DNA of 64,000 nt, taken from assembly GCA_026004415.1 (NCBI GenBank), contig BPJC01000002.1, positions 124,001 to 188,000 of the forward strand, given 5' to 3'. The position numbers were made by a program, and so were the translations under genes. The notes under the pieces were generated by a model, which had not been told where the DNA came from, searched no databases, and saw only the letters and a list, made by a program, of their open reading frames with translations. The stretch's first letter is position 1, and every line of letters begins with the position of its first letter. Shown here piece after piece: positions 1 to 64,000 of the stretch. This DNA comes from Patescibacteria group bacterium. GTDB lineage: Bacteria; Patescibacteriota; Microgenomatia; UBA1406; GWC2-37-13.

Positions 1-570
1 TTCTCCCACAAATTATCAAAATATTCCTCTATCTTTTCTGTATATATTTCCGGAAGCTCAACATTCAATTCATCCTGTTCTAAAAGACCTGCTTTTGTTA
101 GATTACTGCTTCCAATTATGGTTATTTTCCTTATAGGTTGATCTTTTTTAGTAATAAAAATATATACTTTTGCATGATTTGGATTATAAGTTTTTCTTAT
201 AACTAGTTTTTGCTTTCTTATCAACTCAAGAAAGTATTTTGCTTCTCGGTATACTTCTTTATTATCCAAATCCTCCGAAGTTAAAGATTTTTTAATCGAA
301 AAAAGATAATCTAAAACTTTTTCATTCCTGCTTTGATTATTCTCTTCTGCTGATACCTCTACTAGCCCTCTATTAGTTTTATCAACATTCAACCCAACTA
401 ATATTTTCAACTGTGTTTCTGGATTTTTTTTAAGATTTTCATATAAAACTCGGAAACCAGAAAAATAAAAAAAAGCTGTCAGTATTTTTAATTCCTGCGT
501 GGCAGGTATTAGTTCTGATAATCTTTTATTTAAAGTTTTAGTATTTTGATTTGTAATAAAAGTGGCCATT
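1..570 (-). CDS. PLD-like (HKD) domain protein, N-terminal part, cut by window edge
   Basis: The reverse strand is open from an ATG at 570 to the left edge, giving the first 190 residues; the C-terminus lies outside the window. Near residue 130 it shows an HxK element (NHAKVYIF) followed by GSSNLTKAGL, the usual active-site layout of phospholipase D-like nuclease/phosphodiesterase domains. The N-terminal style (a stretch leading to FRVLYENL and LKILVGLN) is typical of PLD domains placed before superfamily 2 helicase modules in restriction- or defence-related proteins, so a helicase may follow outside the window; that is inference. A 166-bp AT-rich gap separates it from the divergent gene at 737. 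Confidence 0.7.
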
Positions 571-736
571 ATATTTGTATTATTTTAAAATATTTATCTT
601 AAAAATAAATCAGATTTTTTGTTTGTATGCGTTTGTTTTAGATTAACAATTGAAGATGTTTTAATTTTGCAAATATCTTGTTTTATATAAAATAACTGAT
701 ATATTTATATTGAGATTTAATATCTTAAAGATTTAA

Positions 737-1717
737 ATGTCATACAGCAGTAATAGTTTTGCGCAAAGCAAAGCAAACAATTTTTCTTCTTATGCATCAT
801 ATTTACATTGGTTAAAACAGGATTTTTTTCAGAAAGTCAGGCGTGAGTCAAGGGTTGGAAAACCGGTGTTGTTGACCGGTTTTATTACAGATCAAGATGG
901 TGTAATTGCTGTGAATAATAGAGTTCCTGCAGATATTGCTAATGATTTGGATTGGCAAGCTGTTATTGCTTTTTGGTCTCCTTCTGATGTTTTTGTTACT
1001 GGTATGAAGTATTTGCAAAGGGTTATACAGGCAATTAGGTTAAATAAGCCGTTTCAGAATACCCTTTTTTCTTATGATGACCCTAACTCTAGTAGTTTTT
1101 TGAAAAAATTAAGCCAGTCAGGCGTTAGCTTTTTCCCAGATCTGGGCAGGTTAAGACAGCGCAGAGGTTTGCGGGTTTCTCCAGATATTTTTGTTGCAAC
1201 TACTAATCTTGTCAATTACGCAGATGTAGTTGAGAGCAAAGAGTTTAGGCAGATTGTTGAGGTTTTTAAAGGTTTGAATAAAAGAATTGTTGTTATAAAA
1301 CCATCAGCTGTTTTAGATCAAGAACAAAGACTAGCTGAAAAGATTGGTGTTGAGATCATTGCTTATGCTGTAGAAGATGGTTTGTCTGAAGGACAAGGGT
1401 TTATAAATGCTATTGTTGATTATGGTAAAAATTCTTCTTGCAGGTATAAAGTTATTTCAAATACTACTGGTCCTTCTGTAAAGAAATTGTTTGAACAAGC
1501 ATCTTATTCGGGGTTAAGGTTTTATGTTGAGGTTGTGGTTGTTTCCAAAAAAATTAAGGCAGTGGAAGAGTCAAAATCTAGGTTTTCATTTGGCAACCCA
1601 GTTGGGTATCTTTTGCAAAACAGTTATAAGCAGTTGATAAAAACTCCTAATTTGTCTGCTATAAGTGTTTCAGGAGATAAAATAAGACAATCATTTAATG
1701 TTTTTGTAAAAAATTAG
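737..1717 (+). CDS. Dihydrofolate-reductase-fold protein resembling the RibD C-terminal domain (tentative)
   Basis: A 326-residue soluble protein. Residues about 42-58 (KPVLLTGFITDQDGVIA) match the first strand and SLDG-like turn of RibD_C/DHFR-type reductases, SDVFVTG near 85 could be the following NADPH-side strand, and TGPSVKKLF near 245 resembles the family's GGP motif before the last sheet. The family reduces pyrimidine or pterin intermediates with NADPH; whether this copy is catalytic cannot be seen, because the usual SLDG and EGGP residues are only partly kept. No other riboflavin genes are nearby. A short perfect inverted repeat (TTGGTT, 5-nt loop, AACCAA) at 1718-1734 directly follows the stop but has no T tract. 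The fold assignment is by eye. Confidence 0.5.
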   Translation: MSYSSNSFAQSKANNFSSYASYLHWLKQDFFQKVRRESRVGKPVLLTGFITDQDGVIAVNNRVPADIANDLDWQAVIAFWSPSDVFVTGMKYLQRVIQAIRLNKPFQNTLFSYDDPNSSSFLKKLSQSGVSFFPDLGRLRQRRGLRVSPDIFVATTNLVNYADVVESKEFRQIVEVFKGLNKRIVVIKPSAVLDQEQRLAEKIGVEIIAYAVEDGLSEGQGFINAIVDYGKNSSCRYKVISNTTGPSVKKLFEQASYSGLRFYVEVVVVSKKIKAVEESKSRFSFGNPVGYLLQNSYKQLIKTPNLSAISVSGDKIRQSFNVFVKN

Positions 1718-1819
1718 TTGGTTACTGCAACCAAGGATTATTTCAATAATGGCGTTTACTATAGGGTGTGTAATACTCCTAGCCTCTTTTATTTTTGTAG
1801 ACCTATAGTTTTTTAGTCA

Positions 1820-1849
1820 TTGATTATTATAGGTAGTTTCATTTATAAT
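1820..1849 (+). promoter_or_regulatory. Promoter of the 1857 gene, leaderless layout
   Basis: TTGATT at 1820-1825 and TATAAT at 1844-1849 are separated by 18 nt. The -10 box ends 7 nt before the ATG at 1857, so transcription would begin at or next to the start codon. Confidence 0.5.
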
Positions 1850-1856
1850 CAATACT

Positions 1857-3377
1857 ATGTTTTACAGTGATGCTCTTTTGGAAAAGGTAGCTTATGTTTT
1901 TAAAGAAGGCTATTCTTTAGTCACTGATTTTGGCAGAAATCCTTTGGTTCTTCCGTATATTGTTGTTAATAGTTTTTTAAAGCGTTTGGATAAATCTGAC
2001 GATCTTGACCTGTTTTTGTCTGTTTTATTAAAACAGAGGTTGTCTAAAGTTTTAGCAAATGAGAGCGCAGTGAGTTTTGTTACATCTGCGGCAAGCCCTC
2101 ATACTTTGGAGACAATATCATTTGATAATAAAAACCTGCCTGCTCATTTTATAGTTTGGTGGATGCAGACAAAAAATAAAAGCAAAAAGGTAGAAGATTT
2201 TAAAAGGCTTGATTTTATTAGGCTGTCTAGATCTTCTGTTAAACAAAATAAGCAGACTATTGAGTTGATTGCTAAAAACATAGCCTTTTGTGTTTATGCC
2301 TTTATGACAAGCAATAAACAGATAAGGTTTTTTAACGACAGAAGAATTTTGTCTGAACATTTGTTTATTTATGGTCTTATTGGTCATTCTTTGCCTGGGT
2401 CAAGGAGTAAGTATGGTTTTTCCAGAGGTGCTCAGAGTTCTCCTGAAGGACATTTGAATATTGTGTTTCATAATTTTAAAAAATATGCTAAATTAGCTGT
2501 TTTAAAGAAACCAGAGGTGGATGAGTGGCTTAAACATTTGGGACCTATTGATACTGTTGTTTATAATCTTTTTAGACTTGAGATTTCAGAGATTAATGCT
2601 TTAATAATGCAAAGTCTTGGTTATCAAAATTTTTCTGTTGGGTTTGATAAAAACTGGCAGATACTAGATTCTAAACGCAAGATAAGTTTTTTTGAGGGTT
2701 TTTATATTTGTTTTGATAAAAGACTTGAGGTATCTGAGGTTTTGTTTATTTTGTCTAGGTTGGTAAAGGTTTATGATGGTTTGTATAGATTGTTAGGAAA
2801 GTATTTTTGCAAGTATTATAAATCTTTTAATCTTGTTAAACAACAGGTTGCTATTCGTTCGGAGTTTGTTGATGAGGTGGCAATGTATCTTTTTGATCTT
2901 GGCGGTAAATCTTTAAAAAGGAATTGGAGACAATCAGCTGAAAAATTTGTTGATTTCGCGCTGTCTTTTGTGCCAACATTTTTGCAGGTAAAACATTGGT
3001 CAAAAAACTCAACTTTAAATAGACAAAATTTACAACTGTTGTTTAAGATCTATTCTGATGAGAAACAACGGTTGACAGTTAGATCTTATCAAAATAAGTT
3101 AATAAAACAGTTTATGAACAGATATGATTTAGATAAGACATCTGCCTCTGCTCTATTGAGAATGAAGTTAGACCTTTATAAAGATGAAACTGATTGGAAA
3201 AGTATTCAGTTTACTTTGCCTGAAAAGATCTCTTTGTCGTATCTTATCTCAGATTATGTTTATAAGAAGGGTAAAGTTTATGCAGGAAAGTTGAGTATAG
3301 CTCCTCGTCTAATGACGCAGAAGGGCGTTTTTGAAGATTTAGCTGGAACTGTTATTTTAAGAGAGACCGGCCTTTAG
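1857..3377 (+). CDS. Hypothetical protein, 506 residues
   Basis: I do not recognise this protein. It is basic, mostly helical by composition, rich in Lys, Phe and Leu, with no signal peptide, no clear membrane segment and no motif I can name. The start is supported by a -10 box 7 nt upstream of the ATG. It sits between the RibD-like gene and the glycosyltransferase cluster on the same strand, 139 bp and 37 bp from its neighbours. Its length and steady codon use argue that it is a real gene; its role is unknown. Confidence 0.8.
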   Translation: MFYSDALLEKVAYVFKEGYSLVTDFGRNPLVLPYIVVNSFLKRLDKSDDLDLFLSVLLKQRLSKVLANESAVSFVTSAASPHTLETISFDNKNLPAHFIVWWMQTKNKSKKVEDFKRLDFIRLSRSSVKQNKQTIELIAKNIAFCVYAFMTSNKQIRFFNDRRILSEHLFIYGLIGHSLPGSRSKYGFSRGAQSSPEGHLNIVFHNFKKYAKLAVLKKPEVDEWLKHLGPIDTVVYNLFRLEISEINALIMQSLGYQNFSVGFDKNWQILDSKRKISFFEGFYICFDKRLEVSEVLFILSRLVKVYDGLYRLLGKYFCKYYKSFNLVKQQVAIRSEFVDEVAMYLFDLGGKSLKRNWRQSAEKFVDFALSFVPTFLQVKHWSKNSTLNRQNLQLLFKIYSDEKQRLTVRSYQNKLIKQFMNRYDLDKTSASALLRMKLDLYKDETDWKSIQFTLPEKISLSYLISDYVYKKGKVYAGKLSIAPRLMTQKGVFEDLAGTVILRETGL

Positions 3378-3414
3378 CTTTTTTATCTTTATTTAACTTG
3401 ATACAATAAGCATA

Positions 3415-4353
3415 ATGAAAATTGTTTTTTTAACACCGCGCTTTTTTCCTGACATCGGCGGAGTGGAAAAACATTGTTTTGAGTTAAGCAAGAGGTTTGT
3501 GGAACTTGGTCATAAAGTAACAGTAGTTACAGCAAAATCAAATGTTAAACAGAGAGACTTTGAGGTAGTAGAAAATATTATTGTCAAAAGATTTAGTTAT
3601 CATCGCGTAAAGTTTTTTGGCCTTTTGATGATTTGGTTTAAGCTGTTGGGACTGAATAAGTTATTTAGGCAAGCAGATATTATCCATATTCATGATGTTG
3701 TAATTTGGTATCTGCCTTTAAGAGTTTTTTTGTTAAATAAAAAAATATATGCTACTTTTCATGGTTGGGAAGGAAAGTATCCTATTCCTTTTGTAAATAT
3801 TTTATTGAAAAAATTTAGCCGAGTCCTTGCTTACAAAGTTATTTGTATAGGAAGTTTTATTGAAAAATATTATGGCGTTTCAGCTGATAAGGTAATTTAT
3901 GGCGGAGTTGATCTGCGCAAATTTAAAGTTGGGAAAAAGGTTGAGGGATGTCTGGTTTATTTGGGTAGATTAGAGAAAGATACTGGTTTACTTAAGTTTT
4001 TGGCTTGGTATAAAAAAAATAAGTCAAAATATCCTAATCTATTATTTTGTGGAGATGGAAGTTTAAAAGATCTATGCCAAAATTATGGCAAAGTTTTAGG
4101 TTTTGTAGATCCTCTACCCTATTTGAAATCAGCAGAGCTTTGTGTTCCTGGAGGTTATTTATCTGCATTGGAGGCTTTATCTTGCGGTTGTAAACTGAAG
4201 TTGTTTTGGCATAATCCTGTTAAAAAAGATTATTGGTTGTTGTCGCCTTTTTATAGTTTTCAGTTTTCGCAGAAAAATCTTAGAGCTTTTCTGCAGGGTT
4301 CAGATTGGTCAAATATAGCAAAAATTTATTTAAAGCTATGGCAAAAATCATAA
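3415..4353 (+). CDS. Glycosyltransferase family 4 (GT-B fold)
   Basis: A 312-residue glycosyltransferase. The N-terminus has the GT4 pattern (FLTPRFFPDIGGVEKH, residues 5-20) and the C-terminal Rossmann domain has YLGRLEKDTG near residue 180 and the donor-site helix ALEALSCG near 255. GT4 enzymes move sugars from nucleotide-sugar donors onto lipid-linked or polymer acceptors at the inner membrane face. It is shorter than the usual 360-400 residues, mainly at the C-terminus. A TACAAT box at 3402-3407 ends 7 nt before the ATG. It overlaps the next gene (GT2) by 16 bp, so the two are probably translated together in surface-glycan assembly. Confidence 0.9.
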   Translation: MKIVFLTPRFFPDIGGVEKHCFELSKRFVELGHKVTVVTAKSNVKQRDFEVVENIIVKRFSYHRVKFFGLLMIWFKLLGLNKLFRQADIIHIHDVVIWYLPLRVFLLNKKIYATFHGWEGKYPIPFVNILLKKFSRVLAYKVICIGSFIEKYYGVSADKVIYGGVDLRKFKVGKKVEGCLVYLGRLEKDTGLLKFLAWYKKNKSKYPNLLFCGDGSLKDLCQNYGKVLGFVDPLPYLKSAELCVPGGYLSALEALSCGCKLKLFWHNPVKKDYWLLSPFYSFQFSQKNLRAFLQGSDWSNIAKIYLKLWQKS

Positions 4354-5330
4354 AAAATACAGCTTTAGGCATCTGTGTGTTGAATGAAGAATCAAGTTTA
4401 GTTAAAACTCTAAACTCAATCTTGTCGCAAACTGTTTATCCTGAAAAATTAGTTATAGTAGACGGTGGATCAACAGATAAAACCAGTGATATTATCGCAG
4501 GGTTTAGGCCCAAGTTTGAGGCTTTGAAGATCAAGTTTATTTTTCTATTGTGTGATAAAGGATTAGCAGAAAGCAGAAATGCAGTTATCAAAAAATCTGG
4601 CGCTAGCATTATTGTCTTTACAGATGCCGGCTGTTATGCAACAAAAAACTGGTTTGAGACTTTAATCAACTGTCTTTTAAGTAATCCTGATGTTGAGATT
4701 GCTTCTGGATTTTATAAATTAAAAGCAGACTCTGCCTTTTCAAAGGCTTATGCTTGTTTTGTAGCTGTTTTGCCTAAATATTTATATGAAAAATCTTTTC
4801 TGCCTTCCACAAGATCTGTGGCAATAAAGGCTTCTGTATTTAGAAAAATAGGTTGTTTTAATCCGAAACTTAAAGTTGGAGAAGATACAGAGTTTTTTTA
4901 CAGAGCTGCAGTGGCTGGTATTAAATTTAAACTTTGCCAAAAGGCTCAAGTTGTTTGGTTTGAGTTGTCAAAAATAGATTTATTTTCTGCGGCAAAAAAG
5001 TTTTATAGCTATGCTAAAGCTGATGCCTTAACAGGTATTCTTTGGCATCCGAGACAAAGACTTAACTCTCATTTTATTAAAATAATGACAATATATTTAA
5101 GATACCTAATTTTTTCTGTTGTGCTTTTTTATAATCTTAAACTATTTTTTTCTGTTTTTGCTTTTTACCTATTTTATAGTTACAATAAGTTCTTTAAACA
5201 AAAAATTCCAGCTACTGTAAGGGTTTACTTTCCATTACTACAGCTAGTATCAGATCTGGCTGTGATGTTTGGTTTTTTGTCTGGCAGTTTAATTAAATTT
5301 TTTATTTATGAACGCAGATCTTCTGAATAG
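4338..5330 (+). CDS. Glycosyltransferase family 2 with C-terminal membrane segments
   Basis: The protein opens with a GT-A core: CVLNEESSLVKTLNS, then the nucleotide-binding VDGGSTDKTSDI and a DxD-like FTDAGC near residue 95, and GEDTEFFYRAA near 190, the usual acceptor-side ED motif. Two or three hydrophobic segments follow residue 245. I chose the ATG at 4338 (330 residues) over an in-frame ATG at 4305 because the shorter form begins close to the first GT-A strand and leaves only a 16-bp overlap with the preceding GT4 gene. It probably acts on a polyprenyl-linked glycan at the cytoplasmic membrane. It overlaps the following gene by 23 bp. Confidence 0.9.
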   Translation: MAKIIKNTALGICVLNEESSLVKTLNSILSQTVYPEKLVIVDGGSTDKTSDIIAGFRPKFEALKIKFIFLLCDKGLAESRNAVIKKSGASIIVFTDAGCYATKNWFETLINCLLSNPDVEIASGFYKLKADSAFSKAYACFVAVLPKYLYEKSFLPSTRSVAIKASVFRKIGCFNPKLKVGEDTEFFYRAAVAGIKFKLCQKAQVVWFELSKIDLFSAAKKFYSYAKADALTGILWHPRQRLNSHFIKIMTIYLRYLIFSVVLFYNLKLFFSVFAFYLFYSYNKFFKQKIPATVRVYFPLLQLVSDLAVMFGFLSGSLIKFFIYERRSSE

Positions 5331-6126
5331 GTTTCAGCAGTTGGGTAATTTGGAGAATAAGTTTGTAGGCAATGCCCTTAATGCAAGGGCATTAGATAAA
5401 CTTAGGGTTTATTTTCAAGGTTATGATATTGTCTCTTATATTATGAGACTTTTCTTAAGTTCGTATTCAATTTATGAGTTAGATGATGTTTTTGAAAAGA
5501 TATCATCTAATGGAATAGATGAGAAAGATAATGAAGTATATCTAAGTTTAAAATCTATATTAACTAATGATATAGCAAAACAATCTAAAGTAATTGAATA
5601 TTTTATCTTAAGAGCAGAAGAAATAATTGGTAAAAAGATAGATATTAATTCAAGAGTTCAAAAAATTGAGCAAGAGTTTAATGTAGTATTAAGAAATTTA
5701 TCTAAGTTATATAATGCAGAGTTTAGTGAAAATTTGCTAGAACATAGTAAGAATTATAATAACTTGATTGAATTATATTTTTATCTGATCTTTGTTTTAA
5801 GCATTATGAAATTAGATCAAGATGCTTTTGTTTATTCTGAAATATTAGAGATACAATTATTTATTAAAAGAGTTTTAATACATATTATAAATAGTTATAT
5901 AAATTTTTTAATAACATCTTGTATTAATGTAAAACCGGAATTTAGAGAATCTGCGCAGTATGTTTTTTCTCAAACAACTGCGTCTGTTATAGCAATTTTA
6001 GAGTCGCAATTTGATTCATTTTCAGATGAGCTAAATATATTAGGTAGTTTATCTGATGAACAAAAGTTTTCACTTATTAGTCTTTTAAAAACTAATTTAC
6101 TTTATAATGATGAAAATGAAGCTTAA
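5308..6126 (+). CDS. Hypothetical helical protein in the glycan cluster
   Basis: A 272-residue protein that I do not recognise. It is acidic to neutral, rich in Ile, Leu, Asn and Glu, and looks all-helical, with a hydrophobic stretch near residues 150-170 (YLIFVLSIMKL) and no catalytic motif. Its DNA is even more AT-rich than its neighbours, with many ATA codons. It overlaps the GT2 gene before it by 23 bp and the methyltransferase-GT4 gene after it by 20 bp, so it is embedded in the glycan operon and probably expressed with it. Function unknown. Confidence 0.75.
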   Translation: MNADLLNRFQQLGNLENKFVGNALNARALDKLRVYFQGYDIVSYIMRLFLSSYSIYELDDVFEKISSNGIDEKDNEVYLSLKSILTNDIAKQSKVIEYFILRAEEIIGKKIDINSRVQKIEQEFNVVLRNLSKLYNAEFSENLLEHSKNYNNLIELYFYLIFVLSIMKLDQDAFVYSEILEIQLFIKRVLIHIINSYINFLITSCINVKPEFRESAQYVFSQTTASVIAILESQFDSFSDELNILGSLSDEQKFSLISLLKTNLLYNDENEA

Positions 6127-7768
6127 TCTAGGTTGTGGAAATGACTATAGAAAAGGCTGGGTCAATGTAGACGCAGATAGATCGGTTAAAGCAGACCTTT
6201 ATTTTGATTTAACCGATGTGTTTCCATTTAAATCAGAAAGTTTTGATTATATCTTGGCGCAAGATGTACTGGAGCATCTTACTTATAAACAGGCTAAAGC
6301 ATTTTTATCAGAGTGTTATAGAGTCTTAAAACCAGAGTGTATTTTAAAGATCAGAGTTCCTAATCTTTATGATATTTTCAACAGGTTTAAATCAGATCCT
6401 GATGTTTTATTTAAGTTTGTTTACGGAGATACACAAAAACATAGTTTCTATGGTCTTCATAAGTATGGTTATACTAAAGAAACCCTTGAAAAGCATTTAG
6501 CCAGAGCTGGTTTCAAGGTTGTATCAGCTGAATATGTGGCCACAAATTTGGTTGTTAGAGCCAAGAAGATTAAGTTAGGTAGATTTGATATTAAACTTGC
6601 CATTAGCCTTTTGGATTCAGGAGGTTATGGAGGGTCTGAGGTTTTTTTATTGTCATTGGCAAGAGCAATAAAAACTCAAGCCTATGTTGTTTTTTTAAGC
6701 CTTACTAATAGTTTGGTTAACCAAAAACTTAGTTCAGCCAAGATTGATTATAAACTTATTAATTATAGAGATGATCTTATAGGGGATTGGAAAGGTTTTA
6801 TCAAGTTTTTTGTCTTGCTTCCTTACTCTATTTTAAAATATGTAAAAATACTTAAGGCTTTGCGCAGACAAGAGGTTTCGGTTATTATTTTGCCGGGTTT
6901 TACAGATAAAATACTGCTTTCACCATTGGCAAAGTTGATGGGTTTTACAGTTATTTGGCAGATATACTCAGGTTTTGGAAATTTATTAAAAAAATATTTT
7001 TTTTTGCCAAAAGTTTTAATTAGATTATCATCTAAATTTGTAGATTTACTCATCTGCCCTACTTATTATGCTAAAACCCAGATAATACCTGAGTTAAGAG
7101 TGTCAGAGAGCAAAATAAAGCAGATTCCTTGTGGATTAAGACTGCTTAAAGCAAAAGAAAGAAAAAAATATCTATTAAAAAAGGATAAAATCAAAAAAAA
7201 GTTAGGTCTTAAAGGTTTTGTTTTAGGTCAGGTTTCTAGGTTGGATAAGCATAAAGGACAGGATATTTTAATAAAGTCTTTGAAGTATCTAAAGAAGAGA
7301 TTAGACAACTTTAGTTTAGTTATAGTAGGTGAAGGTTTTCAAGATCAGCGGCTTAAATCTTTAGTTAAACAGTTAGAGGTTGGCAATTATGTAAAGTTTA
7401 CCTCATTTTACTCTGATGTTTACGAAATTTTAAGTTGTTTTGATTTGTTTGTGTTTCCTACGCAGTGGCAGTTGGAGGGTTTTGGTTTAGCTCCTTTTGA
7501 AGCTGTAAATCTTGGCATACCAGTTATTTTGTCAAAACATGCGGTTTTGCAGGAGATCTGGCAAGATGAGAGCTGGTTTTTTGAGGCTAATCCAAAAAGT
7601 TTAGCTGAAAAAATCATTGAGTTTTACAGATTAAATCAATCAGATAAAGAAAAACTGCTAAAAAGACAGCAGAAACTGCTTGAAAGATATGATATAGAAA
7701 AGGTTGCCAAGTATTATCTTAAGGAGATAGAATCTCTTTATAAGATTAGGTTAATATTAGATCATTGA
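6107..7768 (+). CDS. Fusion of SAM-dependent methyltransferase and GT4 glycosyltransferase
   Basis: Two enzymes in one 553-residue chain. Residues 1-150 are a class I methyltransferase: LNLGCGNDYRKGWVNVD (residues 6-22) is motif I, followed by FDYILAQDVLEHL and a CYRVLKPECILKIRVPN post-motif. Residues about 160-545 are a GT4 enzyme: LLDSGGYGGSEVFLLSLARA, a donor-side GQVSRLDKHKGQDILI near 370 and the EGFGLAPFEAVNLG signature near 455. Such fusions probably cap or decorate a surface glycan with a methyl group, which is inference. The start could be either of two adjacent ATGs (6107 or 6110). It meets the opposite-strand gene tail to tail with a 7-bp overlap. Confidence 0.9.
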   Translation: MMKMKLNLGCGNDYRKGWVNVDADRSVKADLYFDLTDVFPFKSESFDYILAQDVLEHLTYKQAKAFLSECYRVLKPECILKIRVPNLYDIFNRFKSDPDVLFKFVYGDTQKHSFYGLHKYGYTKETLEKHLARAGFKVVSAEYVATNLVVRAKKIKLGRFDIKLAISLLDSGGYGGSEVFLLSLARAIKTQAYVVFLSLTNSLVNQKLSSAKIDYKLINYRDDLIGDWKGFIKFFVLLPYSILKYVKILKALRRQEVSVIILPGFTDKILLSPLAKLMGFTVIWQIYSGFGNLLKKYFFLPKVLIRLSSKFVDLLICPTYYAKTQIIPELRVSESKIKQIPCGLRLLKAKERKKYLLKKDKIKKKLGLKGFVLGQVSRLDKHKGQDILIKSLKYLKKRLDNFSLVIVGEGFQDQRLKSLVKQLEVGNYVKFTSFYSDVYEILSCFDLFVFPTQWQLEGFGLAPFEAVNLGIPVILSKHAVLQEIWQDESWFFEANPKSLAEKIIEFYRLNQSDKEKLLKRQQKLLERYDIEKVAKYYLKEIESLYKIRLILDH

Positions 7769-9387
7769 GTTTTTCTGTAGACTAGAAAAATAGGTAGTCC
7801 TGTTATATCTTTTATCTCTTTTTCCAGTTTGAAATCTTTTGTCAGCTGAAAGATTCCTCTGCAGGTTGAGTGATACACCACAATACTGTTTGGTTTAACC
7901 TTGACAAGTTTGTCTTTATCAGTCGGGCAGTCTTGGCCATAGAAGTTTATGTTGTCAATAGAGTCTAATCTCATGCCTTTTTGAATTTTTCCTATTAGTT
8001 GTTTATCATAATTAGAAGAAAAATAAAGATAATATAGAGGAAACCAACCAGAAATATAGACCTCTGCAGTTGTAAATTTGTTTTTATTTTCTGCTAAATA
8101 AACAGCGATATTTTGATTGCCATCACTGCGATGAAGAGCTTTATAGCTTGAAACATGAGCAAAGTAATTATGATAAAAGTTGATAAACTCTATTAGCAAA
8201 GCAATAGTTAACAAAAATTTAAACATTCTTAGTTTTGAGTTAGCAAACAACCTATAAGCTCCGAGACTAGATAAAATTATAAAAGGCAGAATCATCAAAA
8301 TACTTCTGTGCATATGAATAGCGTGTTCATATGTTAAAGCAGATGGAAAAGGAGCTATCAATAGCAATAACAACAAAAAGTAAATTAAATTATTGTTATA
8401 TTTAGTCTTGTCTTTTTTAAAAGGCAAAAACAAGCCAGCTGTGAATATAAGCATAGTTATATAAAACAAACCGCTGTTGGGATAACGATACCATTCAGGT
8501 CTGCCTCCTTCTATAAATAAAAACATAGTTGAGAAATAGCTAAAGTATTGTCTTAAAAACTCATTTGTTATAAGTACATATCTGTTGTGAAATATCCTTG
8601 CAATCACTGGATCTTTTTCGTCGTAAATAAATTGGTTATAAAACTCTTTGTCCTCTATTACTTTTTTAACAATAGTTGTCTGATTCAATCTTGCTCTGCC
8701 CCAGTCGGTGCTGGATACATATAGTGTAAACAAACTAAAAATAATTAGGAAAACAATAGATTTTATTGATAATATTTTATGATAAATGAAATCTAGAAGT
8801 GATATTATGGCAAAGGTAGCTGGAACTGTAATTCTAAAACTTGGATAACTTAAAAAAGCAACTGCAAACATTATAAAACTTAAGATTTCCATTTTTTTAC
8901 TTTTGTAGCAAAAAAGCCAGAGACCAACTGTATAAAAGAATAAGGCTATAATCCCTTCTGCGGCTGATCGGGTCATATTAATATGCCATTGATTTATTGC
9001 AAGAAAAAAAGCTGATAACAAACCAATGGTTCTGTTTTTTGTTAATTTAATAGTTAGCAGATATATTGATAAACAGTTTAAGGTTGAGATGATTGCAAAA
9101 AAGATTCTTGCTCCAAAAACAGTGTCTGAAAATATCAAACTTCCTAATCCAGCAAAATACATTGGCAAAGCTGGAGGGTAATCGCCCCATTTATCTATAT
9201 AAAAGATTGGGAAGGTTCTGCCAAATACATCTTTGCCATTGATTAGAACAAACTTGCCTAAATAAGCATTTATAGCTTCGTCTTGATGAAAGCCAGAAGG
9301 TATTATTCCAAGTTTGTAAATGCGCAAAAATATAGCAAAAAGTAAAACTATAATGAGAATTATTCTGTTTTTAAATACTTTACTCAT
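7762..9387 (-). CDS. GT-C membrane glycosyltransferase (GT39/ArnT-like)
   Basis: A 541-residue integral membrane protein with about ten hydrophobic segments. Residues 30-40 (PSGFHQDEAIN) carry the acidic first-loop motif of the PMT/ArnT type GT-C family, where the Asp contacts the polyprenyl-phosphate sugar donor, and NQWHINMTRSAAEG near 130 fits the second periplasmic loop. Such enzymes transfer a lipid-linked sugar to proteins or glycans on the outer face of the membrane. It converges with the methyltransferase-GT4 gene and is divergent from the 9453 gene across 65 bp. The exact sugar and acceptor cannot be inferred. Confidence 0.85.
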   Translation of the reverse strand: MSKVFKNRIILIIVLLFAIFLRIYKLGIIPSGFHQDEAINAYLGKFVLINGKDVFGRTFPIFYIDKWGDYPPALPMYFAGLGSLIFSDTVFGARIFFAIISTLNCLSIYLLTIKLTKNRTIGLLSAFFLAINQWHINMTRSAAEGIIALFFYTVGLWLFCYKSKKMEILSFIMFAVAFLSYPSFRITVPATFAIISLLDFIYHKILSIKSIVFLIIFSLFTLYVSSTDWGRARLNQTTIVKKVIEDKEFYNQFIYDEKDPVIARIFHNRYVLITNEFLRQYFSYFSTMFLFIEGGRPEWYRYPNSGLFYITMLIFTAGLFLPFKKDKTKYNNNLIYFLLLLLLIAPFPSALTYEHAIHMHRSILMILPFIILSSLGAYRLFANSKLRMFKFLLTIALLIEFINFYHNYFAHVSSYKALHRSDGNQNIAVYLAENKNKFTTAEVYISGWFPLYYLYFSSNYDKQLIGKIQKGMRLDSIDNINFYGQDCPTDKDKLVKVKPNSIVVYHSTCRGIFQLTKDFKLEKEIKDITGLPIFLVYRKTQ

Positions 9388-9452
9388 AAAATAAAAATTT
9401 TACCAAAGTTTTAAAAAATAGTTTATAATAACAATCTTTTGAAGATTAAAAA

Positions 9453-10454
9453 ATGAAAGAAAATAAGGATTTGCCATTAATTTATTATAATCCTGGATCT
9501 GGCTTTGGCAGGGCAAAAAAGTTGGCATCTAATTTATATGGAAGTAATCCAGAAAATTATTGTGGCATCTATAGTTTGCCTTATCCTGTTAATTTATTGC
9601 CAGGAAATCAAATTGTTTTAGTTGGTGGAGATGAGACAGCTGCCCGATTTTTAGCTTATCTGGCTCAAAGAGGCAAAAATGTTTGGGTTGTTCCTATGCC
9701 TGGCGGTCAGGAGAATGTAATACCAAGATCTTTAGGTGTCTCAGGTGCAACTGATCCTATTGCTGTATTAAGTCAGACAGAGGATTTTACTCCTATTACT
9801 ATAGGAAAGATTCAAGGTCCTAATAATCATAATTATTTTGTTTGGTATTCTGAATTCTCTGTGTTTGATGCTTTAGGTAGTTGTGTTTTAGCACAGATTG
9901 AAAAAATAAGAAATTTAGGTAATCGGGAACCTTCCCTTGATATAGCTCTGAGAAAATTAGCCAGAGTTATAGCTGGTATCTTAGGGTGTAAAGATTATTT
10001 GAAAAAGACTTTAGGATCTGGTTTTGATTATTTAGACATTGTGTATAGTTATCCAGAAAATACTTTTTATAAACATTTAAGAGCTTTAGGATTAACAGTT
10101 CTTTTGCCTCCATTTTTTGCTTATGGCAAAATGAATCTTTCTGGCAATCCTAATGATATAAACCTTTTAATACACGAATATAAAGAAACAGAGAGTTTAC
10201 AAGATCCTAGAATAGGTCAAATCTTTCAAGCTCTAATGTATATTATTGATATGGGATTTTCTCAAGCGTTTTCAAGGTTGTTTGCGCCATTTGGAACTAT
10301 TTGTAAGGTATCAATACCTGTTGGGGGGCAGGTTGATATTAGTAATTCTAATTTAAAATGTAATAGAGACTCTATTCCACATAGCATATCTCATTCAGGT
10401 CCTGTTTCGTTGACTTTTAAATCTGCTAATGTTTTTGTTCCTAAATTAAGATGA
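9453..10454 (+). CDS. Diacylglycerol/lipid-kinase-like protein with degenerate motif
   Basis: The N-terminus (YYNPGSGFGRAKKLA, residues 11-25) matches the first loop of DAGK/sphingosine-kinase catalytic domains. The nucleotide loop reads VGGDETA at 57-63 instead of the family's GGDGT, and the next glycine loop reads PMPGGQENVIPRSLG at 81-95 instead of PxGTxNDxAR. The C-terminal half has a beta-rich domain ending in a VFVPK element, as in the family. Total length (333) is usual. The family phosphorylates membrane lipids with ATP; the altered loop may mean a different substrate or a non-catalytic protein. The 3' end overlaps rnhB on the other strand by 64 bp. A TATAAT box lies at 9424-9429. Confidence 0.65.
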   Translation: MKENKDLPLIYYNPGSGFGRAKKLASNLYGSNPENYCGIYSLPYPVNLLPGNQIVLVGGDETAARFLAYLAQRGKNVWVVPMPGGQENVIPRSLGVSGATDPIAVLSQTEDFTPITIGKIQGPNNHNYFVWYSEFSVFDALGSCVLAQIEKIRNLGNREPSLDIALRKLARVIAGILGCKDYLKKTLGSGFDYLDIVYSYPENTFYKHLRALGLTVLLPPFFAYGKMNLSGNPNDINLLIHEYKETESLQDPRIGQIFQALMYIIDMGFSQAFSRLFAPFGTICKVSIPVGGQVDISNSNLKCNRDSIPHSISHSGPVSLTFKSANVFVPKLR

Positions 10455-11095
10455 GAAAGATATGATATTCTGTGAAGATTAGACACTCCAAAATTTATTA
10501 TTGCTTGCAGATGTTTTTTGGTTCCGTAACCTTTATTGTTAATCCAGTCATAACAAGAGTGCTTTAGATGTAAAAACTCCATAAGTTTGTCTCTAGTTAC
10601 TTTGGCATAGATTGAAGACAATGCAATTGAGATTGAAGTATTATCGCCTTTTTTTATAGGAAGGCTTGATAAATTTTTATAATTATCTTTGATTTTAAAA
10701 AAATCCGTCAATAGCAAGATTCTTTTGTTTGAGGTTTTTAGGGAGATAATATTGGCAAACTTTCGGCAGACTAGTCTGTATGTATTAGATATTCCAATTC
10801 TATCTATGGTTTGGTTAGAGATGTGAATAATAACTTTTTTTTCTAAATATTTTTTTGCTGATATTGCTATTTTTTGTCTCTGTTTGGCTGTTAATTTTTT
10901 TGAGTCTCTAATCCCAAGTTTAGTTAGTTCTGAGTTTTTTTGAATATACTTCTTTTTTATGGCAATAAAGCCAAATGTTATAGGGCCAGCCAACGATCCT
11001 CTGCCTACTTCATCTACGCCAAAGATCAAATCAAAGTTGTTTTTATGTTGTAATTCAATACTAAAGTCAGGACTCATTACCAATGATTTTTTCAA
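10391..11095 (-). CDS. rnhB: Ribonuclease HII
   Basis: Removes RNA from RNA-DNA hybrids during replication and repair. Residues 27-38 (VDEVGRGSLAGP) contain the DE pair of the catalytic site, IRDSKKLT near 73 is the second conserved block, LLTDFF near 130 holds a third Asp, and SSIYAKVTRD near 165 the last one. At 234 residues it is slightly longer than the family core. A second in-frame ATG at 11077 is also possible; the longer form overlaps galU upstream by 29 bp and the shorter by 11 bp, so either suggests coupling with galU. The last 21 codons overlap the convergent lipid-kinase-like gene. Confidence 0.95.
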   Translation of the reverse strand: MKKSLVMSPDFSIELQHKNNFDLIFGVDEVGRGSLAGPITFGFIAIKKKYIQKNSELTKLGIRDSKKLTAKQRQKIAISAKKYLEKKVIIHISNQTIDRIGISNTYRLVCRKFANIISLKTSNKRILLLTDFFKIKDNYKNLSSLPIKKGDNTSISIALSSIYAKVTRDKLMEFLHLKHSCYDWINNKGYGTKKHLQAIINFGVSNLHRISYLSHLNLGTKTLADLKVNETGPE

Positions 11096-11966
11096 GGAAA
11101 TCCCTAAATTCTCCGTTTACATCAGGGTGTTTTAAGGCAAACTCCACTACAGTTTTCAGATACTCAATTTTATTGCCTGTATCATAGTACTTGCCGTTTT
11201 TTATTTCAACTGCATAAACCTTTTTGTTGTCTTGGATCATAAGTTTTAAAGCATCATTATAGTAAAGTTCCTGTCCTTCTTTTAGGTTAGATAGTGCTGT
11301 GTCCAGGTAACTAAAGATATCAGGTGTTAAAATAAAACCTGAAACAGTTGCTAGATCTGATGGAGCCTTGTCTTTGCCTGGTTTTTCAATCAGTGTTTCA
11401 ACATCTATTATTCCTGGTTCTATTTCTTTGCCAGCGGCAAAACCGTACCTGTCGTATTCTTCATCTTTGGTAACCTTGATGCTTGCCAAACATGAGGCTT
11501 GATATTTTTCATAAGCCTTAATAAGTTGCTTGAATCTTGAAGGTTGCGCTGAGATAAAATCATCACTCCAAGTATAGATAAAGGGTTCATCTCCAATAAG
11601 ATGTCGTACATTCAAAAGCGGTGTGCCATTGCCATAGGGGCCTTTTTGCCTGACATAAACAAAGTTTGCCAACTCAGAGATTTTATTTACCTGATCAAGT
11701 AGTGGTTTCTTTTTTTCACCACCCATCTTTAGATTTTCAATTAAGTCTTTGCTTGGTGAGTCAAAATGGTCTTCTATTGTTCTTTTATGGTAACCAGTCA
11801 CTATGATAATGTCGGAAATTCCAGCATCTACTAGTTCTTCTACTACATACTGAATGATCGGTTTATCAACAATTGGCAACATCTCTTTTGGCATTGCTTT
11901 GGTTTGTGGTAAAAATCTGGTGCCAAAACCTGCCGCAGGAATAACAGCTTTAGTTATTTTTGTCAT
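11067..11966 (-). CDS. galU: UTP-glucose-1-phosphate uridylyltransferase
   Basis: Makes UDP-glucose from UTP and glucose-1-phosphate, a donor for the glycosyltransferases upstream. Residues 8-33 carry the nucleotidyltransferase signature (VIPAAGFGTRFLP, then MPKEMLPIVDKP), VEELVDAGISDIIIVTG follows, and IEKPGKDKAP near 192 is the GalU sugar-binding block. The length of 299 is normal. It ends inside the start of rnhB and begins 6 bp after the Ig-like gene at 11973, so the three form a tight minus-strand operon. Confidence 0.97.
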   Translation of the reverse strand: MTKITKAVIPAAGFGTRFLPQTKAMPKEMLPIVDKPIIQYVVEELVDAGISDIIIVTGYHKRTIEDHFDSPSKDLIENLKMGGEKKKPLLDQVNKISELANFVYVRQKGPYGNGTPLLNVRHLIGDEPFIYTWSDDFISAQPSRFKQLIKAYEKYQASCLASIKVTKDEEYDRYGFAAGKEIEPGIIDVETLIEKPGKDKAPSDLATVSGFILTPDIFSYLDTALSNLKEGQELYYNDALKLMIQDNKKVYAVEIKNGKYYDTGNKIEYLKTVVEFALKHPDVNGEFRDFLEKIIGNES

Positions 11967-11972
11967 AATAAT

Positions 11973-12383
11973 TTATTCGAACTTAACACTAATTTTTTTC
12001 TGGATCTGAATATTATCTACAACAGCAGTAATATTTGCAACACCAGGTTGATTTGATGTTATATAAAAAGACGCTCTGCCATTTTCATCGCTTATTATAA
12101 AAGACGGTGATACAGTGCCAAGATTAGTTTGAATTAAAACTCTTTTATCTTTTAGCGGGATATCGTTTTCGTTTCTTACAAAGACATCGATCCTAGCTTT
12201 TTGGTTGTCTGCAATCTTAATCTTTACTGGATATGCAGTTACTATTGTTTTTTCTGCTGATGGCGTGTAATACTTTTCAGCTCTGGTTAGAGATAAAAGT
12301 TGGTCTTGAAAAAATAAGGCAAAGCTAAAAAATATAGAAAATAAGAAGAAGGCTCCGGCAAGGATTAGGAATTTTTTATCCAT
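11973..12383 (-). CDS. Membrane-anchored Ig-like (bacterial Ig / invasin Big-1 type) protein
   Basis: A 136-residue protein with one N-terminal hydrophobic segment (residues 5-28) that anchors it or serves as an uncleaved signal. The rest is a single beta-sandwich: KIADNQKARIDVFVRNENDI, KDKRVLIQTNLGTVSP and DENGRASFYITSNQPGVANITA follow the Big-1 pattern (V.. D..G.P....v......G........t...G.a...l.S...G...vtA). It probably faces outside and could be an adhesin or a structural spacer. It is the first gene of the galU-rnhB operon; an envelope link is inferred from that position. Confidence 0.75.
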   Translation of the reverse strand: MDKKFLILAGAFFLFSIFFSFALFFQDQLLSLTRAEKYYTPSAEKTIVTAYPVKIKIADNQKARIDVFVRNENDIPLKDKRVLIQTNLGTVSPSFIISDENGRASFYITSNQPGVANITAVVDNIQIQKKISVKFE

Positions 12384-12699
12384 AACTTAATTTTATCAAA
12401 GAATTTTATTTTTGTTTGCAACAATAAAATGTTGTTATTTAGCATACTCTGCTTTAATGAAAAGAATCAAATTGCCCCATGTTTTAATAAAAGGCATATT
12501 ATAATTTTACTTATAATCCTTTTATTATTTATTAGAAGTGTTTCTGGCTTGTTTTATAGTTGGTTTTATCAAAATTAGGTCGTTTGTTTTAAGACTTTAT
12601 TTTTATTTATCTTTGGTATTTTTAGGATTCGGTTATAGTTTTTAAAGGAAAATCAAGTTTAGATAGTATTTAAGTTAACTATAATATAATATCAATGGT
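12384..12699. other. Intergenic region with one possible small membrane ORF
   Basis: A 316-bp AT-rich gap between a minus-strand operon and the plus-strand pseudouridine synthase. On the plus strand it holds a 49-codon reading frame at 12429-12578 (listed separately) and two overlapping TATAAT boxes at 12680-12690, 9 nt before the ATG at 12700. I see no RNA gene or terminator hairpin. Confidence 0.5.
12429..12578 (+). CDS. Possible small membrane protein, 49 residues
   Basis: A short frame from ATG to TAG. Residues 24-38 are strongly hydrophobic (IIILLIILLLFI), followed by RSVSGLFYSWFYQN, which looks like a membrane segment with an aromatic tail. There is no Shine-Dalgarno and no clear -10 box. 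Frames of this size arise easily in AT-rich DNA, so this is a candidate only. Confidence 0.25.
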   Translation: MLLFSILCFNEKNQIAPCFNKRHIIILLIILLLFIRSVSGLFYSWFYQN

Positions 12700-13416
12700 A
12701 TGAGAGTGCGTATTAACAAGTATCTTGCCACCTGCGGTTTGGGTTCTCGCAGAAGAGTTGAAAGTTATATTAATCAGAAAAAGGTAAGCATAAACGGCAA
12801 GTTGGCAAGACTTTATGATTATGTTTGTCCTGAGACTGATACTGTAATGGTTGGAAAAAAAATTGTTAAACCTAAAAAATTTGAGTATTATATACTGAAT
12901 AAGCCTAAAGGCGTTGTTTCAACAACAAAAGATGAATTTGGCAGGAAAACTGTTTTAGATTTTGTAAAGACTAAAGCAAAATTAAAGATTGCCGGAAGGC
13001 TTGATATTGACACAACAGGAGTTGTTCTGCTTACTGATGATGCTGATTTAATTACAAAAATTACTCAGTCTAAAAATAATATTGTCAAAACTTACAGGGT
13101 TGTTGTTGCTGGGCGCTTAGATCAAGACAAAATTAAGTTATTGGAACAAGGAGTTAATCTTGGAGGATATGTCACAAAACCAGCCAACGTTGAGGTTGTA
13201 GAGATTGGCAAAAATAGATCAGTTTTTAATTTGAGTCTTTCTGAAGGCAAATATCATCAAATTAAGAAAATGTGTGAAAGAATAAAACTTCCGTTTATTG
13301 AGTTAACAAGAATTGCAATCGGCGGTTTGAGCTTGGGTAGTCTTATGCCGGGTCAGGTAAAGAAACTTAAGAGGTCAGAAATTTATAAAATCTTTAATTT
13401 AAAAAACTTAAGCTGA
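12700..13416 (+). CDS. Pseudouridine synthase, RsuA/RluB/RluE family
   Basis: Isomerises a uridine in rRNA. Residues 1-55 are an S4 RNA-binding domain (RINKYLATCGLGSRRRVESYI), LNKPKGVVST at 67-76 is the conserved lead-in, and AGRLDIDTTGVVLLTDD at 98-114 holds the GRLD motif with the catalytic Asp102. The tail GKYHQIKKMC near 185 is the family's last motif. At 238 residues it is full length. Two TATAAT boxes lie 9-14 nt before the start. The tail overlaps tmk on the other strand by 9 bp. Which rRNA position it modifies cannot be read from sequence. Confidence 0.93.
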   Translation: MRVRINKYLATCGLGSRRRVESYINQKKVSINGKLARLYDYVCPETDTVMVGKKIVKPKKFEYYILNKPKGVVSTTKDEFGRKTVLDFVKTKAKLKIAGRLDIDTTGVVLLTDDADLITKITQSKNNIVKTYRVVVAGRLDQDKIKLLEQGVNLGGYVTKPANVEVVEIGKNRSVFNLSLSEGKYHQIKKMCERIKLPFIELTRIAIGGLSLGSLMPGQVKKLKRSEIYKIFNLKNLS

Positions 13417-14406
13417 TTTCATGTTTTTTTCAATACAGGATACTATGTCTTTGTGAATCTCTACTATTGATTTTAATTTGTTGTTAGAGATGCAGTTTAT
13501 TGTCTGCCAGTGATTGAATAGCTTTGTTAGTTTAAGGTACATAACTCTTGTTTGTTGTTGATAAGTTATCAGTTCTTCTGTTAGGTCTTTGCCTTGTTTT
13601 TGCAGATACTCTCTTTTTTGTTTTTTTTGAATAAGCTTTTGGGCTGTTTGAGTATCTACATCCAAGTAGATTGTAATATCTTCAAGAGGAAGTAGGTTGG
13701 TTTTGTATTCTAGATCAATTATCCAGTTTATAAACTTCATCTGTAGGGCGGCTGGCTTTCGCACTGTCTGAAAGGCTAAGTTAGAGCTTGTATATCTATT
13801 GCATATTATTATGGCGCCTTCTGTTAATAGTTTTTTCATTTCAGAGACTACTGTTTGTCTATCTTGGGCATATAAAACCGATATTAGCTCTGGTGCAACT
13901 TGATTTAAAGGTCCAAACTCTTTATTTAAAAATCTGGCAATTGTTTGTCCGTAGATAGAACCAAAATACTGGGGAAAGTCGTATAGTTTTACTTTTTTGC
14001 CTTTATTTTTAAAATGCTTAACTAATAGATCGCTCTGAGTTTTTTTTCCAGCTCCGTCTCCGCCATCAATAACTATTAAGTAACCATTTTTCCTTTTTAA
14101 AAACTCAATGTGGTCAATAAACTCTTTTAAGATAAAAATAAGATTGTCATCGTCATAAAACCTTTGGTAAATATAGAACTCTGGAAAGTCAAAGCTCAAT
14201 TGTTTAAAAACACTACCCTTTCGGCAAAGTCTTAGTATTGGCTTTTTAAGGTTCAAAAGTTTTTTAAGTGTCTTATTGTCATGATTGTTGTCAATTATTA
14301 TGAAATCACTATCTTTAGCTTTTGTTTGTTTTAAATTAAGGTTAGTTAGAAGGCTATTTAGTTGTCGGCTGAGTTTTGAGTTAGTTATTGTAAGGTTGAG
14401 CTTCAT
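13408..14406 (-). CDS. tmk: Thymidylate kinase with about 100-residue N-terminal extension
   Basis: Phosphorylates dTMP to dTDP. The kinase core starts near residue 108; the P-loop is GGDGAGKKTQ at 115-124, and CNRYTSSNLAFQ near 205 matches the DRYxxSxxAYQ motif with Asn in place of Asp. The LID region follows with DVDTQTAQKLI. A normal thymidylate kinase is about 205-215 residues; this one is 332 because the first 100 residues form a separate small alpha/beta segment (DFIIIDNN, KPILRLCRK) that I do not recognise. Its ATG overlaps the end of the Clp-like gene by 26 bp, so the two are co-expressed. The extension is the odd feature. Confidence 0.88.
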   Translation of the reverse strand: MKLNLTITNSKLSRQLNSLLTNLNLKQTKAKDSDFIIIDNNHDNKTLKKLLNLKKPILRLCRKGSVFKQLSFDFPEFYIYQRFYDDDNLIFILKEFIDHIEFLKRKNGYLIVIDGGDGAGKKTQSDLLVKHFKNKGKKVKLYDFPQYFGSIYGQTIARFLNKEFGPLNQVAPELISVLYAQDRQTVVSEMKKLLTEGAIIICNRYTSSNLAFQTVRKPAALQMKFINWIIDLEYKTNLLPLEDITIYLDVDTQTAQKLIQKKQKREYLQKQGKDLTEELITYQQQTRVMYLKLTKLFNHWQTINCISNNKLKSIVEIHKDIVSCIEKNMKSA

Positions 14407-16558
14407 TGAGTTTTTTTAAAATTGCGTCTATAATTTTGCTTTCAATTATCTCTGATATTACTCTGTCAACCTCTCTAGCGCCAAACTTTTTATAATTGGT
14501 TTCTGAAAAAATATTATCCCAGTCCAATTGATTTATGTCAAACTTTATTTTTATATTATGTTTTTTTTCATAACTTGTGATAAGATCTTGGGTTTTGTGT
14601 TTAGCTATTTCTATAATAATTTGTTTAGGCAAAGGCTTGTAAAGTATAATGTCGTCAAATCTATTCAATAGTTCTGGAGAAAAGATTTTGGCATCAATAA
14701 GTTTTTGTATAAATGCGTTTTTATCTACAGTTTCATCTATTTGGTCTGCCAAAGCATTTGATGTTGCAATAATAAAAGAGAATCTGAACTCTAGTTTTTT
14801 GCCAAAACTAGTTGTAAGGTATCCTTCATCTAATATAGTCATAAACAGTTCTTGAATTTCTCTGTTTGCTTTTTCAAATTCATCTAAAAGTAGAACATTA
14901 TATTTGTTGTTTTCCAGTTTTAATTCTAACTCTGATTGTATATTAGCTTTTTTGTCGCCTAAAAGATAAGTTGCGCTTGGAACTGCGTTCATGTCAAGTC
15001 GTATCAACTTATCACTAGAACCAAAAAAAATCTCTGCTATTGTTTTGGCTGTGTGGGTTTTACCTACTCCTGTAGGTCCTAATAAAAGAAAACTGGCTAA
15101 TGGCTTTTTGTTTTTGCCAATATTTAAGACTGCTTTTTTCAAAGCCAGACTTATATTTGAAACAGCTGATTGTTGGTAAAGAATTTTTTTGTTTAAAATT
15201 TTGTCTATATTAAGCAGTTTTTGTTTTATTTCATTAGTTAAGTTAAAAGGAATATCGCTTTTTATTTTTAAAAATTCTGTAATTGTCTCTGGCCTTATTA
15301 GTTTGATTTTGTTTTTTAAAACAAAAGAAATTAGCTCATCTGTTAGCTTGAAGATTTTTTCTGGAAAAGGTATGTCTGTAATTAAATAATCTGATTTGTC
15401 GATAATGGAACAGATTGCCTCATAAGTAAAGGTTACTTTATACTTTTGTTCATAGTAAAAACATTTATTAAGTAAAATTTCTTTAGCTTGTGTTTTGCTA
15501 ACTGGTTTTAGATTAACAATTTGAAAAGTTTTATCAATATTGTTAAATCTTTGTTTGAGATCTAAATAAGCGTAAGGCTCTAATATAGTTATGATATGAA
15601 CATAGTTAGATTGTATGAGTTGGTATATTATATTGTTTAAATTAAACAATTTATTGTCAATATAATCAAATAAATCTTCTATAAACAGTATAATATTGCC
15701 TGCATATTCAGCTTCATAGATAATTTTTTTTAATAATTTAGTGTTTTGTAACATATCGGAAGAGTAATTTAAAAATTCGGTAAGGTTAAGTCGAAAAATT
15801 CTGTAATCATCTAATCTGTTTTTGCATTCGTTATCATATATGTTTTTTGCCAAAGCATAAACAAGACTGTGTTTGCCAACCCCAGACTCGCCTAAAATTA
15901 TTGTATTGCCTCCATAATCTTTCAGTAAAGTTGTTTTTAATAGATTTAGTTCATCTTCTCTATCCAAAATCTCTGTTAATTGGGACAAAAATTTGTTGTT
16001 GGTTAATTCCTGACTGTATTTTTCAATTGTTGGAGTGTATCCTTTGTCCCAGTCTTTGGCTATTGGTTTGAGTTTAAATATAAACTCAAGCCAGTAATGG
16101 TGATGGTATCTATGATTGTGTTTTAAAAAAATGTCAAACCAGTCATCTCCTGCTTTAATATTTTCAGGTTGTAAAATTCTTTGTTTCAGAAACTCTTTTT
16201 TTAGTTTAAGCAGTCGTTTGGAATAAGGATTAATAAGTTCTTTAATGCTGTATAAGATAAATAAAATTAAGTGTAGTGTGAAAAAGACTGGAAAAAAAAG
16301 CAAAACTAAAAATAATACTATGGAGAAAATGAGCAAAACAGTGGATCTAATTACAAAACCCAGTGATCTTGAACTAAGATCAAAAATGAGGTTAGATAAA
16401 AGATCTTTGTCTTTATACTTTTTGTTTAAAAAGCCCGATGTTTTTTTCCAAGGATAAAATAGAGTGAATAGCAACTTGTTAACAGAAAAAAAATAAGGCA
16501 AAAATAGAAGCAGTTTGAAATAGGTTTTAAAAAAATCAAAAAAATAATCTTTAATCAT
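14381..16558 (-). CDS. Membrane-anchored Clp-like ATPase with two AAA modules
   Basis: A 725-residue Clp/HSP100-type unfoldase. Residues about 10-30 and 75-105 are hydrophobic and should place the N-terminus in the membrane. The first AAA module has Walker A GESGVGKHS near 221 and Walker B-like IILFIEDLFD. The second has Walker A GPTGVGKTHT near 493, Walker B VLLLDEFEKANREIQELF, and a sensor region RFSFIIATSNA, ending in the KFGAREVDRVI box of ClpB-type C-terminal domains. The usual soluble N-domain repeat is missing. It probably unfolds or remodels proteins at the membrane; no ClpP gene or obvious ClpP-binding loop is visible here. It is co-transcribed with tmk. Confidence 0.88.
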   Translation of the reverse strand: MIKDYFFDFFKTYFKLLLFLPYFFSVNKLLFTLFYPWKKTSGFLNKKYKDKDLLSNLIFDLSSRSLGFVIRSTVLLIFSIVLFLVLLFFPVFFTLHLILFILYSIKELINPYSKRLLKLKKEFLKQRILQPENIKAGDDWFDIFLKHNHRYHHHYWLEFIFKLKPIAKDWDKGYTPTIEKYSQELTNNKFLSQLTEILDREDELNLLKTTLLKDYGGNTIILGESGVGKHSLVYALAKNIYDNECKNRLDDYRIFRLNLTEFLNYSSDMLQNTKLLKKIIYEAEYAGNIILFIEDLFDYIDNKLFNLNNIIYQLIQSNYVHIITILEPYAYLDLKQRFNNIDKTFQIVNLKPVSKTQAKEILLNKCFYYEQKYKVTFTYEAICSIIDKSDYLITDIPFPEKIFKLTDELISFVLKNKIKLIRPETITEFLKIKSDIPFNLTNEIKQKLLNIDKILNKKILYQQSAVSNISLALKKAVLNIGKNKKPLASFLLLGPTGVGKTHTAKTIAEIFFGSSDKLIRLDMNAVPSATYLLGDKKANIQSELELKLENNKYNVLLLDEFEKANREIQELFMTILDEGYLTTSFGKKLEFRFSFIIATSNALADQIDETVDKNAFIQKLIDAKIFSPELLNRFDDIILYKPLPKQIIIEIAKHKTQDLITSYEKKHNIKIKFDINQLDWDNIFSETNYKKFGAREVDRVISEIIESKIIDAILKKLNEAQPYNN

Positions 16559-16605
16559 ACTTTATTAACATTGTAACCAAAATGTTAGTAGTTATCTATA
16601 TCCTG

Positions 16606-17064
16606 TTATTTTTGTAAGTCGCCGATGTAAAAGTTTTCAAGGTTTTCTTTAGCTTTATCTGAATGTGGAGTGCCGCTTCCCATAGGTCTTGTTTCAAATA
16701 ATTCAGTTGCGTCTTTGCCACAACCTTGCAAAATTGAATCTCCTCCTGGATGTTTTTCAATAAAGCTAGTTACATCATAAACCTTGTCGTGAATTATCAT
16801 CCAACAATCAGATTTACTGGAGTGTTGGGCAACTTCTGCCATTGTATAGACTTTGTTGTTGGCATTAGTATCTTCATTTTGTTCATTTGTCTCTTCTGTG
16901 TTTATTTCAGTCTCTTGAGTATCAGAGTTATTTTCCTCGTTGGCTGGGACTGCGCTTGACGGATTGCTAGTAGTTTTTTGGCGGCTTAAAAAATAAACAC
17001 TTCCTATTAAAATCAATGTTACTATGATAGCAGATGCAATAATCAATGTTTTAGTTTTATCCAT
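16606..17064 (-). CDS. Cytochrome b5-like heme-binding protein with N-terminal anchor
   Basis: A 152-residue protein with an N-terminal membrane segment (residues 6-27), a Ser/Asn/Glu-rich linker to about residue 70, and a C-terminal cytochrome b5 domain. The HPGG motif is near residues 103-106 (FIEKHPGGDSIL), the domain opens with SKSDCWMIIHDKVYDV, and a His in TPHSDKAKENL is well placed as the second heme ligand. The family binds one heme b for electron transfer. It would sit on the outer face of the membrane. No partner oxidase or reductase is adjacent; a ferric-reductase-like membrane protein lies at 57691 in this window. Confidence 0.87.
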   Translation of the reverse strand: MDKTKTLIIASAIIVTLILIGSVYFLSRQKTTSNPSSAVPANEENNSDTQETEINTEETNEQNEDTNANNKVYTMAEVAQHSSKSDCWMIIHDKVYDVTSFIEKHPGGDSILQGCGKDATELFETRPMGSGTPHSDKAKENLENFYIGDLQK

Positions 17065-17332
17065 AATAGTTATAGTTTAATTTTTAATTGTTTTAGAAGT
17101 TTATCTAACTTAAGGATTTTAGTCAATAGTTTTTTAATTAGATCTTTGTGAACTTGTGTTTTGCTTATATAAATTGGTAAGCAAAGAAGCAATAAACAGT
17201 CGTTTATTCTGTTGTGCCAAAGGTTGTTAATGAAAATGTTGTTTTCATAGTATCAGTTTTAAGCGTTTAGTTTGTTGTCTATTATTTTCATTAAAAATTT
17301 TAAAATATCATTTAAAGTGCTGTTTTGAGATG

Positions 17333-17980
17333 TTATAAAGCAAATTTTATATAATAAATCTGTTTGTTTTTTTTCAATGCTAGTTTTTGGTATTTAGTAG
17401 GCAAGATTAGTTCTTCATAATCCTTAAGTTGTTGCAGTTGCATATCATTCAGTAAATCTGTTGTGTTGTTTAGGATTTTGTATTTTGTTTGTTTTAATAC
17501 TTTAACTGTGTATTCGTACAGGTGTTTGTTGTCGGTTTTTATGTTTATCTGACAGTCTTTTTGGCTGATTTTTTTGTAAATATGCAAAAAGCGAATATTT
17601 GTGAGTCTGTGTTTTTCTTGTTTTTTTCTTTCAAAAGGATCTGGGAACACAATCCAAATTTTTGAGGCTTTTTTGATTTTAAACAGTTCTGGCAGGTTCT
17701 GGATGCGTTCTCTTAAAAACAAGGCATTAAACAAATGTTTTTCTTTAGCTATTTTTGCTCCCCAGACTAACCTGTTTGATCTAAAATCTACTGCAATGCA
17801 CAAAGTATTGGGATTTTTTTCTGCTAAATATACTGTATACTCTCCTCTGCCTGAAGCTAGTTCCAGATAAATTTCGTCTGCTGAGTTAATCTTTTTTTTT
17901 ATCAAATTTAAGTTGTTTTTATCAAAGCAATTATCAAGTCGTTTGAACTCAAGAAATTTTTTTGTTTTAGCTCTGCTCAT
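17333..17980 (-). CDS. trmB: tRNA (guanine-N7-)-methyltransferase
   Basis: Makes m7G46 in tRNA variable loops. Residues about 33-45 (DEIYLELASGRGEYT) are the SAM-binding motif I with Glu/Gly pattern, CIAVDFRSNRL is motif II, and the family-specific WIVFPDPFERKKQEKHRLTN block near 110-130 is well kept. The C-terminal TKYQKLALKKNKQIYYIKF matches the TrmB tail. The length of 215 is usual. The start is 1 bp from the MscS stop, so the two are translationally linked. Confidence 0.95.
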   Translation of the reverse strand: MSRAKTKKFLEFKRLDNCFDKNNLNLIKKKINSADEIYLELASGRGEYTVYLAEKNPNTLCIAVDFRSNRLVWGAKIAKEKHLFNALFLRERIQNLPELFKIKKASKIWIVFPDPFERKKQEKHRLTNIRFLHIYKKISQKDCQINIKTDNKHLYEYTVKVLKQTKYKILNNTTDLLNDMQLQQLKDYEELILPTKYQKLALKKNKQIYYIKFAL

Positions 17981-19032
17981 TAATTTTGTTTTCTTAAATA
18001 AACTGTTTGGCTGGGATAAGCAAATTCAATCTTTTCTTGTTCAAATTTTTCTTTTATTTCAAAATTAATGCTCTCTTGAGTTTTTAGATAAGCAAGGTAA
18101 TCAGCGTTTTTTAGATAATAAACAGCCTCAATAACCAACGCTGAGTCAGAGAAAGATTTAAAAACCACCCAGTCAATCTTTTCAACTTCTTTTTGTTTTT
18201 CTATGGCATCTTTTATTATCTCAATTGCTTTTTTGAGTTTTTGGTTAGTAGTGTTGTATTCTATTGTAAGTTTTAAAGATATTCTTCTGTTTTTAATTCT
18301 GCCATAGTTTTCTACTATTGTTTCGGTTAGTTCTTTATTGGGTATAATTACCTCTTGTCCTTCTAAAGATGTTATGCGGGTTGTTTTTATGCCAATGTTT
18401 TTGACTACTCCTTTGTTGTTGCCAACAACTATATAATCGTTTATCTCAAAAGGTCTGTCAAAGAATATTGAAAATGAGGCAAAAATGTCTGAAAGAATGT
18501 TCTGTAGAGCAAAAGCTATAGCAATACCTCCTATTCCTAAACCTGCAATCAAAGTTGATACATTATAGCCTAAGTTTTGAAGTGTTAACAAACCAAGTAA
18601 AATCCAAATAAGGATTTTGGTTAATCTTTTGGTTAAGAGTAAAAGTGTTTTGTCTAAATGCTGGTTTTTTTTTGTTGTTATTATGTTTTTATATGCGGCT
18701 TCAATTATTTTGTTGCTAATTTTTCCTAGTTCTATTACTATAGCAATAAATAGGCCTGAATTTAAAATTTTTCCAATATCAAATGGAAGTTGGGAGACAA
18801 ATAAGGTTGAGATTTTTATCGATATCAAAAGAATTAAATAGTTCGGAGTTTCAGCTATTGTTTTTACTATTTCGTCATCAAACTGAAGTTTTTTAGTTTT
18901 GGTAACAATATTATGTAGGTACTTAACAATCAGATCTTTTACAACTTCAATTAATAAATAAAATGCTAATATCAAAACAAAAAAATTTATGTATCTGCTA
19001 TAAATGTATTCAATCACTTCAACAAACTGCAT
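17980..19032 (-). CDS. Mechanosensitive ion channel, MscS family
   Basis: Releases solutes on hypo-osmotic shock. Several N-terminal membrane helices (residues 10-175) precede the pore helix and beta domain: NVSTLIAGLGIGGIAIAFALQ near 160-180 is the Gly/Ala-rich TM3 signature and FDRPFEINDYIVVGNNKGVV near 195-215 the MscS beta-domain. The length of 350 fits the family, with one or two extra helices at the N-terminus. A TATAAT box on the minus strand at 19041-19046 ends 8 nt before the ATG. Confidence 0.92.
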   Translation of the reverse strand: MQFVEVIEYIYSRYINFFVLILAFYLLIEVVKDLIVKYLHNIVTKTKKLQFDDEIVKTIAETPNYLILLISIKISTLFVSQLPFDIGKILNSGLFIAIVIELGKISNKIIEAAYKNIITTKKNQHLDKTLLLLTKRLTKILIWILLGLLTLQNLGYNVSTLIAGLGIGGIAIAFALQNILSDIFASFSIFFDRPFEINDYIVVGNNKGVVKNIGIKTTRITSLEGQEVIIPNKELTETIVENYGRIKNRRISLKLTIEYNTTNQKLKKAIEIIKDAIEKQKEVEKIDWVVFKSFSDSALVIEAVYYLKNADYLAYLKTQESINFEIKEKFEQEKIEFAYPSQTVYLRKQN

Positions 19033-19040
19033 AGTTTTAT

Positions 19041-19046
19041 ATTATA
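19041..19046 (-). promoter_or_regulatory. -10 box of the mscS-trmB operon
   Basis: TATAAT on the minus strand ending 8 nt before the ATG at 19032, the leaderless layout seen at many genes here. No clear -35 box. Confidence 0.4.
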
Positions 19047-19071
19047 TAAAATATAGTGTTTATAATTTGGT

Positions 19072-19503
19072 TTATTTTAGAAACTCCCTAGCTCCTTGAA
19101 TAAATCTTATCAACTCTTCTTTTGAGAATGTTAATTGACTTTTATCTCCTCCTTTGCAGTAGGATCTTACTGCATCAATTATTGTTTTGGTGAAGTTAGT
19201 TGTGAAATCTAGAAGATTTTTATAATTGTCTTTATGAAGCGGTTCCGATTTTTTTTGTATCAGTGTTTTTGTGATAGGATTTATTTGATTTCCTAAAATA
19301 TCTTCTATAACGTCTTGAATGTTTTCGTAATTATGTGTTTGAGAAATTAAATTAAACCAATCTATTATAATCTCTAGTAATGAGATTTGTTGTCTATTGC
19401 CAGCTGTAGCTATTTCGTCTTCTATCATCTTGAAAAACTGTTCTGTATATGCATCACTCCAATTTATTTCTTGTCCTTGCTCTGGATTTGAAATAAAAAC
19501 CAT
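19072..19503 (-). CDS. Hypothetical protein, 143 residues
   Basis: An acidic, helical, probably soluble protein that I do not recognise. It has no signal peptide, membrane segment or metal motif; SQLTFSKEELIRFIQGAREFLK forms an amphipathic C-terminal helix. It lies 39 bp upstream of the mscS start region on the same strand and is divergent from the tRNA-Ile gene 95 bp away. Confidence 0.65.
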   Translation of the reverse strand: MVFISNPEQGQEINWSDAYTEQFFKMIEDEIATAGNRQQISLLEIIIDWFNLISQTHNYENIQDVIEDILGNQINPITKTLIQKKSEPLHKDNYKNLLDFTTNFTKTIIDAVRSYCKGGDKSQLTFSKEELIRFIQGAREFLK

Positions 19504-19598
19504 ATTTTTAAAAATTTATAATTTTAAGTTAAACTGCTATATGTTATAATAGCTATGTATTTATAATATAATATTTTAAAACTTATTTTAATTTAACA

Positions 19599-19675
19599 GC
19601 GCGCGTAGCTCAGCTGGTTAGAGCGCAGTCCTGATAAGACTGAGGTCGATGGTTCGAGTCCATCCGCGCGCACCA
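19599..19675 (+). tRNA. tRNA-Ile (anticodon GAT), CCA encoded
   Basis: A full cloverleaf of 77 nt. The acceptor stem pairs GCGCGCG (19599-19605) with CGCGCGC (19665-19671), the D arm is TAGCTCAGCTGGTTAGAGC, the anticodon loop centres on GAT, and the T arm contains GGTTCGAGTCC. The discriminator A is followed by an encoded CCA, unlike the other three tRNA genes in the window. The defence operon lies directly on its 3' side. Confidence 0.96.
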
Positions 19676-19761
19676 GAAGTCAGGTTATTGTGTGTTTATA
19701 CAATCAAGATCAATCTTATTCTATTAATTTCTTAAAAGTATTTAGCGCTGGGACTGAAAAA

Positions 19762-22152
19762 TTATAAATTAAGACCTAAATATTGCTTAATTTTGCCTTT
19801 TAATTCATTCCACGAAGTTGAGCCATCTTTGGGGTAATGAGCCAATCCGCCGGTATTACAATAGTTATAGATCTCCAGTATAATCCTTTTATTATTTATT
19901 AATCTCTCAAATTTTTCTGTCCCATTTTTAGCTACTTTTTCAATCATATTGGACAGTTTATCTTCAGAGTATCCAAAATATCCTTCTTTGATTTTAGTCT
20001 CTAAACAAAAACGTAATTTTTGCCCGAACACAATTATATTTTCGTCACTCCCTGAGACTGAGTCAATTTGATTAAAATCTTCTTCGAATTTATCACAGAC
20101 CAAATTTATAAACCTTTCAGAATCCTTTGTTTTATAATGATGGATCGATGAAGCGCCAAAAGTTTTAAAAATATAATAAAAATTCCTGTTACTGATTTGT
20201 TTTAAACAATATTCTCTAAATAGCGGATCGCAAGTAAATATAAAGACTTGGGAAAAATCTTTAGTTTCTCTTTCTATTATTTCTGAGGTTGACTTCCTTT
20301 TGCCAGCATCAAAACTAGTTATAGGATCATCAAAAACTATAATTTTGTTTTTATCTCTTAATTTTTGTAATCGTGCAAAGAAAAATGCCAATGCAATAAC
20401 TTGTTTCTCGCCCTCGCTTAGTTTACTCGTACGGTCTTCTCCGTTATATTCAACACGAAAACCACATTGAGCAGGATTCCTGGGATTTCTCCTATCGTAA
20501 GTTGCTTGTCCTTGTATTTCAAATATATCCATTGAGGGGCTTATTTCTTTAACAAACTGCTTAATTAGAGAGAAATATTCGGAGACAAATTCATTAAACT
20601 GCTCTACTATTTTCTCTTTAAGAAGTTGGTAAATTTTTTCTAAAGATTCAACAATTTCGTTATTTTTATTGTATTGTTCTTTAGCTTTGAAAAAGTTTTC
20701 TAAACTTTTTTTGTTTTCAGCATAAAACAATTTCTTTTCAATATCTTTAATTTTATTCTCTATCTCTGCTTTTTTAGCAACAAGTTTTCCTGTCTCAATA
20801 TCTTTTTGTAATTCCCTGACTTTTCTGTTTATGTCATCAACTAACTCATTATATTTTTTAATATCTCTATTAACCCTATCAATAATTCTTTCGATTTCTT
20901 TAAACTTCGTCCCTCCGATCTTATCTAGTATTTTTCTTTCTTTCTTTAAAACCAAATTAAGTTCGTCTCTAACAATCGTCTTTTCAGTCGTCGATAATTT
21001 TACTTCTGGTAAATCATCAATACTTATTGCGATAAAGGATTTAATAGTTTGTAATCCTGTTTGATTATTTAATGGAGACTGTAAATCTAATAGATTTTCT
21101 AAAATTCTCCGATAGCTTCTTAATAAAGTTTTAACTTTTTGTTCTTCTTTAAAAAAAGTTTCGTTGAAGATATTTTGATAATCTTTAATTATTTGTATAA
21201 AATCACCGTTTCTAATTTTCTGTTCGCAAAAAGGACATTCATTTGTTTCTTTTGTGATTAAGGAGAGCCCGTGTTTAATAAAATCTTTCTTGTGGGCAAT
21301 TTTATGTAAAGTTTGTTGTATACCGCGGGATATTGTAAAAGAAAATAAATCAATAGGATTTATTTTTGTCGTACCCTCATTTGTTGTTTGTATTTCTAAA
21401 GAAAAGTTTATTTCTATTCTCGAAAGCAAAGAAATTTTGGATAGTTCTGACTTCTTCTTTAATGCTTTGTCAATTTTACCAAGAATATCATTTTGATTTT
21501 TAAGTTGTTGTTTTATAACCGGAAGATCATCTTCTCTTAAACCTTTTATTAGTTCTTTATCTTGTTCTAATTGATCTACTGTGATACTTTGTTTGCGTAA
21601 GATTGTTTCAAGGCTTATTCTTTCCTTTTCTAAAAATAATCTGTTCTTTTCTGAAATATAGCTTTTTAGGTTATTTATCTTTTCTATCTCATTATGGTAA
21701 TCATTAAAATTACCTAAGAATATTATTGACCTTCCCCTTTGTTGTCTACGTTGGGGAGAGTCTATATATTCTGGCCCTATAGCATGAACATATTTATCTA
21801 CAAAATATTTATCAAAGATCAAAAATTTCCTTTTTAGTTTATCTCCGTTAGTCCACTGCGAGTTATCAAATTCAATTTCCGATTCATCATCCAGAATTAC
21901 TTTTATATATTGTTTATCATTAGGTGGGCGATCCCAATTTCTTTTAAGCTCAATACTTTCTCCATTGAGAGATTTAAAAATATCAACCAATTTTGATTTT
22001 CCGCTTCCATTTTCAGCGAAAAAGATATTGTATTTTTTGAAATTATCATCAGGATTATTGGAATTATTACCACGATCTACATTAATCTCGTCCCAATTGA
22101 AAGAGAAGAAAGAAAAAACATTATCTATTTTTGCTATTTTCTTGATTATCAT
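19762..22152 (-). CDS. RloC/PrrC-like AAA ATPase, candidate anticodon nuclease
   Basis: A 796-residue SMC/Rad50-like ATPase. Walker A is AENGSGKSK (about 47-55), a long coiled coil carries a single CPFC zinc-hook-like motif near 305, the ABC signature is LSEGEKQVIALAFF near 576, and Walker B is IIVFDDPITSFD near 607. The last 100 residues hold RFCLE (R714, E718) and LAHYP (H772), matching the R-x3-E...H residues described for the anticodon nuclease PrrC, with a longer spacing before the His. Known PrrC/RloC proteins cut tRNA at the wobble position when a restriction system is inhibited or DNA is damaged. It is the last gene of a restriction-modification operon and overlaps the 57-residue ORF by 32 bp. 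ATPase family assignment is firm; nuclease activity is inference. Confidence 0.82.
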   Translation of the reverse strand: MIIKKIAKIDNVFSFFSFNWDEINVDRGNNSNNPDDNFKKYNIFFAENGSGKSKLVDIFKSLNGESIELKRNWDRPPNDKQYIKVILDDESEIEFDNSQWTNGDKLKRKFLIFDKYFVDKYVHAIGPEYIDSPQRRQQRGRSIIFLGNFNDYHNEIEKINNLKSYISEKNRLFLEKERISLETILRKQSITVDQLEQDKELIKGLREDDLPVIKQQLKNQNDILGKIDKALKKKSELSKISLLSRIEINFSLEIQTTNEGTTKINPIDLFSFTISRGIQQTLHKIAHKKDFIKHGLSLITKETNECPFCEQKIRNGDFIQIIKDYQNIFNETFFKEEQKVKTLLRSYRRILENLLDLQSPLNNQTGLQTIKSFIAISIDDLPEVKLSTTEKTIVRDELNLVLKKERKILDKIGGTKFKEIERIIDRVNRDIKKYNELVDDINRKVRELQKDIETGKLVAKKAEIENKIKDIEKKLFYAENKKSLENFFKAKEQYNKNNEIVESLEKIYQLLKEKIVEQFNEFVSEYFSLIKQFVKEISPSMDIFEIQGQATYDRRNPRNPAQCGFRVEYNGEDRTSKLSEGEKQVIALAFFFARLQKLRDKNKIIVFDDPITSFDAGKRKSTSEIIERETKDFSQVFIFTCDPLFREYCLKQISNRNFYYIFKTFGASSIHHYKTKDSERFINLVCDKFEEDFNQIDSVSGSDENIIVFGQKLRFCLETKIKEGYFGYSEDKLSNMIEKVAKNGTEKFERLINNKRIILEIYNYCNTGGLAHYPKDGSTSWNELKGKIKQYLGLNL

Positions 22153-22294
22153 GTTTACTTATCTTAAAATTAAGAATACCTACAGCTTCAATATCTTTTA
22201 TAATTTTTTCGATGCTTTTATTAGTGCAAATAATTTCAGCAAGTTGCTTTTCTTTATCATCAAGAGAATTTTTTATCAGATCAAGCAAGTTCAT
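22121..22294 (-). CDS. Small ORF (57 residues) between endonuclease and RloC-like gene
   Basis: The start ATG lies 2 bp after the endonuclease stop, and the end overlaps the RloC-like gene by 32 bp, so it is positioned as a coupled operon member. The protein is charged and helical (LLDLIKNSLDDKEKQLAEII, then IEKIIKDIEAVGILNFKI) with a single Cys; it has no recognised domain. Its placement just upstream of a toxin-like ATPase makes a regulator or antitoxin-like role possible, which is inference. It could also simply link translation of the two large genes. Confidence 0.55.
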   Translation of the reverse strand: MNLLDLIKNSLDDKEKQLAEIICTNKSIEKIIKDIEAVGILNFKISKHDNQENSKNR

Positions 22295-22296
22295 AT

Positions 22297-23424
22297 TTAC
22301 TCTTCTGAAATAAAATTATAAGTTTTCTTAATAGAGGGAATAGTTTGATAAATAGAAACTATAGGCTCTAAATCTAAATTATTTCCATAATAATAAAGTA
22401 GATCTTGGATAAGATCCTCTATAATGTTGATAACAAAAAGCGAGTACCTTGTGTCGTTTAAGGGGGGTAGGGTTTTGTCTGATTGAAAAGATCCGTCTTC
22501 TTTTGAAAATCCGATCACTTGATCTCTTATCTGTTTTAATCCGGCTACTAGTTTTTTCAACTCATTTTCCTTTAGTTCTACTCGCGGATAAAGAAAGTCT
22601 AAGCTATATACTAGTTGAAATAACCCGTAAGAGTTTAACTCTTCGTCTATGAAAGATAGAAGATATATTAACCACAAATTAGCATTCACGGGGGTTTTCT
22701 CTATGTGATTAAGAGTAAAACATACCTTAAAAAATCCATCTAAACTTTTAGGTACGATCTTTAATATTTTATCTTCGTCGATAACTTGTTGTAATAAATG
22801 AGATAATTTTTCTTTTTCAATCTCGATAGCTTCGTGTTGGAAGTTGAGTATAAAGATTTTTTTATCTATTAGCTCGCAAACAGATTTAAGTTTATTGTCT
22901 TTTTTCAATATCTTTTCAAACTTATCTCTAGAAACTCTAAAAACTGGAGCGTTGCCCCAGGCGGCGGCGACCGTTTGCGTAGAATTTTTAGCTATCCAAG
23001 CAGGGTCCAAAAGCGCATATTGATGGGTTGGCTTAATGATGTATAAAATTTTTGTATCTTCTTTGGGAACCCTTTTCTTTAATCTTCTATCCTTTGGAGC
23101 AATCTTTGAAATTTTAAAATCATAAGCATTTAATTCCTCTTTTGCGTATTGAAATTCTATATACTTAACCTCTCCATCTGGATATTTAACAATAAAATCT
23201 GGATCCCTTGTTATTCCTCCCTTTCTCAAAAACCATATAAACTTATCACCGCCAAATTTTTCTACAACAGCATATTTATTTTCTTCCCGAATTTTCTCTC
23301 TAATCCAAGGTAAAACCTCCAGCTCTGCAATAGCTTTTTGTTTCATATCTTTACGATACTCAAGATATGTCCTTGATTTAATATCACTTGATTGGGCGTA
23401 TATTGTCTTTGTATCTAAATCCAT
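22297..23424 (-). CDS. Putative type II restriction endonuclease, PD-(D/E)xK-like
   Basis: A 375-residue protein located 4 bp after the DNA methyltransferase. Residues 74-92 read DPDFIVKYPDGEVKYIEFQ: P75-D76 followed 14 residues later by E90-F-Q92 gives a PD-(D/E)xK-like core in which Gln replaces the usual Lys. The preceding GGDKFIWFLRKGGITR fits the strand before it. The remaining 280 residues, mostly helical, could hold the target-recognition part. I do not recognise the subfamily. Its partner gene and the operon context support the restriction role; the specificity is unknown. Confidence 0.68.
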   Translation of the reverse strand: MDLDTKTIYAQSSDIKSRTYLEYRKDMKQKAIAELEVLPWIREKIREENKYAVVEKFGGDKFIWFLRKGGITRDPDFIVKYPDGEVKYIEFQYAKEELNAYDFKISKIAPKDRRLKKRVPKEDTKILYIIKPTHQYALLDPAWIAKNSTQTVAAAWGNAPVFRVSRDKFEKILKKDNKLKSVCELIDKKIFILNFQHEAIEIEKEKLSHLLQQVIDEDKILKIVPKSLDGFFKVCFTLNHIEKTPVNANLWLIYLLSFIDEELNSYGLFQLVYSLDFLYPRVELKENELKKLVAGLKQIRDQVIGFSKEDGSFQSDKTLPPLNDTRYSLFVINIIEDLIQDLLYYYGNNLDLEPIVSIYQTIPSIKKTYNFISEE

Positions 23425-23428
23425 AGTT

Positions 23429-24481
23429 TTAAATAAATAGCTTAGTCTGGTAATTATTTAAATTTTTAATTGCGACCTCTGCTATTTCGGGCACTATCTC
23501 ATAACCAACACCATTTCTTTTAAGATCAGCAGCCGTTTTTAGGGTGGTGCCGCTCCCCAAAAATGGATCTAACACTACCTCCCCCACAAAAGAAAATGCT
23601 TTTATAATTCTATAAGGTAATTCATAGGGAAAAGGGGCAACATGCGATCTACTATCTCCGCTATTTTGGGGTTTCATTGTCCAAACATCGGTATTTTTTA
23701 TACTCAACCAAAATTCTTTATCAAGCTTGGATTCCTCTTTTTGTTTTTTGGTTAAGTGTTCGTATTTATTAAAACCTTTCCTGTCCGGCTTATTAAATTC
23801 CAGAATAAATTCATGCATGTTATTTATCAAAATTCCCCCGGGATATGGATATGTCCCAAAATGAGCTCTAACTCCATGTGTTTTATGCCAAATAATATCT
23901 CTTTTGAAAATAAAACCAATTTTCTCCATCAGGTCTATAGTTCTCCCAACTAAATTTAGTGACTTAAAACCATTACTATTATCTCTTACTGGTAGATTCA
24001 TAATATTTATAAAGGCTTTTCTGCCGGGCTGTAATACCCTAAAAACTTCTCTCCACACAATGCCTATTTTTTCAAACCATTCATCTAAATTATGAATGTT
24101 TCCCAAGTCATTTTCTATGGGTTTTTTAGTGTACATTTTAGCGTCAAAATAAGGAGGTGAGGTAATCATCAAATGAATCGAGTTGTCCTCTAACTCTTCC
24201 ATTTTCATTGCATTTTTTACATAGATCTTCTGTGTAGTGCCGTTTATGTTTAGTATGTTTTCTGTTGGAATGCTTTTCTTTTTAGTTTTTCTGTTCTGAT
24301 AAGGATATTCCGCTTCATATTTTTTTAATTCTTTCAAATCAAATCTTTTTTGACCACTTGCGGCTGTAATACATTTAATTTTTTTAGCTCTAACTAAACC
24401 GTGTAGCTTCTGTACGGTAATACCTAAATATTTTGCCGCTTCTGTAGATGATAAATATTTTCTTTCTTTGTAATCGTTCAT
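23429..24481 (-). CDS. DNA methyltransferase (N4-C or N6-A, beta-type order) with N-terminal HTH
   Basis: A 350-residue modification enzyme. Residues 8-55 form a MerR/excisionase-type helix-turn-helix (LSSTEAAKYLGITVQKLHGL, ending in a SGQKRFDLKELKKY wing). The catalytic motif IV is TSPPYF at 107-112, and the SAM motif LDPFLGSGTTLKTA follows near residue 310, so the order is beta-type. SPPY is most common in N4-cytosine enzymes but also occurs in some N6-adenine ones. The HTH fusion may let the enzyme bind its own promoter or help choose targets. It precedes the endonuclease gene by 4 bp. Confidence 0.92.
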   Translation of the reverse strand: MNDYKERKYLSSTEAAKYLGITVQKLHGLVRAKKIKCITAASGQKRFDLKELKKYEAEYPYQNRKTKKKSIPTENILNINGTTQKIYVKNAMKMEELEDNSIHLMITSPPYFDAKMYTKKPIENDLGNIHNLDEWFEKIGIVWREVFRVLQPGRKAFINIMNLPVRDNSNGFKSLNLVGRTIDLMEKIGFIFKRDIIWHKTHGVRAHFGTYPYPGGILINNMHEFILEFNKPDRKGFNKYEHLTKKQKEESKLDKEFWLSIKNTDVWTMKPQNSGDSRSHVAPFPYELPYRIIKAFSFVGEVVLDPFLGSGTTLKTAADLKRNGVGYEIVPEIAEVAIKNLNNYQTKLFI

Positions 24482-24499
24482 AAGTTTTACTTAACGAAA

Positions 24500-24664
24500 T
24501 CAATCACTAATTCTTATCCCTAGATATTTATCAATTTTCTCTAGTTCTTCAAGTGTTGGGTTAGATTTTCTTTTGTTTCTCTCTTGACAATTGTATTTAA
24601 GGCTAAACCAGGTTCTTTGAATGGGCGATCTTGGAATATACTTTTTTTTTGGCGCAGTTTGCAT
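24500..24664 (-). CDS. Small leader ORF (54 residues) of the restriction operon
   Basis: The frame runs from an ATG at 24664 to a TGA 18 bp before the methyltransferase ATG. The predicted protein is basic at the start and has a helical acidic C-terminus (NPTLEELEKIDKYLGIRISD); the composition looks like a real protein, with Trp, Cys and Tyr. No helix-turn-helix of the usual controller type is visible. A second frame that starts at 24690 with a good Shine-Dalgarno overlaps it and shares an A9 run with it; a -1 slip at that run would join the two into one protein of about 62 residues. Confidence 0.45.
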   Translation of the reverse strand: MQTAPKKKYIPRSPIQRTWFSLKYNCQERNKRKSNPTLEELEKIDKYLGIRISD

Positions 24665-24690
24665 CTTTTTTTTCCGATCTTATTTGTCAT
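24541..24690 (-). other. Overlapping alternative leader frame with Shine-Dalgarno (49 codons)
   Basis: This ATG is preceded by AAGGT about 7 nt upstream, the best ribosome-binding site in the operon. The frame reads MTNKIGKKRCKLRQKK and then passes the A9 run at 24642-24650 into a less protein-like sequence ending at TAG. It is either the true entry point, followed by a frameshift into the 24500-24664 frame, or a chance overlap. Confidence 0.3.
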
Positions 24691-24748
24691 ACTTTTACCT
24701 TGAAATATACAAATTTCACTTTAGTACGTTTATAATTTATTTACTACA

Positions 24749-24777
24749 ATAATAACTGATTTCCCAATCATAGTCAA
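24749..24777 (-). promoter_or_regulatory. Promoter of the restriction/RloC-like operon
   Basis: On the minus strand, TTGACT (24777-24772), a 17-nt spacer and TATTAT (24754-24749) form a near-consensus housekeeping promoter. The predicted start near 24742 leaves a leader of about 50 nt with a Shine-Dalgarno before 24690, unlike the leaderless promoters of most genes in this window. Confidence 0.65.
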
Positions 24778-25042
24778 CAAAAATAAATCATATGAGGTTT
24801 TCTTTTTCTGTTGTTAGTTGATGTTTTTCATTAATCAGGAGGTTTTGATAAAATAAATTCAATCAGAGTATTGTAACTACACTAGAATCTGCCCTTTTGG
24901 AGTTATCTTTTTACTACTTATTTCTAATAATTTAATCAACTTGGTTCAGCATAGTTTTATAAATATGCTTTTATAATTAGTTTTTTTATATTTTAATTAT
25001 TTTATACCCTTAAGATCTATGACATTAATAACGATGTAAAAT
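24778..25042. other. Intergenic region upstream of the defence operon
   Basis: AT-rich and without a convincing ORF, RNA gene or hairpin. I searched it for a copy of the tRNA-Ile 3' end that would mark an attachment site and found none. Confidence 0.5.
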
Positions 25043-25486
25043 TTAAATATTTTTTAAATATACATCTATATTTGCTAATATTTTTTTTAGAGATTCAATA
25101 TCGTATTGTATTTCAGAACCTTTTAGTGCTTCCTGATGTCCTAAATTAAGTATTCTATAAATCTCTTTATCTTCTGATGGTTCATCTTCTGGTGATTGGT
25201 TATTATTAATTTTTTCTAATAAATTAACAACTTTTTCAACTTTATTGATATATATATCTAAATTTGGAATTCCTGATTCTATAGCGACTGATAGGGATGA
25301 TAAGTCGTTAGACAATTGTTGCACTAATATAAAAATATAATTAATTTTTTTACTATCGTTTTCAAATTCTTCAATTGAGGCAAATATTTGATTTATTAAG
25401 TTTTGTATTCTTAATTTTAATTTGTTAAGTCTTTCATTATTATCGGGACTACCTAAAATATTTGGATTTTTCGGTCCTAAATTCAT
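25043..25486 (-). CDS. Hypothetical coiled-coil protein, 147 residues
   Basis: I do not recognise it. It is acidic, with heptad-like helices (LNKLKLRIQNLINQIFASIEE; VVNLLEKINNNQ) and a C-terminal helix, and has no signal or membrane segment. It lies 1 bp after the prenyl synthase stop on the same strand, so it is probably co-expressed with it. The N-terminus is Asn/Pro-rich and probably disordered. Confidence 0.65.
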   Translation of the reverse strand: MNLGPKNPNILGSPDNNERLNKLKLRIQNLINQIFASIEEFENDSKKINYIFILVQQLSNDLSSLSVAIESGIPNLDIYINKVEKVVNLLEKINNNQSPEDEPSEDKEIYRILNLGHQEALKGSEIQYDIESLKKILANIDVYLKNI

Positions 25487-25487
25487 T

Positions 25488-26546
25488 TTATTTTGTTCTG
25501 TTTGTTATAAACTCTGAAAATTCTAAAATTATTGTTTTCAGTTTTTCAGGTAGTGTTATTTTTTCTATCTCATCTGATATCTTGTTTTTTAATGTTAAGA
25601 TTTCTTCATTGATTTTTTTATAAGCCACTGATCTGTAAAAGTTTTGTCTTAACAAATCTATGTCATTGTTACTGATTTTTTGTTGTTTAATTAATTGTTC
25701 AAACTGTTTTTTTAATCCGTTATCTTTAAGAATATATTTTCTTATTATTGTTTTTTTGTTTTCTCTAATATCTGATCCTTTGTCTTTTCCTGTTTCGTCT
25801 GATAGAAAGCCTATTAAATCGTCTGATATCTGAAATAAAATACCTAAAAATTTCAGGATTTGCCTGAATCTGTGGTCCTTTGCCAACTCGTGTTCTATCA
25901 ATATTAAAGTAGATATAATAGGAAGAATAAAGGTATAGCTTGCTGTTTTGTTTAGGTAAACAGCATAGATTTCATTTTTATTAGGTTCGTAACTGCTTTG
26001 GCCGTAAAGTATATCTTCATACTGTCCTTCTGCTACTTTAAGGTATATGTCCATTATAAAATTAATTAGTTCGGATTTGTGTCTGCTTTCAATTTTTTGA
26101 AGGTACTTTAGGCCAAAAAAATAGATTGTGTCTCCAAGGTCTAATGCTAATGCTCTGCCAAGTTCGTCTGAATTTTTTTCTGCAATATCTTTGTATTTAT
26201 TTTTAAAGTAAATATGTATAGTGTTTAAGCCCCTTCTTAATTTATCGTTATCTACAATATCGTCGTGTATTAAAAGCGCTGAATGAATAATCTCATAAAA
26301 ACCAGCTAAAATTTTAATGTCTTTAGGATAGTCGGTATTGCTCCAATCAGCGTTATTAAAAATGTCGTAAATTATTAAAACTAGTCCTCCTCTTACAGAT
26401 TTGCCGTTTAAGCAAAATTGTTCAAAATAATCAAGATCTTGGTCTAGTCTTTTGTTATCAAGAGTCTCTTTTAATTCAGATAATGCAAGAGAGACTTCTT
26501 TGTCAACAATTTGTTTCTTTATCTTTAATAAATTTATAAGATCCAT
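25488..26546 (-). CDS. Polyprenyl diphosphate synthase (trans-isoprenyl family)
   Basis: Condenses isopentenyl diphosphate onto allylic diphosphates to make the lipid carriers used in glycan and wall synthesis. The first aspartate-rich motif is LLIHDDIVDND near residue 95, followed by the RRG element (KLRRGLNTIH), and the second is QISDDLIGF near 235. KTASYTFILP near 195 is the expected KT block. At 352 residues it is slightly longer than typical. Chain length cannot be told securely. It is co-transcribed with the small coiled-coil gene. Confidence 0.92.
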   Translation of the reverse strand: MDLINLLKIKKQIVDKEVSLALSELKETLDNKRLDQDLDYFEQFCLNGKSVRGGLVLIIYDIFNNADWSNTDYPKDIKILAGFYEIIHSALLIHDDIVDNDKLRRGLNTIHIYFKNKYKDIAEKNSDELGRALALDLGDTIYFFGLKYLQKIESRHKSELINFIMDIYLKVAEGQYEDILYGQSSYEPNKNEIYAVYLNKTASYTFILPIISTLILIEHELAKDHRFRQILKFLGILFQISDDLIGFLSDETGKDKGSDIRENKKTIIRKYILKDNGLKKQFEQLIKQQKISNNDIDLLRQNFYRSVAYKKINEEILTLKNKISDEIEKITLPEKLKTIILEFSEFITNRTK

Positions 26547-26608
26547 AAATTTATACTTTAGTCGTTGTTTTAGAAAATATCCTTTAATCTGTTAAAATCT
26601 AATTGATT

Positions 26609-27175
26609 ATGTCAAACTTTAAGTTAATAAACCCTAATCCGATAGATAAACAACTGTTAAAGACAGGTTTGAGAAAAGCCAAAGCTGAACAGGTGTTGTC
26701 TAATAGGTTAAACAACATAACTGTTGTCTTTGAAAATATTTACGATCCGCACAATGCTATGGCAAGTTTAAGATCGTGTGAAGCCTTTGGAATTGGCAAT
26801 ATCTGTTTTGTATTTGAAAAAACTCCAGCTTTTAATCCTTTAAAAATAGGCAAAAAATCCAGCTCCAGCGCTAATAAATGGTTAACCTACTTTATGTTCG
26901 AGTCTTCGGCAGATTGTTTATTGCATCTTAAGAACAATGATTTTATTAATGTTGCAACTGTAGTAACTAATGACTCAATCCAACTGCCAGAGTTTAAGAA
27001 ACAAAAAGGAAAAAAATATGCTGTTTGGTTTGGCAATGAAAAAGAAGGATTATCAGAGTATGCTGTAAAAAAATCAGATATTAGACTTTCAATCCCAATG
27101 AATGGTTTTGTGCAAAGTCTTAATTTGTCTGTTTCTGTTGGCATTATTTTATACAGTTTAAGGTACTGCAAGTGA
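26609..27175 (+). CDS. SpoU/TrmH-family RNA ribose methyltransferase
   Basis: A SPOUT-fold enzyme that 2'-O-methylates tRNA or rRNA. DPHNAMASLRSCEAFGI near residue 45 is motif 1 with the catalytic Arg, AVWFGNEKEGLSE near 137-150 is motif 2 and IPMNGFVQSLNLSVSVGI near 162-180 is motif 3, forming the knotted SAM site. I chose the ATG at 26609 (188 residues) over an in-frame TTG at 26603. A TAAAAT box lies 10 nt before the start. The specific RNA target is not readable; TrmL-like or rRNA targets are both possible. Confidence 0.92.
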   Translation: MSNFKLINPNPIDKQLLKTGLRKAKAEQVLSNRLNNITVVFENIYDPHNAMASLRSCEAFGIGNICFVFEKTPAFNPLKIGKKSSSSANKWLTYFMFESSADCLLHLKNNDFINVATVVTNDSIQLPEFKKQKGKKYAVWFGNEKEGLSEYAVKKSDIRLSIPMNGFVQSLNLSVSVGIILYSLRYCK

Positions 27176-27197
27176 AGTTTATCTAGGTGTTGGCAAT

Positions 27198-27749
27198 CTA
27201 TATTCTTTTCCAGATAAAGATTACGCCAAGCAATAATAGAAAATAAAAAGCAAAAAAATAAGGGTCTTGTCTTATATTATAAAGGCTCCAAAATATTATT
27301 GATTTTAAAACACTTCTTTCTCCGGATATTTTATAGCTTAAATTATTTTTATTGTCTTTGCAGACATATATTTTTGCATTGTTTGGATTTTCAATAAGTT
27401 TTATGTAAAACACAAACGACTCTGGTTGTTTCAGCTGTTGTGTTTCAAAGCCAAACGGAAAAAAGTATCCGTTAATTACTTTTTCTAAAGGGTAAATATT
27501 GTTGTAGACCATGTTTCCGTTTTTCTTTTCTAATCTAAACTCAAGTTTGCCATCACCAATTCCTTCTCTTTCAAAATATACCTCTATTGCTCCAAAATCT
27601 TTGTCAATTGAGAATTCTTGAGATATTTGTTGGTTAAGTGTTAGAGCTTCTTTGTTCTGGCAGTTTTTATAAAAAAAATATTCCTCATATACAGCATAGG
27701 TTGTTTTTGGAATAATCAGATTGATTATTATAAATAAAATTAAGATCAT
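27198..27749 (-). CDS. Secreted/anchored protein with C-terminal membrane segment
   Basis: A 183-residue protein with an N-terminal signal-like helix (residues 1-18, cleavage after a TYA-V-type site), a soluble middle domain of beta character and a C-terminal membrane helix (FFAFYFLLLLGVIFIW) ending in basic residues. I do not recognise the middle domain. The start overlaps the stop of the membrane glycosyltransferase by 4 bp (ATGA), indicating a translated pair, so it may be an accessory protein of that enzyme. Confidence 0.7.
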   Translation of the reverse strand: MILILFIIINLIIPKTTYAVYEEYFFYKNCQNKEALTLNQQISQEFSIDKDFGAIEVYFEREGIGDGKLEFRLEKKNGNMVYNNIYPLEKVINGYFFPFGFETQQLKQPESFVFYIKLIENPNNAKIYVCKDNKNNLSYKISGERSVLKSIIFWSLYNIRQDPYFFAFYFLLLLGVIFIWKRI

Positions 27750-28921
27750 CTTAAAGAGATATAAATTGTAAAAGATATCAGTACTCCTCTAAAAATACTT
27801 TGAAATATTTGAGAATATAAAAGCACCTCTGGCAAGATCTTATCAAGTGAAATAAATCTAAAAGCATTAGCAACCGGAAAGGCTGGCCCAAAAGTGGTAA
27901 CTGCGTGAGAAAAAGGAAATGCTAAAAACAAAAAACAAATAACCCAGGCTATTTTTAAAAGTTTGTTAAAGTCTTTATTTTCAAAGACTAAAAAAAAAGC
28001 TAAAAAAGGCAAAACCCAAGAAAAGTACTGGGGATGAAAATAAGCTAAAGCATAGTATATACTAAGGTTTATAAATCCAGCTTGGCTAAATTTGGCTTTT
28101 GATTTGCTTTTAAGATATAAAAAAGTTAATAACAAAAACAATATAAAAAAATATAGATAGATAGGCCTTTCAGGTAAATAGTAAAACCTGGGTTGCAAGA
28201 TATAATATCCTAATCCTCCTTTTACATAGCTGTCAATCGCAGTTTCTGCAATTCCAGTTTTGAAAACATACCATGGGTATGGCAGATAAGATAGTATAAG
28301 CAAAGCTATTTTTTGCCAAACTTTAAACTCTGAGAAAAGAATAAGCCCAAATAAGATGATAATAAAAAACTCTCTTACAAACGGCGCTAAAGCAAAGATC
28401 AAGATTGTGGCTATTGAAAAAGATTTTCTATATAAAAAGATTAGTATTAAAAATGAAAAAATAAAACCATAACTTTCAAATCTGGAGAAGATATAAACAG
28501 AGTAAATCACTGCAGGGTTGAAGAGCAAAAACATCATAATGCTTTTGATTTTATCTTTTTTGACATTCTGTTTTGCTAAAAATTTATAGAAGATAATATA
28601 AGCAGTAAACTCAAAAATCAAAAAAGGCAGTTTGAAAAAGAACAAAACCCTATGAATCTGCGGTATGTAAAAATAATTTTGAGTTTGTAAAGCTGATTTT
28701 AAACCTTCTGGCCATACAGGAGAAAAAATAAATAAAAAGACAGCATCTATAAGATGCGATAAAGGTGAGAATCTTATATTAAATATGTTTCTTAAATTGT
28801 CTAAGATTAAAAAACTTGTATTGTGAGTTTCAAATATGTCTTCTGGATAAGCAAAGTATGGCAGTAAAAGCAATCTAATTAATAAGGCAATTAAAAATGC
28901 CTTTTTTAGATACTTTGGCAT
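27746..28921 (-). CDS. Polytopic membrane protein, GT-C mannosyltransferase-like
   Basis: A 391-residue protein with about ten membrane segments. FNPAVIYSVYIFSRFESYGFI near residues 135-155 resembles the conserved loop of GPI-mannosyltransferase-like GT-C enzymes (NP..I..S...G.xxS/D), and the N-terminal loop after the first helix carries acidic residues (YPEDIFETH). These enzymes use polyprenyl-phosphate sugars. No exact family is certain. It forms a pair with the 27198 gene, overlapping it by 4 bp. Confidence 0.7.
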   Translation of the reverse strand: MPKYLKKAFLIALLIRLLLLPYFAYPEDIFETHNTSFLILDNLRNIFNIRFSPLSHLIDAVFLFIFSPVWPEGLKSALQTQNYFYIPQIHRVLFFFKLPFLIFEFTAYIIFYKFLAKQNVKKDKIKSIMMFLLFNPAVIYSVYIFSRFESYGFIFSFLILIFLYRKSFSIATILIFALAPFVREFFIIILFGLILFSEFKVWQKIALLILSYLPYPWYVFKTGIAETAIDSYVKGGLGYYILQPRFYYLPERPIYLYFFILFLLLTFLYLKSKSKAKFSQAGFINLSIYYALAYFHPQYFSWVLPFLAFFLVFENKDFNKLLKIAWVICFLFLAFPFSHAVTTFGPAFPVANAFRFISLDKILPEVLLYSQIFQSIFRGVLISFTIYISLR

Positions 28922-29057
28922 TTTTAGATTATATGATCAACTGTTGTCAAAATCAAAAATATTTTTTAAACTTTACTAAATTTATTGATATAAATTTAAT
29001 ATAGATTAAGTTTTATCTATAGTTTGATAGACCGATACTTCAAAAAGGTTATTTATT

Positions 29058-29177
29058 TTGTTATTAAAGGTCAAAAGGCTATTTTTTAACAAAGCATTAA
29101 GAATCTTGCTTTTTACTAATGCCGCCATTTTAATGGCAACAGCTATGTTGGGACCAATTTATGCTTTGTTTTTCTAG
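29058..29177 (+). pseudogene. Remnant of an MFS transporter N-terminus (39 codons)
   Basis: The frame opens with TTG at 29058, with AAAAAGG about 10 nt upstream, and reads NKALRILLFTNAAILMATAM followed by LGPIYALFF before a TAG. This matches the first helix and following loop of a major-facilitator transporter common in these phyla, but nothing transporter-like continues in any frame after the stop. I interpret it as the broken start of a lost transporter gene; a small membrane peptide is the alternative. The rest of the gap 28922-29292 holds only AT-rich sequence and the sod promoter region. Confidence 0.4.
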
Positions 29178-29292
29178 CGCTGTCTATATTTATAATTTGA
29201 AAAGAAGTGTGCTTTAAACTTTATCAATTTATTTGACAAAAATTGGATAATTTATTAGACTGTAACTATTACAAATTTTGTAAAAGTTAACT

Positions 29293-29877
29293 ATGAAATA
29301 TTCTTTGCCTAAATTAGACTATGCCTATAATGCTTTGGAGCCTTATATTGACGAGAAGACAATGGTAATTCACCATACTAAACACCATCAGGCTTATATT
29401 GATAAATTAAATGCTGTTTTAGCAAATAATCCAGAGATTGCAGATGAACCTGTGGAGCATCTTTTGGCAAACTTAGATACTTTGCAGATTTCAGACGCCG
29501 ATAAAACTACAATCAGAAATCATGGTGGAGGGTTTTTAAACCATAATTTGTTTTGGAAGGTCATGGGTCCACAAAAGGCTGTTGATGAACAGTTAGTTGC
29601 TGATATTGAAAAAAAGTTTGGTAGTTTGAGTGAGTTCAAACAAGAGTTTGAGAATTCTGCTGTGTCTTTGTTTGGTAGCGGCTGGGTCTACTTGGTTAGA
29701 GACAATCATAATAATTTACAGATTATTTCTTTGCCCAATCAGGATTCGCCTTATATGAAAGGTCTGTCTCCAGTGTTTGGTATAGATGTGTGGGAGCATG
29801 CTTACTACCTTAAATATCAGAATCGCAGGGCTGAGTATGTAGCAAATTGGTGGCATGTGTTAAAATTGTTGCCTTGA
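29293..29877 (+). CDS. Superoxide dismutase, Fe/Mn type
   Basis: Converts superoxide to peroxide and oxygen. Expected metal ligands are present: H27 in MVIHHTKHH, H84 in NHNLFW, and Asp and His in DVWEHAYYLKY near 165-175. The GGGFLNH loop (78-84) and a normal length of 194 indicate an intact enzyme. Fe or Mn use cannot be decided by eye. A TTGACA at 29233-29238 may be the -35 box, with a weak -10 about 17 nt later and a leader of about 30 nt. No signal peptide, so it is cytoplasmic. Confidence 0.96.
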   Translation: MKYSLPKLDYAYNALEPYIDEKTMVIHHTKHHQAYIDKLNAVLANNPEIADEPVEHLLANLDTLQISDADKTTIRNHGGGFLNHNLFWKVMGPQKAVDEQLVADIEKKFGSLSEFKQEFENSAVSLFGSGWVYLVRDNHNNLQIISLPNQDSPYMKGLSPVFGIDVWEHAYYLKYQNRRAEYVANWWHVLKLLP

Positions 29878-29925
29878 TGTTAAGATATTGATCTTGTAAC
29901 TTGTAAGTTGCTCTTTAAGCATTGT

Positions 29926-31056
29926 TTATTTGCCAATATTGAACTCTGCTACTTCATCTTCTTGCATTATATAATCGCGTGACTCTATTCTGATTTTGCC
30001 TTGTTCTTTACAGTTATGCCAGCCTTTATAAGTAACAAAGTCTTGAGCTTTTACTATCTTTGCTGAGATCATCAGTTTTTCAAAGTCAGAATGAATAGTT
30101 CCAGCCGCTTTTTGTGCAGTACTGCCCTTTTTTATAGTCCAGGCTCTTACTTCTTTTTTCCCAGCGGTATAAAAACTTAAAAGTCCTAAAGTTTTGTAAG
30201 CAGTGTTAATTAGTCTTTCTAAAGCAGGTCTTTGTAGTCCGTATTCTTTGAGTAGTTCTTTTTGTTCTTCTTCAGTAAATCCAGCAAGGTCCATCTCTAA
30301 TTTGTTATTCATAACTATAATTTTTTCTTTAGGCTCATTTAAAAGTTTTTGGTAGTAATCAGTAAGGTTTGGTATGTTTTGAGTTTTTAGTTTTTGTTCA
30401 TCAATATTTACAACAAAGATTTCATCTTTGGCAGTTAGGAGGTTTAAAAGTTTGGCTGTGTTTTCAAGTGTTTGTTTTGTGTTGGGATTTTTTTCTTCAT
30501 CTATAATTTTTTTCACCCAGATATTGTTTTCAAGGGCTGATTTGAATTTTAACACTGCATTCCATCTTTCTTTTTCTGAAGGATCTTGTTTTCCTTTTGG
30601 TTCTTTTTGTTTATTTAATGTTTCTAGATCTTTTAGAGCAAGTTCAATTCGTATAACCTCAAGATCTGTTTTTGGGTCAGTGCTTCCTTCTCTTATTATA
30701 CTGTCATCATCAAAGTCTCTTAAAATATGGCAGATAGCTGTGACTTCTCTAATATGAGATAAGAACTGATTGCCTAAACCTTCTCCTTTATGGGCTCCTT
30801 TTACTAGTCCCGCAATATCTATAAAGGTTACAACAGCAGGTATTATGGGTGGCAGATCTTCAAGTTTTTCCTCGTCTTTTACCACTTGGGCAAGTGGTTT
30901 TAACCATTTGTCTGGAACCTCAACTACGCCAGTATTTGGCTCAATAGTTGCAAAAGGATAATTGGCAGTTAATGCCTGCTGTTTTTTGAGTACTGCATTA
31001 AAAAGCGTGGATTTTCCTACATTTGGAAAACCAACTATTCCTACTGATAGATTCAT
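29926..31056 (-). CDS. ychF: Redox-regulated ribosome-associated ATPase YchF
   Basis: An Obg-family P-loop protein. The P-loop GFPNVGKSTLFNAV is near residue 9, IAGLVKGAHKGEGLGNQFL near 78 is the G3 region, and NNKLEMD replaces NKxD as in YchF, which prefers ATP. The C-terminal TGS domain includes KEVRAWTIKKGSTAQKAAG and the end motif KGWHNCKEQGKIRIE. Full length at 376. A TATAAT on the minus strand ends 6 nt before the ATG; it is divergent from the methyltransferase at 31102. Confidence 0.96.
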   Translation of the reverse strand: MNLSVGIVGFPNVGKSTLFNAVLKKQQALTANYPFATIEPNTGVVEVPDKWLKPLAQVVKDEEKLEDLPPIIPAVVTFIDIAGLVKGAHKGEGLGNQFLSHIREVTAICHILRDFDDDSIIREGSTDPKTDLEVIRIELALKDLETLNKQKEPKGKQDPSEKERWNAVLKFKSALENNIWVKKIIDEEKNPNTKQTLENTAKLLNLLTAKDEIFVVNIDEQKLKTQNIPNLTDYYQKLLNEPKEKIIVMNNKLEMDLAGFTEEEQKELLKEYGLQRPALERLINTAYKTLGLLSFYTAGKKEVRAWTIKKGSTAQKAAGTIHSDFEKLMISAKIVKAQDFVTYKGWHNCKEQGKIRIESRDYIMQEDEVAEFNIGK

Positions 31057-31062
31057 ACAGCT

Positions 31063-31095
31063 ATTATATTATAAAACTGTTTGGTTTGTTATAAT
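31063..31095. promoter_or_regulatory. Divergent leaderless promoters of ychF and the 31102 gene
   Basis: Two back-to-back -10 boxes: TATAAT on the minus strand at 31063-31068, 6 nt from the ychF ATG, and TATAAT on the plus strand at 31090-31095, 6 nt from the GTG at 31102. Both gaps imply transcripts that begin at or next to the start codon. Confidence 0.5.
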
Positions 31096-31101
31096 CTAAT
31101 T

Positions 31102-31857
31102 GTGATTGCAGATCTTAAGAAGTTTTATAATAAATATCATAAAAAGAATAGAAAATATTACTCGGTTATCTCAGAGAACAACTTTACTTATTTTTATTTG
31201 ATTAATCTTTTAAAAAAGCCTGAATTTAACACCTGTCAGACAATTTTGGATATTGGCTGTGGTGTTGGCAGTTTATCTTTGTATCTTGCAAGTAAAGGCA
31301 AAGAGGTTGTTGGAGTTGATGTTTCCTCAAGAGCTATTGCTATAGCCAATAATGCAAAGAAGTTGTTGGATTTAGACAGCGTTGAGTTTGTAGTGTCTTC
31401 TATAGAGAAATTTAAAAACAAGAAAAAATTTGATGCAGTTTTGCTAATTGAGGTTATTGAACACATTGAAGATGATAAAGGTTTGGTTGAAAAAATTAAA
31501 CAGATGTTGAAATCAGAAGGTTTGGTTTTGTTAACTACTCCTAGTTCTGAGAATCTTATGTTTAAATTAGGTTTTTATAGGCAGTTTGATCAACAGGTAG
31601 GACATTTGAGGCGATACTCTAAACAAGAGATTGAGAGATTATTGGAAAGCAAAGGGTTTGAAGTTTTGTATTTGTATGAAAAAGAGAGTTTACTGCGTTC
31701 ATTGTTTTTTACTACTAAACTAGGTTTTTTGGCAAGGTTTGTAAAAGGTCCTTTTGTTGTTCTGTTTCATATTTTAGATGAATTAGTCGGAAAAATATTC
31801 GGATTTACTGATATTTTAGTTGTTGCTAGAAAAAACAAATCTCTAGGTTTAGATTAG
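31102..31857 (+). CDS. Class I SAM-dependent methyltransferase
   Basis: LDIGCGVGSLSLYLASKG near residue 45 is motif I, VVGVDVSSRAI is motif II, and FDAVLLIEVIEHIEDDKGLVEKI near 110-135 is motif IV, as in Ubi/Coq-type small-molecule or glycan methyltransferases. I chose the GTG at 31102 (251 residues); a longer frame from TTG at 31081 is less likely because the -10 box lies inside it. Substrate unknown. Confidence 0.87.
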   Translation: MIADLKKFYNKYHKKNRKYYSVISENNFTYFYLINLLKKPEFNTCQTILDIGCGVGSLSLYLASKGKEVVGVDVSSRAIAIANNAKKLLDLDSVEFVVSSIEKFKNKKKFDAVLLIEVIEHIEDDKGLVEKIKQMLKSEGLVLLTTPSSENLMFKLGFYRQFDQQVGHLRRYSKQEIERLLESKGFEVLYLYEKESLLRSLFFTTKLGFLARFVKGPFVVLFHILDELVGKIFGFTDILVVARKNKSLGLD

Positions 31858-31865
31858 TTTTAAGT

Positions 31866-32693
31866 TTAGTTTGCTTTTTGGTTAGTTAATATTTTATACT
31901 CTAAAAGAAGTTTTCTCGTTATAGGTCCTGGTTGTTTATCGCCAATAACTAAGTTGTTTATCTGAACAACTGGCATTATCTCTTTGTTTGAGGCTGTTAT
32001 GAATGCTTCGTCAAAGTTTTTAATTTGGTTGATTTTAAGTTTTGTTTCAATAATAGGTAAATTAAGTTTTTTAGCTAATTTAATAACAAGATTTCTAACT
32101 GTTCCTATAAGTATTTTATCCTTTGGGGTGTAGATTTTTTCTTTAATAACTGCAAAAAAATTGCTGGTTATGCATTCATAGATATATTTGTCATCAACAT
32201 ATAAGGCTTCAACCGCATTTTGTCTCTTTGCTTTCAAAAGAGCTAAAACTCCTGCTGTGTAGTTTAATGTTTTAGCTGATGGGAAAATTCTAGCATAAGG
32301 AGTTGTAATGATTTTTATTCCTTTGGTGTAATAGGTTTTAGGGTAAGATATAGCCTTTGTAAACAGTATAGCAAAGTTAGGTTGCGATGGTGTAATACCA
32401 TCTTCTGCCACTCCTCCGGTTTGGATAATTCTGATATTAAGGTCTGAACCTTTGTTTAGGTCTATACCTTGGTAAATGATCTCTTTGATCTTGTTTTTAT
32501 TATAAGCAGGTTTTAACTGCAAGGTTTTAAGCGATCTAAAGAATCTGTTTATGTGTTCTTCCAAAAGAAATGGCTTTCTATTGTAGGTTCTTAAGAAATC
32601 AAAAACACCAAATCCTCTTAAGATGGACAGATCATATATACTTATTTTTGCTAATCTTTCATCGATCCATTTATTGTTTAAAAATATTTTCAT
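31866..32693 (-). CDS. Class IV aminotransferase (branched-chain or D-amino-acid type)
   Basis: A PLP enzyme of 275 residues. DLSILRGFGVFDFLRTYN near 22-39 is the N-terminal motif, and SAKTLNYTAGVLALLKAK near 150 holds the catalytic Lys in the KtxNY pattern, followed by ECITSNFFAVIKEKIYTP and GTVRNLVI, which are the cofactor-phosphate blocks. The ATG at 32691-32693 is chosen because a longer frame would run into the tRNA-Arg gene. No other amino-acid biosynthesis genes are close, so salvage or wall-precursor use is possible. Confidence 0.9.
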   Translation of the reverse strand: MKIFLNNKWIDERLAKISIYDLSILRGFGVFDFLRTYNRKPFLLEEHINRFFRSLKTLQLKPAYNKNKIKEIIYQGIDLNKGSDLNIRIIQTGGVAEDGITPSQPNFAILFTKAISYPKTYYTKGIKIITTPYARIFPSAKTLNYTAGVLALLKAKRQNAVEALYVDDKYIYECITSNFFAVIKEKIYTPKDKILIGTVRNLVIKLAKKLNLPIIETKLKINQIKNFDEAFITASNKEIMPVVQINNLVIGDKQPGPITRKLLLEYKILTNQKAN

Positions 32694-32705
32694 AGTGTAA
32701 TTTTG

Positions 32706-32777
32706 CGCCTCTGGAGGGAATCGAACCCCCATCTGTGGTTCCGAAGACCACTGCTTTATCCATTAAGCTACAGAGGC
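32706..32777 (-). tRNA. tRNA-Arg (anticodon TCG)
   Basis: On the minus strand the acceptor stem pairs GCCTCTG with CAGAGGC, the anticodon stem is GTGGT/ACCAC with loop CTTCGGA, giving TCG, and the T arm is GGGGGTTCGATTCCCTC. The discriminator is G and no CCA is encoded. Confidence 0.95.
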
Positions 32778-32836
32778 AAAATAAAATTTTATGGTAAATT
32801 ACTAAATTATTATATCAGTTGTGGCTTTAAATTATT

Positions 32837-33145
32837 GTGTTTGAATCTAGTTTAGATAGATTTGACAGCCATAGAAGCTTTGAGTATTTTACAGAAAATC
32901 TAGAGTTTATTTCTCTGTTAACAGAACTGCGCATATGTTGCAACTATCTGGAGATAATTAATGAGGCTTTAAATATTTATGAAAATGATTTGGCAAACAT
33001 CAGTCCCTATTCAGAAAAATTTGAACAACTTTATTCTATATATATTTTTTGGGAAAATGAAAAAAAACTACAGAAGCAGTTATTGCCTGTATTTGGCATG
33101 AACTTCAAGAGGCTTATAATGAGTATTTTTATGGCCAGGGGTTAA
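32837..33145 (+). CDS. Hypothetical small protein, 102 residues
   Basis: Starts with GTG and reads as a helical, aromatic- and Glu-rich protein (FTENLEFISLLTELRICCNYLEI) with no known motif. It lies between tRNA-Arg and the surface-protein gene with no close operon partner. The reading is coding-like, but short length and the lack of a clear ribosome-binding site keep confidence moderate. Confidence 0.5.
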   Translation: MFESSLDRFDSHRSFEYFTENLEFISLLTELRICCNYLEIINEALNIYENDLANISPYSEKFEQLYSIYIFWENEKKLQKQLLPVFGMNFKRLIMSIFMARG

Positions 33146-33361
33146 ATAATTAACTAGTTTTAATGGTTTAAACAGGATTTTAAATTAATTGTAGTCTTGC
33201 CAGATTAAAGTATTTGTTAAGTTTCTCAAATAGCTATAGGATTTTATTTGTTTAGTGCTTTTTTCGTTTTGAGTATGTTTTAGATGATGATAAAACTGCG
33301 TTTAGTTAATCTATGTGTAACTATTTAGAAGAGATCTTTGTTTTAGTCTAATTTGCATCTA

Positions 33362-33389
33362 TTGATTTTCAAAAACTATGTGGTATAAT
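33362..33389 (+). promoter_or_regulatory. Promoter of the 33400 surface-protein gene
   Basis: TTGATT (33362-33367), a 16-nt spacer and TATAAT (33384-33389) lie 10 nt upstream of the ATG. Confidence 0.55.
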
Positions 33390-33399
33390 TGGCTTCATA

Positions 33400-34038
33400 A
33401 TGAAAAAACTTATAGTATTTACTATCTCGGTTTTTGTCTTTATATCCAGCTTTAAAGTTGTTTTTGCAAGTGGTCAGTATGGTCAACATGGAAGTCCTTC
33501 TTATAACTATGCGTTAATTATAGATAAATTAGTTATTAATCCTGAAACTGGCAGTTATGTAGATAATCTTGCTGTTTCTGACCCAAAGTTTGCTCCATTA
33601 TCTTATGTTTACTTTAAATTGGTTGTAAAGAATACAGGCAATACAGATTTAGCAGGCGTTAAAGTAATAGATTATTTGCCAAGTTATCTAGAGTATGATG
33701 ATGATAAAGGTCAGTATAATGCTGAAACCAGAGAGTTAAAGATAGAGATGGGTGATTTTAAGGTTGATGAAACTAAGTCTGTAATCTTTAAGGCAAGAGT
33801 TGTCTCAGTAGACAAACTGCCAGCTAATAAAGGTGTTTTATGTTTAGTAAATAAATCCAGCGTATTTTGGGAAAATCAGGAAATGGATACTGATACAGCT
33901 CAGTTCTGTGTTGAGAAAAAAATTGTTCCTCCAGCCAAGGGAGTTGAAAAAATGCCTAAATCAGGAACATCTATACCTATTTTATCACTGGCTTTATTCA
34001 GTATAGGTTTTGGTTTGAGAAAAAGGTTCTCTGTCTAA
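33400..34038 (+). CDS. Secreted DUF11-type surface protein with sorting-signal-like tail
   Basis: A 212-residue protein with a signal peptide (residues 1-23, ending VVFASG). The middle is a DUF11/CARDB-like beta domain (YFKLVVKNTGNTDLAGVKVIDYLP). The end carries MPKSGTSIP, a hydrophobic stretch (ILSLALFSIGFGL) and RKRF, the layout of a C-terminal cell-wall sorting signal with MPKSG in place of LPxTG. Probably displayed on the surface; its binding partner is unknown. No sortase gene is visible in the window. Confidence 0.8.
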   Translation: MKKLIVFTISVFVFISSFKVVFASGQYGQHGSPSYNYALIIDKLVINPETGSYVDNLAVSDPKFAPLSYVYFKLVVKNTGNTDLAGVKVIDYLPSYLEYDDDKGQYNAETRELKIEMGDFKVDETKSVIFKARVVSVDKLPANKGVLCLVNKSSVFWENQEMDTDTAQFCVEKKIVPPAKGVEKMPKSGTSIPILSLALFSIGFGLRKRFSV

Positions 34039-34157
34039 ACTTAAATTATACTAGAATAATTAGCTTCAACTATATTAACTTCTTTAGTTTGTTGTTCAAT
34101 TTTGAATTGATAGCTAAAATTTATGTTATTTCGTGTTATAATAGAAACTGTTTTTAA

Positions 34158-34231
34158 GGTCGGTTAGCTCAGCTGGTTAGAGCGTCCCGTTGACATCGGG
34201 GAGGTCGGGGGTTCGAGTCCCTCACCGACCA
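34158..34231 (+). tRNA. tRNA-Val (anticodon GAC)
   Basis: Acceptor GGTCGGT pairs with ACCGACC, the anticodon loop TTGACAT gives GAC, and the T arm is GGGGGTTCGAGTCCCTC. 74 nt, no encoded CCA. The second tRNA-Val follows 13 bp later. Confidence 0.95.
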
Positions 34232-34244
34232 CTGCTTAATAATT

Positions 34245-34318
34245 GGCCGTTTAGCTCAGCTGGTTAGAGCACCCCGCTTACATCGGGGAGGTCGGGGGTT
34301 CGAGTCCCTCAGCGGCCA
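34245..34318 (+). tRNA. tRNA-Val (anticodon TAC)
   Basis: Acceptor GGCCGTT pairs with AGCGGCC, the anticodon loop CTTACAT gives TAC, and the D and T arms are nearly identical to the preceding tRNA-Val. 74 nt, no encoded CCA. The pair looks like a tandem duplication that diverged in the anticodon and acceptor. Confidence 0.95.
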
Positions 34319-34479
34319 CTGATGTTATAATAATTGTTTGATTCATAATATTTGCTGTTAATCTATAATTTTTTAACTCAACTGTTTTTTTAAAAACAAA
34401 TTTTGCTTTTCCTTTAATTACCATCACATTCTCTATTTTTTATGTTTTTAAATAATGTCGTAAATATTTAAAAACTTAA

Positions 34480-34507
34480 TTGTACAATTGCATATATTTA
34501 ATATAAT
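34480..34507 (+). promoter_or_regulatory. Promoter of the 34517 gene, leaderless layout
   Basis: TTGTAC (34480-34485), a 16-nt spacer and TATAAT (34502-34507); the -10 box ends 9 nt before the ATG. Confidence 0.45.
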
Positions 34508-34516
34508 TTTATTATT

Positions 34517-35197
34517 ATGATTAGACTTATATGTGGTGAAGATGAGGTTTCTGCTTATAATTATTTTTTGGACCTTAAAAATAAATTTAGAGCTAAAGGT
34601 TACAAGATTTATCAAGGTGATGCCACAAATTTTTTTCAGCTTGTTCAAAATTCTGTCTATTCTACTACTTTATTTGGCCAGAAAAATGCATTTTTCTTTG
34701 AGGATGTTACAAAAAAACTTGGTAAAAATAAAGATTTTCTAAAGTCCCTTGAGTTTTTTAAAAGCTCTAAGACTGATTATTTGGTAATTTTGGATTTAGT
34801 TGATAAAAAAACAGCTTTGAGGTATGTTGATTCATCAGATGTCGTAAATTTTTCATTTCCTGATTCATTATGGAGTTTGCTTGACAGTTTTTCTCCTGCT
34901 AATAAAGATTTCTTTATTGCTAAGTTTGATGAGGTTTGTAAAAATTCTGCTGTAGAACTGGTCTTTTTTATGTTGGCCAGGCGGTTGCGAGAATTGATCT
35001 CTGTTAAAGAACATCAAGTTGAAGGCATGCCCTATTGGTTGCAAAAGAAGTTGCAAAATCAAGCAAAGGACTGGAGCCTTGCTAAACTGTATAGTTTTAT
35101 TGAACATTTTCATACAATTGACTTGAGAATTAAGACTTCAGCAACACCTTACTCTTTAAAAGACTTGCTTGAGATAGTTTTATACTTTGGGCTTTAG
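34517..35197 (+). CDS. DNA polymerase III delta subunit-like (HolA-like) protein
   Basis: A 226-residue protein with the layout of a small clamp-loader delta subunit: an N-terminal alpha/beta part without a P-loop (LICGEDEVSAYNYFL, TLFGQKNAFFFEDV, TDYLVILDL) and a C-terminal helical part with the HolA-like MPYWLQKKLQNQAKDWSLAKL and LRIKTSA patterns. Standard delta is about 330 residues, so the middle is shortened. The clamp loader opens the sliding clamp during replication. The remaining loader genes are not in this window. Assignment is by pattern only. Confidence 0.6.
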   Translation: MIRLICGEDEVSAYNYFLDLKNKFRAKGYKIYQGDATNFFQLVQNSVYSTTLFGQKNAFFFEDVTKKLGKNKDFLKSLEFFKSSKTDYLVILDLVDKKTALRYVDSSDVVNFSFPDSLWSLLDSFSPANKDFFIAKFDEVCKNSAVELVFFMLARRLRELISVKEHQVEGMPYWLQKKLQNQAKDWSLAKLYSFIEHFHTIDLRIKTSATPYSLKDLLEIVLYFGL

Positions 35198-35225
35198 TCT
35201 TAATTTTTGCCTAGAAAGATTTTAA

Positions 35226-36344
35226 ATGGCAATAAATCTGCTCTATGTAGGAAATTTTAAAAAAACTCTTGAATTTTTTAAGACTTATTGTATTATTCTA
35301 AACTCAAAAAATTTTTTTGTCATAAGTTTTGTAACCCGTCTAAATCGGCGGGATTTTAGTTTTATTGATCCAAAAAACCCAAAAACAACAGCAACAGAAT
35401 TACGAATCGAATATAGAAAGTACGCTACTTTTCTTCTAAAAATTAGAGCTAAAGAAGAGCTTTTAAAGACTATTAGAACTTTGTCTAATAAAGGAATACT
35501 TTTTTCGTCTCGTCCCGAAATATCTGCTATAGCTGGTGTTGTTTGTTCTATTGAAGAATTCAATTTCTTAAAAGATATCTTCCCTAATAATTCAATATAC
35601 TTTGGCATTCCATCTGAAGACAACTTTAATTCTATATATCCCATAATATATATTTGCCAGTGGGATGTCATCTTTTCTTCTCCACAAATGGTGGCAGCAA
35701 GTAGAGCTCTAAAACATAATTTTGCCTCAGGGAAAATCTATTACTTAACAATAGATCAAAATCCCAATGTTAAAAACGGGAAACTTACAGAAATAGGAAA
35801 AGAAAAACTTTACAACTACTTGCCTTATTCTTTCGACTATAACAATCATTTTTTTGTTCCAAAATTAGTTCTATCTTCTTTTGAAATTGGAAAAGATTAT
35901 ATATTGGTGTCAATTGATCAAAACCGCTTTACTCATAGAGTATTCGATATAAAGGCAATAATTGAAATGTCTAAGTTTAATTTTCGTTTATGGGAAACTA
36001 TATTCAATTCGATTCCACCTGATCTAAAAGTTTTTTTATTAAATCTAACAGGAGATTATATTGATATCTTAGTCCCTTCATTTGCATTGAAAATTCTTCA
36101 ATCGTTACTCATAAAAGAATTAAACGAGCAGCCGATAAAAGTAACTGCTGTTCCACTTAGTGAACAGAAACGCATAATTTGTAATACTTCATCTCCTGCT
36201 CCAGTTGTATTTTGTGTTTTTCCTTCTTTATCCAAGGAAATAGCCTTAACTGCTGAGTTGCAAAAATATCATCAGAAGAAAGTAAGAGCTATGAAATGGA
36301 CTGCTGGAGTAATAGCTTTGCCTCAAGATCTCTATAAATACTAA
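35226..36344 (+). CDS. Hypothetical protein, 372 residues, with atypical composition
   Basis: I do not recognise it. It is a basic alpha/beta protein with no signal, no membrane segment and no catalytic motif I can name; ELRIEYRKYATFLLKIRAKEE is a helical stretch near residues 60-80. Its codon use is richer in C-ending codons (AAC, ATC, TAC) than its neighbours, and it is followed by 725 bp with no confident gene, which suggests transfer and decay in this spot. It starts 28 bp after the HolA-like gene. Confidence 0.65.
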   Translation: MAINLLYVGNFKKTLEFFKTYCIILNSKNFFVISFVTRLNRRDFSFIDPKNPKTTATELRIEYRKYATFLLKIRAKEELLKTIRTLSNKGILFSSRPEISAIAGVVCSIEEFNFLKDIFPNNSIYFGIPSEDNFNSIYPIIYICQWDVIFSSPQMVAASRALKHNFASGKIYYLTIDQNPNVKNGKLTEIGKEKLYNYLPYSFDYNNHFFVPKLVLSSFEIGKDYILVSIDQNRFTHRVFDIKAIIEMSKFNFRLWETIFNSIPPDLKVFLLNLTGDYIDILVPSFALKILQSLLIKELNEQPIKVTAVPLSEQKRIICNTSSPAPVVFCVFPSLSKEIALTAELQKYHQKKVRAMKWTAGVIALPQDLYKY

Positions 36345-37069
36345 ATAATCCTAACTCCAATTTCAATCTCCTCTGGGCTTAAATATTAGAGAAACAATCA
36401 AACTTTTTATAAAATTTTGTATTCTAATTTTGATGAACCGGTTGAGATTTATTTTAATGTAAAAAGACAAGCCTCATCAGATAAGTTGTTTGCCTTATGG
36501 GATTGAAAAATAGAAAACAATATGAAAATGCAAGATGTTTAGTTGGGTAATCAACTGAGCACTAATTCAATAAAAAATGTTATACAAAGGTTCAAATATC
36601 TCATTTGATTGCATAAATTTCTCCTTAAGTGTTCTGTTAGATCTATCATTAATAGAATTATCCTTAGGTATTTTACTTTTGTTTATATATGAGTTGTTTG
36701 TAGTCTTTTGCAAGTTTACTTAAAGTATTTAGCAAATTCTGATTTGTTATTTGTTTATACTTTCTTTATTTTTTACCAACAGCCATTGCTAACCTTAGAA
36801 AAATCAAGAGTAATTAAGGCTGATTTTCTTTTATATACCTTAGTAAAATTATATCTTTTTCTTATACTTAATTATTGTAATTTACGCCTTTTACTCCAAA
36901 AATTAAATCAAAAACTTCAGTATTCAAAAAAAATTGTTTGTCTTTTGACAAACTTTCTTATCTGTCTGTAACTATGTAGGAGAATAATATTAACTTAATT
37001 TGACTTGATTTTTTTTATAACTTTGTTTAAAGTATGATAAAGTAATATTAAAAATTATTTTATAAAACT
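36345..37069. other. 725-bp gene-poor region with possible gene fragments
   Basis: No confident gene. A 39-codon stretch at 36390-36506 (plus strand) reads like protein (NFDEPVEIYFNVKRQ, then DKLFALWD) but has no start, so it may be a fragment of a lost gene. A frame at 36708-36971 that begins with TTG is Leu/Tyr-rich and unconvincing. No tRNA, repeat or terminator was seen. The start of the following gene has only weak -10-like sequences. Confidence 0.5.
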
Positions 37070-37747
37070 ATGATAAATCCTGCAATTTTTAAGGCTTATG
37101 ATATAAGAGGTGTTTATAACAAAGATTTTGCTGTTGAAGATGTTGCAAAGATTATTAGAGGTATTTATAAATTTTTTTCAGATTACTTCGGCAGACAAGA
37201 ATTGGTTATTAACCTTGGTAGAGATATGCGCAAATCTTCTCCTGAGATTTATGAATCTGCCTTAAATACTTTGCTCAAATATCCGGTTAAAGTAATTGAT
37301 TTGGACCTCTGCTCTACTCCAGCTTTTTATTACTCTGTTTTAAAATTTTCTGCTGATGCAGGTATCCAAATAACTGCATCTCATAATCCTGGAGAATACA
37401 ATGGCATTAAATTTGTTATGAGAAAAGACGATAGGATTGTTAAAGTTTCAGGAGCTTTTGGTATGGATCAGGTTAAAGAGAATGTTTTGTCAGAGAGTTT
37501 TGTGTCGTATCAGGAAAAATCAGGTCAACAAGAAAGTCATCATAACTTTGACAATGTCTATGTTGATGATACTGTAGCTTATATGGGCAATCCTGTTTAT
37601 AAAGGAAAGTATAAAATTGCTGTTGATTCTGCCAATGCTATGGGAATTTTGTATCTTAAACCATTTTTTGAAAAGTACAGCCAGAACTTTGAGGTTTCAT
37701 ATATCAATCAGGAGCTTGATGGCAGTTTCTCCAGCTCATTTGGCTGA
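37070..37747 (+). CDS. Phosphomannomutase/phosphoglucomutase, N-terminal part, frameshifted
   Basis: The first half of an alpha-D-phosphohexomutase that interconverts hexose-1- and hexose-6-phosphates for sugar-nucleotide synthesis. FKAYDIRGVYN opens the family, and TASHNPGEYNGIKF near residue 105 holds the catalytic phosphoserine. The frame then ends at TGA (37745-37747) because of a shift at about 37727-37730: GAT GGC AGT TTC T is followed by CCA GCT CAT in another frame, which continues as the family's FPAHLADP-type sequence. Removing one base restores one gene of 37070-38483. Confidence 0.85.
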   Translation: MINPAIFKAYDIRGVYNKDFAVEDVAKIIRGIYKFFSDYFGRQELVINLGRDMRKSSPEIYESALNTLLKYPVKVIDLDLCSTPAFYYSVLKFSADAGIQITASHNPGEYNGIKFVMRKDDRIVKVSGAFGMDQVKENVLSESFVSYQEKSGQQESHHNFDNVYVDDTVAYMGNPVYKGKYKIAVDSANAMGILYLKPFFEKYSQNFEVSYINQELDGSFSSSFG

Positions 37748-38483
37748 TCCATTGGTAGCTGAGAATTTAAAACAGTTGCAAGATCTGGTAACACAACAAT
37801 CTGCTGATTTAGGAATAGCTCCAGATGGAGATGGAGACAGAATCTTTTTTGTAGATGATAAACGCAATATAATCAATCCAACCTTAGTAACTGCTTTAAT
37901 CTCAGATTATGCTTTTGCTATGGGTAGATCTGATTCTGTAGTTGTAGATGTTAGATATACTGGCAATGTAGAACATATATGCGGCAAGTATAATAAAAAA
38001 CTGCATTTAGTTAGAGTAGGACATTCTTTTATTACTGAAAAGGTTAATGCTGAAAAGTCTTATTTTGCTGGAGAGTCGTCTGGTCATTATTATTTTTATG
38101 ACTTTGGGGGAGCAGAAAACTCTTTGTTGGTTTTGATGTTTTTGCTTAAGGCTTTAGATGAAAAAAAACAGCCAATATCTGAGATAATGTCTTCATATCT
38201 TGCCAGTTTTGAGTCTGGCGAACATAACTTTGTTTTACCAAAAGATCTAACTGCTGAACAGCTTTTTGCCAGGTTAAAAGAAAAGTATAGTCAGGCTCGT
38301 TTGGTTGAGATAGACGGCTTTACAGCTGAATTTGATGATTGGAGATTTAATTTTAGATCATCAAATACAGAACCATTGGTAAGGCTTAATCTCGAAGCTA
38401 AATCTAAGAGTTTAATGTTGCAAAAACTTAATGAATTACGGGATTATCTGTTGGCAGAAGGTCTTAAGCCAAAGGAAGAATAA
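37617..38483 (+). CDS. Phosphomannomutase/phosphoglucomutase, C-terminal part, frameshifted
   Basis: True homology begins near 37731 (PAHLADPLVAENLKQLQ); the frame upstream of that is a shadow of the first half. It holds the metal loop APDGDGDRIFF, the sugar-binding GESSGHYYF and the phosphate-binding RSSNTEPLVRLN, so domains 3 and 4 are intact. Both halves keep every key residue, which argues for a recent mutation, a sequence error or recoding rather than old decay. No start codon with a ribosome-binding site is seen for separate translation. Confidence 0.82.
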   Translation: MLLILPMLWEFCILNHFLKSTARTLRFHISIRSLMAVSPAHLADPLVAENLKQLQDLVTQQSADLGIAPDGDGDRIFFVDDKRNIINPTLVTALISDYAFAMGRSDSVVVDVRYTGNVEHICGKYNKKLHLVRVGHSFITEKVNAEKSYFAGESSGHYYFYDFGGAENSLLVLMFLLKALDEKKQPISEIMSSYLASFESGEHNFVLPKDLTAEQLFARLKEKYSQARLVEIDGFTAEFDDWRFNFRSSNTEPLVRLNLEAKSKSLMLQKLNELRDYLLAEGLKPKEE

Positions 38484-38516
38484 ATCAATTAGATTAGTCT
38501 GACAGTAAAAATAAGG

Positions 38517-38522
38517 TATAAT
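38517..38522 (+). promoter_or_regulatory. -10 box of the 38530 gene
   Basis: TATAAT ending 7 nt before the ATG; no matching -35 at the usual spacing. Confidence 0.4.
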
Positions 38523-38529
38523 ATATTGC

Positions 38530-40149
38530 ATGTCTAGTTCTGATTCAAGCAGTATTAAGCTGTCTGTTTATACTAAGGCTTTGGTTGAGCTTTTAAGGAG
38601 TATTAAACCAAAACCAAAAGCAGATGAGCTGTCTAAGGTAGAGGTGTCATCTACAGCGTCTTTTTTCGGCTTGTTTTATGAAAAACTTAGAAATTCTATA
38701 GAGTATAAAGAACAGAATCTTATACGACGGTCAGCTATTGAAAGGATACTTAAAAGACGATTAGCTTTAAATCCTACAGGAAAAGACGAGGCAGAAAATC
38801 TTATTCGTGAGCTGTTGTGGGCTAGATATTTTACACCTGGTTCTTTAACTTATTCTGATATTGTTAATGTTCAAGCATTGCTTGATAAATATCTTAACTT
38901 TTATCGAAAGACTGCCAGAGGAAAATCTAGACAGGATAAGATTTTATTGTCTGATTTTATTATGTCTTTGTTAAGCTGTGAGATAGAAGAGAATTTAGCT
39001 CCAGAAGAATCATTAAAGCAAGAATATTTTAATTACTTTGTATTTCAGGTTTTAAAAGGAAGAATTAAGTTTCAAGATTTGCAAGACGAGTCTTTGCAGG
39101 AGATTTATATATTTGCCGCAGTGGATAAAACCTACTCTAAATCAGACAAACATTATATGCGTTATCATATATTTAAACTACTGCATAACAAATTTGGAGA
39201 TTTGCAAGAATCTGAGTTAAACAGTTTATCTTTTAAATTTTTAAAAGAGATAAAACTGATTGATTCAGCAGTAGTTAATCCTTATCTTGATCAGTTGTCT
39301 AAATTTGTTAAACTTGATCGTCCAGCTTTTTATATTCTTCAGGATATTATAAATAATAATTTAAAAAAGATTGAGGATATACTTTCAAACGAATCTCTAC
39401 TTAAAGAGAAGGTTGTGGAAACTTGTAATTTAAGGTATGAACAGAGTCAAAAACGGTTATCATCTGCGGCGTTTAAGAGTTTAATCTATGTTTTTGTGAC
39501 TAAAATGTTATTTGCCTTAATTTTAGAGTTTCCTTTGTCTGCTTTTATTTATGGTCAGGTTGAGTATTTTTCTATAATAATAAACTCTCTATTTCCTCCT
39601 ACTCTGCTTTATATAATCGTAAGTTTAACTAGTGTCCCTGGTGATGATAATACCGAGAAAATATATGAAAGAATTGTTGAGATTATAAATGAAGATGAAA
39701 GCTATGAAAAAGCTAAAGTTTTTGTTACCAAAAGACCAAAAGAAAAAAGACCAATTTTGAAGATTGGGTTTAGTATCTTTTATTCATTAACTTTTTTGAT
39801 AGTATTATTGTTAATCTCTGATCTATTGGATTTTTTTAATTTTAATTTGATTAGTAAATCTTTGTTTGTGTTTTTTGTGAGCGTGGTCAGTTTCTTTGCC
39901 TATAGAGTTAGAGGCATAGCCAACGAGTATCGGATTATTTACAAAAGACCTATACTACAGCCAATTATTGATTTCTTTTCAATGCCTATTTTGTCTTTAG
40001 GTAAGTTTTTTAGCCAGGAAATAGGCAGGTTGAATGTTTTTATAATAATCTTTGATTTTTTAATTGAAGCGCCATTTAAACTGTTAGTTGAGATTATTGA
40101 AGAATGGGTTAGGTTTGTTCGTAGCAAGAAAGAAGAGATCGTCTCATAA
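38530..40149 (+). CDS. Large hypothetical membrane protein, 539 residues
   Basis: A soluble N-terminal helical region (residues 1-310; IRRSAIERILKRRLALNP near 65-82 is a basic helix) is followed by four to five membrane segments (about 320-375, 410-460, 495-520) and a charged C-terminus. The arrangement resembles membrane proteins seen in candidate-phylum genomes; I cannot give a function. It follows the phosphohexomutase by 46 bp and is convergent with the SAM-hydrolase gene 5 bp away. The ATG is supported by a -10 box 7 nt upstream. Confidence 0.8.
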   Translation: MSSSDSSSIKLSVYTKALVELLRSIKPKPKADELSKVEVSSTASFFGLFYEKLRNSIEYKEQNLIRRSAIERILKRRLALNPTGKDEAENLIRELLWARYFTPGSLTYSDIVNVQALLDKYLNFYRKTARGKSRQDKILLSDFIMSLLSCEIEENLAPEESLKQEYFNYFVFQVLKGRIKFQDLQDESLQEIYIFAAVDKTYSKSDKHYMRYHIFKLLHNKFGDLQESELNSLSFKFLKEIKLIDSAVVNPYLDQLSKFVKLDRPAFYILQDIINNNLKKIEDILSNESLLKEKVVETCNLRYEQSQKRLSSAAFKSLIYVFVTKMLFALILEFPLSAFIYGQVEYFSIIINSLFPPTLLYIIVSLTSVPGDDNTEKIYERIVEIINEDESYEKAKVFVTKRPKEKRPILKIGFSIFYSLTFLIVLLLISDLLDFFNFNLISKSLFVFFVSVVSFFAYRVRGIANEYRIIYKRPILQPIIDFFSMPILSLGKFFSQEIGRLNVFIIIFDFLIEAPFKLLVEIIEEWVRFVRSKKEEIVS

Positions 40150-40154
40150 AAGAT

Positions 40155-40979
40155 TTATTTTATAATAATCTCATCTCCTGGAGATGGATATTTAAAGATA
40201 CTTGCCGCGTTATTGGTTGTATCTGTTTTGTCAAAATCCAGTCTAACAGCGATCTCCAAAAATGGATTGTCTGGTTTTCCTGAAGATCCAGGAAAAATAA
40301 CTAATTTGTTTGGTTCTTGACCAAACATATTGTCTGTAAAAACAGCTTTTTGTTTTATGCCGTTAATAATAACTGTAATCTCTTCGTTTAGATTGGCTTT
40401 TCCTTTAAAATCATCAAGCGTTATTGTTGTTTTAATATTGCCGTAGTTATCTATATGTCCTACTTTAAAGCCTCTTGTTTCTGGTATGTTATTTATATCA
40501 ATTTCTTCAAGTTCAAGATCTTGTTCTTGGCTTTCTAATAATGCGGAAATAATTCTTGGGTAATTGTCTCTAGACCTAAACTGACTTCCTTTGTCAAGGG
40601 GTTGATAATAAAATAATCTCTTAATTTTGTTTTTTATCAATGAAAATGAATAGCCTGCGTTAGGACCTATAACATAGCATCCAGAGATTAAAAGAGCGAT
40701 TACACCTTTGGCTCCATGACTTAATCTTACTCCTGTTTCAGTATGGTTTCTTGGGTCTGTGTTTACAAAAAATACAGTGTTTTGAGGATTGCCATATCTT
40801 TCTACTGTATTGCTTAACTGAAGCAGTAAAAAACCTGTATGAAATGTTGAGGGTTGTGAATGCACAAAACTTATATCTGCAGATTTGTCAGTGTCTAAAA
40901 ATCCGTTTATAGCAATTTTAACCTCTGATTGCGCCAGTGTGTCCTCTGCCCAGTCTGCAATTACTATAAGTTTTTTCAT
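40155..40979 (-). CDS. SAM hydroxide adenosyltransferase (DUF62 / chlorinase-fluorinase family)
   Basis: A 274-residue enzyme expected to convert S-adenosylmethionine to adenosine and methionine. The N-domain has FFVNTDPRNH and VIGPNAGYSFSLI, matching the IGPNNG-like motif, and the C-domain VGHIDNYGNIKTTITL is the characteristic substrate-binding stretch. The length is typical. The biological need for the reaction is not clear. It follows the chorismate mutase gene by 7 bp. Confidence 0.8.
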   Translation of the reverse strand: MKKLIVIADWAEDTLAQSEVKIAINGFLDTDKSADISFVHSQPSTFHTGFLLLQLSNTVERYGNPQNTVFFVNTDPRNHTETGVRLSHGAKGVIALLISGCYVIGPNAGYSFSLIKNKIKRLFYYQPLDKGSQFRSRDNYPRIISALLESQEQDLELEEIDINNIPETRGFKVGHIDNYGNIKTTITLDDFKGKANLNEEITVIINGIKQKAVFTDNMFGQEPNKLVIFPGSSGKPDNPFLEIAVRLDFDKTDTTNNAASIFKYPSPGDEIIIK

Positions 40980-40986
40980 ATTGATT

Positions 40987-41283
40987 TTAGGTTTGAGTTA
41001 AACTGTGTCTTTTGATTTGTTTGTGTTCTGACACAACTTGTTTAAATATTAATCTGTAAAGTTTTTGTATAAATTCTTGATCGATTTTAAACTCTTTAGC
41101 AAGTGTCGCAAGCTGTTGCAATTTCTCGTTTTCTCTATTTTTATCTTGTTCTGGCAAATTCTTTTCAGCTTTTAATTTTCCTATCTGTCTTGTTATATTA
41201 AATCTTTGGTTTAAAACTTTAAGTAGTTTTTCATCTATCTTGTCTAGTTTTGATCTTAAACTCATTAACTCAGTTTTTTTCAT
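40987..41283 (-). CDS. Chorismate mutase, AroQ type, single domain
   Basis: A 98-residue helical protein matching the AroQ fold: LRSKLDKIDEKLLKVLNQRF (helix 1 with the active Arg), IGKLKAEKNLP, and DKNRENEKLQQLATLA carry the expected Arg, Lys, Asp and Glu residues. It would turn chorismate into prephenate. It stands alone, next to the SAM hydrolase gene, with no aromatic-amino-acid genes in the window. A TATAAT box on the minus strand (41292-41297) ends 8 nt before the ATG. Confidence 0.85.
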   Translation of the reverse strand: MKKTELMSLRSKLDKIDEKLLKVLNQRFNITRQIGKLKAEKNLPEQDKNRENEKLQQLATLAKEFKIDQEFIQKLYRLIFKQVVSEHKQIKRHSLTQT

Positions 41284-41291
41284 AGTTTAAA

Positions 41292-41297
41292 ATTATA
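41292..41297 (-). promoter_or_regulatory. -10 box of the chorismate mutase operon
   Basis: TATAAT on the minus strand ending 8 nt before the ATG at 41283, the leaderless layout. Confidence 0.4.
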
Positions 41298-41389
41298 CAG
41301 TATAATTTTTAGTTTTTAATTTTAAGTTGACAAAACTTTAAAGTTTTAAGTATTGCCATTGATAATCTGTTATTATAAATATTATATCT

Positions 41390-42016
41390 ATGAAAAATTG
41401 GTTGAATATCTTTTATTTAAAAAAAGTTACATTTAAACAGATTGTGTTTTTGAGCTTAATCTTTGTTTTTTTAGTTTTGTTAAATATTAACTTTATTGTT
41501 TTGGCAAACACAGCCTCTTTAAAAGATAAAAAAATTAGGGATTTGGTTTATGAGTTCGGAGATATAAATTATGATAATGCTGAGTATTATAATTTGTCGT
41601 TAAAATCTGATTTTTCTTTGTTTGATGCCAGATCTGCTAATCTCAAGAAATTTATCCGAAAGTATTACCCTGAATCTCCTCTGTATGATTTAAGCGACAA
41701 GATCGTTGAGATTTCAGATAAGTACGGGCTTGATTATAGACTTTTGGTGGCTATTGCTATGCAAGAATCTAATCTCTGCAAAAGAATTCCTGTTGATTCT
41801 CATAATTGTTGGGGTTGGGGTATTTATGGAGATACCGTTACTCGATTTTCAAGTTATGAAGAAGGTCTAGAGACTGTTGCAAGAGGGTTGAAACTTAATT
41901 ATGTTGATAAAGGTTATAATACTATTTACTCAATTATGAGAAAGTATAATCCTTCGTCTAATGGTAGCTGGGGTAATGCAGTTTTAAAATTTTTCTTGGT
42001 TTTGGAAAACCTTTAA
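41390..42016 (+). CDS. Membrane-anchored peptidoglycan hydrolase (lysozyme/glucosaminidase-like)
   Basis: A 208-residue protein with an N-terminal membrane segment (residues 18-38) and an outer domain. IAMQESNLCKRI near residue 124 holds the likely catalytic Glu of lysozyme-fold muramidases or transglycosylases, and NCWGWGIYGDTVTRFSSYEEGLETVARGL is the matching substrate part. It probably cuts cell-wall glycan strands. It ends 4 bp into the convergent gene. A TTGACA at 41327-41332 may be its -35, with only a weak -10. Confidence 0.82.
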   Translation: MKNWLNIFYLKKVTFKQIVFLSLIFVFLVLLNINFIVLANTASLKDKKIRDLVYEFGDINYDNAEYYNLSLKSDFSLFDARSANLKKFIRKYYPESPLYDLSDKIVEISDKYGLDYRLLVAIAMQESNLCKRIPVDSHNCWGWGIYGDTVTRFSSYEEGLETVARGLKLNYVDKGYNTIYSIMRKYNPSSNGSWGNAVLKFFLVLENL

Positions 42017-42687
42017 TTGCTTCCTGTTGCAGTAATCAAATCCTCTGAAGTAACAGAGCTTTTCTTTTTCTTCTTTTTAAGTGGTAAGAACAAGGAACCT
42101 CTTTTTTGCATTTTTCCTTTAAATAAAAGCAACCAACTTCTTGATTCAGCGGCTTTTTGTCTTAAATCTCTAATTAAACTAAGCAAAAACTCAAAAAAAC
42201 TTATGTCATACTGTCCTAGTTTTTGTTCTCTTTGGTTGAGTGTAACTTTGGCGATATTCTCAACCTCTGCGTTTATAGAATCTGTTGTTTTTCTGAAAGC
42301 TTCAATTTCTTGTCTGATGCGTTCAAGTATTTGCTGAATTCTTTGAGGGACCTCGTATTTTTCATGATATTCATAGGCTGAAAATAAATGTATTGCTCCT
42401 TCGTTGGGTCTTAATCTAACCTTGTTTTCAAACCTTGATATAGGTTGTTTTGTTTGTTCTAACAGGTTTCTTTCTTCAACATTGGTTTTTTTGGTTGCTT
42501 GTTGTTTTTCAGTTGTTTCTTTTGTTTTTGAGGTATTGGGCGTTATTAAACCTAAGAGTTCAAAGAAAATACTGCCACCAATATTGGCAAACTCGTTTGC
42601 TGTTTGTTTCACAGTATCAACAGCAAGTTCTTTTACTTGTTCAATACCTGATGAATATGTTTGGGATTGGCTTTTAACTTTTGACAT
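42013..42687 (-). CDS. Hypothetical protein, candidate-phylum type, 224 residues
   Basis: A helical soluble protein with a low-complexity middle (residues 45-80) and a strongly basic run of Lys near the C-terminus (LPLKKKKKKSSV). RIQQILERIRQEIEAFRKTT looks like a coiled coil. I cannot name it; it may be one of the DUF families limited to these phyla. It is the last gene of the trigger-factor region on the minus strand, 28 bp after it. Confidence 0.7.
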   Translation of the reverse strand: MSKVKSQSQTYSSGIEQVKELAVDTVKQTANEFANIGGSIFFELLGLITPNTSKTKETTEKQQATKKTNVEERNLLEQTKQPISRFENKVRLRPNEGAIHLFSAYEYHEKYEVPQRIQQILERIRQEIEAFRKTTDSINAEVENIAKVTLNQREQKLGQYDISFFEFLLSLIRDLRQKAAESRSWLLLFKGKMQKRGSLFLPLKKKKKKSSVTSEDLITATGSN

Positions 42688-42715
42688 TGTCGCCTTTTTT
42701 ATAGGCTGTATTTTA

Positions 42716-43588
42716 CTATAAGTTTGTCAAATATTCAAGTGTTTTTTGTTTTCTTAGACTTGCGGCATAGTAGTACAGCATTTCCTGTTGTTGCTTTTCC
42801 TTTTCAGGAGTATCTATTTTTAAGAGTTTTTTAACCTCTTCAAGGTCAACTGTAATATTTTCTTTATCTGCTATTTCTGCTAAAAGCAGTTCTATTTTAT
42901 AGGCTGTTTTTATCTCATCAGCATATTTTTGCTTTAGCTCTTCTGCTGTTGTTTGTTTACTGGAGAGGTATTCTTCAAATTTCATTCCAGCTTTTCTGAT
43001 ATCATCGACTAAATCAGCTATTCTGTTCTTAACTTGCCTGTCTATAAAGATTTGAGAGATTGAAAGTTTGGTTTTTTCAATTAGTGCGTCAAGAATTTTA
43101 TTCAGATACTTTTGTTTTTTTTCTTCCTCTTTTTCTTTGTTTTCAGATTCTTTTCCAGGTAGCCAGATTTCATCTTTTTTAGCCTCTTTTTTTATCTCTT
43201 CAACTATTTTTTTATAATCTGGTAATTTTATTGTAGGTGTTTGGATCACTATTAGTTTAAACTTCCAGTCTTTATCAAAGCCAATGTCTAAGTCTTCAAT
43301 TATTGGTTCTGCAAATGGTCTAAGATTATCTTTTTTTACTAAATCAACATAAACATCTGAAAAAATTATTCTGGCAACCTCATTTATAAGTTTTTCTTGA
43401 GGTATGTTTTTCCTGGCTATTTCGTCTGGTATTTTGTTTCCATCTCTGAATCCTGGAATTTTAAGATCTTTCTTAAGGTTAGAGACAGCTTTGTTTTCTG
43501 CTTTTTTAACCTCTTTTTTAGTTACTGAAACTTTATAAATTTTTTCAGTATCTTGGGATTTTTCAGTTTTTGCTGTGTAATTTACCAT
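42716..43588 (-). CDS. tig: Trigger factor lacking the PPIase domain
   Basis: A ribosome-associated chaperone. The N-domain signature GFRDGNKIP (residues 46-54) matches the GFRxGxxP ribosome-docking loop, and the helical C-domain (LNKILDALIEKTKLSISQIFI, then KAGMKFEEYLSS) follows directly after about residue 150. There is no FKBP-type domain between them, so the protein is 290 residues instead of about 430. It should still bind nascent chains, as the PPIase domain is dispensable in known trigger factors. It follows the cell-wall hydrolase gene by 6 bp. Confidence 0.88.
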   Translation of the reverse strand: MVNYTAKTEKSQDTEKIYKVSVTKKEVKKAENKAVSNLKKDLKIPGFRDGNKIPDEIARKNIPQEKLINEVARIIFSDVYVDLVKKDNLRPFAEPIIEDLDIGFDKDWKFKLIVIQTPTIKLPDYKKIVEEIKKEAKKDEIWLPGKESENKEKEEEKKQKYLNKILDALIEKTKLSISQIFIDRQVKNRIADLVDDIRKAGMKFEEYLSSKQTTAEELKQKYADEIKTAYKIELLLAEIADKENITVDLEEVKKLLKIDTPEKEKQQQEMLYYYAASLRKQKTLEYLTNL

Positions 43589-43594
43589 ACTTGA

Positions 43595-44146
43595 TTATTG
43601 TATAACATTGATTGATAAAATCAAATGTTGTTTTTGTTCTTCTTTATGAAAGTCCTGAATTAACCTGTTAATCTTGCTACCCCAGTTTGGATCTTGAGCA
43701 TATATTTTGCCTATCTTATAAATATCATTTGTGCCGTATTTGTTTATTGTTTCTGCAGTTTTTTCAATAGCAGAAGGTATAGAGTCAAATTTGTAATAGC
43801 CTCCTGCATAACCAAAAGGGTTGTTGTTGGATTTTATATATCTTTTGCCAAATCCAGACTCAACTCCTGCAATTGATGGAAGCAGATAACAATTAAATTC
43901 ATATTTACTACAGGTTTTGGCAAAGTCATAAGCAAACTCTGTTAGTGAAGATCTGTTTTTCTGAAAAATTGCTTTAATTGCTTGTGTTTTTATGAATAAC
44001 TCGGATTTTATTATTGGTTTTTCTACTTGAATTGCTTTATCTTTTGTCATAGCAGATTCTCCTGCTATTTGAGCTTTAGCAGTCTTTGATAGCAGTAGGC
44101 CGAATATTATTGCAATCTGTATAAAATAAATAAGTTTTTTTATCAT
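43595..44146 (-). CDS. Secreted glucosaminidase/lysozyme-fold cell-wall hydrolase
   Basis: A 183-residue protein with a signal peptide (residues 1-25, ending AKAQIAG). VESGFGKRYIKSNNNPFGYAGGYY near 90-113 is the catalytic Glu region of the Flg/mannosyl-glycoprotein glucosaminidase type, and IYKIGKIYAQDPNWGSKI ends the domain. It would trim peptidoglycan. It is unusual in its 5' region: a strong promoter, then a terminator-like hairpin and eight T residues directly before the ATG. It is the first gene of an operon with trigger factor. Confidence 0.88.
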   Translation of the reverse strand: MIKKLIYFIQIAIIFGLLLSKTAKAQIAGESAMTKDKAIQVEKPIIKSELFIKTQAIKAIFQKNRSSLTEFAYDFAKTCSKYEFNCYLLPSIAGVESGFGKRYIKSNNNPFGYAGGYYKFDSIPSAIEKTAETINKYGTNDIYKIGKIYAQDPNWGSKINRLIQDFHKEEQKQHLILSINVIQ

Positions 44147-44153
44147 AAAAAAA

Positions 44154-44198
44154 ATCCTAAAGCCTCCCAGATAATTGTAAGGTGGGAAACCTTAGGAT
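44154..44198 (-). terminator. Terminator-like hairpin leader before a cell-wall hydrolase (attenuator candidate)
   Basis: On the minus strand ATCCTAAGGTTTCCCA pairs with TGGGAGGCTTTAGGAT (about 16 bp, three of them G-T wobbles) around a 13-nt loop, followed by eight T residues and then the ATG at 44146. The predicted transcription start lies 0-2 nt before the hairpin, so the whole leader is this hairpin. Confidence 0.7.
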
Positions 44199-44206
44199 CT
44201 GGTTAA

Positions 44207-44234
44207 ATTATAGCATATACTATAAGATTGTCAA
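44207..44234 (-). promoter_or_regulatory. Consensus promoter of the 43595 hydrolase
   Basis: TTGACA (44234-44229), a 16-nt spacer and TATAAT (44212-44207) on the minus strand give full consensus boxes, the strongest promoter seen in the window. Confidence 0.75.
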
Positions 44235-44343
44235 GTGGTATTTCAAATATGTTTATAATAATCATAAAAAGGATACTCTGTGGTTTTTTTTAATTTTATA
44301 ACATATAATATATTATCATTTGTTTATCAAGTGGCAATATTTT

Positions 44344-45645
44344 ATGTCTAAAAAAAGTTTTTATGTTTATACATTTGGCTGTAGAGTTAATCAGGCAGAG
44401 TCAGAGATGATTATGTCTGATTTTGTTAATAATGGTTTTAGGCTTGATGATAAAAAGCCTAATTTTTTTATTATAAATTCTTGTGCTGTTACGGAAAGAG
44501 CTGTGGCGGAAACAAGAAAGTTGATCAATAAAGTAAAAAGAGATCTGCCTAATACTAAAATCATTTTAACTGGTTGTTCTGCCAATTATTGGTTAAAAAC
44601 CCAGAATAAGTCTGTTTTAAAGAAACTAGATTATGTTGTCTCTAATGTCGATAAGGATTATTTGTTTGAGTTAATTAATAAATGGTTTTTATTAGAAAAC
44701 TCTGGTAATACTCAGTCTGGACAGGATAGGGTTTTGATTACAAAATATAATAAATCAAAAAGGATTTTAATAAAGATTCAAGATGGTTGTCATAGGTTTT
44801 GCAGTTTTTGTATTGTGCCTTATTTAAGAGGGTTGCCTAAATCATATAAAATTTCTGAAATCATAAGCAGTATTAATGATAACGCATGGGCAAGAGAGGC
44901 TATTTTGACTGCAATAAATACCGAGGCTTATGGCAAAGATACCAATGAAAGTTTTGAAGATCTGATTAGATCGGTTTTTGACAAAACAAAGATTGATAGA
45001 GTTAGTTTTGGCTCTATTCACCCATGGTCTTTAACTAATGAATTTATCAATCTTTATCAAGAGATTAAATCAGGATTAGATAGCAACAGGTTTGTTGATT
45101 ATTTTCATATTCCTTTACAGTCAGGTTCAAATAAGATTTTATCTCTAATGAAGAGAGACTATAAAATTGAGGAGATTGCAGATAAAATTATGGCTTTATA
45201 TAAGATAAATCCTAATATTTATTTTGGAACAGATATAATAGTTGGTTTTTTGGAGGAGTCAGAGCAGGATTTTGAAAGTACTTATAATATTCTTAAAAAA
45301 CTTCCAATTTGTAAATTTCATGTTTTTAGATACTCTAATAGGAAACATACAGCCGCCTATTATCTTAGCCAGAGGTTGAAGACTGTGTCTGACTCTGTAA
45401 AAAAAAACAGAGCTAAAAAATTAATTAGATTAGGACAGGAAAAACTCTACGTTTTCAAGCAAAGCTTGATTAATAAAGAATTTTCTGCTTTGGTTTTGTC
45501 AAAAAAAGATAAGGAGTTTTTTATTGGTGTGTTAAGCAATCAACTGCCTGTTTTAATTAAATCCGATAAAATTAAAGTTGGTCAGATTTGCAATGTGGTT
45601 GTCTCAGATCTAATCGATGACAACTTAATCTCTCTTGCAAATTAG
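44344..45645 (+). CDS. mtaB: MiaB-like tRNA methylthiotransferase, MtaB type
   Basis: A radical SAM enzyme that methylthiolates t6A37 of tRNA. The UPF0004 domain opens with YTFGCRVNQAES and holds further Cys residues (SCAVTERA, LTGCSA), and the radical-SAM cluster is CHRFCSFC near residues 149-156. The C-terminal TRAM-like part ends near EFFIGVLSNQLPVLIK. I use the ATG at 44344 (433 residues); an upstream TTG frame at 44320 is less likely. Full length and intact. Confidence 0.93.
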   Translation: MSKKSFYVYTFGCRVNQAESEMIMSDFVNNGFRLDDKKPNFFIINSCAVTERAVAETRKLINKVKRDLPNTKIILTGCSANYWLKTQNKSVLKKLDYVVSNVDKDYLFELINKWFLLENSGNTQSGQDRVLITKYNKSKRILIKIQDGCHRFCSFCIVPYLRGLPKSYKISEIISSINDNAWAREAILTAINTEAYGKDTNESFEDLIRSVFDKTKIDRVSFGSIHPWSLTNEFINLYQEIKSGLDSNRFVDYFHIPLQSGSNKILSLMKRDYKIEEIADKIMALYKINPNIYFGTDIIVGFLEESEQDFESTYNILKKLPICKFHVFRYSNRKHTAAYYLSQRLKTVSDSVKKNRAKKLIRLGQEKLYVFKQSLINKEFSALVLSKKDKEFFIGVLSNQLPVLIKSDKIKVGQICNVVVSDLIDDNLISLAN

Positions 45646-45668
45646 AGGTTAATATTTGATATTTACTT

Positions 45669-45962
45669 ATGACACTTAGAGACTATGCTGTTTTGATAGA
45701 AAACAATAAAATATTGTTAGACCTGAAAAAGGAATTTCCTTTTTTGTCACCTGTAAATTTGGTTGATATTTACTCTGATGAATTCAACAGCAATTTGTAT
45801 AATCATGTGTTATCCCATTGTAATAGGTTAACTAATCTTAAAAAGGACATAAAAATATCAGATAAAGATTATTTTGAATCTTTGATTGCTATTTTTTATC
45901 ATGACTGTGCAAAAGTTTTGGATAAATTCGTTCAAAACAATATAAGTTTAAAAAAATTTTAG
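45669..45962 (+). CDS. HD-domain half of a frameshifted HD-GT4 gene
   Basis: A 97-residue frame with the start of an HD-type phosphohydrolase: NHVLSHCNRL at 45-54, then the doublet IFYHDCAKVLDKF with H78-D79. It ends at TAG right after the A7 run at 45950-45956. A -1 shift there continues as KKILALQYGHSIAVRRL, which supplies the next expected metal-ligand His, in the frame of the following gene. The two frames therefore look like one ancestral protein. Confidence 0.75.
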   Translation: MTLRDYAVLIENNKILLDLKKEFPFLSPVNLVDIYSDEFNSNLYNHVLSHCNRLTNLKKDIKISDKDYFESLIAIFYHDCAKVLDKFVQNNISLKKF

Positions 45963-45964
45963 CT

Positions 45965-47404
45965 TTGCAGTATGGTCATAGTATAGCTGTTAGAAGACTG
46001 TTTTTTTATTTTAATCAGCCTAGAATGGCTCATCACCTAAGACACAATTCCACAGATTTTGTCTTGGATATAGCTAATCGCAGTGTTACTGTACCCCAGT
46101 TGGTTCTTAATGTGCTTGATAAGACAGATATCTCTGGAAAAGTTGTTTCAGTTGAGGAAAAGTATGCTTCTATTTTGCAAAAGATAGGACATCACGAAGA
46201 ATATGATGATTTTTCAGAAAAAATAGCCTGCAAATATATAAATAGAGTCTTGAAAACTAATTTTAACTTTAAGGAATATGAATTTTTAGCAGATCAAAAC
46301 ATTCCTAGTTTAAATGTTTTGTTTTTACAGCGGTTTGATGGAAAATATTGTCCTCCTATAGGAAAATATAAAGATACAAATTCTAATCTTAAAATCGCTG
46401 AGTTTTTAAGTCAGTGGGGTTATAATTCAGAAATTCTTCATGAAGGAAATTTTAAAAAAATTTTTTATGATGGTTCTGTTAAAATTTTAGGCTGTGATAA
46501 AGAGACTATAGATGATCTTTTACCTATTTACATTAGTAAAATGGATCTAATACTAACTGAAGGGTCAACAAGAAGATGTAAGTTTATAAGCAAAATTAAA
46601 CCTGCTTTATCTGCCCAAGTTTTGTTGTTAAGAACTTTAGCCACAGGAAAGTTTAGTAAAAGAAGAGCTTATAATGCTTTATCTGCAGATGAAATTTGGG
46701 TTATGAATATTGAGATGAAGTCTATAGTTGAGCAGTCTTTTAATAAATATTTTGGCAATATGAAAAAAGTTCCATTAGTTAAAGTTTTGCAAAGCGGGTA
46801 TAATCCTGAATATTTTTATATGGATGAGAAAGTTAAAAGAATTAAAGGTAAGATTGTCTATGTTGGGGCTGTTTCTAAAATAAAAGGAGTAGATATACTC
46901 TTGAAATCTTTTAAAAAAATAAAATCTAAACTAAATTATGCGCAACTGCACATAGTTGGAGACCCTTATATATATGGTTATAATAATAAGTTTGATTTAT
47001 CAAAACTGAAAAAGATTGATGGTGTTGTTTATCATGGAGTGTGTTCAGAATCTGAAGTTGCCCAACATTTAAGAACGGCTCATGTTGCTGTACTTGCGAC
47101 AAGGATCTACGAAACTTTTGGTAAATCAGCCCAACAGGCTAGGTTGTGCGGCACAAAACTTATTGTATCTAAAAATGGATTTTTGCCTTTTCATGTTCAA
47201 AATAAAGAAGAAGGCATTGTCCTAGATGATCTTAACGCAGATAGACTTTTTTGGGCTTTGTTTAAGATATTGTCAGAGAATCCTCAGACTGTACCTCCTC
47301 CTGTTGATCGTTATCATACTTGGCGTATCACAGCATTAGATTTTATAACTCATTATAATCTGCTTTCTCGTAGAGTTATTCAGAAACTTCAAAATAAAAC
47401 TTAA
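45965..47404 (+). CDS. GT4 glycosyltransferase with residual HD domain, second half of a frameshifted gene
   Basis: The frame begins with a weak TTG start at 45965; it is open upstream across the frame junction. Residues 1-90 carry the remaining HD-domain histidines (YGHSIAVRRLF, RMAHHLRHNS). Residues about 285-420 are a GT4 catalytic part: KIVYVGAVSKIKGVDILLKS, then GVCSESEVAQHLRTAHV and YETFGKSAQQARLCGTKLIV, a variant of the family's donor-site helix. It may act in glycan assembly; the HD part could be phosphatase-like. Translation start cannot be fixed. Confidence 0.78.
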   Translation: MQYGHSIAVRRLFFYFNQPRMAHHLRHNSTDFVLDIANRSVTVPQLVLNVLDKTDISGKVVSVEEKYASILQKIGHHEEYDDFSEKIACKYINRVLKTNFNFKEYEFLADQNIPSLNVLFLQRFDGKYCPPIGKYKDTNSNLKIAEFLSQWGYNSEILHEGNFKKIFYDGSVKILGCDKETIDDLLPIYISKMDLILTEGSTRRCKFISKIKPALSAQVLLLRTLATGKFSKRRAYNALSADEIWVMNIEMKSIVEQSFNKYFGNMKKVPLVKVLQSGYNPEYFYMDEKVKRIKGKIVYVGAVSKIKGVDILLKSFKKIKSKLNYAQLHIVGDPYIYGYNNKFDLSKLKKIDGVVYHGVCSESEVAQHLRTAHVAVLATRIYETFGKSAQQARLCGTKLIVSKNGFLPFHVQNKEEGIVLDDLNADRLFWALFKILSENPQTVPPPVDRYHTWRITALDFITHYNLLSRRVIQKLQNKT

Positions 47405-47446
47405 TTTTATTTATATCTTACTTAAGCAATTTGTAAAATCTGTGTA

Positions 47447-47452
47447 TATAAT
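47447..47452 (+). promoter_or_regulatory. -10 box of the 47459 gene
   Basis: TATAAT ending 6 nt before the ATG; no good -35 at the usual spacing. Confidence 0.4.
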
Positions 47453-47458
47453 ATTTAT

Positions 47459-48451
47459 ATGATTTTGAAATTGTTTAAAAACAAATGGGTTGTTTTCTCT
47501 ATTTTTTCCTTTATATTTTTAGCTTTGTTTGGTTACTTCTTTTTTTTAAATACGGGTTTGCAGTTTTTTGGTTTTTCTCCAGCTTATCAAAAAGACAATA
47601 AAAACCAGTTTGTGATTGATCCTTATTATGAGGATCAAAGTAATGGTATCAGAGATTATTTAAATAGTTCTCTTCATAAAGAGGGCGTTGAAAATCTTGA
47701 GAGGCGAGAAGCTGATTATGGGTTTTCCAATACAAGTATTTCAGACAGCAGTATAAGCAATGATACAATGTATCAAAGGAATTTTTATGTCTCGCTTACT
47801 GTCTCAGATGTAAAAGTTTTTTCAGAGAGGTTGAGTGCTTTTGTGGAGTCTGTAGGTGGGGTTATTATTGATAAGTCTGTGTCTTTTCCTGAAGAAAATT
47901 ATTATGGCTATGCTAGTTTTAGAGTGCCTGCAAATAAATTAGATGAAGTTAGGTCTTTTTTTAGAGATAATTCGTTAAAAATTGTATCTGAGGTTGAGTC
48001 GGCTAGCGATATAACAGACAATTATATAGATATTTCCCAAAGATTATCTAGATTAAATGATACCAAAGAACGGTTGTCTAAATTATATGATTCAGCCAAA
48101 GATGTTGCTGACATTATTGAAATTCATAAGCAGATTCAGCAGATTGAGACTCAGATTGAGTCTTTGATCGGCAGACAAAGATATTTACAAGAGTCAGTTG
48201 ATACAATCTTAGTAACTGTTTATTTCTCAAGCGATGAGTCTCGTTTACCATTTTTGCCAGATGATAAGTTTGATCCTGTTTTAACATTCAAAAAAGCTGT
48301 TAGGCAATTGCTTGTTGTTGTTTATAGATTAATTGATTTTGCAATTTATTCTATTGTCTTTTCTGTTATTGTGATTCCTGTTATTGTTCTGGTTTATATT
48401 TTAAAGTTTGTGCGCAGTAGATTCTTTTTAAAAGATAGATCCCAAACTTAA
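47459..48451 (+). CDS. DUF4349 membrane protein
   Basis: A 330-residue protein with an N-terminal membrane segment (8-32), an outer domain of DUF4349 type (LTVSDVKVFSERLSAFVESVGG near 110, then YASFRVPANKLDEVRSFF and SASDITDNYIDISQRLSRLN), a coiled coil to about 240, and a C-terminal membrane segment (285-320) ending in a basic tail. This family is found in the envelopes of several bacterial groups, but its role is unknown. It lies just before the infC operon. Confidence 0.85.
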   Translation: MILKLFKNKWVVFSIFSFIFLALFGYFFFLNTGLQFFGFSPAYQKDNKNQFVIDPYYEDQSNGIRDYLNSSLHKEGVENLERREADYGFSNTSISDSSISNDTMYQRNFYVSLTVSDVKVFSERLSAFVESVGGVIIDKSVSFPEENYYGYASFRVPANKLDEVRSFFRDNSLKIVSEVESASDITDNYIDISQRLSRLNDTKERLSKLYDSAKDVADIIEIHKQIQQIETQIESLIGRQRYLQESVDTILVTVYFSSDESRLPFLPDDKFDPVLTFKKAVRQLLVVVYRLIDFAIYSIVFSVIVIPVIVLVYILKFVRSRFFLKDRSQT

Positions 48452-48464
48452 TTGTCAAACAAAA

Positions 48465-48493
48465 TTGATTTTTTGGTAAGATCTGTTTATAAT
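48465..48493 (+). promoter_or_regulatory. Promoter of the infC-rpmI-rplT operon
   Basis: TTGATT (48465-48470), 17-nt spacer and TATAAT (48488-48493). The predicted start near 48500 lies just before the 10-codon leader ORF at 48505. Confidence 0.6.
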
Positions 48494-48504
48494 ATTATTT
48501 TGTT

Positions 48505-48537
48505 ATGGATTTAAAAATTAAGTTTTTAGAAATCTGA
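48505..48537 (+). CDS. 10-codon leader ORF overlapping the infC start region
   Basis: ATG to TGA encodes MDLKIKFLEI. Its stop (48535-48537) overlaps a CTG codon (48534-48536) that opens the conserved IF-3 N-terminus in another frame. It is either a regulatory leader or the real IF-3 start followed by a -1 shift. Confidence 0.35.
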   Translation: MDLKIKFLEI

Positions 48538-49046
48538 GAAAAAAGAAAGAAAAAAGATACCTTGTCAACAATAGAATTTGGTTTGATAAGCTAAGAGTCC
48601 TTGACAGCGAAGGTAAAAACTTGGGTGTTTTGTCTAAAAACGAAGCTCTAAGAATTGCCAGAGAACAAGAAACAGATTTGGTGGTTATTGCAGAAAAAGC
48701 AGACCCGCCTGTTGCCAGGTTGATTGATTTTCATAAATTTTTATATAAAGAGAAAAAAAGAAAAAAAGAGGAAAAGAAAAAGTCGCGTCAGGTTGAGGTT
48801 AAGGATCTGAGACTTTCTTTGTTTATGGCAGATGCAGATAAACAAAGAATTATCGCAAAAGCCAAAAATTTTTTAAAAGAGGGACATCAGGTCAAGTTTA
48901 ATTTAGTCTTAAGAGGTAGAGAAAATGTTTTTAAAGATAGGGCTGTAAATATGTTAAAGGAGATTTCAGAGGCCTTAAATGAAGTAAAGTTAGTCAAAGA
49001 GCCAAGAGTTGAGGGAAATGTTGTTAGAATGATAGTTTCTAAATAA
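48534..49046 (+). CDS. infC: Translation initiation factor IF-3, non-AUG start
   Basis: IF-3 binds the 30S subunit and checks start codons. The N-domain (NNRIWFDKLRVLDSEGKNLGVLS) and C-domain (VEVKDLRLSLF, FNLVLRGRENVF, VEGNVVRMIVSK) are complete. The open frame begins at 48522 and contains no ATG, GTG or TTG before TTG at 48621, which lies inside the conserved domain, so the start must be earlier: CTG at 48534 (170 residues) is the best candidate. infC uses rare starts (AUU in E. coli) for autoregulation, so this fits known biology. Order infC-rpmI-rplT is the classical operon. Confidence 0.9.
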   Translation: MRKKKEKRYLVNNRIWFDKLRVLDSEGKNLGVLSKNEALRIAREQETDLVVIAEKADPPVARLIDFHKFLYKEKKRKKEEKKKSRQVEVKDLRLSLFMADADKQRIIAKAKNFLKEGHQVKFNLVLRGRENVFKDRAVNMLKEISEALNEVKLVKEPRVEGNVVRMIVSK

Positions 49047-49052
49047 AATATT

Positions 49053-49256
49053 ATGGCAAAGGTAAAACAAAAAACTAGAAAATCAGCTCAAAAACGCTTT
49101 AAAATTACAGCTGGAGGCAAGGTCTTGCATAGATCTCAAGGCATAAGGCATTTAAGATCCAATAAATCAAAAAGAAGAATTAGGCGCATGAAACAACTTA
49201 AAGAGGTTGTAGGAGGTTATAAAGGCAAAATATTAAAAATGTTAGGTTTAAAATAA
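49053..49256 (+). CDS. rpmI: Ribosomal protein L35
   Basis: A 67-residue basic protein that matches bL35 (KQKTRKSAQKRFKITAGGKV, then RHLRSNKSKRRIRRMKQ). It lies 6 bp after infC and 1 bp before rplT, the conserved order. Confidence 0.97.
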   Translation: MAKVKQKTRKSAQKRFKITAGGKVLHRSQGIRHLRSNKSKRRIRRMKQLKEVVGGYKGKILKMLGLK

Positions 49257-49257
49257 T

Positions 49258-49602
49258 ATGGTTAGAGTAAAATCTTTGAGTAGTAAAAAACATAAGAAAA
49301 TACTTAAACTTGCAAGGGGTTATAGAATGACTCGTCGAAAACTGTTTAAGAAGGCTATGGAAGCTGTTTTGCATGCTGGTGAGTACTCTTTTGCCGGTAG
49401 AAAACAGAAAAAACGACAGTTTAGATCTTTGTGGATTTTAAGAATTAATAATGCTGTAAGAGCTTTAGGTGGCAAATACAGTAAGTTTATTCATAACTTA
49501 AAGGAAAAAAAGATTGAGATTGATCGCAAGATTTTGGCTAAATTAGCTGTTGAAAATCCTGAATTTTTCAAACAGGTTTTTGAAAAAGCGAATAAGAATT
49601 AA
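49258..49602 (+). CDS. rplT: Ribosomal protein L20
   Basis: A 114-residue basic protein with the bL20 N-terminal pattern (KKHKKILKLARGYRMTRRKLF) and the FRSLWILRINNAVRALG core. L20 binds 23S rRNA early in assembly and in known cases represses this operon. Complete and normal in length. Confidence 0.97.
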   Translation: MVRVKSLSSKKHKKILKLARGYRMTRRKLFKKAMEAVLHAGEYSFAGRKQKKRQFRSLWILRINNAVRALGGKYSKFIHNLKEKKIEIDRKILAKLAVENPEFFKQVFEKANKN

Positions 49603-49641
49603 CAGCTGTTTTGGTTAATTTTTCAAATATATGTTTACAGT

Positions 49642-50682
49642 ATGGATATTGAAAAATACAAACAGAGATTTGATCAAACAATTAAAAGCAAAGGCTTGAG
49701 TAAATCTGACTTGGAAGAACTAAAGATTGAATACTTAGGTCGTAAAGGAATTATAAGACAACTCTTCTCTACTTTGGCTGAGTTATCTTCATTAGATAAA
49801 AAAAAGTATGGTCCTAAAATAAATGAGTTTAAAAACTATGTTCAAAATACTATAGCCGATATTGAATCAAAACTTGAACAAAACTCTAAGACATTTTTCG
49901 ATCCCACTTTGCCCAAACTTAGTTTTAAAAAAGGGTCTTTGCACCCAATAACTTATGCAGTTGAAGAGATTAGTAGTATTTTTTCTAAAATCGGGTTTGT
50001 TAGAATGTCGTATAATGAGGTTGAGTGGGAGTATTTTTCATTTTCAGCTTTAAATATTCCACCTGATCATCCTGCTAGAGATGATGTTGAGACTTTTTTT
50101 ATTGATTATCCTAAAGATAAGAAACTTGGTCATTTGCTGTTGAGCCCCCATACTTCTTCTGGCCAGGTTCAGGAAATGTTGAGGTTAAAACAGCCGCCAA
50201 TTAGAATGATCAATATAGCCAAATGTTATAGACCAAACTGGGATACAACGCATACTCCTATGTTTCATCAGTTTGAAGGATTGTGTATAGATAAAGGTAT
50301 TAACATTACTCATCTTAAAGGTACAATTGAGTACTTTGTTAAACATTATTTTGGACAAAATCGTAAAATTAGACTTAGGCCTTATGATTTCAGATTTACA
50401 GAGCCTTCTTTTGAGATTGATATAAGCTGTGCTGTCTGTTCTGGTTCAGGCGTTTATAATGGATCAAACTGTAGAGTTTGCAAGTCTGGTTGGTTAGAAT
50501 TAGGAGGATCTGGTATGGTGCATCCTTTTGTTTTAAGATCTGGCAAAATTGACCCTGATGTATACTCTGGTTGGGCTTTTGGTTTTGGCGTTGAGAGGGT
50601 TTTTCTTATGAGAGAAGGTTTGCAAGTAGATGATTTAAGGGTCTTTTACTCTGGTGATTTAAGATTTTTATCTGAGTTTTAA
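49642..50682 (+). CDS. pheS: Phenylalanyl-tRNA synthetase, alpha subunit
   Basis: Charges tRNA-Phe together with PheT. The N-terminal coiled coil (residues 1-90) precedes the class II core: LSPHTSSGQVQEM, RPNWDTTHTPMFHQFEG (motif 2) and the end motif GWAFGFGVERVFLMREG (motif 3). A Cys-rich insert SCAVCSGSG...CRVCKSG near 255-275, found in many bacterial PheS, could bind zinc. Length 346 is usual. It starts 39 bp after rplT and is followed by pheT 7 bp later. Confidence 0.96.
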   Translation: MDIEKYKQRFDQTIKSKGLSKSDLEELKIEYLGRKGIIRQLFSTLAELSSLDKKKYGPKINEFKNYVQNTIADIESKLEQNSKTFFDPTLPKLSFKKGSLHPITYAVEEISSIFSKIGFVRMSYNEVEWEYFSFSALNIPPDHPARDDVETFFIDYPKDKKLGHLLLSPHTSSGQVQEMLRLKQPPIRMINIAKCYRPNWDTTHTPMFHQFEGLCIDKGINITHLKGTIEYFVKHYFGQNRKIRLRPYDFRFTEPSFEIDISCAVCSGSGVYNGSNCRVCKSGWLELGGSGMVHPFVLRSGKIDPDVYSGWAFGFGVERVFLMREGLQVDDLRVFYSGDLRFLSEF

Positions 50683-50689
50683 AAAATTT

Positions 50690-52678
50690 ATGAATATACA
50701 ATTACCATACAGCTGGATTAGGGATTATTTTAAGACAGAACTTTCTGCTAAAAAGTTTGCTGAAAGGCTGTCTTTAGTTGGTCCTTCTATTGAAAAAATA
50801 GATAAGATTGCAGATGATTATGTTTTTGATATTGAGATAACTCCTAATAGAGTTGATATGGCCTGTGTTTTAGGGATTGCTCAAGAGGCCAATGCGGCTT
50901 TTTCTTCTAATGAAGGCGTGTTTAGGAATCCTTTTGTTAAATTCAATTATGTTGAGTTTAAGAAAAGGTTTGCTAATTTGGGTAAAAACTTTGAGATCTC
51001 TTTATTGTCAGATGGCTCTAGCAGATATATTGCTATTGCTTTTAAAGATGTTAAGGTTGGATCTTCTCCTGATTTTATCGCCAAAAGATTAAGTTCTGTC
51101 GGCGTTAAGTCCATCAATAATATCGTTGATATCTCAAACTATGTAATGTTAGAGTTAGGCCAACCCAATCATATATTTGATCTGGATAGGTTGTCTGGAG
51201 CTCAGCTTACGATGAAAAGGGTTAAGGAAGCTGAAAAAATCACTTTGTTAGATGGCAGATCTGTAAGTCTTGCAGAAGGGGATCTTGTTTTTGTAGATGC
51301 TGAAGGACGGTTAGTTGATCTTTGCGGTATTATGGGTGGTTATTTATCTAGCGTCATTGATAAAACTAAAAATATTTTGATCACTGTTCCTGTTTACGAT
51401 AAACTAAGCATTCGTAAAACTTCAATGAGATTGGGCATAAGAACTTCTGCCGCTGTTTTGTTTGAAAAAGGTATTGATGAAGAAAGATCCGAATGGGCTA
51501 TAAGTTTGCTTTGCGATTTGATTGAAAAATATGCTGGAGGAAAACCTGCTTCAGAGATCTGGGATTATTATCCGCATCCATACAAACCTATAGAGATTAA
51601 GGTTGATTACAACAGGATAACTGAATTAATAGGTGTGTCTTTAAGCAAAAAACAGATAGAGATGGTATTGAAAAAACTAGGATTTTCAGTAAAGAGTCAA
51701 AAAAACAACCTTTTGATTACAGTACCTTTTTATAGAAAAAACGATATAGCAACAGTATATGATATAGTTGAAGAGATAGCCAGAGTTTATGGTTATCATA
51801 AGTTGCCTTCCAATTTATCTCCATTTGCTTTGGTCAAGTCTCAAGACAAAACAGAAAAAATTTTTGACTATCAGAGCAAGATAAAACACATGCTATCGTC
51901 TTTTGGTTTCAATGAGGTTATGAATTACTCAATGACAGATTTGGAGACTATAAAAAGGTTTGGTGAAGATGCTAAAAATTATCTAAGAATCACAGTTCCA
52001 ATAAGCAAAAAACTTGAGTATATGAGGCAGTACTTGTTTCCTTCTTTATTTGAAAACGCAGTCTATAATCAGGGTTTTGTTTCAGAGTTTCATTTGTTTG
52101 AGTTGGCAAAAGTTTATTTTAAAAATCCTTTGGTTGAAGAGTTGCGACTGGCTTTGTTGGTTAATAAAGATTATTATTATCAACAGGCTGTTGTTAGAAA
52201 GATCCTTGAGTTTTTGAATATTTACGACTATGATTTTAAACAGTCTAATTACGGATTTTTAGGTTATAAACAGGCAGATATTATTGTTAATAATAAGGTG
52301 ATAGGTTTTTGTGGAGAACTTAAGGAAAGCCTGCCTGATTTCAATATTTTCTCTGTTGCAGAGATGAGTTTTGAGGCATTGGTTGATAAGGCTTCAAAGA
52401 TTAAGGCTGTGAGGCCTTTACCAAAGTATGCAGTGATTAAGTTTGATCTTAATTTCCAGTTAAATAATCAGCTAAGATTTTCTGATATAAAACAAACAGC
52501 CTTTAACCAGTTAAAGCATCTTTATGATGTTAAAGTAGTTGATGTTTACAAAGACCAAAGAATTACTGTGCGTTTTTATTTCACTAGTTTTGATAAGAAC
52601 TTAACTGAAGAGTTTGTTAAAAATCAGATGCGAAAACTGGTAGTAAGTTTGGGACTTAAGGATAAAATCAAGTTTTAA
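50690..52678 (+). CDS. pheT: Phenylalanyl-tRNA synthetase, beta subunit, short form
   Basis: The B1 core starts at once (IQLPYSWIRDYFKTELS), followed by B3/B4 (AIAFKDVKVG, NNIVDISNYVMLELGQPNH, the editing region), B5 (YNRITELIGVSLSKKQIEMV) and the C-terminal FDX-ACB domain (VRPLPKYAVIKFDLNFQL). The EMAP-II-like tRNA-binding domain of typical PheT is missing, which explains the length of 662 against about 790-800. The short form is known in other reduced genomes. Paired with pheS. Confidence 0.95.
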   Translation: MNIQLPYSWIRDYFKTELSAKKFAERLSLVGPSIEKIDKIADDYVFDIEITPNRVDMACVLGIAQEANAAFSSNEGVFRNPFVKFNYVEFKKRFANLGKNFEISLLSDGSSRYIAIAFKDVKVGSSPDFIAKRLSSVGVKSINNIVDISNYVMLELGQPNHIFDLDRLSGAQLTMKRVKEAEKITLLDGRSVSLAEGDLVFVDAEGRLVDLCGIMGGYLSSVIDKTKNILITVPVYDKLSIRKTSMRLGIRTSAAVLFEKGIDEERSEWAISLLCDLIEKYAGGKPASEIWDYYPHPYKPIEIKVDYNRITELIGVSLSKKQIEMVLKKLGFSVKSQKNNLLITVPFYRKNDIATVYDIVEEIARVYGYHKLPSNLSPFALVKSQDKTEKIFDYQSKIKHMLSSFGFNEVMNYSMTDLETIKRFGEDAKNYLRITVPISKKLEYMRQYLFPSLFENAVYNQGFVSEFHLFELAKVYFKNPLVEELRLALLVNKDYYYQQAVVRKILEFLNIYDYDFKQSNYGFLGYKQADIIVNNKVIGFCGELKESLPDFNIFSVAEMSFEALVDKASKIKAVRPLPKYAVIKFDLNFQLNNQLRFSDIKQTAFNQLKHLYDVKVVDVYKDQRITVRFYFTSFDKNLTEEFVKNQMRKLVVSLGLKDKIKF

Positions 52679-52700
52679 TTCTTTTTTATTCTTATCTTTT

Positions 52701-55322
52701 TTAAGGCGTTGGCGTAGGTGTTGGTGTGGTTGTTGTTGGTTCATCTGTTGGCGTTGGGGTTTCTGTTGTTGTTTGAGTTGGGCTTGGTGTGGCTGTTGGT
52801 TTTTGTTCTTGCCAATCCTGATTTATTCCTATTCTTAAGGTAGCTTCTTTTGTCTCTTTGTTTGTTATTGCTTTTATAGTTAGGCTATAACTGCCATCAG
52901 ATAAGTTTAGAGCCTTAGAGAAACTGTTTTGGGGATTGTTTATTTCATCAACCTTTTCCGAATTAACATAAAACTCTATTTTTTCTAGTTTGTCGTTGGT
53001 TAAAACACTGCCTTTAATTTCAAAGGTGTTGGATAACTTTTGCTTGTCTTTTGGCTCTTTGATTATTAAGGTTGTGCCTTCGAGTTTGTAGTCAGAGATT
53101 TCTTTAGGAGCTTTAAGGCTTTCATCTCCGTTTTCTTCAATCCATTTGTCTATAGCTTCTTGCCAACGATTTTTGCCATCTTTTGATAATGGGTCTTGTT
53201 CTGTTATAACAATATAATCTTTTTCTTCATAATTTCCTGTGCGGATCTCATCTTCATTGGCCAGTTTTCCTGTTGTTTTTGATATTTTAAGTTTTTTATA
53301 GAATGGAGAGATTGTTTTGGGTTCAGTTCCTTTTATAAAGTACTCTACTCTTTTGGGATGGTCTGGGTGTGGCAGTCCGCCTAAATAGGCGTCTATTTCA
53401 ACTGCTGTGACATTGTCAGGTTTTTCGGCAATGCCGTCTTGGTAACCATTGTTTAAAGCATAAGTCATGATCTTATTCCAGATCGGTGAGGCTCCTGTTA
53501 TTCCTGATGCTATTCTTTGGTTCATCTGCGAGTTATCGTTGTTGCCTACCCAGACGCCTACAGTAATATTTTTTGTAAATCCTATAGTCCAGTTATCTCT
53601 TTTGTCATTGGTTGTTCCGGTTTTTACTGCTGTTGTTTTTCCTCTAACATTTAGGTAAGAGTTTGGCCCAAAAGCCAATAGTCTGGCATTGTTGTCGCTT
53701 AGGATATGAGAGATTAAAAATGACACCTCTTGGGACAAAACTCTTTTTTTGTTTGGCTCCTTTTTTTTGTAAATCTCTTTTCCATTGGCTGTTGTAATTT
53801 CCAAGATTGCTGTTGGGTCTATTCTTTCTCCTCCTCTGGCAAAGACTGAGTAGGCAGAGGTTAGATCTAATAATCTAACTTCTCCTCCGCCTAATGTTAT
53901 GGATAAACCAAATCTTTTTAAATTGTTTTGGTTTGGTTCAAAGGTTGTAATACCCATATCATAGGCTTTTTGTAAAAACTTTTCCAGACCATTTAAAGCT
54001 AATAGCTTAACTGCTATTGTGTTGATTGAGTTTCCTAAAGCAAAGCGCAACTGCATAGGACCTCTGTATTTTTCATCATAATTAACAGGAGTGTAGTCGT
54101 CTTTGCCGTCAATATAGAAGGTTGTGAGCACATCCATCATAGTAGTTGCTGGAGTGAAGCCGTTTTCAAAAGCTAATGCATAAGTTATTGGTTTTACTGC
54201 TGATCCTGGTTGTCTTAAAGCCAATGTTGCGTTAAAATTGCCGTATTCTTCGTTATTGTAATCATAGGAGCCTACCATAGTAAGTATTTCTCCTGTCTCT
54301 GAGTTTAATATCACTACAGCTCCATTGCCTACCTTATAATCAGCTAAAGATTCTATCTCATTTTTTACTATCTCCTGTGTTTTTTCTTGGAGTTTTAAAT
54401 CTAAAGTTGTTTTAATTCTTAAACCTTGATTGAAGATCTCAGGTCCATATTCTTTTTCTATTAGTTCTTTTACATAAAACACAAAATGCGGAGCTTGGAT
54501 ATCTATGCTTGATTGTTTGAATTTTACTTTATCAAGGTCTTTGATTGCTTGTTTTTCTTGATCTGATGTTATATAACCTTCTTCTCTCATTCTTCGTAAA
54601 ACTGCCTGTGTTCTTGTTTTCCAGGCGTCTTTTTCTCCAATCAATGGTGAATAATAAGACGGTCGCTGTGGCAAACCTGCCAGTATAGCAGATTCAACGA
54701 GGTTTAAGTCTTTGGCAGATTTGCCAAAGTAACCCTTTGCTGCTGATTCAATGCCGTACAATACTCCTCCGTAAGGATTAGAGTTAAGATACATCTCCAA
54801 AATTTCATCTTTGGTATACCGTCTTTCTACCTCAAAAGCTAGCAAAAATTCCTTGATTTTTCTGGAGATAGTACGCTCTGGTGTTAGTAATGAGTTTTTT
54901 ATTAACTGTTGTGTGATTGTGGAACCGCCTTGTTTTTTCCCAAAAAAAACAGTGTTTATAAAAGCTCTTATAAGACCTTTTTCAGATATGCCTTGGTGTT
55001 TGTAAAAATCAGCATCTTCTATTGATATTGTTGCTTGAATAACATATTTTGAAACATCATTGATCTTTACCGGTATAATGTTTTTGTTTTTGAATAACTC
55101 ATATAAAACCTTGCCGTTTCTATCATAAAAGATTGAACTTATTTCTGAGTTTTGGTTTAGTTTGGCAGGTGAAGGTAGATCTTTTAAATACCAAGCCAGC
55201 ACTGCTGTTGTTATAGAAAGAAATGCAAATATCAATGCAGTTGCAATTATGATGAGTCTTTTTTTTGTTAAGATTGGAACTCTTTGTCTTCTTCTGGAAA
55301 TAATCCTTTTGTTAATTTTCAT
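52701..55322 (-). CDS. Class A penicillin-binding protein (PBP1A) with C-terminal Ig-like domain
   Basis: Builds peptidoglycan at the outer membrane face. After a membrane anchor (residues 22-45) comes the GT51 domain with EDADFYKHQG (102-111) and GGSTITQQLIKN, then RKIKEFLLAFEVE. The transpeptidase has SAVK near residue 372, GNSINTIAVKL (SxN) and KTGTTNDKRDNW near 569. A beta domain (LEGTTLIIKEPKDKQKL) and a Pro/Thr-rich tail, PTPTDEPTTTTPTPTPTP at the end, follow; the tail is disordered and may cross the wall. It is divergent from a small membrane ORF at 55347. Confidence 0.96.
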   Translation of the reverse strand: MKINKRIISRRRQRVPILTKKRLIIIATALIFAFLSITTAVLAWYLKDLPSPAKLNQNSEISSIFYDRNGKVLYELFKNKNIIPVKINDVSKYVIQATISIEDADFYKHQGISEKGLIRAFINTVFFGKKQGGSTITQQLIKNSLLTPERTISRKIKEFLLAFEVERRYTKDEILEMYLNSNPYGGVLYGIESAAKGYFGKSAKDLNLVESAILAGLPQRPSYYSPLIGEKDAWKTRTQAVLRRMREEGYITSDQEKQAIKDLDKVKFKQSSIDIQAPHFVFYVKELIEKEYGPEIFNQGLRIKTTLDLKLQEKTQEIVKNEIESLADYKVGNGAVVILNSETGEILTMVGSYDYNNEEYGNFNATLALRQPGSAVKPITYALAFENGFTPATTMMDVLTTFYIDGKDDYTPVNYDEKYRGPMQLRFALGNSINTIAVKLLALNGLEKFLQKAYDMGITTFEPNQNNLKRFGLSITLGGGEVRLLDLTSAYSVFARGGERIDPTAILEITTANGKEIYKKKEPNKKRVLSQEVSFLISHILSDNNARLLAFGPNSYLNVRGKTTAVKTGTTNDKRDNWTIGFTKNITVGVWVGNNDNSQMNQRIASGITGASPIWNKIMTYALNNGYQDGIAEKPDNVTAVEIDAYLGGLPHPDHPKRVEYFIKGTEPKTISPFYKKLKISKTTGKLANEDEIRTGNYEEKDYIVITEQDPLSKDGKNRWQEAIDKWIEENGDESLKAPKEISDYKLEGTTLIIKEPKDKQKLSNTFEIKGSVLTNDKLEKIEFYVNSEKVDEINNPQNSFSKALNLSDGSYSLTIKAITNKETKEATLRIGINQDWQEQKPTATPSPTQTTTETPTPTDEPTTTTPTPTPTP

Positions 55323-55332
55323 AAATATTTAT

Positions 55333-55338
55333 TATAAT
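55333..55338 (+). promoter_or_regulatory. -10 box of the 55347 small ORF
   Basis: TATAAT ending 8 nt before the ATG. Confidence 0.4.
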
Positions 55339-55346
55339 AATAATCT

Positions 55347-55478
55347 ATGAAAATCAAAACTGTGAAAAAGTTTTTGAAGAAGATATTCAGTCTTAAAAAT
55401 CTTACAAGGTTATTGGTTCTCATTGCAGGATTGCTTTTATTGTTAACTAGTATTGGTTTTTATTTTTTATCTTTTTAA
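55347..55478 (+). CDS. Small membrane protein, 43 residues
   Basis: Begins with a basic segment (MKIKTVKKFLKKIF, residues 1-14), then a membrane helix (RLLVLIAGLLLLLTSIGFYF, 21-40), ending at TAA. The -10 box is 8 nt upstream, and it is divergent from the PBP1A gene 24 bp away. It may be a partner or regulator of wall synthesis; that is only positional inference. Confidence 0.55.
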   Translation: MKIKTVKKFLKKIFSLKNLTRLLVLIAGLLLLLTSIGFYFLSF

Positions 55479-55597
55479 TAAGGACTTTTAATTATAAACT
55501 TATTTATCTGACAGTTAGAGCATATCTGTTTTTTTAAGTTGCAAACTATTTATTTAAATCTAACTCTAAATTAAGACAAAAGTGATATATTATTGTT

Positions 55598-57688
55598 ATG
55601 AGTAAAGCATTTGATTGGTGTCTGCAAGGCATTGAAAATCTGCCAGCTACTAGTCCTTTAACTATTAAAAGATTTAAATCAGTCGGAGTGGAGACTTTTT
55701 GGGATCTATTAAATTATGCTCCTCTACGCTACTCTGATTTTAGTTTAAGTTCAAGCATAAACAATCTTGAAGTTGGTAAAAAAGCATCGGTTGTAGGAGA
55801 GATTATCAACTTGAGCCAGGAGAGAACCAGAAGAGGGTTTACTATTCAGAAGGTTGTTATTACAGATGGTACAGACAACTTGGTTTTGGTTTGGTTCAAT
55901 CAGAGCTATTTGTTAAGAACTTTTAGGTCTGGTCAAAAAATTTCAGTCAGCGGTGAGGTGAAAGGTCAACTATTTGACAGATCTATGGTTGTAGAAGAGT
56001 ATGAGTTGCTAGACGATAAAAAATATTTAAGTTTCAGATCTGGAGACTCTGTTGATTTTGTTCATACTCATAAAATAATTCCTTATTATTCAGAAAAAAA
56101 AGGGTTGTCTTCTAGAGTCATAAGAGAAAAAGTGTTTTATTTATTATCAAAACTTGACTCTAGTTTAGAGTCTTTGCCATCTTCAATAATTAAAAAAAAT
56201 AAATTAATTCCTTTGCATCAGGCTTTTGTCAATATCCATTATCCTGAAAACTTTGATTATTATAAACTTGCAAGAGATAGGTTAGCCTTTGATGAGATCT
56301 TTGTGCTTAACCTTGCTGGTGAGATTTACAGAAAAGAATGGCAGGAAGAAAAAAAGCCCTATAAGTTTTTGGCAACAACAGAGATTAAAGAAAAATTAAG
56401 CGAGTTTATAGATGCTCTTCCTTTTGAATTAACACCAAGTCAGCGCAAAGCAGTAACAACAATAATCTCAGACATGCAAAAAGATACTGCAATGAATAGG
56501 TTTTTACAAGGTGATGTAGGTTCAGGTAAAACTGTTGTTGCAGTTATTGCTAGTTATTTTGCTTATTTGAATGGTTATCAGAGTTTGATTATGGCTCCTA
56601 CAGAGGTTCTTGCTGTTCAGCATTATAAAAGTTTTAAGCAATTTTTAGATAAATTTTCAGTCAAGATCGCATTGCAAACTGGGAGTATTAAAACAGTTAA
56701 GGATTATAAAATTAGTATTTCAGACTATGATATTGTAATTGGCACTCATGCTCTTTTTAATGAGAAATTAAAGTATGAAAAGGTTGGCCTGGTAGTTATA
56801 GATGAACAGCAGAGGTTTGGTGTTATGCAAAGGTCTTTACTGCGTTCAAAAGGTATTAATCCCCATTTGCTTACAATGACTGCTACGCCAATACCCCGTA
56901 CTGTTACTTTGGTCTTGTTTGGAGAGCTGAACATCTCGGTTTTGCAAAAACCTCCGGCTGGCAGAAAACCTGTAAAAACATACTTTGTTCCTTTAGATAA
57001 AAGGCAGTCTGCTTATGAATGGATCAAAAAAAGACTTGATGCTGGAGAGCAGGTTTTTATAGTTTGTCCTCTAATTGAAGAATCAGATCATGAAACTCTT
57101 AAGAATGTCAGGTCTGCTTTGGCTGAGTATGAAAAGATAAAATCTATTTTTTCCAAATATAGAGTAGGAGTTTTGCACGGAAGAATGAAGTCTAAAGAGA
57201 AACAGCAGATTCTAACTGATTTCAAAAACCACAACTTTGATATTTTAGTCTCCACTCCGGTTATTGAGGTTGGAATTGATATTCCCAATGCTACTGTAAT
57301 TGTGATTGAAGGAGCAGAAAGATATGGTTTGGCTCAACTGCACCAGTTAAGAGGCAGGGTTGGCAGATCTGATAAACAAAGTTACTGTTTAATTTTTACT
57401 GAAAGCAGATCAGCAGATGTTGTTTCCAGATTAAAGTACTTTGCCAAAGAAAATGATGGGTTTAAGTTGTCAGAGTATGATTTAAGACGAAGAGGCCCCG
57501 GAGAGGTTTTTGGCACAAGACAGAGTGGGTTTTTAAATGTTAAGTTTGCCTCTCTTTTAGACTCCGACTTAATTGAAAAGGTCTCTGTAGCTGTACGATA
57601 TTTTGTAAACAATTATAATCTTAATGATTATGAAATCCTTAAAAAATTGGTTTCTTACTATGATTTTAAGTTAATCTCAAGAGATTGA
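55598..57688 (+). CDS. recG: ATP-dependent DNA helicase RecG
   Basis: Regresses stalled replication forks and branch-migrates junctions. The wedge/OB domain (LEVGKKASVVGEIINLSQE, residues 60-80) precedes helicase motifs: Walker A GDVGSGKTVVAVI near 306, motif II VVIDEQQRFGVMQR near 400 with Gln where most RecG have His (DEQH), TATPIPRTVTL (motif III), and RGRVGRSDKQSYCL (motif VI). The C-terminal TRG-like ending RRRGPGEVFGTRQSG is present. At 696 residues it is full length. Confidence 0.95.
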   Translation: MSKAFDWCLQGIENLPATSPLTIKRFKSVGVETFWDLLNYAPLRYSDFSLSSSINNLEVGKKASVVGEIINLSQERTRRGFTIQKVVITDGTDNLVLVWFNQSYLLRTFRSGQKISVSGEVKGQLFDRSMVVEEYELLDDKKYLSFRSGDSVDFVHTHKIIPYYSEKKGLSSRVIREKVFYLLSKLDSSLESLPSSIIKKNKLIPLHQAFVNIHYPENFDYYKLARDRLAFDEIFVLNLAGEIYRKEWQEEKKPYKFLATTEIKEKLSEFIDALPFELTPSQRKAVTTIISDMQKDTAMNRFLQGDVGSGKTVVAVIASYFAYLNGYQSLIMAPTEVLAVQHYKSFKQFLDKFSVKIALQTGSIKTVKDYKISISDYDIVIGTHALFNEKLKYEKVGLVVIDEQQRFGVMQRSLLRSKGINPHLLTMTATPIPRTVTLVLFGELNISVLQKPPAGRKPVKTYFVPLDKRQSAYEWIKKRLDAGEQVFIVCPLIEESDHETLKNVRSALAEYEKIKSIFSKYRVGVLHGRMKSKEKQQILTDFKNHNFDILVSTPVIEVGIDIPNATVIVIEGAERYGLAQLHQLRGRVGRSDKQSYCLIFTESRSADVVSRLKYFAKENDGFKLSEYDLRRRGPGEVFGTRQSGFLNVKFASLLDSDLIEKVSVAVRYFVNNYNLNDYEILKKLVSYYDFKLISRD

Positions 57689-57690
57689 TT

Positions 57691-58380
57691 TTAATACAAC
57701 AACAAAAAAATATAAGAGCCTAAAAGAATCAATGAACCAACTGTAAATACTGCTATAGAAAGTTTTCTATTTAGATACTCTGTAATTCTGAAGATTATTA
57801 GAAAAATACAAAGCAGGAAAATGAGCAGGTTTAGGTCTGGAAGCGTATCTTTGGCAGTTAACCAATTTTGCCATTTAGAGATGTTTTTGAGCAAAAAATG
57901 GATAATTATAAATATAAAAGCTGTGCGTACTCCCATATACTGAATCTGCCACCAGAGTTTTCTTGGCAGATTTGAAATAATTTTTTCAAAGGATAATACA
58001 AATAGAATTGTCAGTATAATAATTGCAATAACAGCTGAATAAAAACTTGGATTGAATTTGCTAAAGTAAAATCGCAAAGAATAGTATTGTGGCAATAAAG
58101 ATAATATCGTATGCGCCATTCCAAACAGGAAAGCTGTGATTCCTATCTCCTTTCTGAACGCAACTAAAATATCAGGCCAGTTATAGATTCTGCTTAATGG
58201 TCCAATAAACAAGACAACAACTATTAACAACAAAGCTGTATTTGCCAGCGCTTTGTTTATTAAGTATATATTTATATTTTGCTTATTTAAGGTAAGATAC
58301 AACAAGCAGAAAAAAAACAAATTAAAACCTAACAAAAAACTGAATAGCCACTCTAAAACTCTTTGTTTTTCAGTTGACAT
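57691..58380 (-). CDS. Ferric-reductase-like transmembrane heme protein
   Basis: A 229-residue membrane protein with six hydrophobic segments. FRKEIGITAFLFGMAHTILS near 74-93 and YMGVRTAFIFIIIHFLLK near 147-164 supply the two His-bearing helices expected for heme b in the ferric-reductase/YedZ-MsrQ fold. It could carry electrons across the membrane, for example to a periplasmic-side acceptor. It lies 2 bp after recG on the other strand. The cytochrome b5-like gene at 16606 is the other likely heme protein in this window. The partner is unknown. Confidence 0.68.
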   Translation of the reverse strand: MSTEKQRVLEWLFSFLLGFNLFFFCLLYLTLNKQNINIYLINKALANTALLLIVVVLFIGPLSRIYNWPDILVAFRKEIGITAFLFGMAHTILSLLPQYYSLRFYFSKFNPSFYSAVIAIIILTILFVLSFEKIISNLPRKLWWQIQYMGVRTAFIFIIIHFLLKNISKWQNWLTAKDTLPDLNLLIFLLCIFLIIFRITEYLNRKLSIAVFTVGSLILLGSYIFLLLY

Positions 58381-58469
58381 ATTTAAATAATAAATTTTGC
58401 AGTTTAAAAAGTAAATAGATTGTTTATTTTTTTATATCAGTTTCTTTTATGTTGTAGAATGTTAAGTAA

Positions 58470-59642
58470 ATGAGGTCTAAATATTATTTTAAATATTTTA
58501 AGACAGCATCTGTTTTAGCGCTGTCTTTGCTAATAACATTATTTTTAAGCAATTTTTTCATAGGAGATACTCCCCGATTGAATAAACTGTCTATAAAATT
58601 AATGAGTCTTAGAACTCAAAATTATTTAACCAATACTTTTTTAAGTCTAAAACAAACTTTAAATTTTAATAAAGTTTCAGATGCAACAACGGAGTTTGAT
58701 AAAAATTTTAGTCCAATAAGTTGGAGAGAACCTAAACCAACAACTATACCAACATCTATACCAAGACCTGTTAAACAAGGTTCTGTTAATAACAAAACTG
58801 TTTCAATAACCAGTAGTATTGATGCAGACACTTCAACTGTATTGCCATCAAACAACCATTTGGATAGCCAAGATAATAACAGCAGTATGGATCAGTCTAA
58901 TAATAACGATAATTTTCAGAAATCAGCAGAACAAACTGTTAAAGACGCTTCAGATACTGCAATTTATGAGTGTAAAACTGAATCTAACAAGAGTTTTACA
59001 ACTCTCTCAACGCAGTTTGAAGCAGATAAAATTCCTTTAACTGGAGATTTAACCAAAAATCCAGATGTTAATCTTTATTTAAGAGGTTTTGAGGCAAACA
59101 ACGAGTCAAAAGAATTGATTAACAGATCAGATGTTTATGGTCTAGATTCAGTAGCTCCTCCACAAGTCAGTAGTGTTTTTAAAGATAGATTACCAGTTAT
59201 AGCAAATACTTATCATATTTTTGAGTGGGATTTTAAGACTCAAAGATCGCTGGCTCCTAAAACAGCAACTCCGAACTTTAGGGTTCATATGCTAGGTCTT
59301 AGATCTGTTCCAGGTGAAAAGATCTATGCGCCTTTGACCGGAAGATCAATAGGAGAAAATAAATCATATTTAGTTTTGTTTGCAGATGAAAACAATGTTT
59401 TGCTTACAAACTCTAGAGCCAATGCTTTAAACGCAGGATACTTGGTTTATTTTCTAGATATCTGCATTTATCCTAATTTGGTTAGTCTTTATAGATCTGC
59501 CGATTCTGCAGGTAGAAAAACATTGCCAGCTTTGTCAGCAGGAGAAGACTTTGCTGTAGCAAGAACCAATGAGGTTAAGATAGTTATTAGAGACTCTATG
59601 TCTTTTATGGATTTAAGGTATAAGCAGGATTGGTGGAGATGA
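58470..59642 (+). CDS. Membrane-anchored surface protein of unknown function, 390 residues
   Basis: After an N-terminal membrane segment (residues 13-32) comes a long Ser/Thr/Asn/Pro-rich linker (about 80-165) and then a C-terminal domain (residues 190-390) with mixed beta character (NTYHIFEWDF, VHMLGLRSVPGEKIYAPLTG, VKIVIRDSMSF). I do not recognise the domain; KIYAPLTG weakly recalls peptidase M23 turns, but no metal His/Asp set is visible. It is probably displayed at the surface. It converges with radC 3 bp downstream. Confidence 0.72.
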   Translation: MRSKYYFKYFKTASVLALSLLITLFLSNFFIGDTPRLNKLSIKLMSLRTQNYLTNTFLSLKQTLNFNKVSDATTEFDKNFSPISWREPKPTTIPTSIPRPVKQGSVNNKTVSITSSIDADTSTVLPSNNHLDSQDNNSSMDQSNNNDNFQKSAEQTVKDASDTAIYECKTESNKSFTTLSTQFEADKIPLTGDLTKNPDVNLYLRGFEANNESKELINRSDVYGLDSVAPPQVSSVFKDRLPVIANTYHIFEWDFKTQRSLAPKTATPNFRVHMLGLRSVPGEKIYAPLTGRSIGENKSYLVLFADENNVLLTNSRANALNAGYLVYFLDICIYPNLVSLYRSADSAGRKTLPALSAGEDFAVARTNEVKIVIRDSMSFMDLRYKQDWWR

Positions 59643-59645
59643 CAA

Positions 59646-60314
59646 CTAAATGAGATTTTGGGCTTTAAAACTAAAAAACCTTTTTTTGGTAAAGATTATG
59701 TGATCAAGTAGATCGATGCCTAATATTTTGCCTGCGGATTTGAGTTTTTCAGTAACTGCAATATCGTCTTCTGATGGTGTTGGGTCTTCTGATGGATGAT
59801 TATGCCCAATAATTACAGAACAGCAAAGATGTTTAATAGCTGGTTGAAAAACCTCTCTTGGGTGAGCTAGGCTTTGGTTTAAGATGCCTATTGAGATAAT
59901 CTCTGTTTTAATAAGTTTATTTTTTGCATTAAGATACAATCCTATAAGATGCTCTTTTTTTTGATTAGCAAATTGTTTAAGCACTTTATAAGCGTCTTCA
60001 GCAGAGTTTATATATACTTCGTCTTTTTTTGGTTGTTTGAATACTCTTTTGCCCAATTCTAATGCAGATTTGATCTGAATTGCTTTGGTTAGACCTACAC
60101 CAGCAATATTGGCAATCTCTGAAACTTCGACTTTGGTTAATTGTTTAAGATTATATTTCTTTAAAATTGATTTTGCTATTTCTATTGCGCTTTTGCCTTT
60201 TGTGCCTGTTCTTAGGATAATTGCTAAAATTTCGTAATCTTTAAGATTATCTGCTCCTTTTTCTAATAGTTTTTCCCTTGGTCTTTGAAATTTTGGCAGG
60301 TTTTTGATTTTCAT
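59646..60314 (-). CDS. radC: RadC-family JAB-domain protein
   Basis: A 222-residue protein with an N-terminal helix-hairpin-helix part (IANIAGVGLTKAIQIKSALELG near residues 65-86) and a C-terminal JAB metal-dependent domain: VIIGHNHPSEDPTPSEDD near 168-185 holds the HxHP...D metal site. RadC proteins are widespread, and the original DNA-repair role is doubtful; a nuclease-like role has been suggested. A TATAAT on the minus strand (60322-60327) ends 7 nt before the ATG. Confidence 0.93.
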   Translation of the reverse strand: MKIKNLPKFQRPREKLLEKGADNLKDYEILAIILRTGTKGKSAIEIAKSILKKYNLKQLTKVEVSEIANIAGVGLTKAIQIKSALELGKRVFKQPKKDEVYINSAEDAYKVLKQFANQKKEHLIGLYLNAKNKLIKTEIISIGILNQSLAHPREVFQPAIKHLCCSVIIGHNHPSEDPTPSEDDIAVTEKLKSAGKILGIDLLDHIIFTKKRFFSFKAQNLI

Positions 60315-60321
60315 TACATTT

Positions 60322-60327
60322 ATTATA
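60322..60327 (-). promoter_or_regulatory. -10 box of radC
   Basis: TATAAT on the minus strand ending 7 nt before the ATG at 60314; leaderless layout. Confidence 0.4.
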
Positions 60328-60360
60328 AAAATTTAGTTTAATATTTGTTTTTGTTTTCTA

Positions 60361-60390
60361 TTGACAAAAAGACAGTTATAGTGCTATTAT
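60361..60390 (+). promoter_or_regulatory. Promoter of the secreted lyase-like gene
   Basis: TTGACA (60361-60366), an 18-nt spacer and TATTAT (60385-60390); leader of about 22 nt before the ATG at 60420. Confidence 0.65.
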
Positions 60391-60419
60391 TTTAAATAAT
60401 TAAAACTAAAAACTTTTTA

Positions 60420-63400
60420 ATGGGCATCAAAAAATTTTTCTTATTATTTTTTTCTGTTTTTTTTACTGCCACTTTAATCTTTGCTCAAGAAAATTCTCTA
60501 TCAAGTAATATTGCAGACTCTAATATTAATAGGTTGTCTGCTTTGGGAGTTCAGTCAAGGTTGGTTAAAACGCCTGACGGCAATCTTCACACAGTTTTGC
60601 AAACAGGAAGAGAGTCTTACAATTGTTCAGGAAACAATCTAAGCGGATTGCTATGGTTTAGTTCAAGCGATAATGGCTCAAGTTGGAGTTGTGTAGGTCA
60701 GCTATCTGCTGTTCAGTTGTACACTGCGGCTATAGCTGTAGACAACTCAGGAAACCTTCATTTTGTGTATGGTTCAGTTTTTTCTGCTACAGGTAGAAGA
60801 AACTCTATTTTTTATAGAAAAGGAACAAAGTCAGGTAGTTTATATTCACTGTCTCAAGAACGAACAGTACTTGAAGGATCAACAAACATTGGTTATTCAT
60901 CTCCTACTTTGACAGTTGAGGGCAATGCTAGATTATGGTTGGCTGTAAGATCTATTCAGAACTCAGCCCATCAGGTTAGTGTTTATTATGCTCAGACATT
61001 AAATCCAGAGGGTGCCAATGATTGGCAAAGATCTAGTTCTGGTCCTCTTGATCAACCGGGTAGTGATTCTAATGCTCATATTGGTCTTATTTTTCGTTTT
61101 GGCAGTCAGTTGGGGCTAGTTTATACAGAAGATCAAGGAAAACTGATTTGGAGATACAGAAGAGATATTGACAACTTAAACACTTGGTATCCTGCTTATG
61201 AGATTGAATCTGCTGGTGTTTCTTCAGAAAGTTTGTCTGTAGCTGTTGGCGGTGATGATCAGGTGCATTTAAGTTATCTTATGCAACAGGCTCCTAGATC
61301 TGTTTATTATAGGCATTATGACCAAAATCAGTGGTTGAACAGAGTTTTAATAGGAAGTTTAGAAGGCAATGAACCGAGTTTGACTGCTGTTGGAGCTTCA
61401 AATAATAATGTTTGGGTGGTTTTTGGCTCTAGCGCTGATGTTGGCTCTGCTGTAGCGGGAAAGAATGCTTTGTTTTATAGAGTTGGTTTTTCACCTTTTA
61501 ACAGCAGTGATTCTTTTGGAGAGATTCAACCATTGACAGAGTCTTATGGAAAATTTGATTATGTTTTTGTAGATAAAAATGGTTTTTCCGATGAAACAGC
61601 AGATGCTGGTTCGAGTGCTATAAACGATGTAGTTATGCCGGAAACTTCAAATCAGGCTATTTATTTTGGTAAAACCTCTCCATTTGAAAGCATTTCTTGG
61701 GTTTTAGGCAGAAACGCAGATTCAGGTTCAGTTGTCTGGCAGTACTGGACTGGATCTAATTGGGCAAATTTGAGCATTGACAATTCATTTAATCCTAATT
61801 TTGATAAACCTTCTGGCTGGTTAATCTTTACTAAACCTCAGAACTGGCAAAGAACTTCGGTAAATAACAGCGCTTCATCTTATTTTATTAGAGCTATTGT
61901 TCAGTCTAATTTGTCTAATTCTCCGCAAGGATCTGTTTTTGTACCTCAAACCTCTTTAATGAATTTGGCAGTTTTAAGTTCTATTGATAACAATAATCCT
62001 GTTATTTATTCTTTATGGACAGAGGCTGGAACAAACTTTTATAGGGCAAAATTTATAAGAGTTTCTGCAGTTGGTGGGGTTGATAATACTCCTACTCCAG
62101 CTTTACAGGCTCCTGAAATTACAAGTATTGTGCCTAACTCAGAGTATAATAATCAGTCAGTTGTTCCTATTACAGTATATGGATCAAACTTTGTTGATGG
62201 CGTTAGTGTTTCTTTAACTAGATCAGGTTTTTCTGATATTACTGCCACAGATGAGGTTGTTTCAAATAATGGCACAGTAATAACTGCTTATTTAAACTTA
62301 GTTGGTTCAGAAAGCGGCGTATGGGATGTAAAGGTAGAAAATCCAGATGGTCAGTCTGACACTTTGTTGGCTGGATTTTATATCAATCAATTTGTTCAGC
62401 CTACACCAACACCAACAGCTGTTGTATCTCCAACCTCTACACCTGCCCAGCCAACCGCAACACCAACGACTGTTCCAACAGCTACAAGTTTTGTTTCTCC
62501 TACACCAACTCCAACAACTTTAATTACGCCTACACCAACAGGTCAACAACAGTCAAGAACTCATCCATTTTTATTGGTTAGAGAGGATATGTACAATGAT
62601 TTAAGAGACAGAAGTAATACAGAACCATGGAGGAGTATGAAACAGAGGGCTATAAACGAATGTACACAAAGATCTTTTCCTGAACCTTGCAATGGCAATT
62701 TAAACCCTAATGAGTATCAGACATTAAATACTAAAACATTTTGTATGAGAGCTATAATGTCTGCTTGTTCTTTGGCATATATTGTAGATCCTGAAAATAA
62801 AGATGTGTATCTGGAAAAAGTTAGAACCACTATGCCTTATTGGGAGCAGATATTAGCTGTTCAAAGCGGTTTGGATGATGTGATTGAGTACAATAGACCT
62901 CAAACAAGAAATACTTCAAATGAGTACTATACAGATGCAACTTCAGCTTATTTTAATACTATTTTGGCAGTTGATATTATGTATAATGATTTAGCTTTAA
63001 GACCTCCTGCAGACTCTGTTGTAAGTCCTGCTTATTGGGATAATAACCCTCCTGTATACTCCAATGCTCTACAACAAGCTGAAACTATGCTTGAACAAGA
63101 ATATAACCATTTTTATGGAGCTACTAAACCTGTATTTGGCGATGAATATTATCATATGCCTTCAAGGCATCCTCCTGCTCAAGAGGCGGCTTTGATAATG
63201 TATAAAATTTACAAGGGCGAGTTTAGTCCATCTGATTCTGATTCAAGAGCCTTGCTTTTTGGCGGAATGGTAAATAATGGTTATTTTGATGTAGATGGAG
63301 ATGGTGATAATATTGAAGGTTATTTGCCTGAAATAAGCGGAAGGATAAATGATTCTGGTGTTTATACTGAAGGTTCATCTTATGCCTATGCTGGGTGGGG

Positions 63401-64000
63401 TTTAGATAGAGATGAAAGATCTCATCTGATAGATGTGTTGGAGTTTACTGGAAAAGATGTAGAGTTTGGAATTGATTTTTACACTAATCCTAGATTTCAG
63501 AATTTTTATGAATGGTTATATGGTTATGCTTCAACACCTTTTGGTATGATGACAAGTTTTGGCGATACTTATGCTTTTAGATTATTAACAGATGATGGTC
63601 ATGGCGGCAATGACTGGGCAAGTAGTTCTCATATTGGTCAGGCTGCCAAGTTTGGAGCTAATGCTGGAGCTTATGCAATATGGAAAAGCAGAAATACGCC
63701 ACAACAAGGAAGATTGCTAAATTATTTATTTCTGGATCCCAATGTTGCTCCCCGAACTCCAACTAGTAGAATTTTTAACAATGGCGGAGGTTTCTTTATG
63801 CAGGACAATGCAGATGATTATTCTTTGTACGGAGCTTTGTGGAATGTCAAACAACCTCAAGTTGGCAGTACTGTTTTTCATGTTCGCAAGGATGTGAATG
63901 CTGTTTATGTAGCCGCTTATGGTTCTCCACTTTTGATGAATGGCGGCTTTTGTGGATCAAGTAGTCCTAGTGGTCCAGATAATTGTTTGGGTACTACAGA
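60420..64000 (+). CDS. Giant secreted multidomain protein, polysaccharide-lyase-like, cut by window edge
   Basis: The frame is open from ATG at 60420 to the window end (1,193 codons), with no stop, so the C-terminus is missing. A signal peptide (about residues 1-23, ending TLIFAQ) is followed by a beta-propeller/sialidase-like region (to about 540; SSSDNGSSWSCVGQLS type repeats), an IPT/TIG domain (560-655; PEITSIVPNSEYNNQSV), a Pro/Thr-rich linker (about 659-708), and a helical toroid-like domain starting at HPFLLVREDMYNDLRDRSN, resembling heparinase II/III or alginate-lyase families. It would degrade or bind acidic polysaccharides outside the cell. The substrate is not readable. Confidence 0.85.
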   Translation, partial: MGIKKFFLLFFSVFFTATLIFAQENSLSSNIADSNINRLSALGVQSRLVKTPDGNLHTVLQTGRESYNCSGNNLSGLLWFSSSDNGSSWSCVGQLSAVQLYTAAIAVDNSGNLHFVYGSVFSATGRRNSIFYRKGTKSGSLYSLSQERTVLEGSTNIGYSSPTLTVEGNARLWLAVRSIQNSAHQVSVYYAQTLNPEGANDWQRSSSGPLDQPGSDSNAHIGLIFRFGSQLGLVYTEDQGKLIWRYRRDIDNLNTWYPAYEIESAGVSSESLSVAVGGDDQVHLSYLMQQAPRSVYYRHYDQNQWLNRVLIGSLEGNEPSLTAVGASNNNVWVVFGSSADVGSAVAGKNALFYRVGFSPFNSSDSFGEIQPLTESYGKFDYVFVDKNGFSDETADAGSSAINDVVMPETSNQAIYFGKTSPFESISWVLGRNADSGSVVWQYWTGSNWANLSIDNSFNPNFDKPSGWLIFTKPQNWQRTSVNNSASSYFIRAIVQSNLSNSPQGSVFVPQTSLMNLAVLSSIDNNNPVIYSLWTEAGTNFYRAKFIRVSAVGGVDNTPTPALQAPEITSIVPNSEYNNQSVVPITVYGSNFVDGVSVSLTRSGFSDITATDEVVSNNGTVITAYLNLVGSESGVWDVKVENPDGQSDTLLAGFYINQFVQPTPTPTAVVSPTSTPAQPTATPTTVPTATSFVSPTPTPTTLITPTPTGQQQSRTHPFLLVREDMYNDLRDRSNTEPWRSMKQRAINECTQRSFPEPCNGNLNPNEYQTLNTKTFCMRAIMSACSLAYIVDPENKDVYLEKVRTTMPYWEQILAVQSGLDDVIEYNRPQTRNTSNEYYTDATSAYFNTILAVDIMYNDLALRPPADSVVSPAYWDNNPPVYSNALQQAETMLEQEYNHFYGATKPVFGDEYYHMPSRHPPAQEAALIMYKIYKGEFSPSDSDSRALLFGGMVNNGYFDVDGDGDNIEGYLPEISGRINDSGVYTEGSSYAYAGWGLDRDERSHLIDVLEFTGKDVEFGIDFYTNPRFQNFYEWLYGYASTPFGMMTSFGDTYAFRLLTDDGHGGNDWASSSHIGQAAKFGANAGAYAIWKSRNTPQQGRLLNYLFLDPNVAPRTPTSRIFNNGGGFFMQDNADDYSLYGALWNVKQPQVGSTVFHVRKDVNAVYVAAYGSPLLMNGGFCGSSSPSGPDNCLGTT

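What the first reader, a model, noticed from the sequence alone, without database searches (positions are those of the whole stretch)
19762..24777. Compact operon joining a type II-like R-M pair with a RloC/PrrC-like ATPase
One promoter (24749-24777) drives leader ORF(s), an HTH-fused DNA methyltransferase, a PD-(D/E)xK-like endonuclease, a 57-residue ORF and a Rad50-like ATPase with a candidate anticodon-nuclease triad. The two large junctions are 4 bp and 2 bp, and the last overlap is 32 bp. Known PrrC sits inside a type Ic hsd operon and RloC is often near type I/III systems; the pairing with a two-gene type II-like system in a candidate-phylum genome, plus small unannotated ORFs, may be an undescribed arrangement. 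A reading is that the ATPase senses failure of restriction and stops translation.
Basis: partly seen in the sequence, partly recalled or inferred. Interest (0 to 1): 0.82.

Follow-up and report, generated by a model that had tools for sequence, protein, structure and literature searches.

The report
Type II restriction operon plus RloC-like RNase
A candidate-phylum bacterium has acquired, beside a tRNA gene, a two-gene restriction system joined in one operon to a predicted tRNA-cutting suicide ATPase; such ATPases are known to accompany restriction systems, usually of other types, so this is a new combination of known parts rather than a new kind of system.

Summary
The operon is real. An HTH + N6_N4 methyltransferase (23429-24481) and a novel endonuclease (22297-23424) form a mobile type II R-M pair, conserved as a pair in nine other genome contigs from several phyla. 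The ATPase (19762-22152) is RloC-like: ABC motifs, CPFC zinc hook and R714-E718-H772. That triad gives the three most conserved C-terminal columns in 20 homologues, and the C-terminal domain is 70% identical to the nearest relative (about 40% overall). A same-genus genome has the empty site beside tRNA-Ile, so everything lies in one insertion. The pairing is new in my sample: no R-M relative carries the ATPase (three cannot show it), and the ATPase's nearest relative has no R-M. But RloC-like ATPases sit in R-M operons in 6 of 12 other Patescibacteria loci: five type I and one HpaII-like type II with Vsr. So type II linkage is not unique. Sensing of restriction failure is unproven; published RloC biology favours sensing of DNA ends. 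One deviation: the ABC switch histidine is cysteine here and in one relative. New variant of a known kind.

The parts
24749..24777 (-). promoter-like site TTGACT-17-TATTAT
   Evidence: same position in relatives L013 and L014, kept even where L014 has lost most of the controller gene
   Evidence: intact homologue L013:160-375
23429..24481 (-). DNA methyltransferase, N-terminal HTH_17 plus N6_N4_Mtase domain (TSPPY, DPF-GSGTT motifs)
   Evidence: PF01555 1.5e-42 and PF12728 2.1e-07; PADLOC MTase_II 2.6e-62; 68-96% identical in 9 relatives
22297..23424 (-). putative restriction endonuclease, 375 aa, PD-x13-ExQ site, no known family
   Evidence: no Pfam, NCBIfam or PADLOC match; always next to the MTase; invariant P75 D76 E90 Q92; model pLDDT 81; weak PD-(D/E)xK-type fold matches
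22121..22294 (-). 57-aa ORF, possible coupling ORF, unproven
   Evidence: coding score 0.30 per codon, 2 of 53 spurious ORFs reach it; no homologue
19762..22152 (-). RloC-like ABC ATPase with zinc hook (C306-P-F-C309) and C-terminal R714-x3-E718-x53-H772
   Evidence: PF13166 5e-32; PADLOC PDC-S06 1.5e-30; motifs
19599..19675 (+). tRNA-Ile(GAT) with encoded CCA, edge of the insertion
   Evidence: empty site in same-genus G498, 48 bp versus 5367 bp

Best explanation
A horizontally acquired, about 5-kb two-layer defence cassette next to tRNA-Ile. Layer 1 is a type II R-M pair: the HTH-methyltransferase marks a DNA site, and the 375-aa endonuclease cuts unmarked foreign DNA. Layer 2 is an RloC-like ATPase: its Rad50-like head and zinc-hook coiled coil sense DNA ends or DNA damage, and its C-terminal R-E-H nuclease then cuts tRNA anticodon loops and stops translation. 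Shown: gene order, family motifs, triad conservation, single-locus insertion, decay of the controller gene. Inferred: co-transcription, both enzyme activities, tRNA as substrate. I think it likeliest that the trigger is DNA ends (phage-made, or made by the endonuclease itself) rather than direct sensing of a disabled restriction enzyme.
For: R-M pair: MTase families; pair kept together in 9 contigs across phyla; endonuclease differences from L013 concentrate in third codon positions (29/13/78), as expected under selection. ATPase: Walker A, signature, Walker B and zinc hook conserved, and R714, H772 and E718 are the three best columns of the C-terminus in 20 homologues, the next best being 14/20; C-terminal domain 70% identical to G236 versus 22-55% elsewhere. 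Linkage: tight junctions; empty site in G498; related ATPases inside type I hsd operons in five genomes and in an HpaII-type operon in G132. Trigger: RloC activated by linear DNA and breaks, independent of R-M (PMC3874168); triad and zinc-hook mutants tested in PMC2610378.
Against: No expression or activity data. The exact R-M plus ATPase combination was seen once: none of the 9 R-M relatives carries the ATPase, though L019 and L020 end inside the endonuclease and the L021 copy is broken, and the nearest ATPase relative has no R-M. The switch histidine, present in 18 of 20, is cysteine here, so the ATPase cycle may differ. The controller gene is broken, so expression may be altered. If every restriction cut triggered arrest, successful restriction would be costly.
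Confidence: 0.6

Rival explanations
1. PrrC-like guard: the R-M proteins hold the ATPase silent, and phage anti-restriction factors that disable them release the tRNA nuclease.
For: Operon linkage; related ATPases embedded between hsdS and hsdR of type I systems in G148, G212, G173 and G341; PrrC precedent reviewed in PMC12707154.
Against: No type I complex here; type II MTase and endonuclease usually act separately; the R-M relatives exist without this ATPase and its nearest relative lacks R-M; RloC activation was R-M independent (PMC3874168).
Confidence: 0.2
2. Two independent defence modules that only share an insertion hotspot and a transcript; no functional coupling.
For: Each module occurs without the other; the third-gene slot is variable: L013 and L014 carry an unrelated ~773-aa protein there; the cassette sits beside a tRNA gene in 5 of 7 loci with visible flanks.
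Against: 2-bp junction and overlapping ORFs; recurrent embedding of RloC-like ATPases in R-M operons of types I, II and III.
Confidence: 0.3
3. A decaying cassette: the controller is already dead and the ATPase, with a changed switch residue, may be inactive.
For: Controller frameshift and stop; Cys in place of the switch His.
Against: All other ORFs are intact; the C-terminal domain is the most conserved part of the ATPase; G236, which shares the Cys, is also intact; the controller is also absent or broken in relatives with intact MTase genes.
Confidence: 0.12

Closest known systems
RloC (Geobacillus kaustophilus, Acinetobacter baylyi; PMC2610378, PMC3874168)
   Same: ABC head split by a coiled coil with a CXXC hook; C-terminal R-x3-E...H; 796 aa lies within the published 658-897 range.
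   Different: E-to-H spacing 53 (published 36-52; 49-54 in several homologues here); switch His replaced by Cys; linked to a type II pair. The published survey found 8 of 72 linked to type I or III loci.
PrrC in the EcoprrI type Ic locus
   Same: ABC ATPase with an R-E-H nuclease triad inside an R-M operon.
   Different: PrrC has no zinc-hook insert (341-416 aa) and is described as invariably linked to type Ic; no hsd genes here.
HpaII-type R-M + Vsr + RloC-like ATPase (G132, L066:8158-13147)
   Same: Type II R-M operon ending in a zinc-hook ATPase with the R-E-H triad.
   Different: m5C methyltransferase and a known HpaII endonuclease; ATPase from a different PDC-S06 subgroup with an N-terminal extension.
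PADLOC candidate PDC-S06
   Same: The ATPase matches PDC-S06 models at 1.5e-30.
   Different: PDC-S06 is a candidate defence protein in that library, given no mechanism; here it is the last gene of an R-M operon.

Membership tests
RloC | ABC ATPase Walker A, signature and Walker B/D-loop | tested here: met
   N48, G51, K52, S579, D608, D609, P610, D615 conserved 19-20 of 20
RloC | coiled-coil insert with CXXC zinc hook | tested here: met
   C306-P-F-C309, Cys in 19 of 20 homologues; coiled coil itself not predicted with a dedicated tool
RloC | C-terminal R-x3-E-x(36-52)-H triad | tested here: met
   R714, E718, H772; 20, 18 and 19 of 20; spacing 53, one beyond the published range
RloC | linchpin/switch histidine after Walker B | tested here: not met
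   Cys641 here and in G236; His in the other 18. Filed therefore as RloC-like, not canonical RloC
RloC | anticodon nuclease activity, Zn and DNA-end response | not testable with these tools
   needs biochemistry
PrrC | type Ic hsd linkage and no zinc-hook insert | tested here: not met
   no hsdM/S/R in the operon; 796 aa with CXXC; only weak N6_Mtase match in the genome, an Eco57I-type protein
Type II R-M | adjacent MTase and endonuclease inherited together, without S or helicase subunit | tested here: met
   pair in all 9 related loci; one of them, L021, has a broken endonuclease
Type II R-M | PD-(D/E)xK or other nuclease active site | tested here: inconclusive
   invariant P75 D76, E90 F91 Q92; sub-threshold fold matches only
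Type II R-M | site-specific methylation and cleavage | not testable with these tools
   needs methylome or enzyme assay
C-protein-controlled R-M | intact XRE controller gene | tested here: not met
   frameshift and premature stop; intact in L013, 3' remnant in L014, truncated in L020

The most novel reading that the evidence does not exclude
A type II restriction enzyme and an RloC-like nuclease work as one circuit: DNA ends made by restriction (or left when restriction is overwhelmed) switch on tRNA cleavage, so a simple two-gene R-M system gains a dose-dependent suicide arm. The third-gene slot of this R-M cassette would then be a socket for interchangeable backup effectors, RloC-like here and a 773-aa protein in L013 and L014.
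Probability: 0.25. Interest if true: 0.65.

Novelty: new variant of a known kind. Interest (0 to 1): 0.42.

Why it matters
RloC has been described as rarely tied to R-M, and then to types I and III. Here RloC-like ATPases sit in R-M operons in half of the Patescibacteria loci examined, twice (this window and G132) with type II partners. That makes it testable whether type II restriction can feed an RNA-targeting abortive response. It also adds an unclassified, phylum-hopping restriction endonuclease family that is often found beside tRNA genes.

Tried and rejected
Looked for the ATPase in all nine R-M relatives: absent, with L019 and L020 ending inside the endonuclease and L021 broken. Looked for R-M relatives in 380 Patescibacteria genomes by profile: only the window; none in plasmids, phages or viral contigs. 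Endonuclease fold without an alignment was poor (pLDDT 43); with 9 sequences pLDDT 81 but no significant PDB match. Rejected: leader ORFs as new peptides (pseudogene); ATPase as plain Rad50/SMC (the C-terminal triad domain is extra); the G236 neighbourhood as an R-M locus (none found). No direct repeat longer than 8 bp at the island edges. A programmed frameshift in the leader was considered: the shift coincides with a 1-bp deletion relative to L013 and a second disabling stop, so decay is simpler. A sequence comparison with a characterised RloC could not be made; only published motif positions were used. A C-terminal sub-alignment for a PDB search failed on coordinates and was not repeated. 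Other phyla could not be searched as whole genomes.

Full report
Observation. Two short ORFs lie upstream of the MTase. The promoter-like site 24777-24749 is not distinguished by the scan itself (30 sites found, 27 expected), but the same -35/-10 spacing is kept in L013 and in L014, where most of the next gene is gone.

Leader. The closest relative, L013, has one intact 71-aa XRE-type regulator at this place (HTH_3 3.4e-16). The window copy aligns over its whole length but has a 1-bp deletion and a TTA-to-TGA change; it is 75.5% identical, while the MTase is 95% and the endonuclease 89% identical at the DNA level. L014 keeps only a 3' remnant and L020 a truncated copy. The controller is therefore dispensable; the HTH fused to the MTase may regulate instead (inference).

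R-M pair. The MTase carries HTH_17 and N6_N4_Mtase and matches PADLOC type II MTase models; solved relatives include N4-cytosine and N6-adenine enzymes. The endonuclease matches no family. One scan of 84,980 genomes gave nine relatives at 54-94% identity in Shapirobacteria, Bdellovibrionales, Tariuqbacter, Syntrophosphaera, Omnitrophota, a deltaproteobacterium and one unnamed bacterium, every one with the MTase directly upstream. Its alignment has invariant P75-D76 and E90-F91-Q92, an ExQ variant like that of BglII (own knowledge, not tested). A 9-sequence model reached pLDDT 81. PDB matches were not significant; viral-library matches, all above E 0.001, included NO VEIN C-terminal-domain and RecU-type proteins, both PD-(D/E)xK folds. 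The pair is a mobile type II-like system; activity is inferred.

ATPase. AAA_13 (5e-32) and PADLOC candidate PDC-S06 (1.5e-30). With 12 other Patescibacteria loci and seven plasmid homologues (20 proteins in all), the invariant or nearly invariant positions are Walker A, signature, Walker B, both hook cysteines and R714, H772, E718; in the last 137 residues the triad takes the top three places (20, 19, 18 of 20; the next is 14). Against the nearest relative (G236, about 40%) the C-terminal domain is 70% identical, the coil and hook segments 22-30%, the heads 39-55%. This is the published RloC anatomy (PMC2610378). One motif departs: the switch histidine is cysteine here and in G236 only.

Context. 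In a same-genus genome (G498) tRNA-Ile is followed after 48 bp by the next gene; in the window the gap is 5367 bp, with synteny on both sides. The controller remnant, R-M pair, ORF57 and ATPase thus lie in one insertion. The R-M cassette lies beside a tRNA gene in 5 of 7 loci with visible flanks. No relative of the pair carries the ATPase, although L019 and L020 are cut off inside the endonuclease and L021's endonuclease is broken; L013 and L014 have a different ~773-aa gene in that slot.

R-M linkage of RloC-like ATPases. Of 12 other Patescibacteria loci, five (G148, G212, G231, G173, G341) lie in type I hsd operons (gene types judged from order and motifs), one (G132) closes an operon of m5C MTase, HpaII endonuclease and Vsr, one (G265) follows a Vsr gene, one (G200) lies beside a divergent MmeI-type enzyme, and four have none. 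On plasmids, one lies beside a type I locus, one abuts a type III-like pair, one follows an MTase and helicase, and others stand alone (for example). These plasmid loci were hand-picked, so they are not a frequency estimate.

Mechanism. Restriction by the pair is the first layer. For the second, RloC is activated by linear DNA and double-strand breaks even in R-M mutants (PMC3874168), so a DNA-end trigger is better supported than sensing of restriction failure, which rests on PrrC. Neither has been tested for this protein.

Novelty. Known: RloC and PrrC, their R-M linkage, and the backup idea (PMC3710099, PMC3506569, PMC12707154). New here: a type II partner of unclassified specificity, a second independent type II case (G132), decay of the controller, the variable third-gene slot, and the cysteine switch. 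A search for papers that join RloC with type II restriction gave six, none of which I found to describe such an operon, but only two of the six were looked into beyond the title for this point. Verdict: new variant of a known kind, interest 0.42.

Noticed in passing
window 19599-19675; L014 1451-1526; L015 6663-6739; L020 6652-6736; L021 8676-8752: The R-M cassette sits within a few hundred bp of a tRNA gene in 5 of 7 loci with visible flanks, although no integrase is present; all five of these tRNA genes encode CCA.
   Followed up: partly
L013 2684-4858; L014 3944-6265: A ~773-aa protein of no known family, with a zinc-ribbon-like CxxC pair and a GECKS motif, occupies the third-gene slot after the endonuclease where the window has ORF57 and the ATPase; in L013 its start is frameshifted.
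   Followed up: partly
G000:C2:117521-124410 (L081), overlapping window 1-410: A second defence-like pair: 1226-aa Eco57I/type IIG-like methyltransferase and a 1070-aa PLD-SNF2 helicase resembling DrmD and BrxHI, overlapping by 4 bp.
   Followed up: partly
L066 8158-13147 (G132): HpaII-type R-M + Vsr + RloC-like ATPase in one co-oriented operon.
   Followed up: partly
window 20230-20232 (ATPase codon 641): ABC switch histidine replaced by cysteine only in this protein and G236 among 20.
   Followed up: partly
L020 6866-7996: The truncated controller gene runs in frame into the MTase, possibly giving a controller-MTase fusion.
   Followed up: no
L017 2383-3549: A second, distantly related methyltransferase gene follows the R-M pair in Tariuqbacter.
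   Followed up: no
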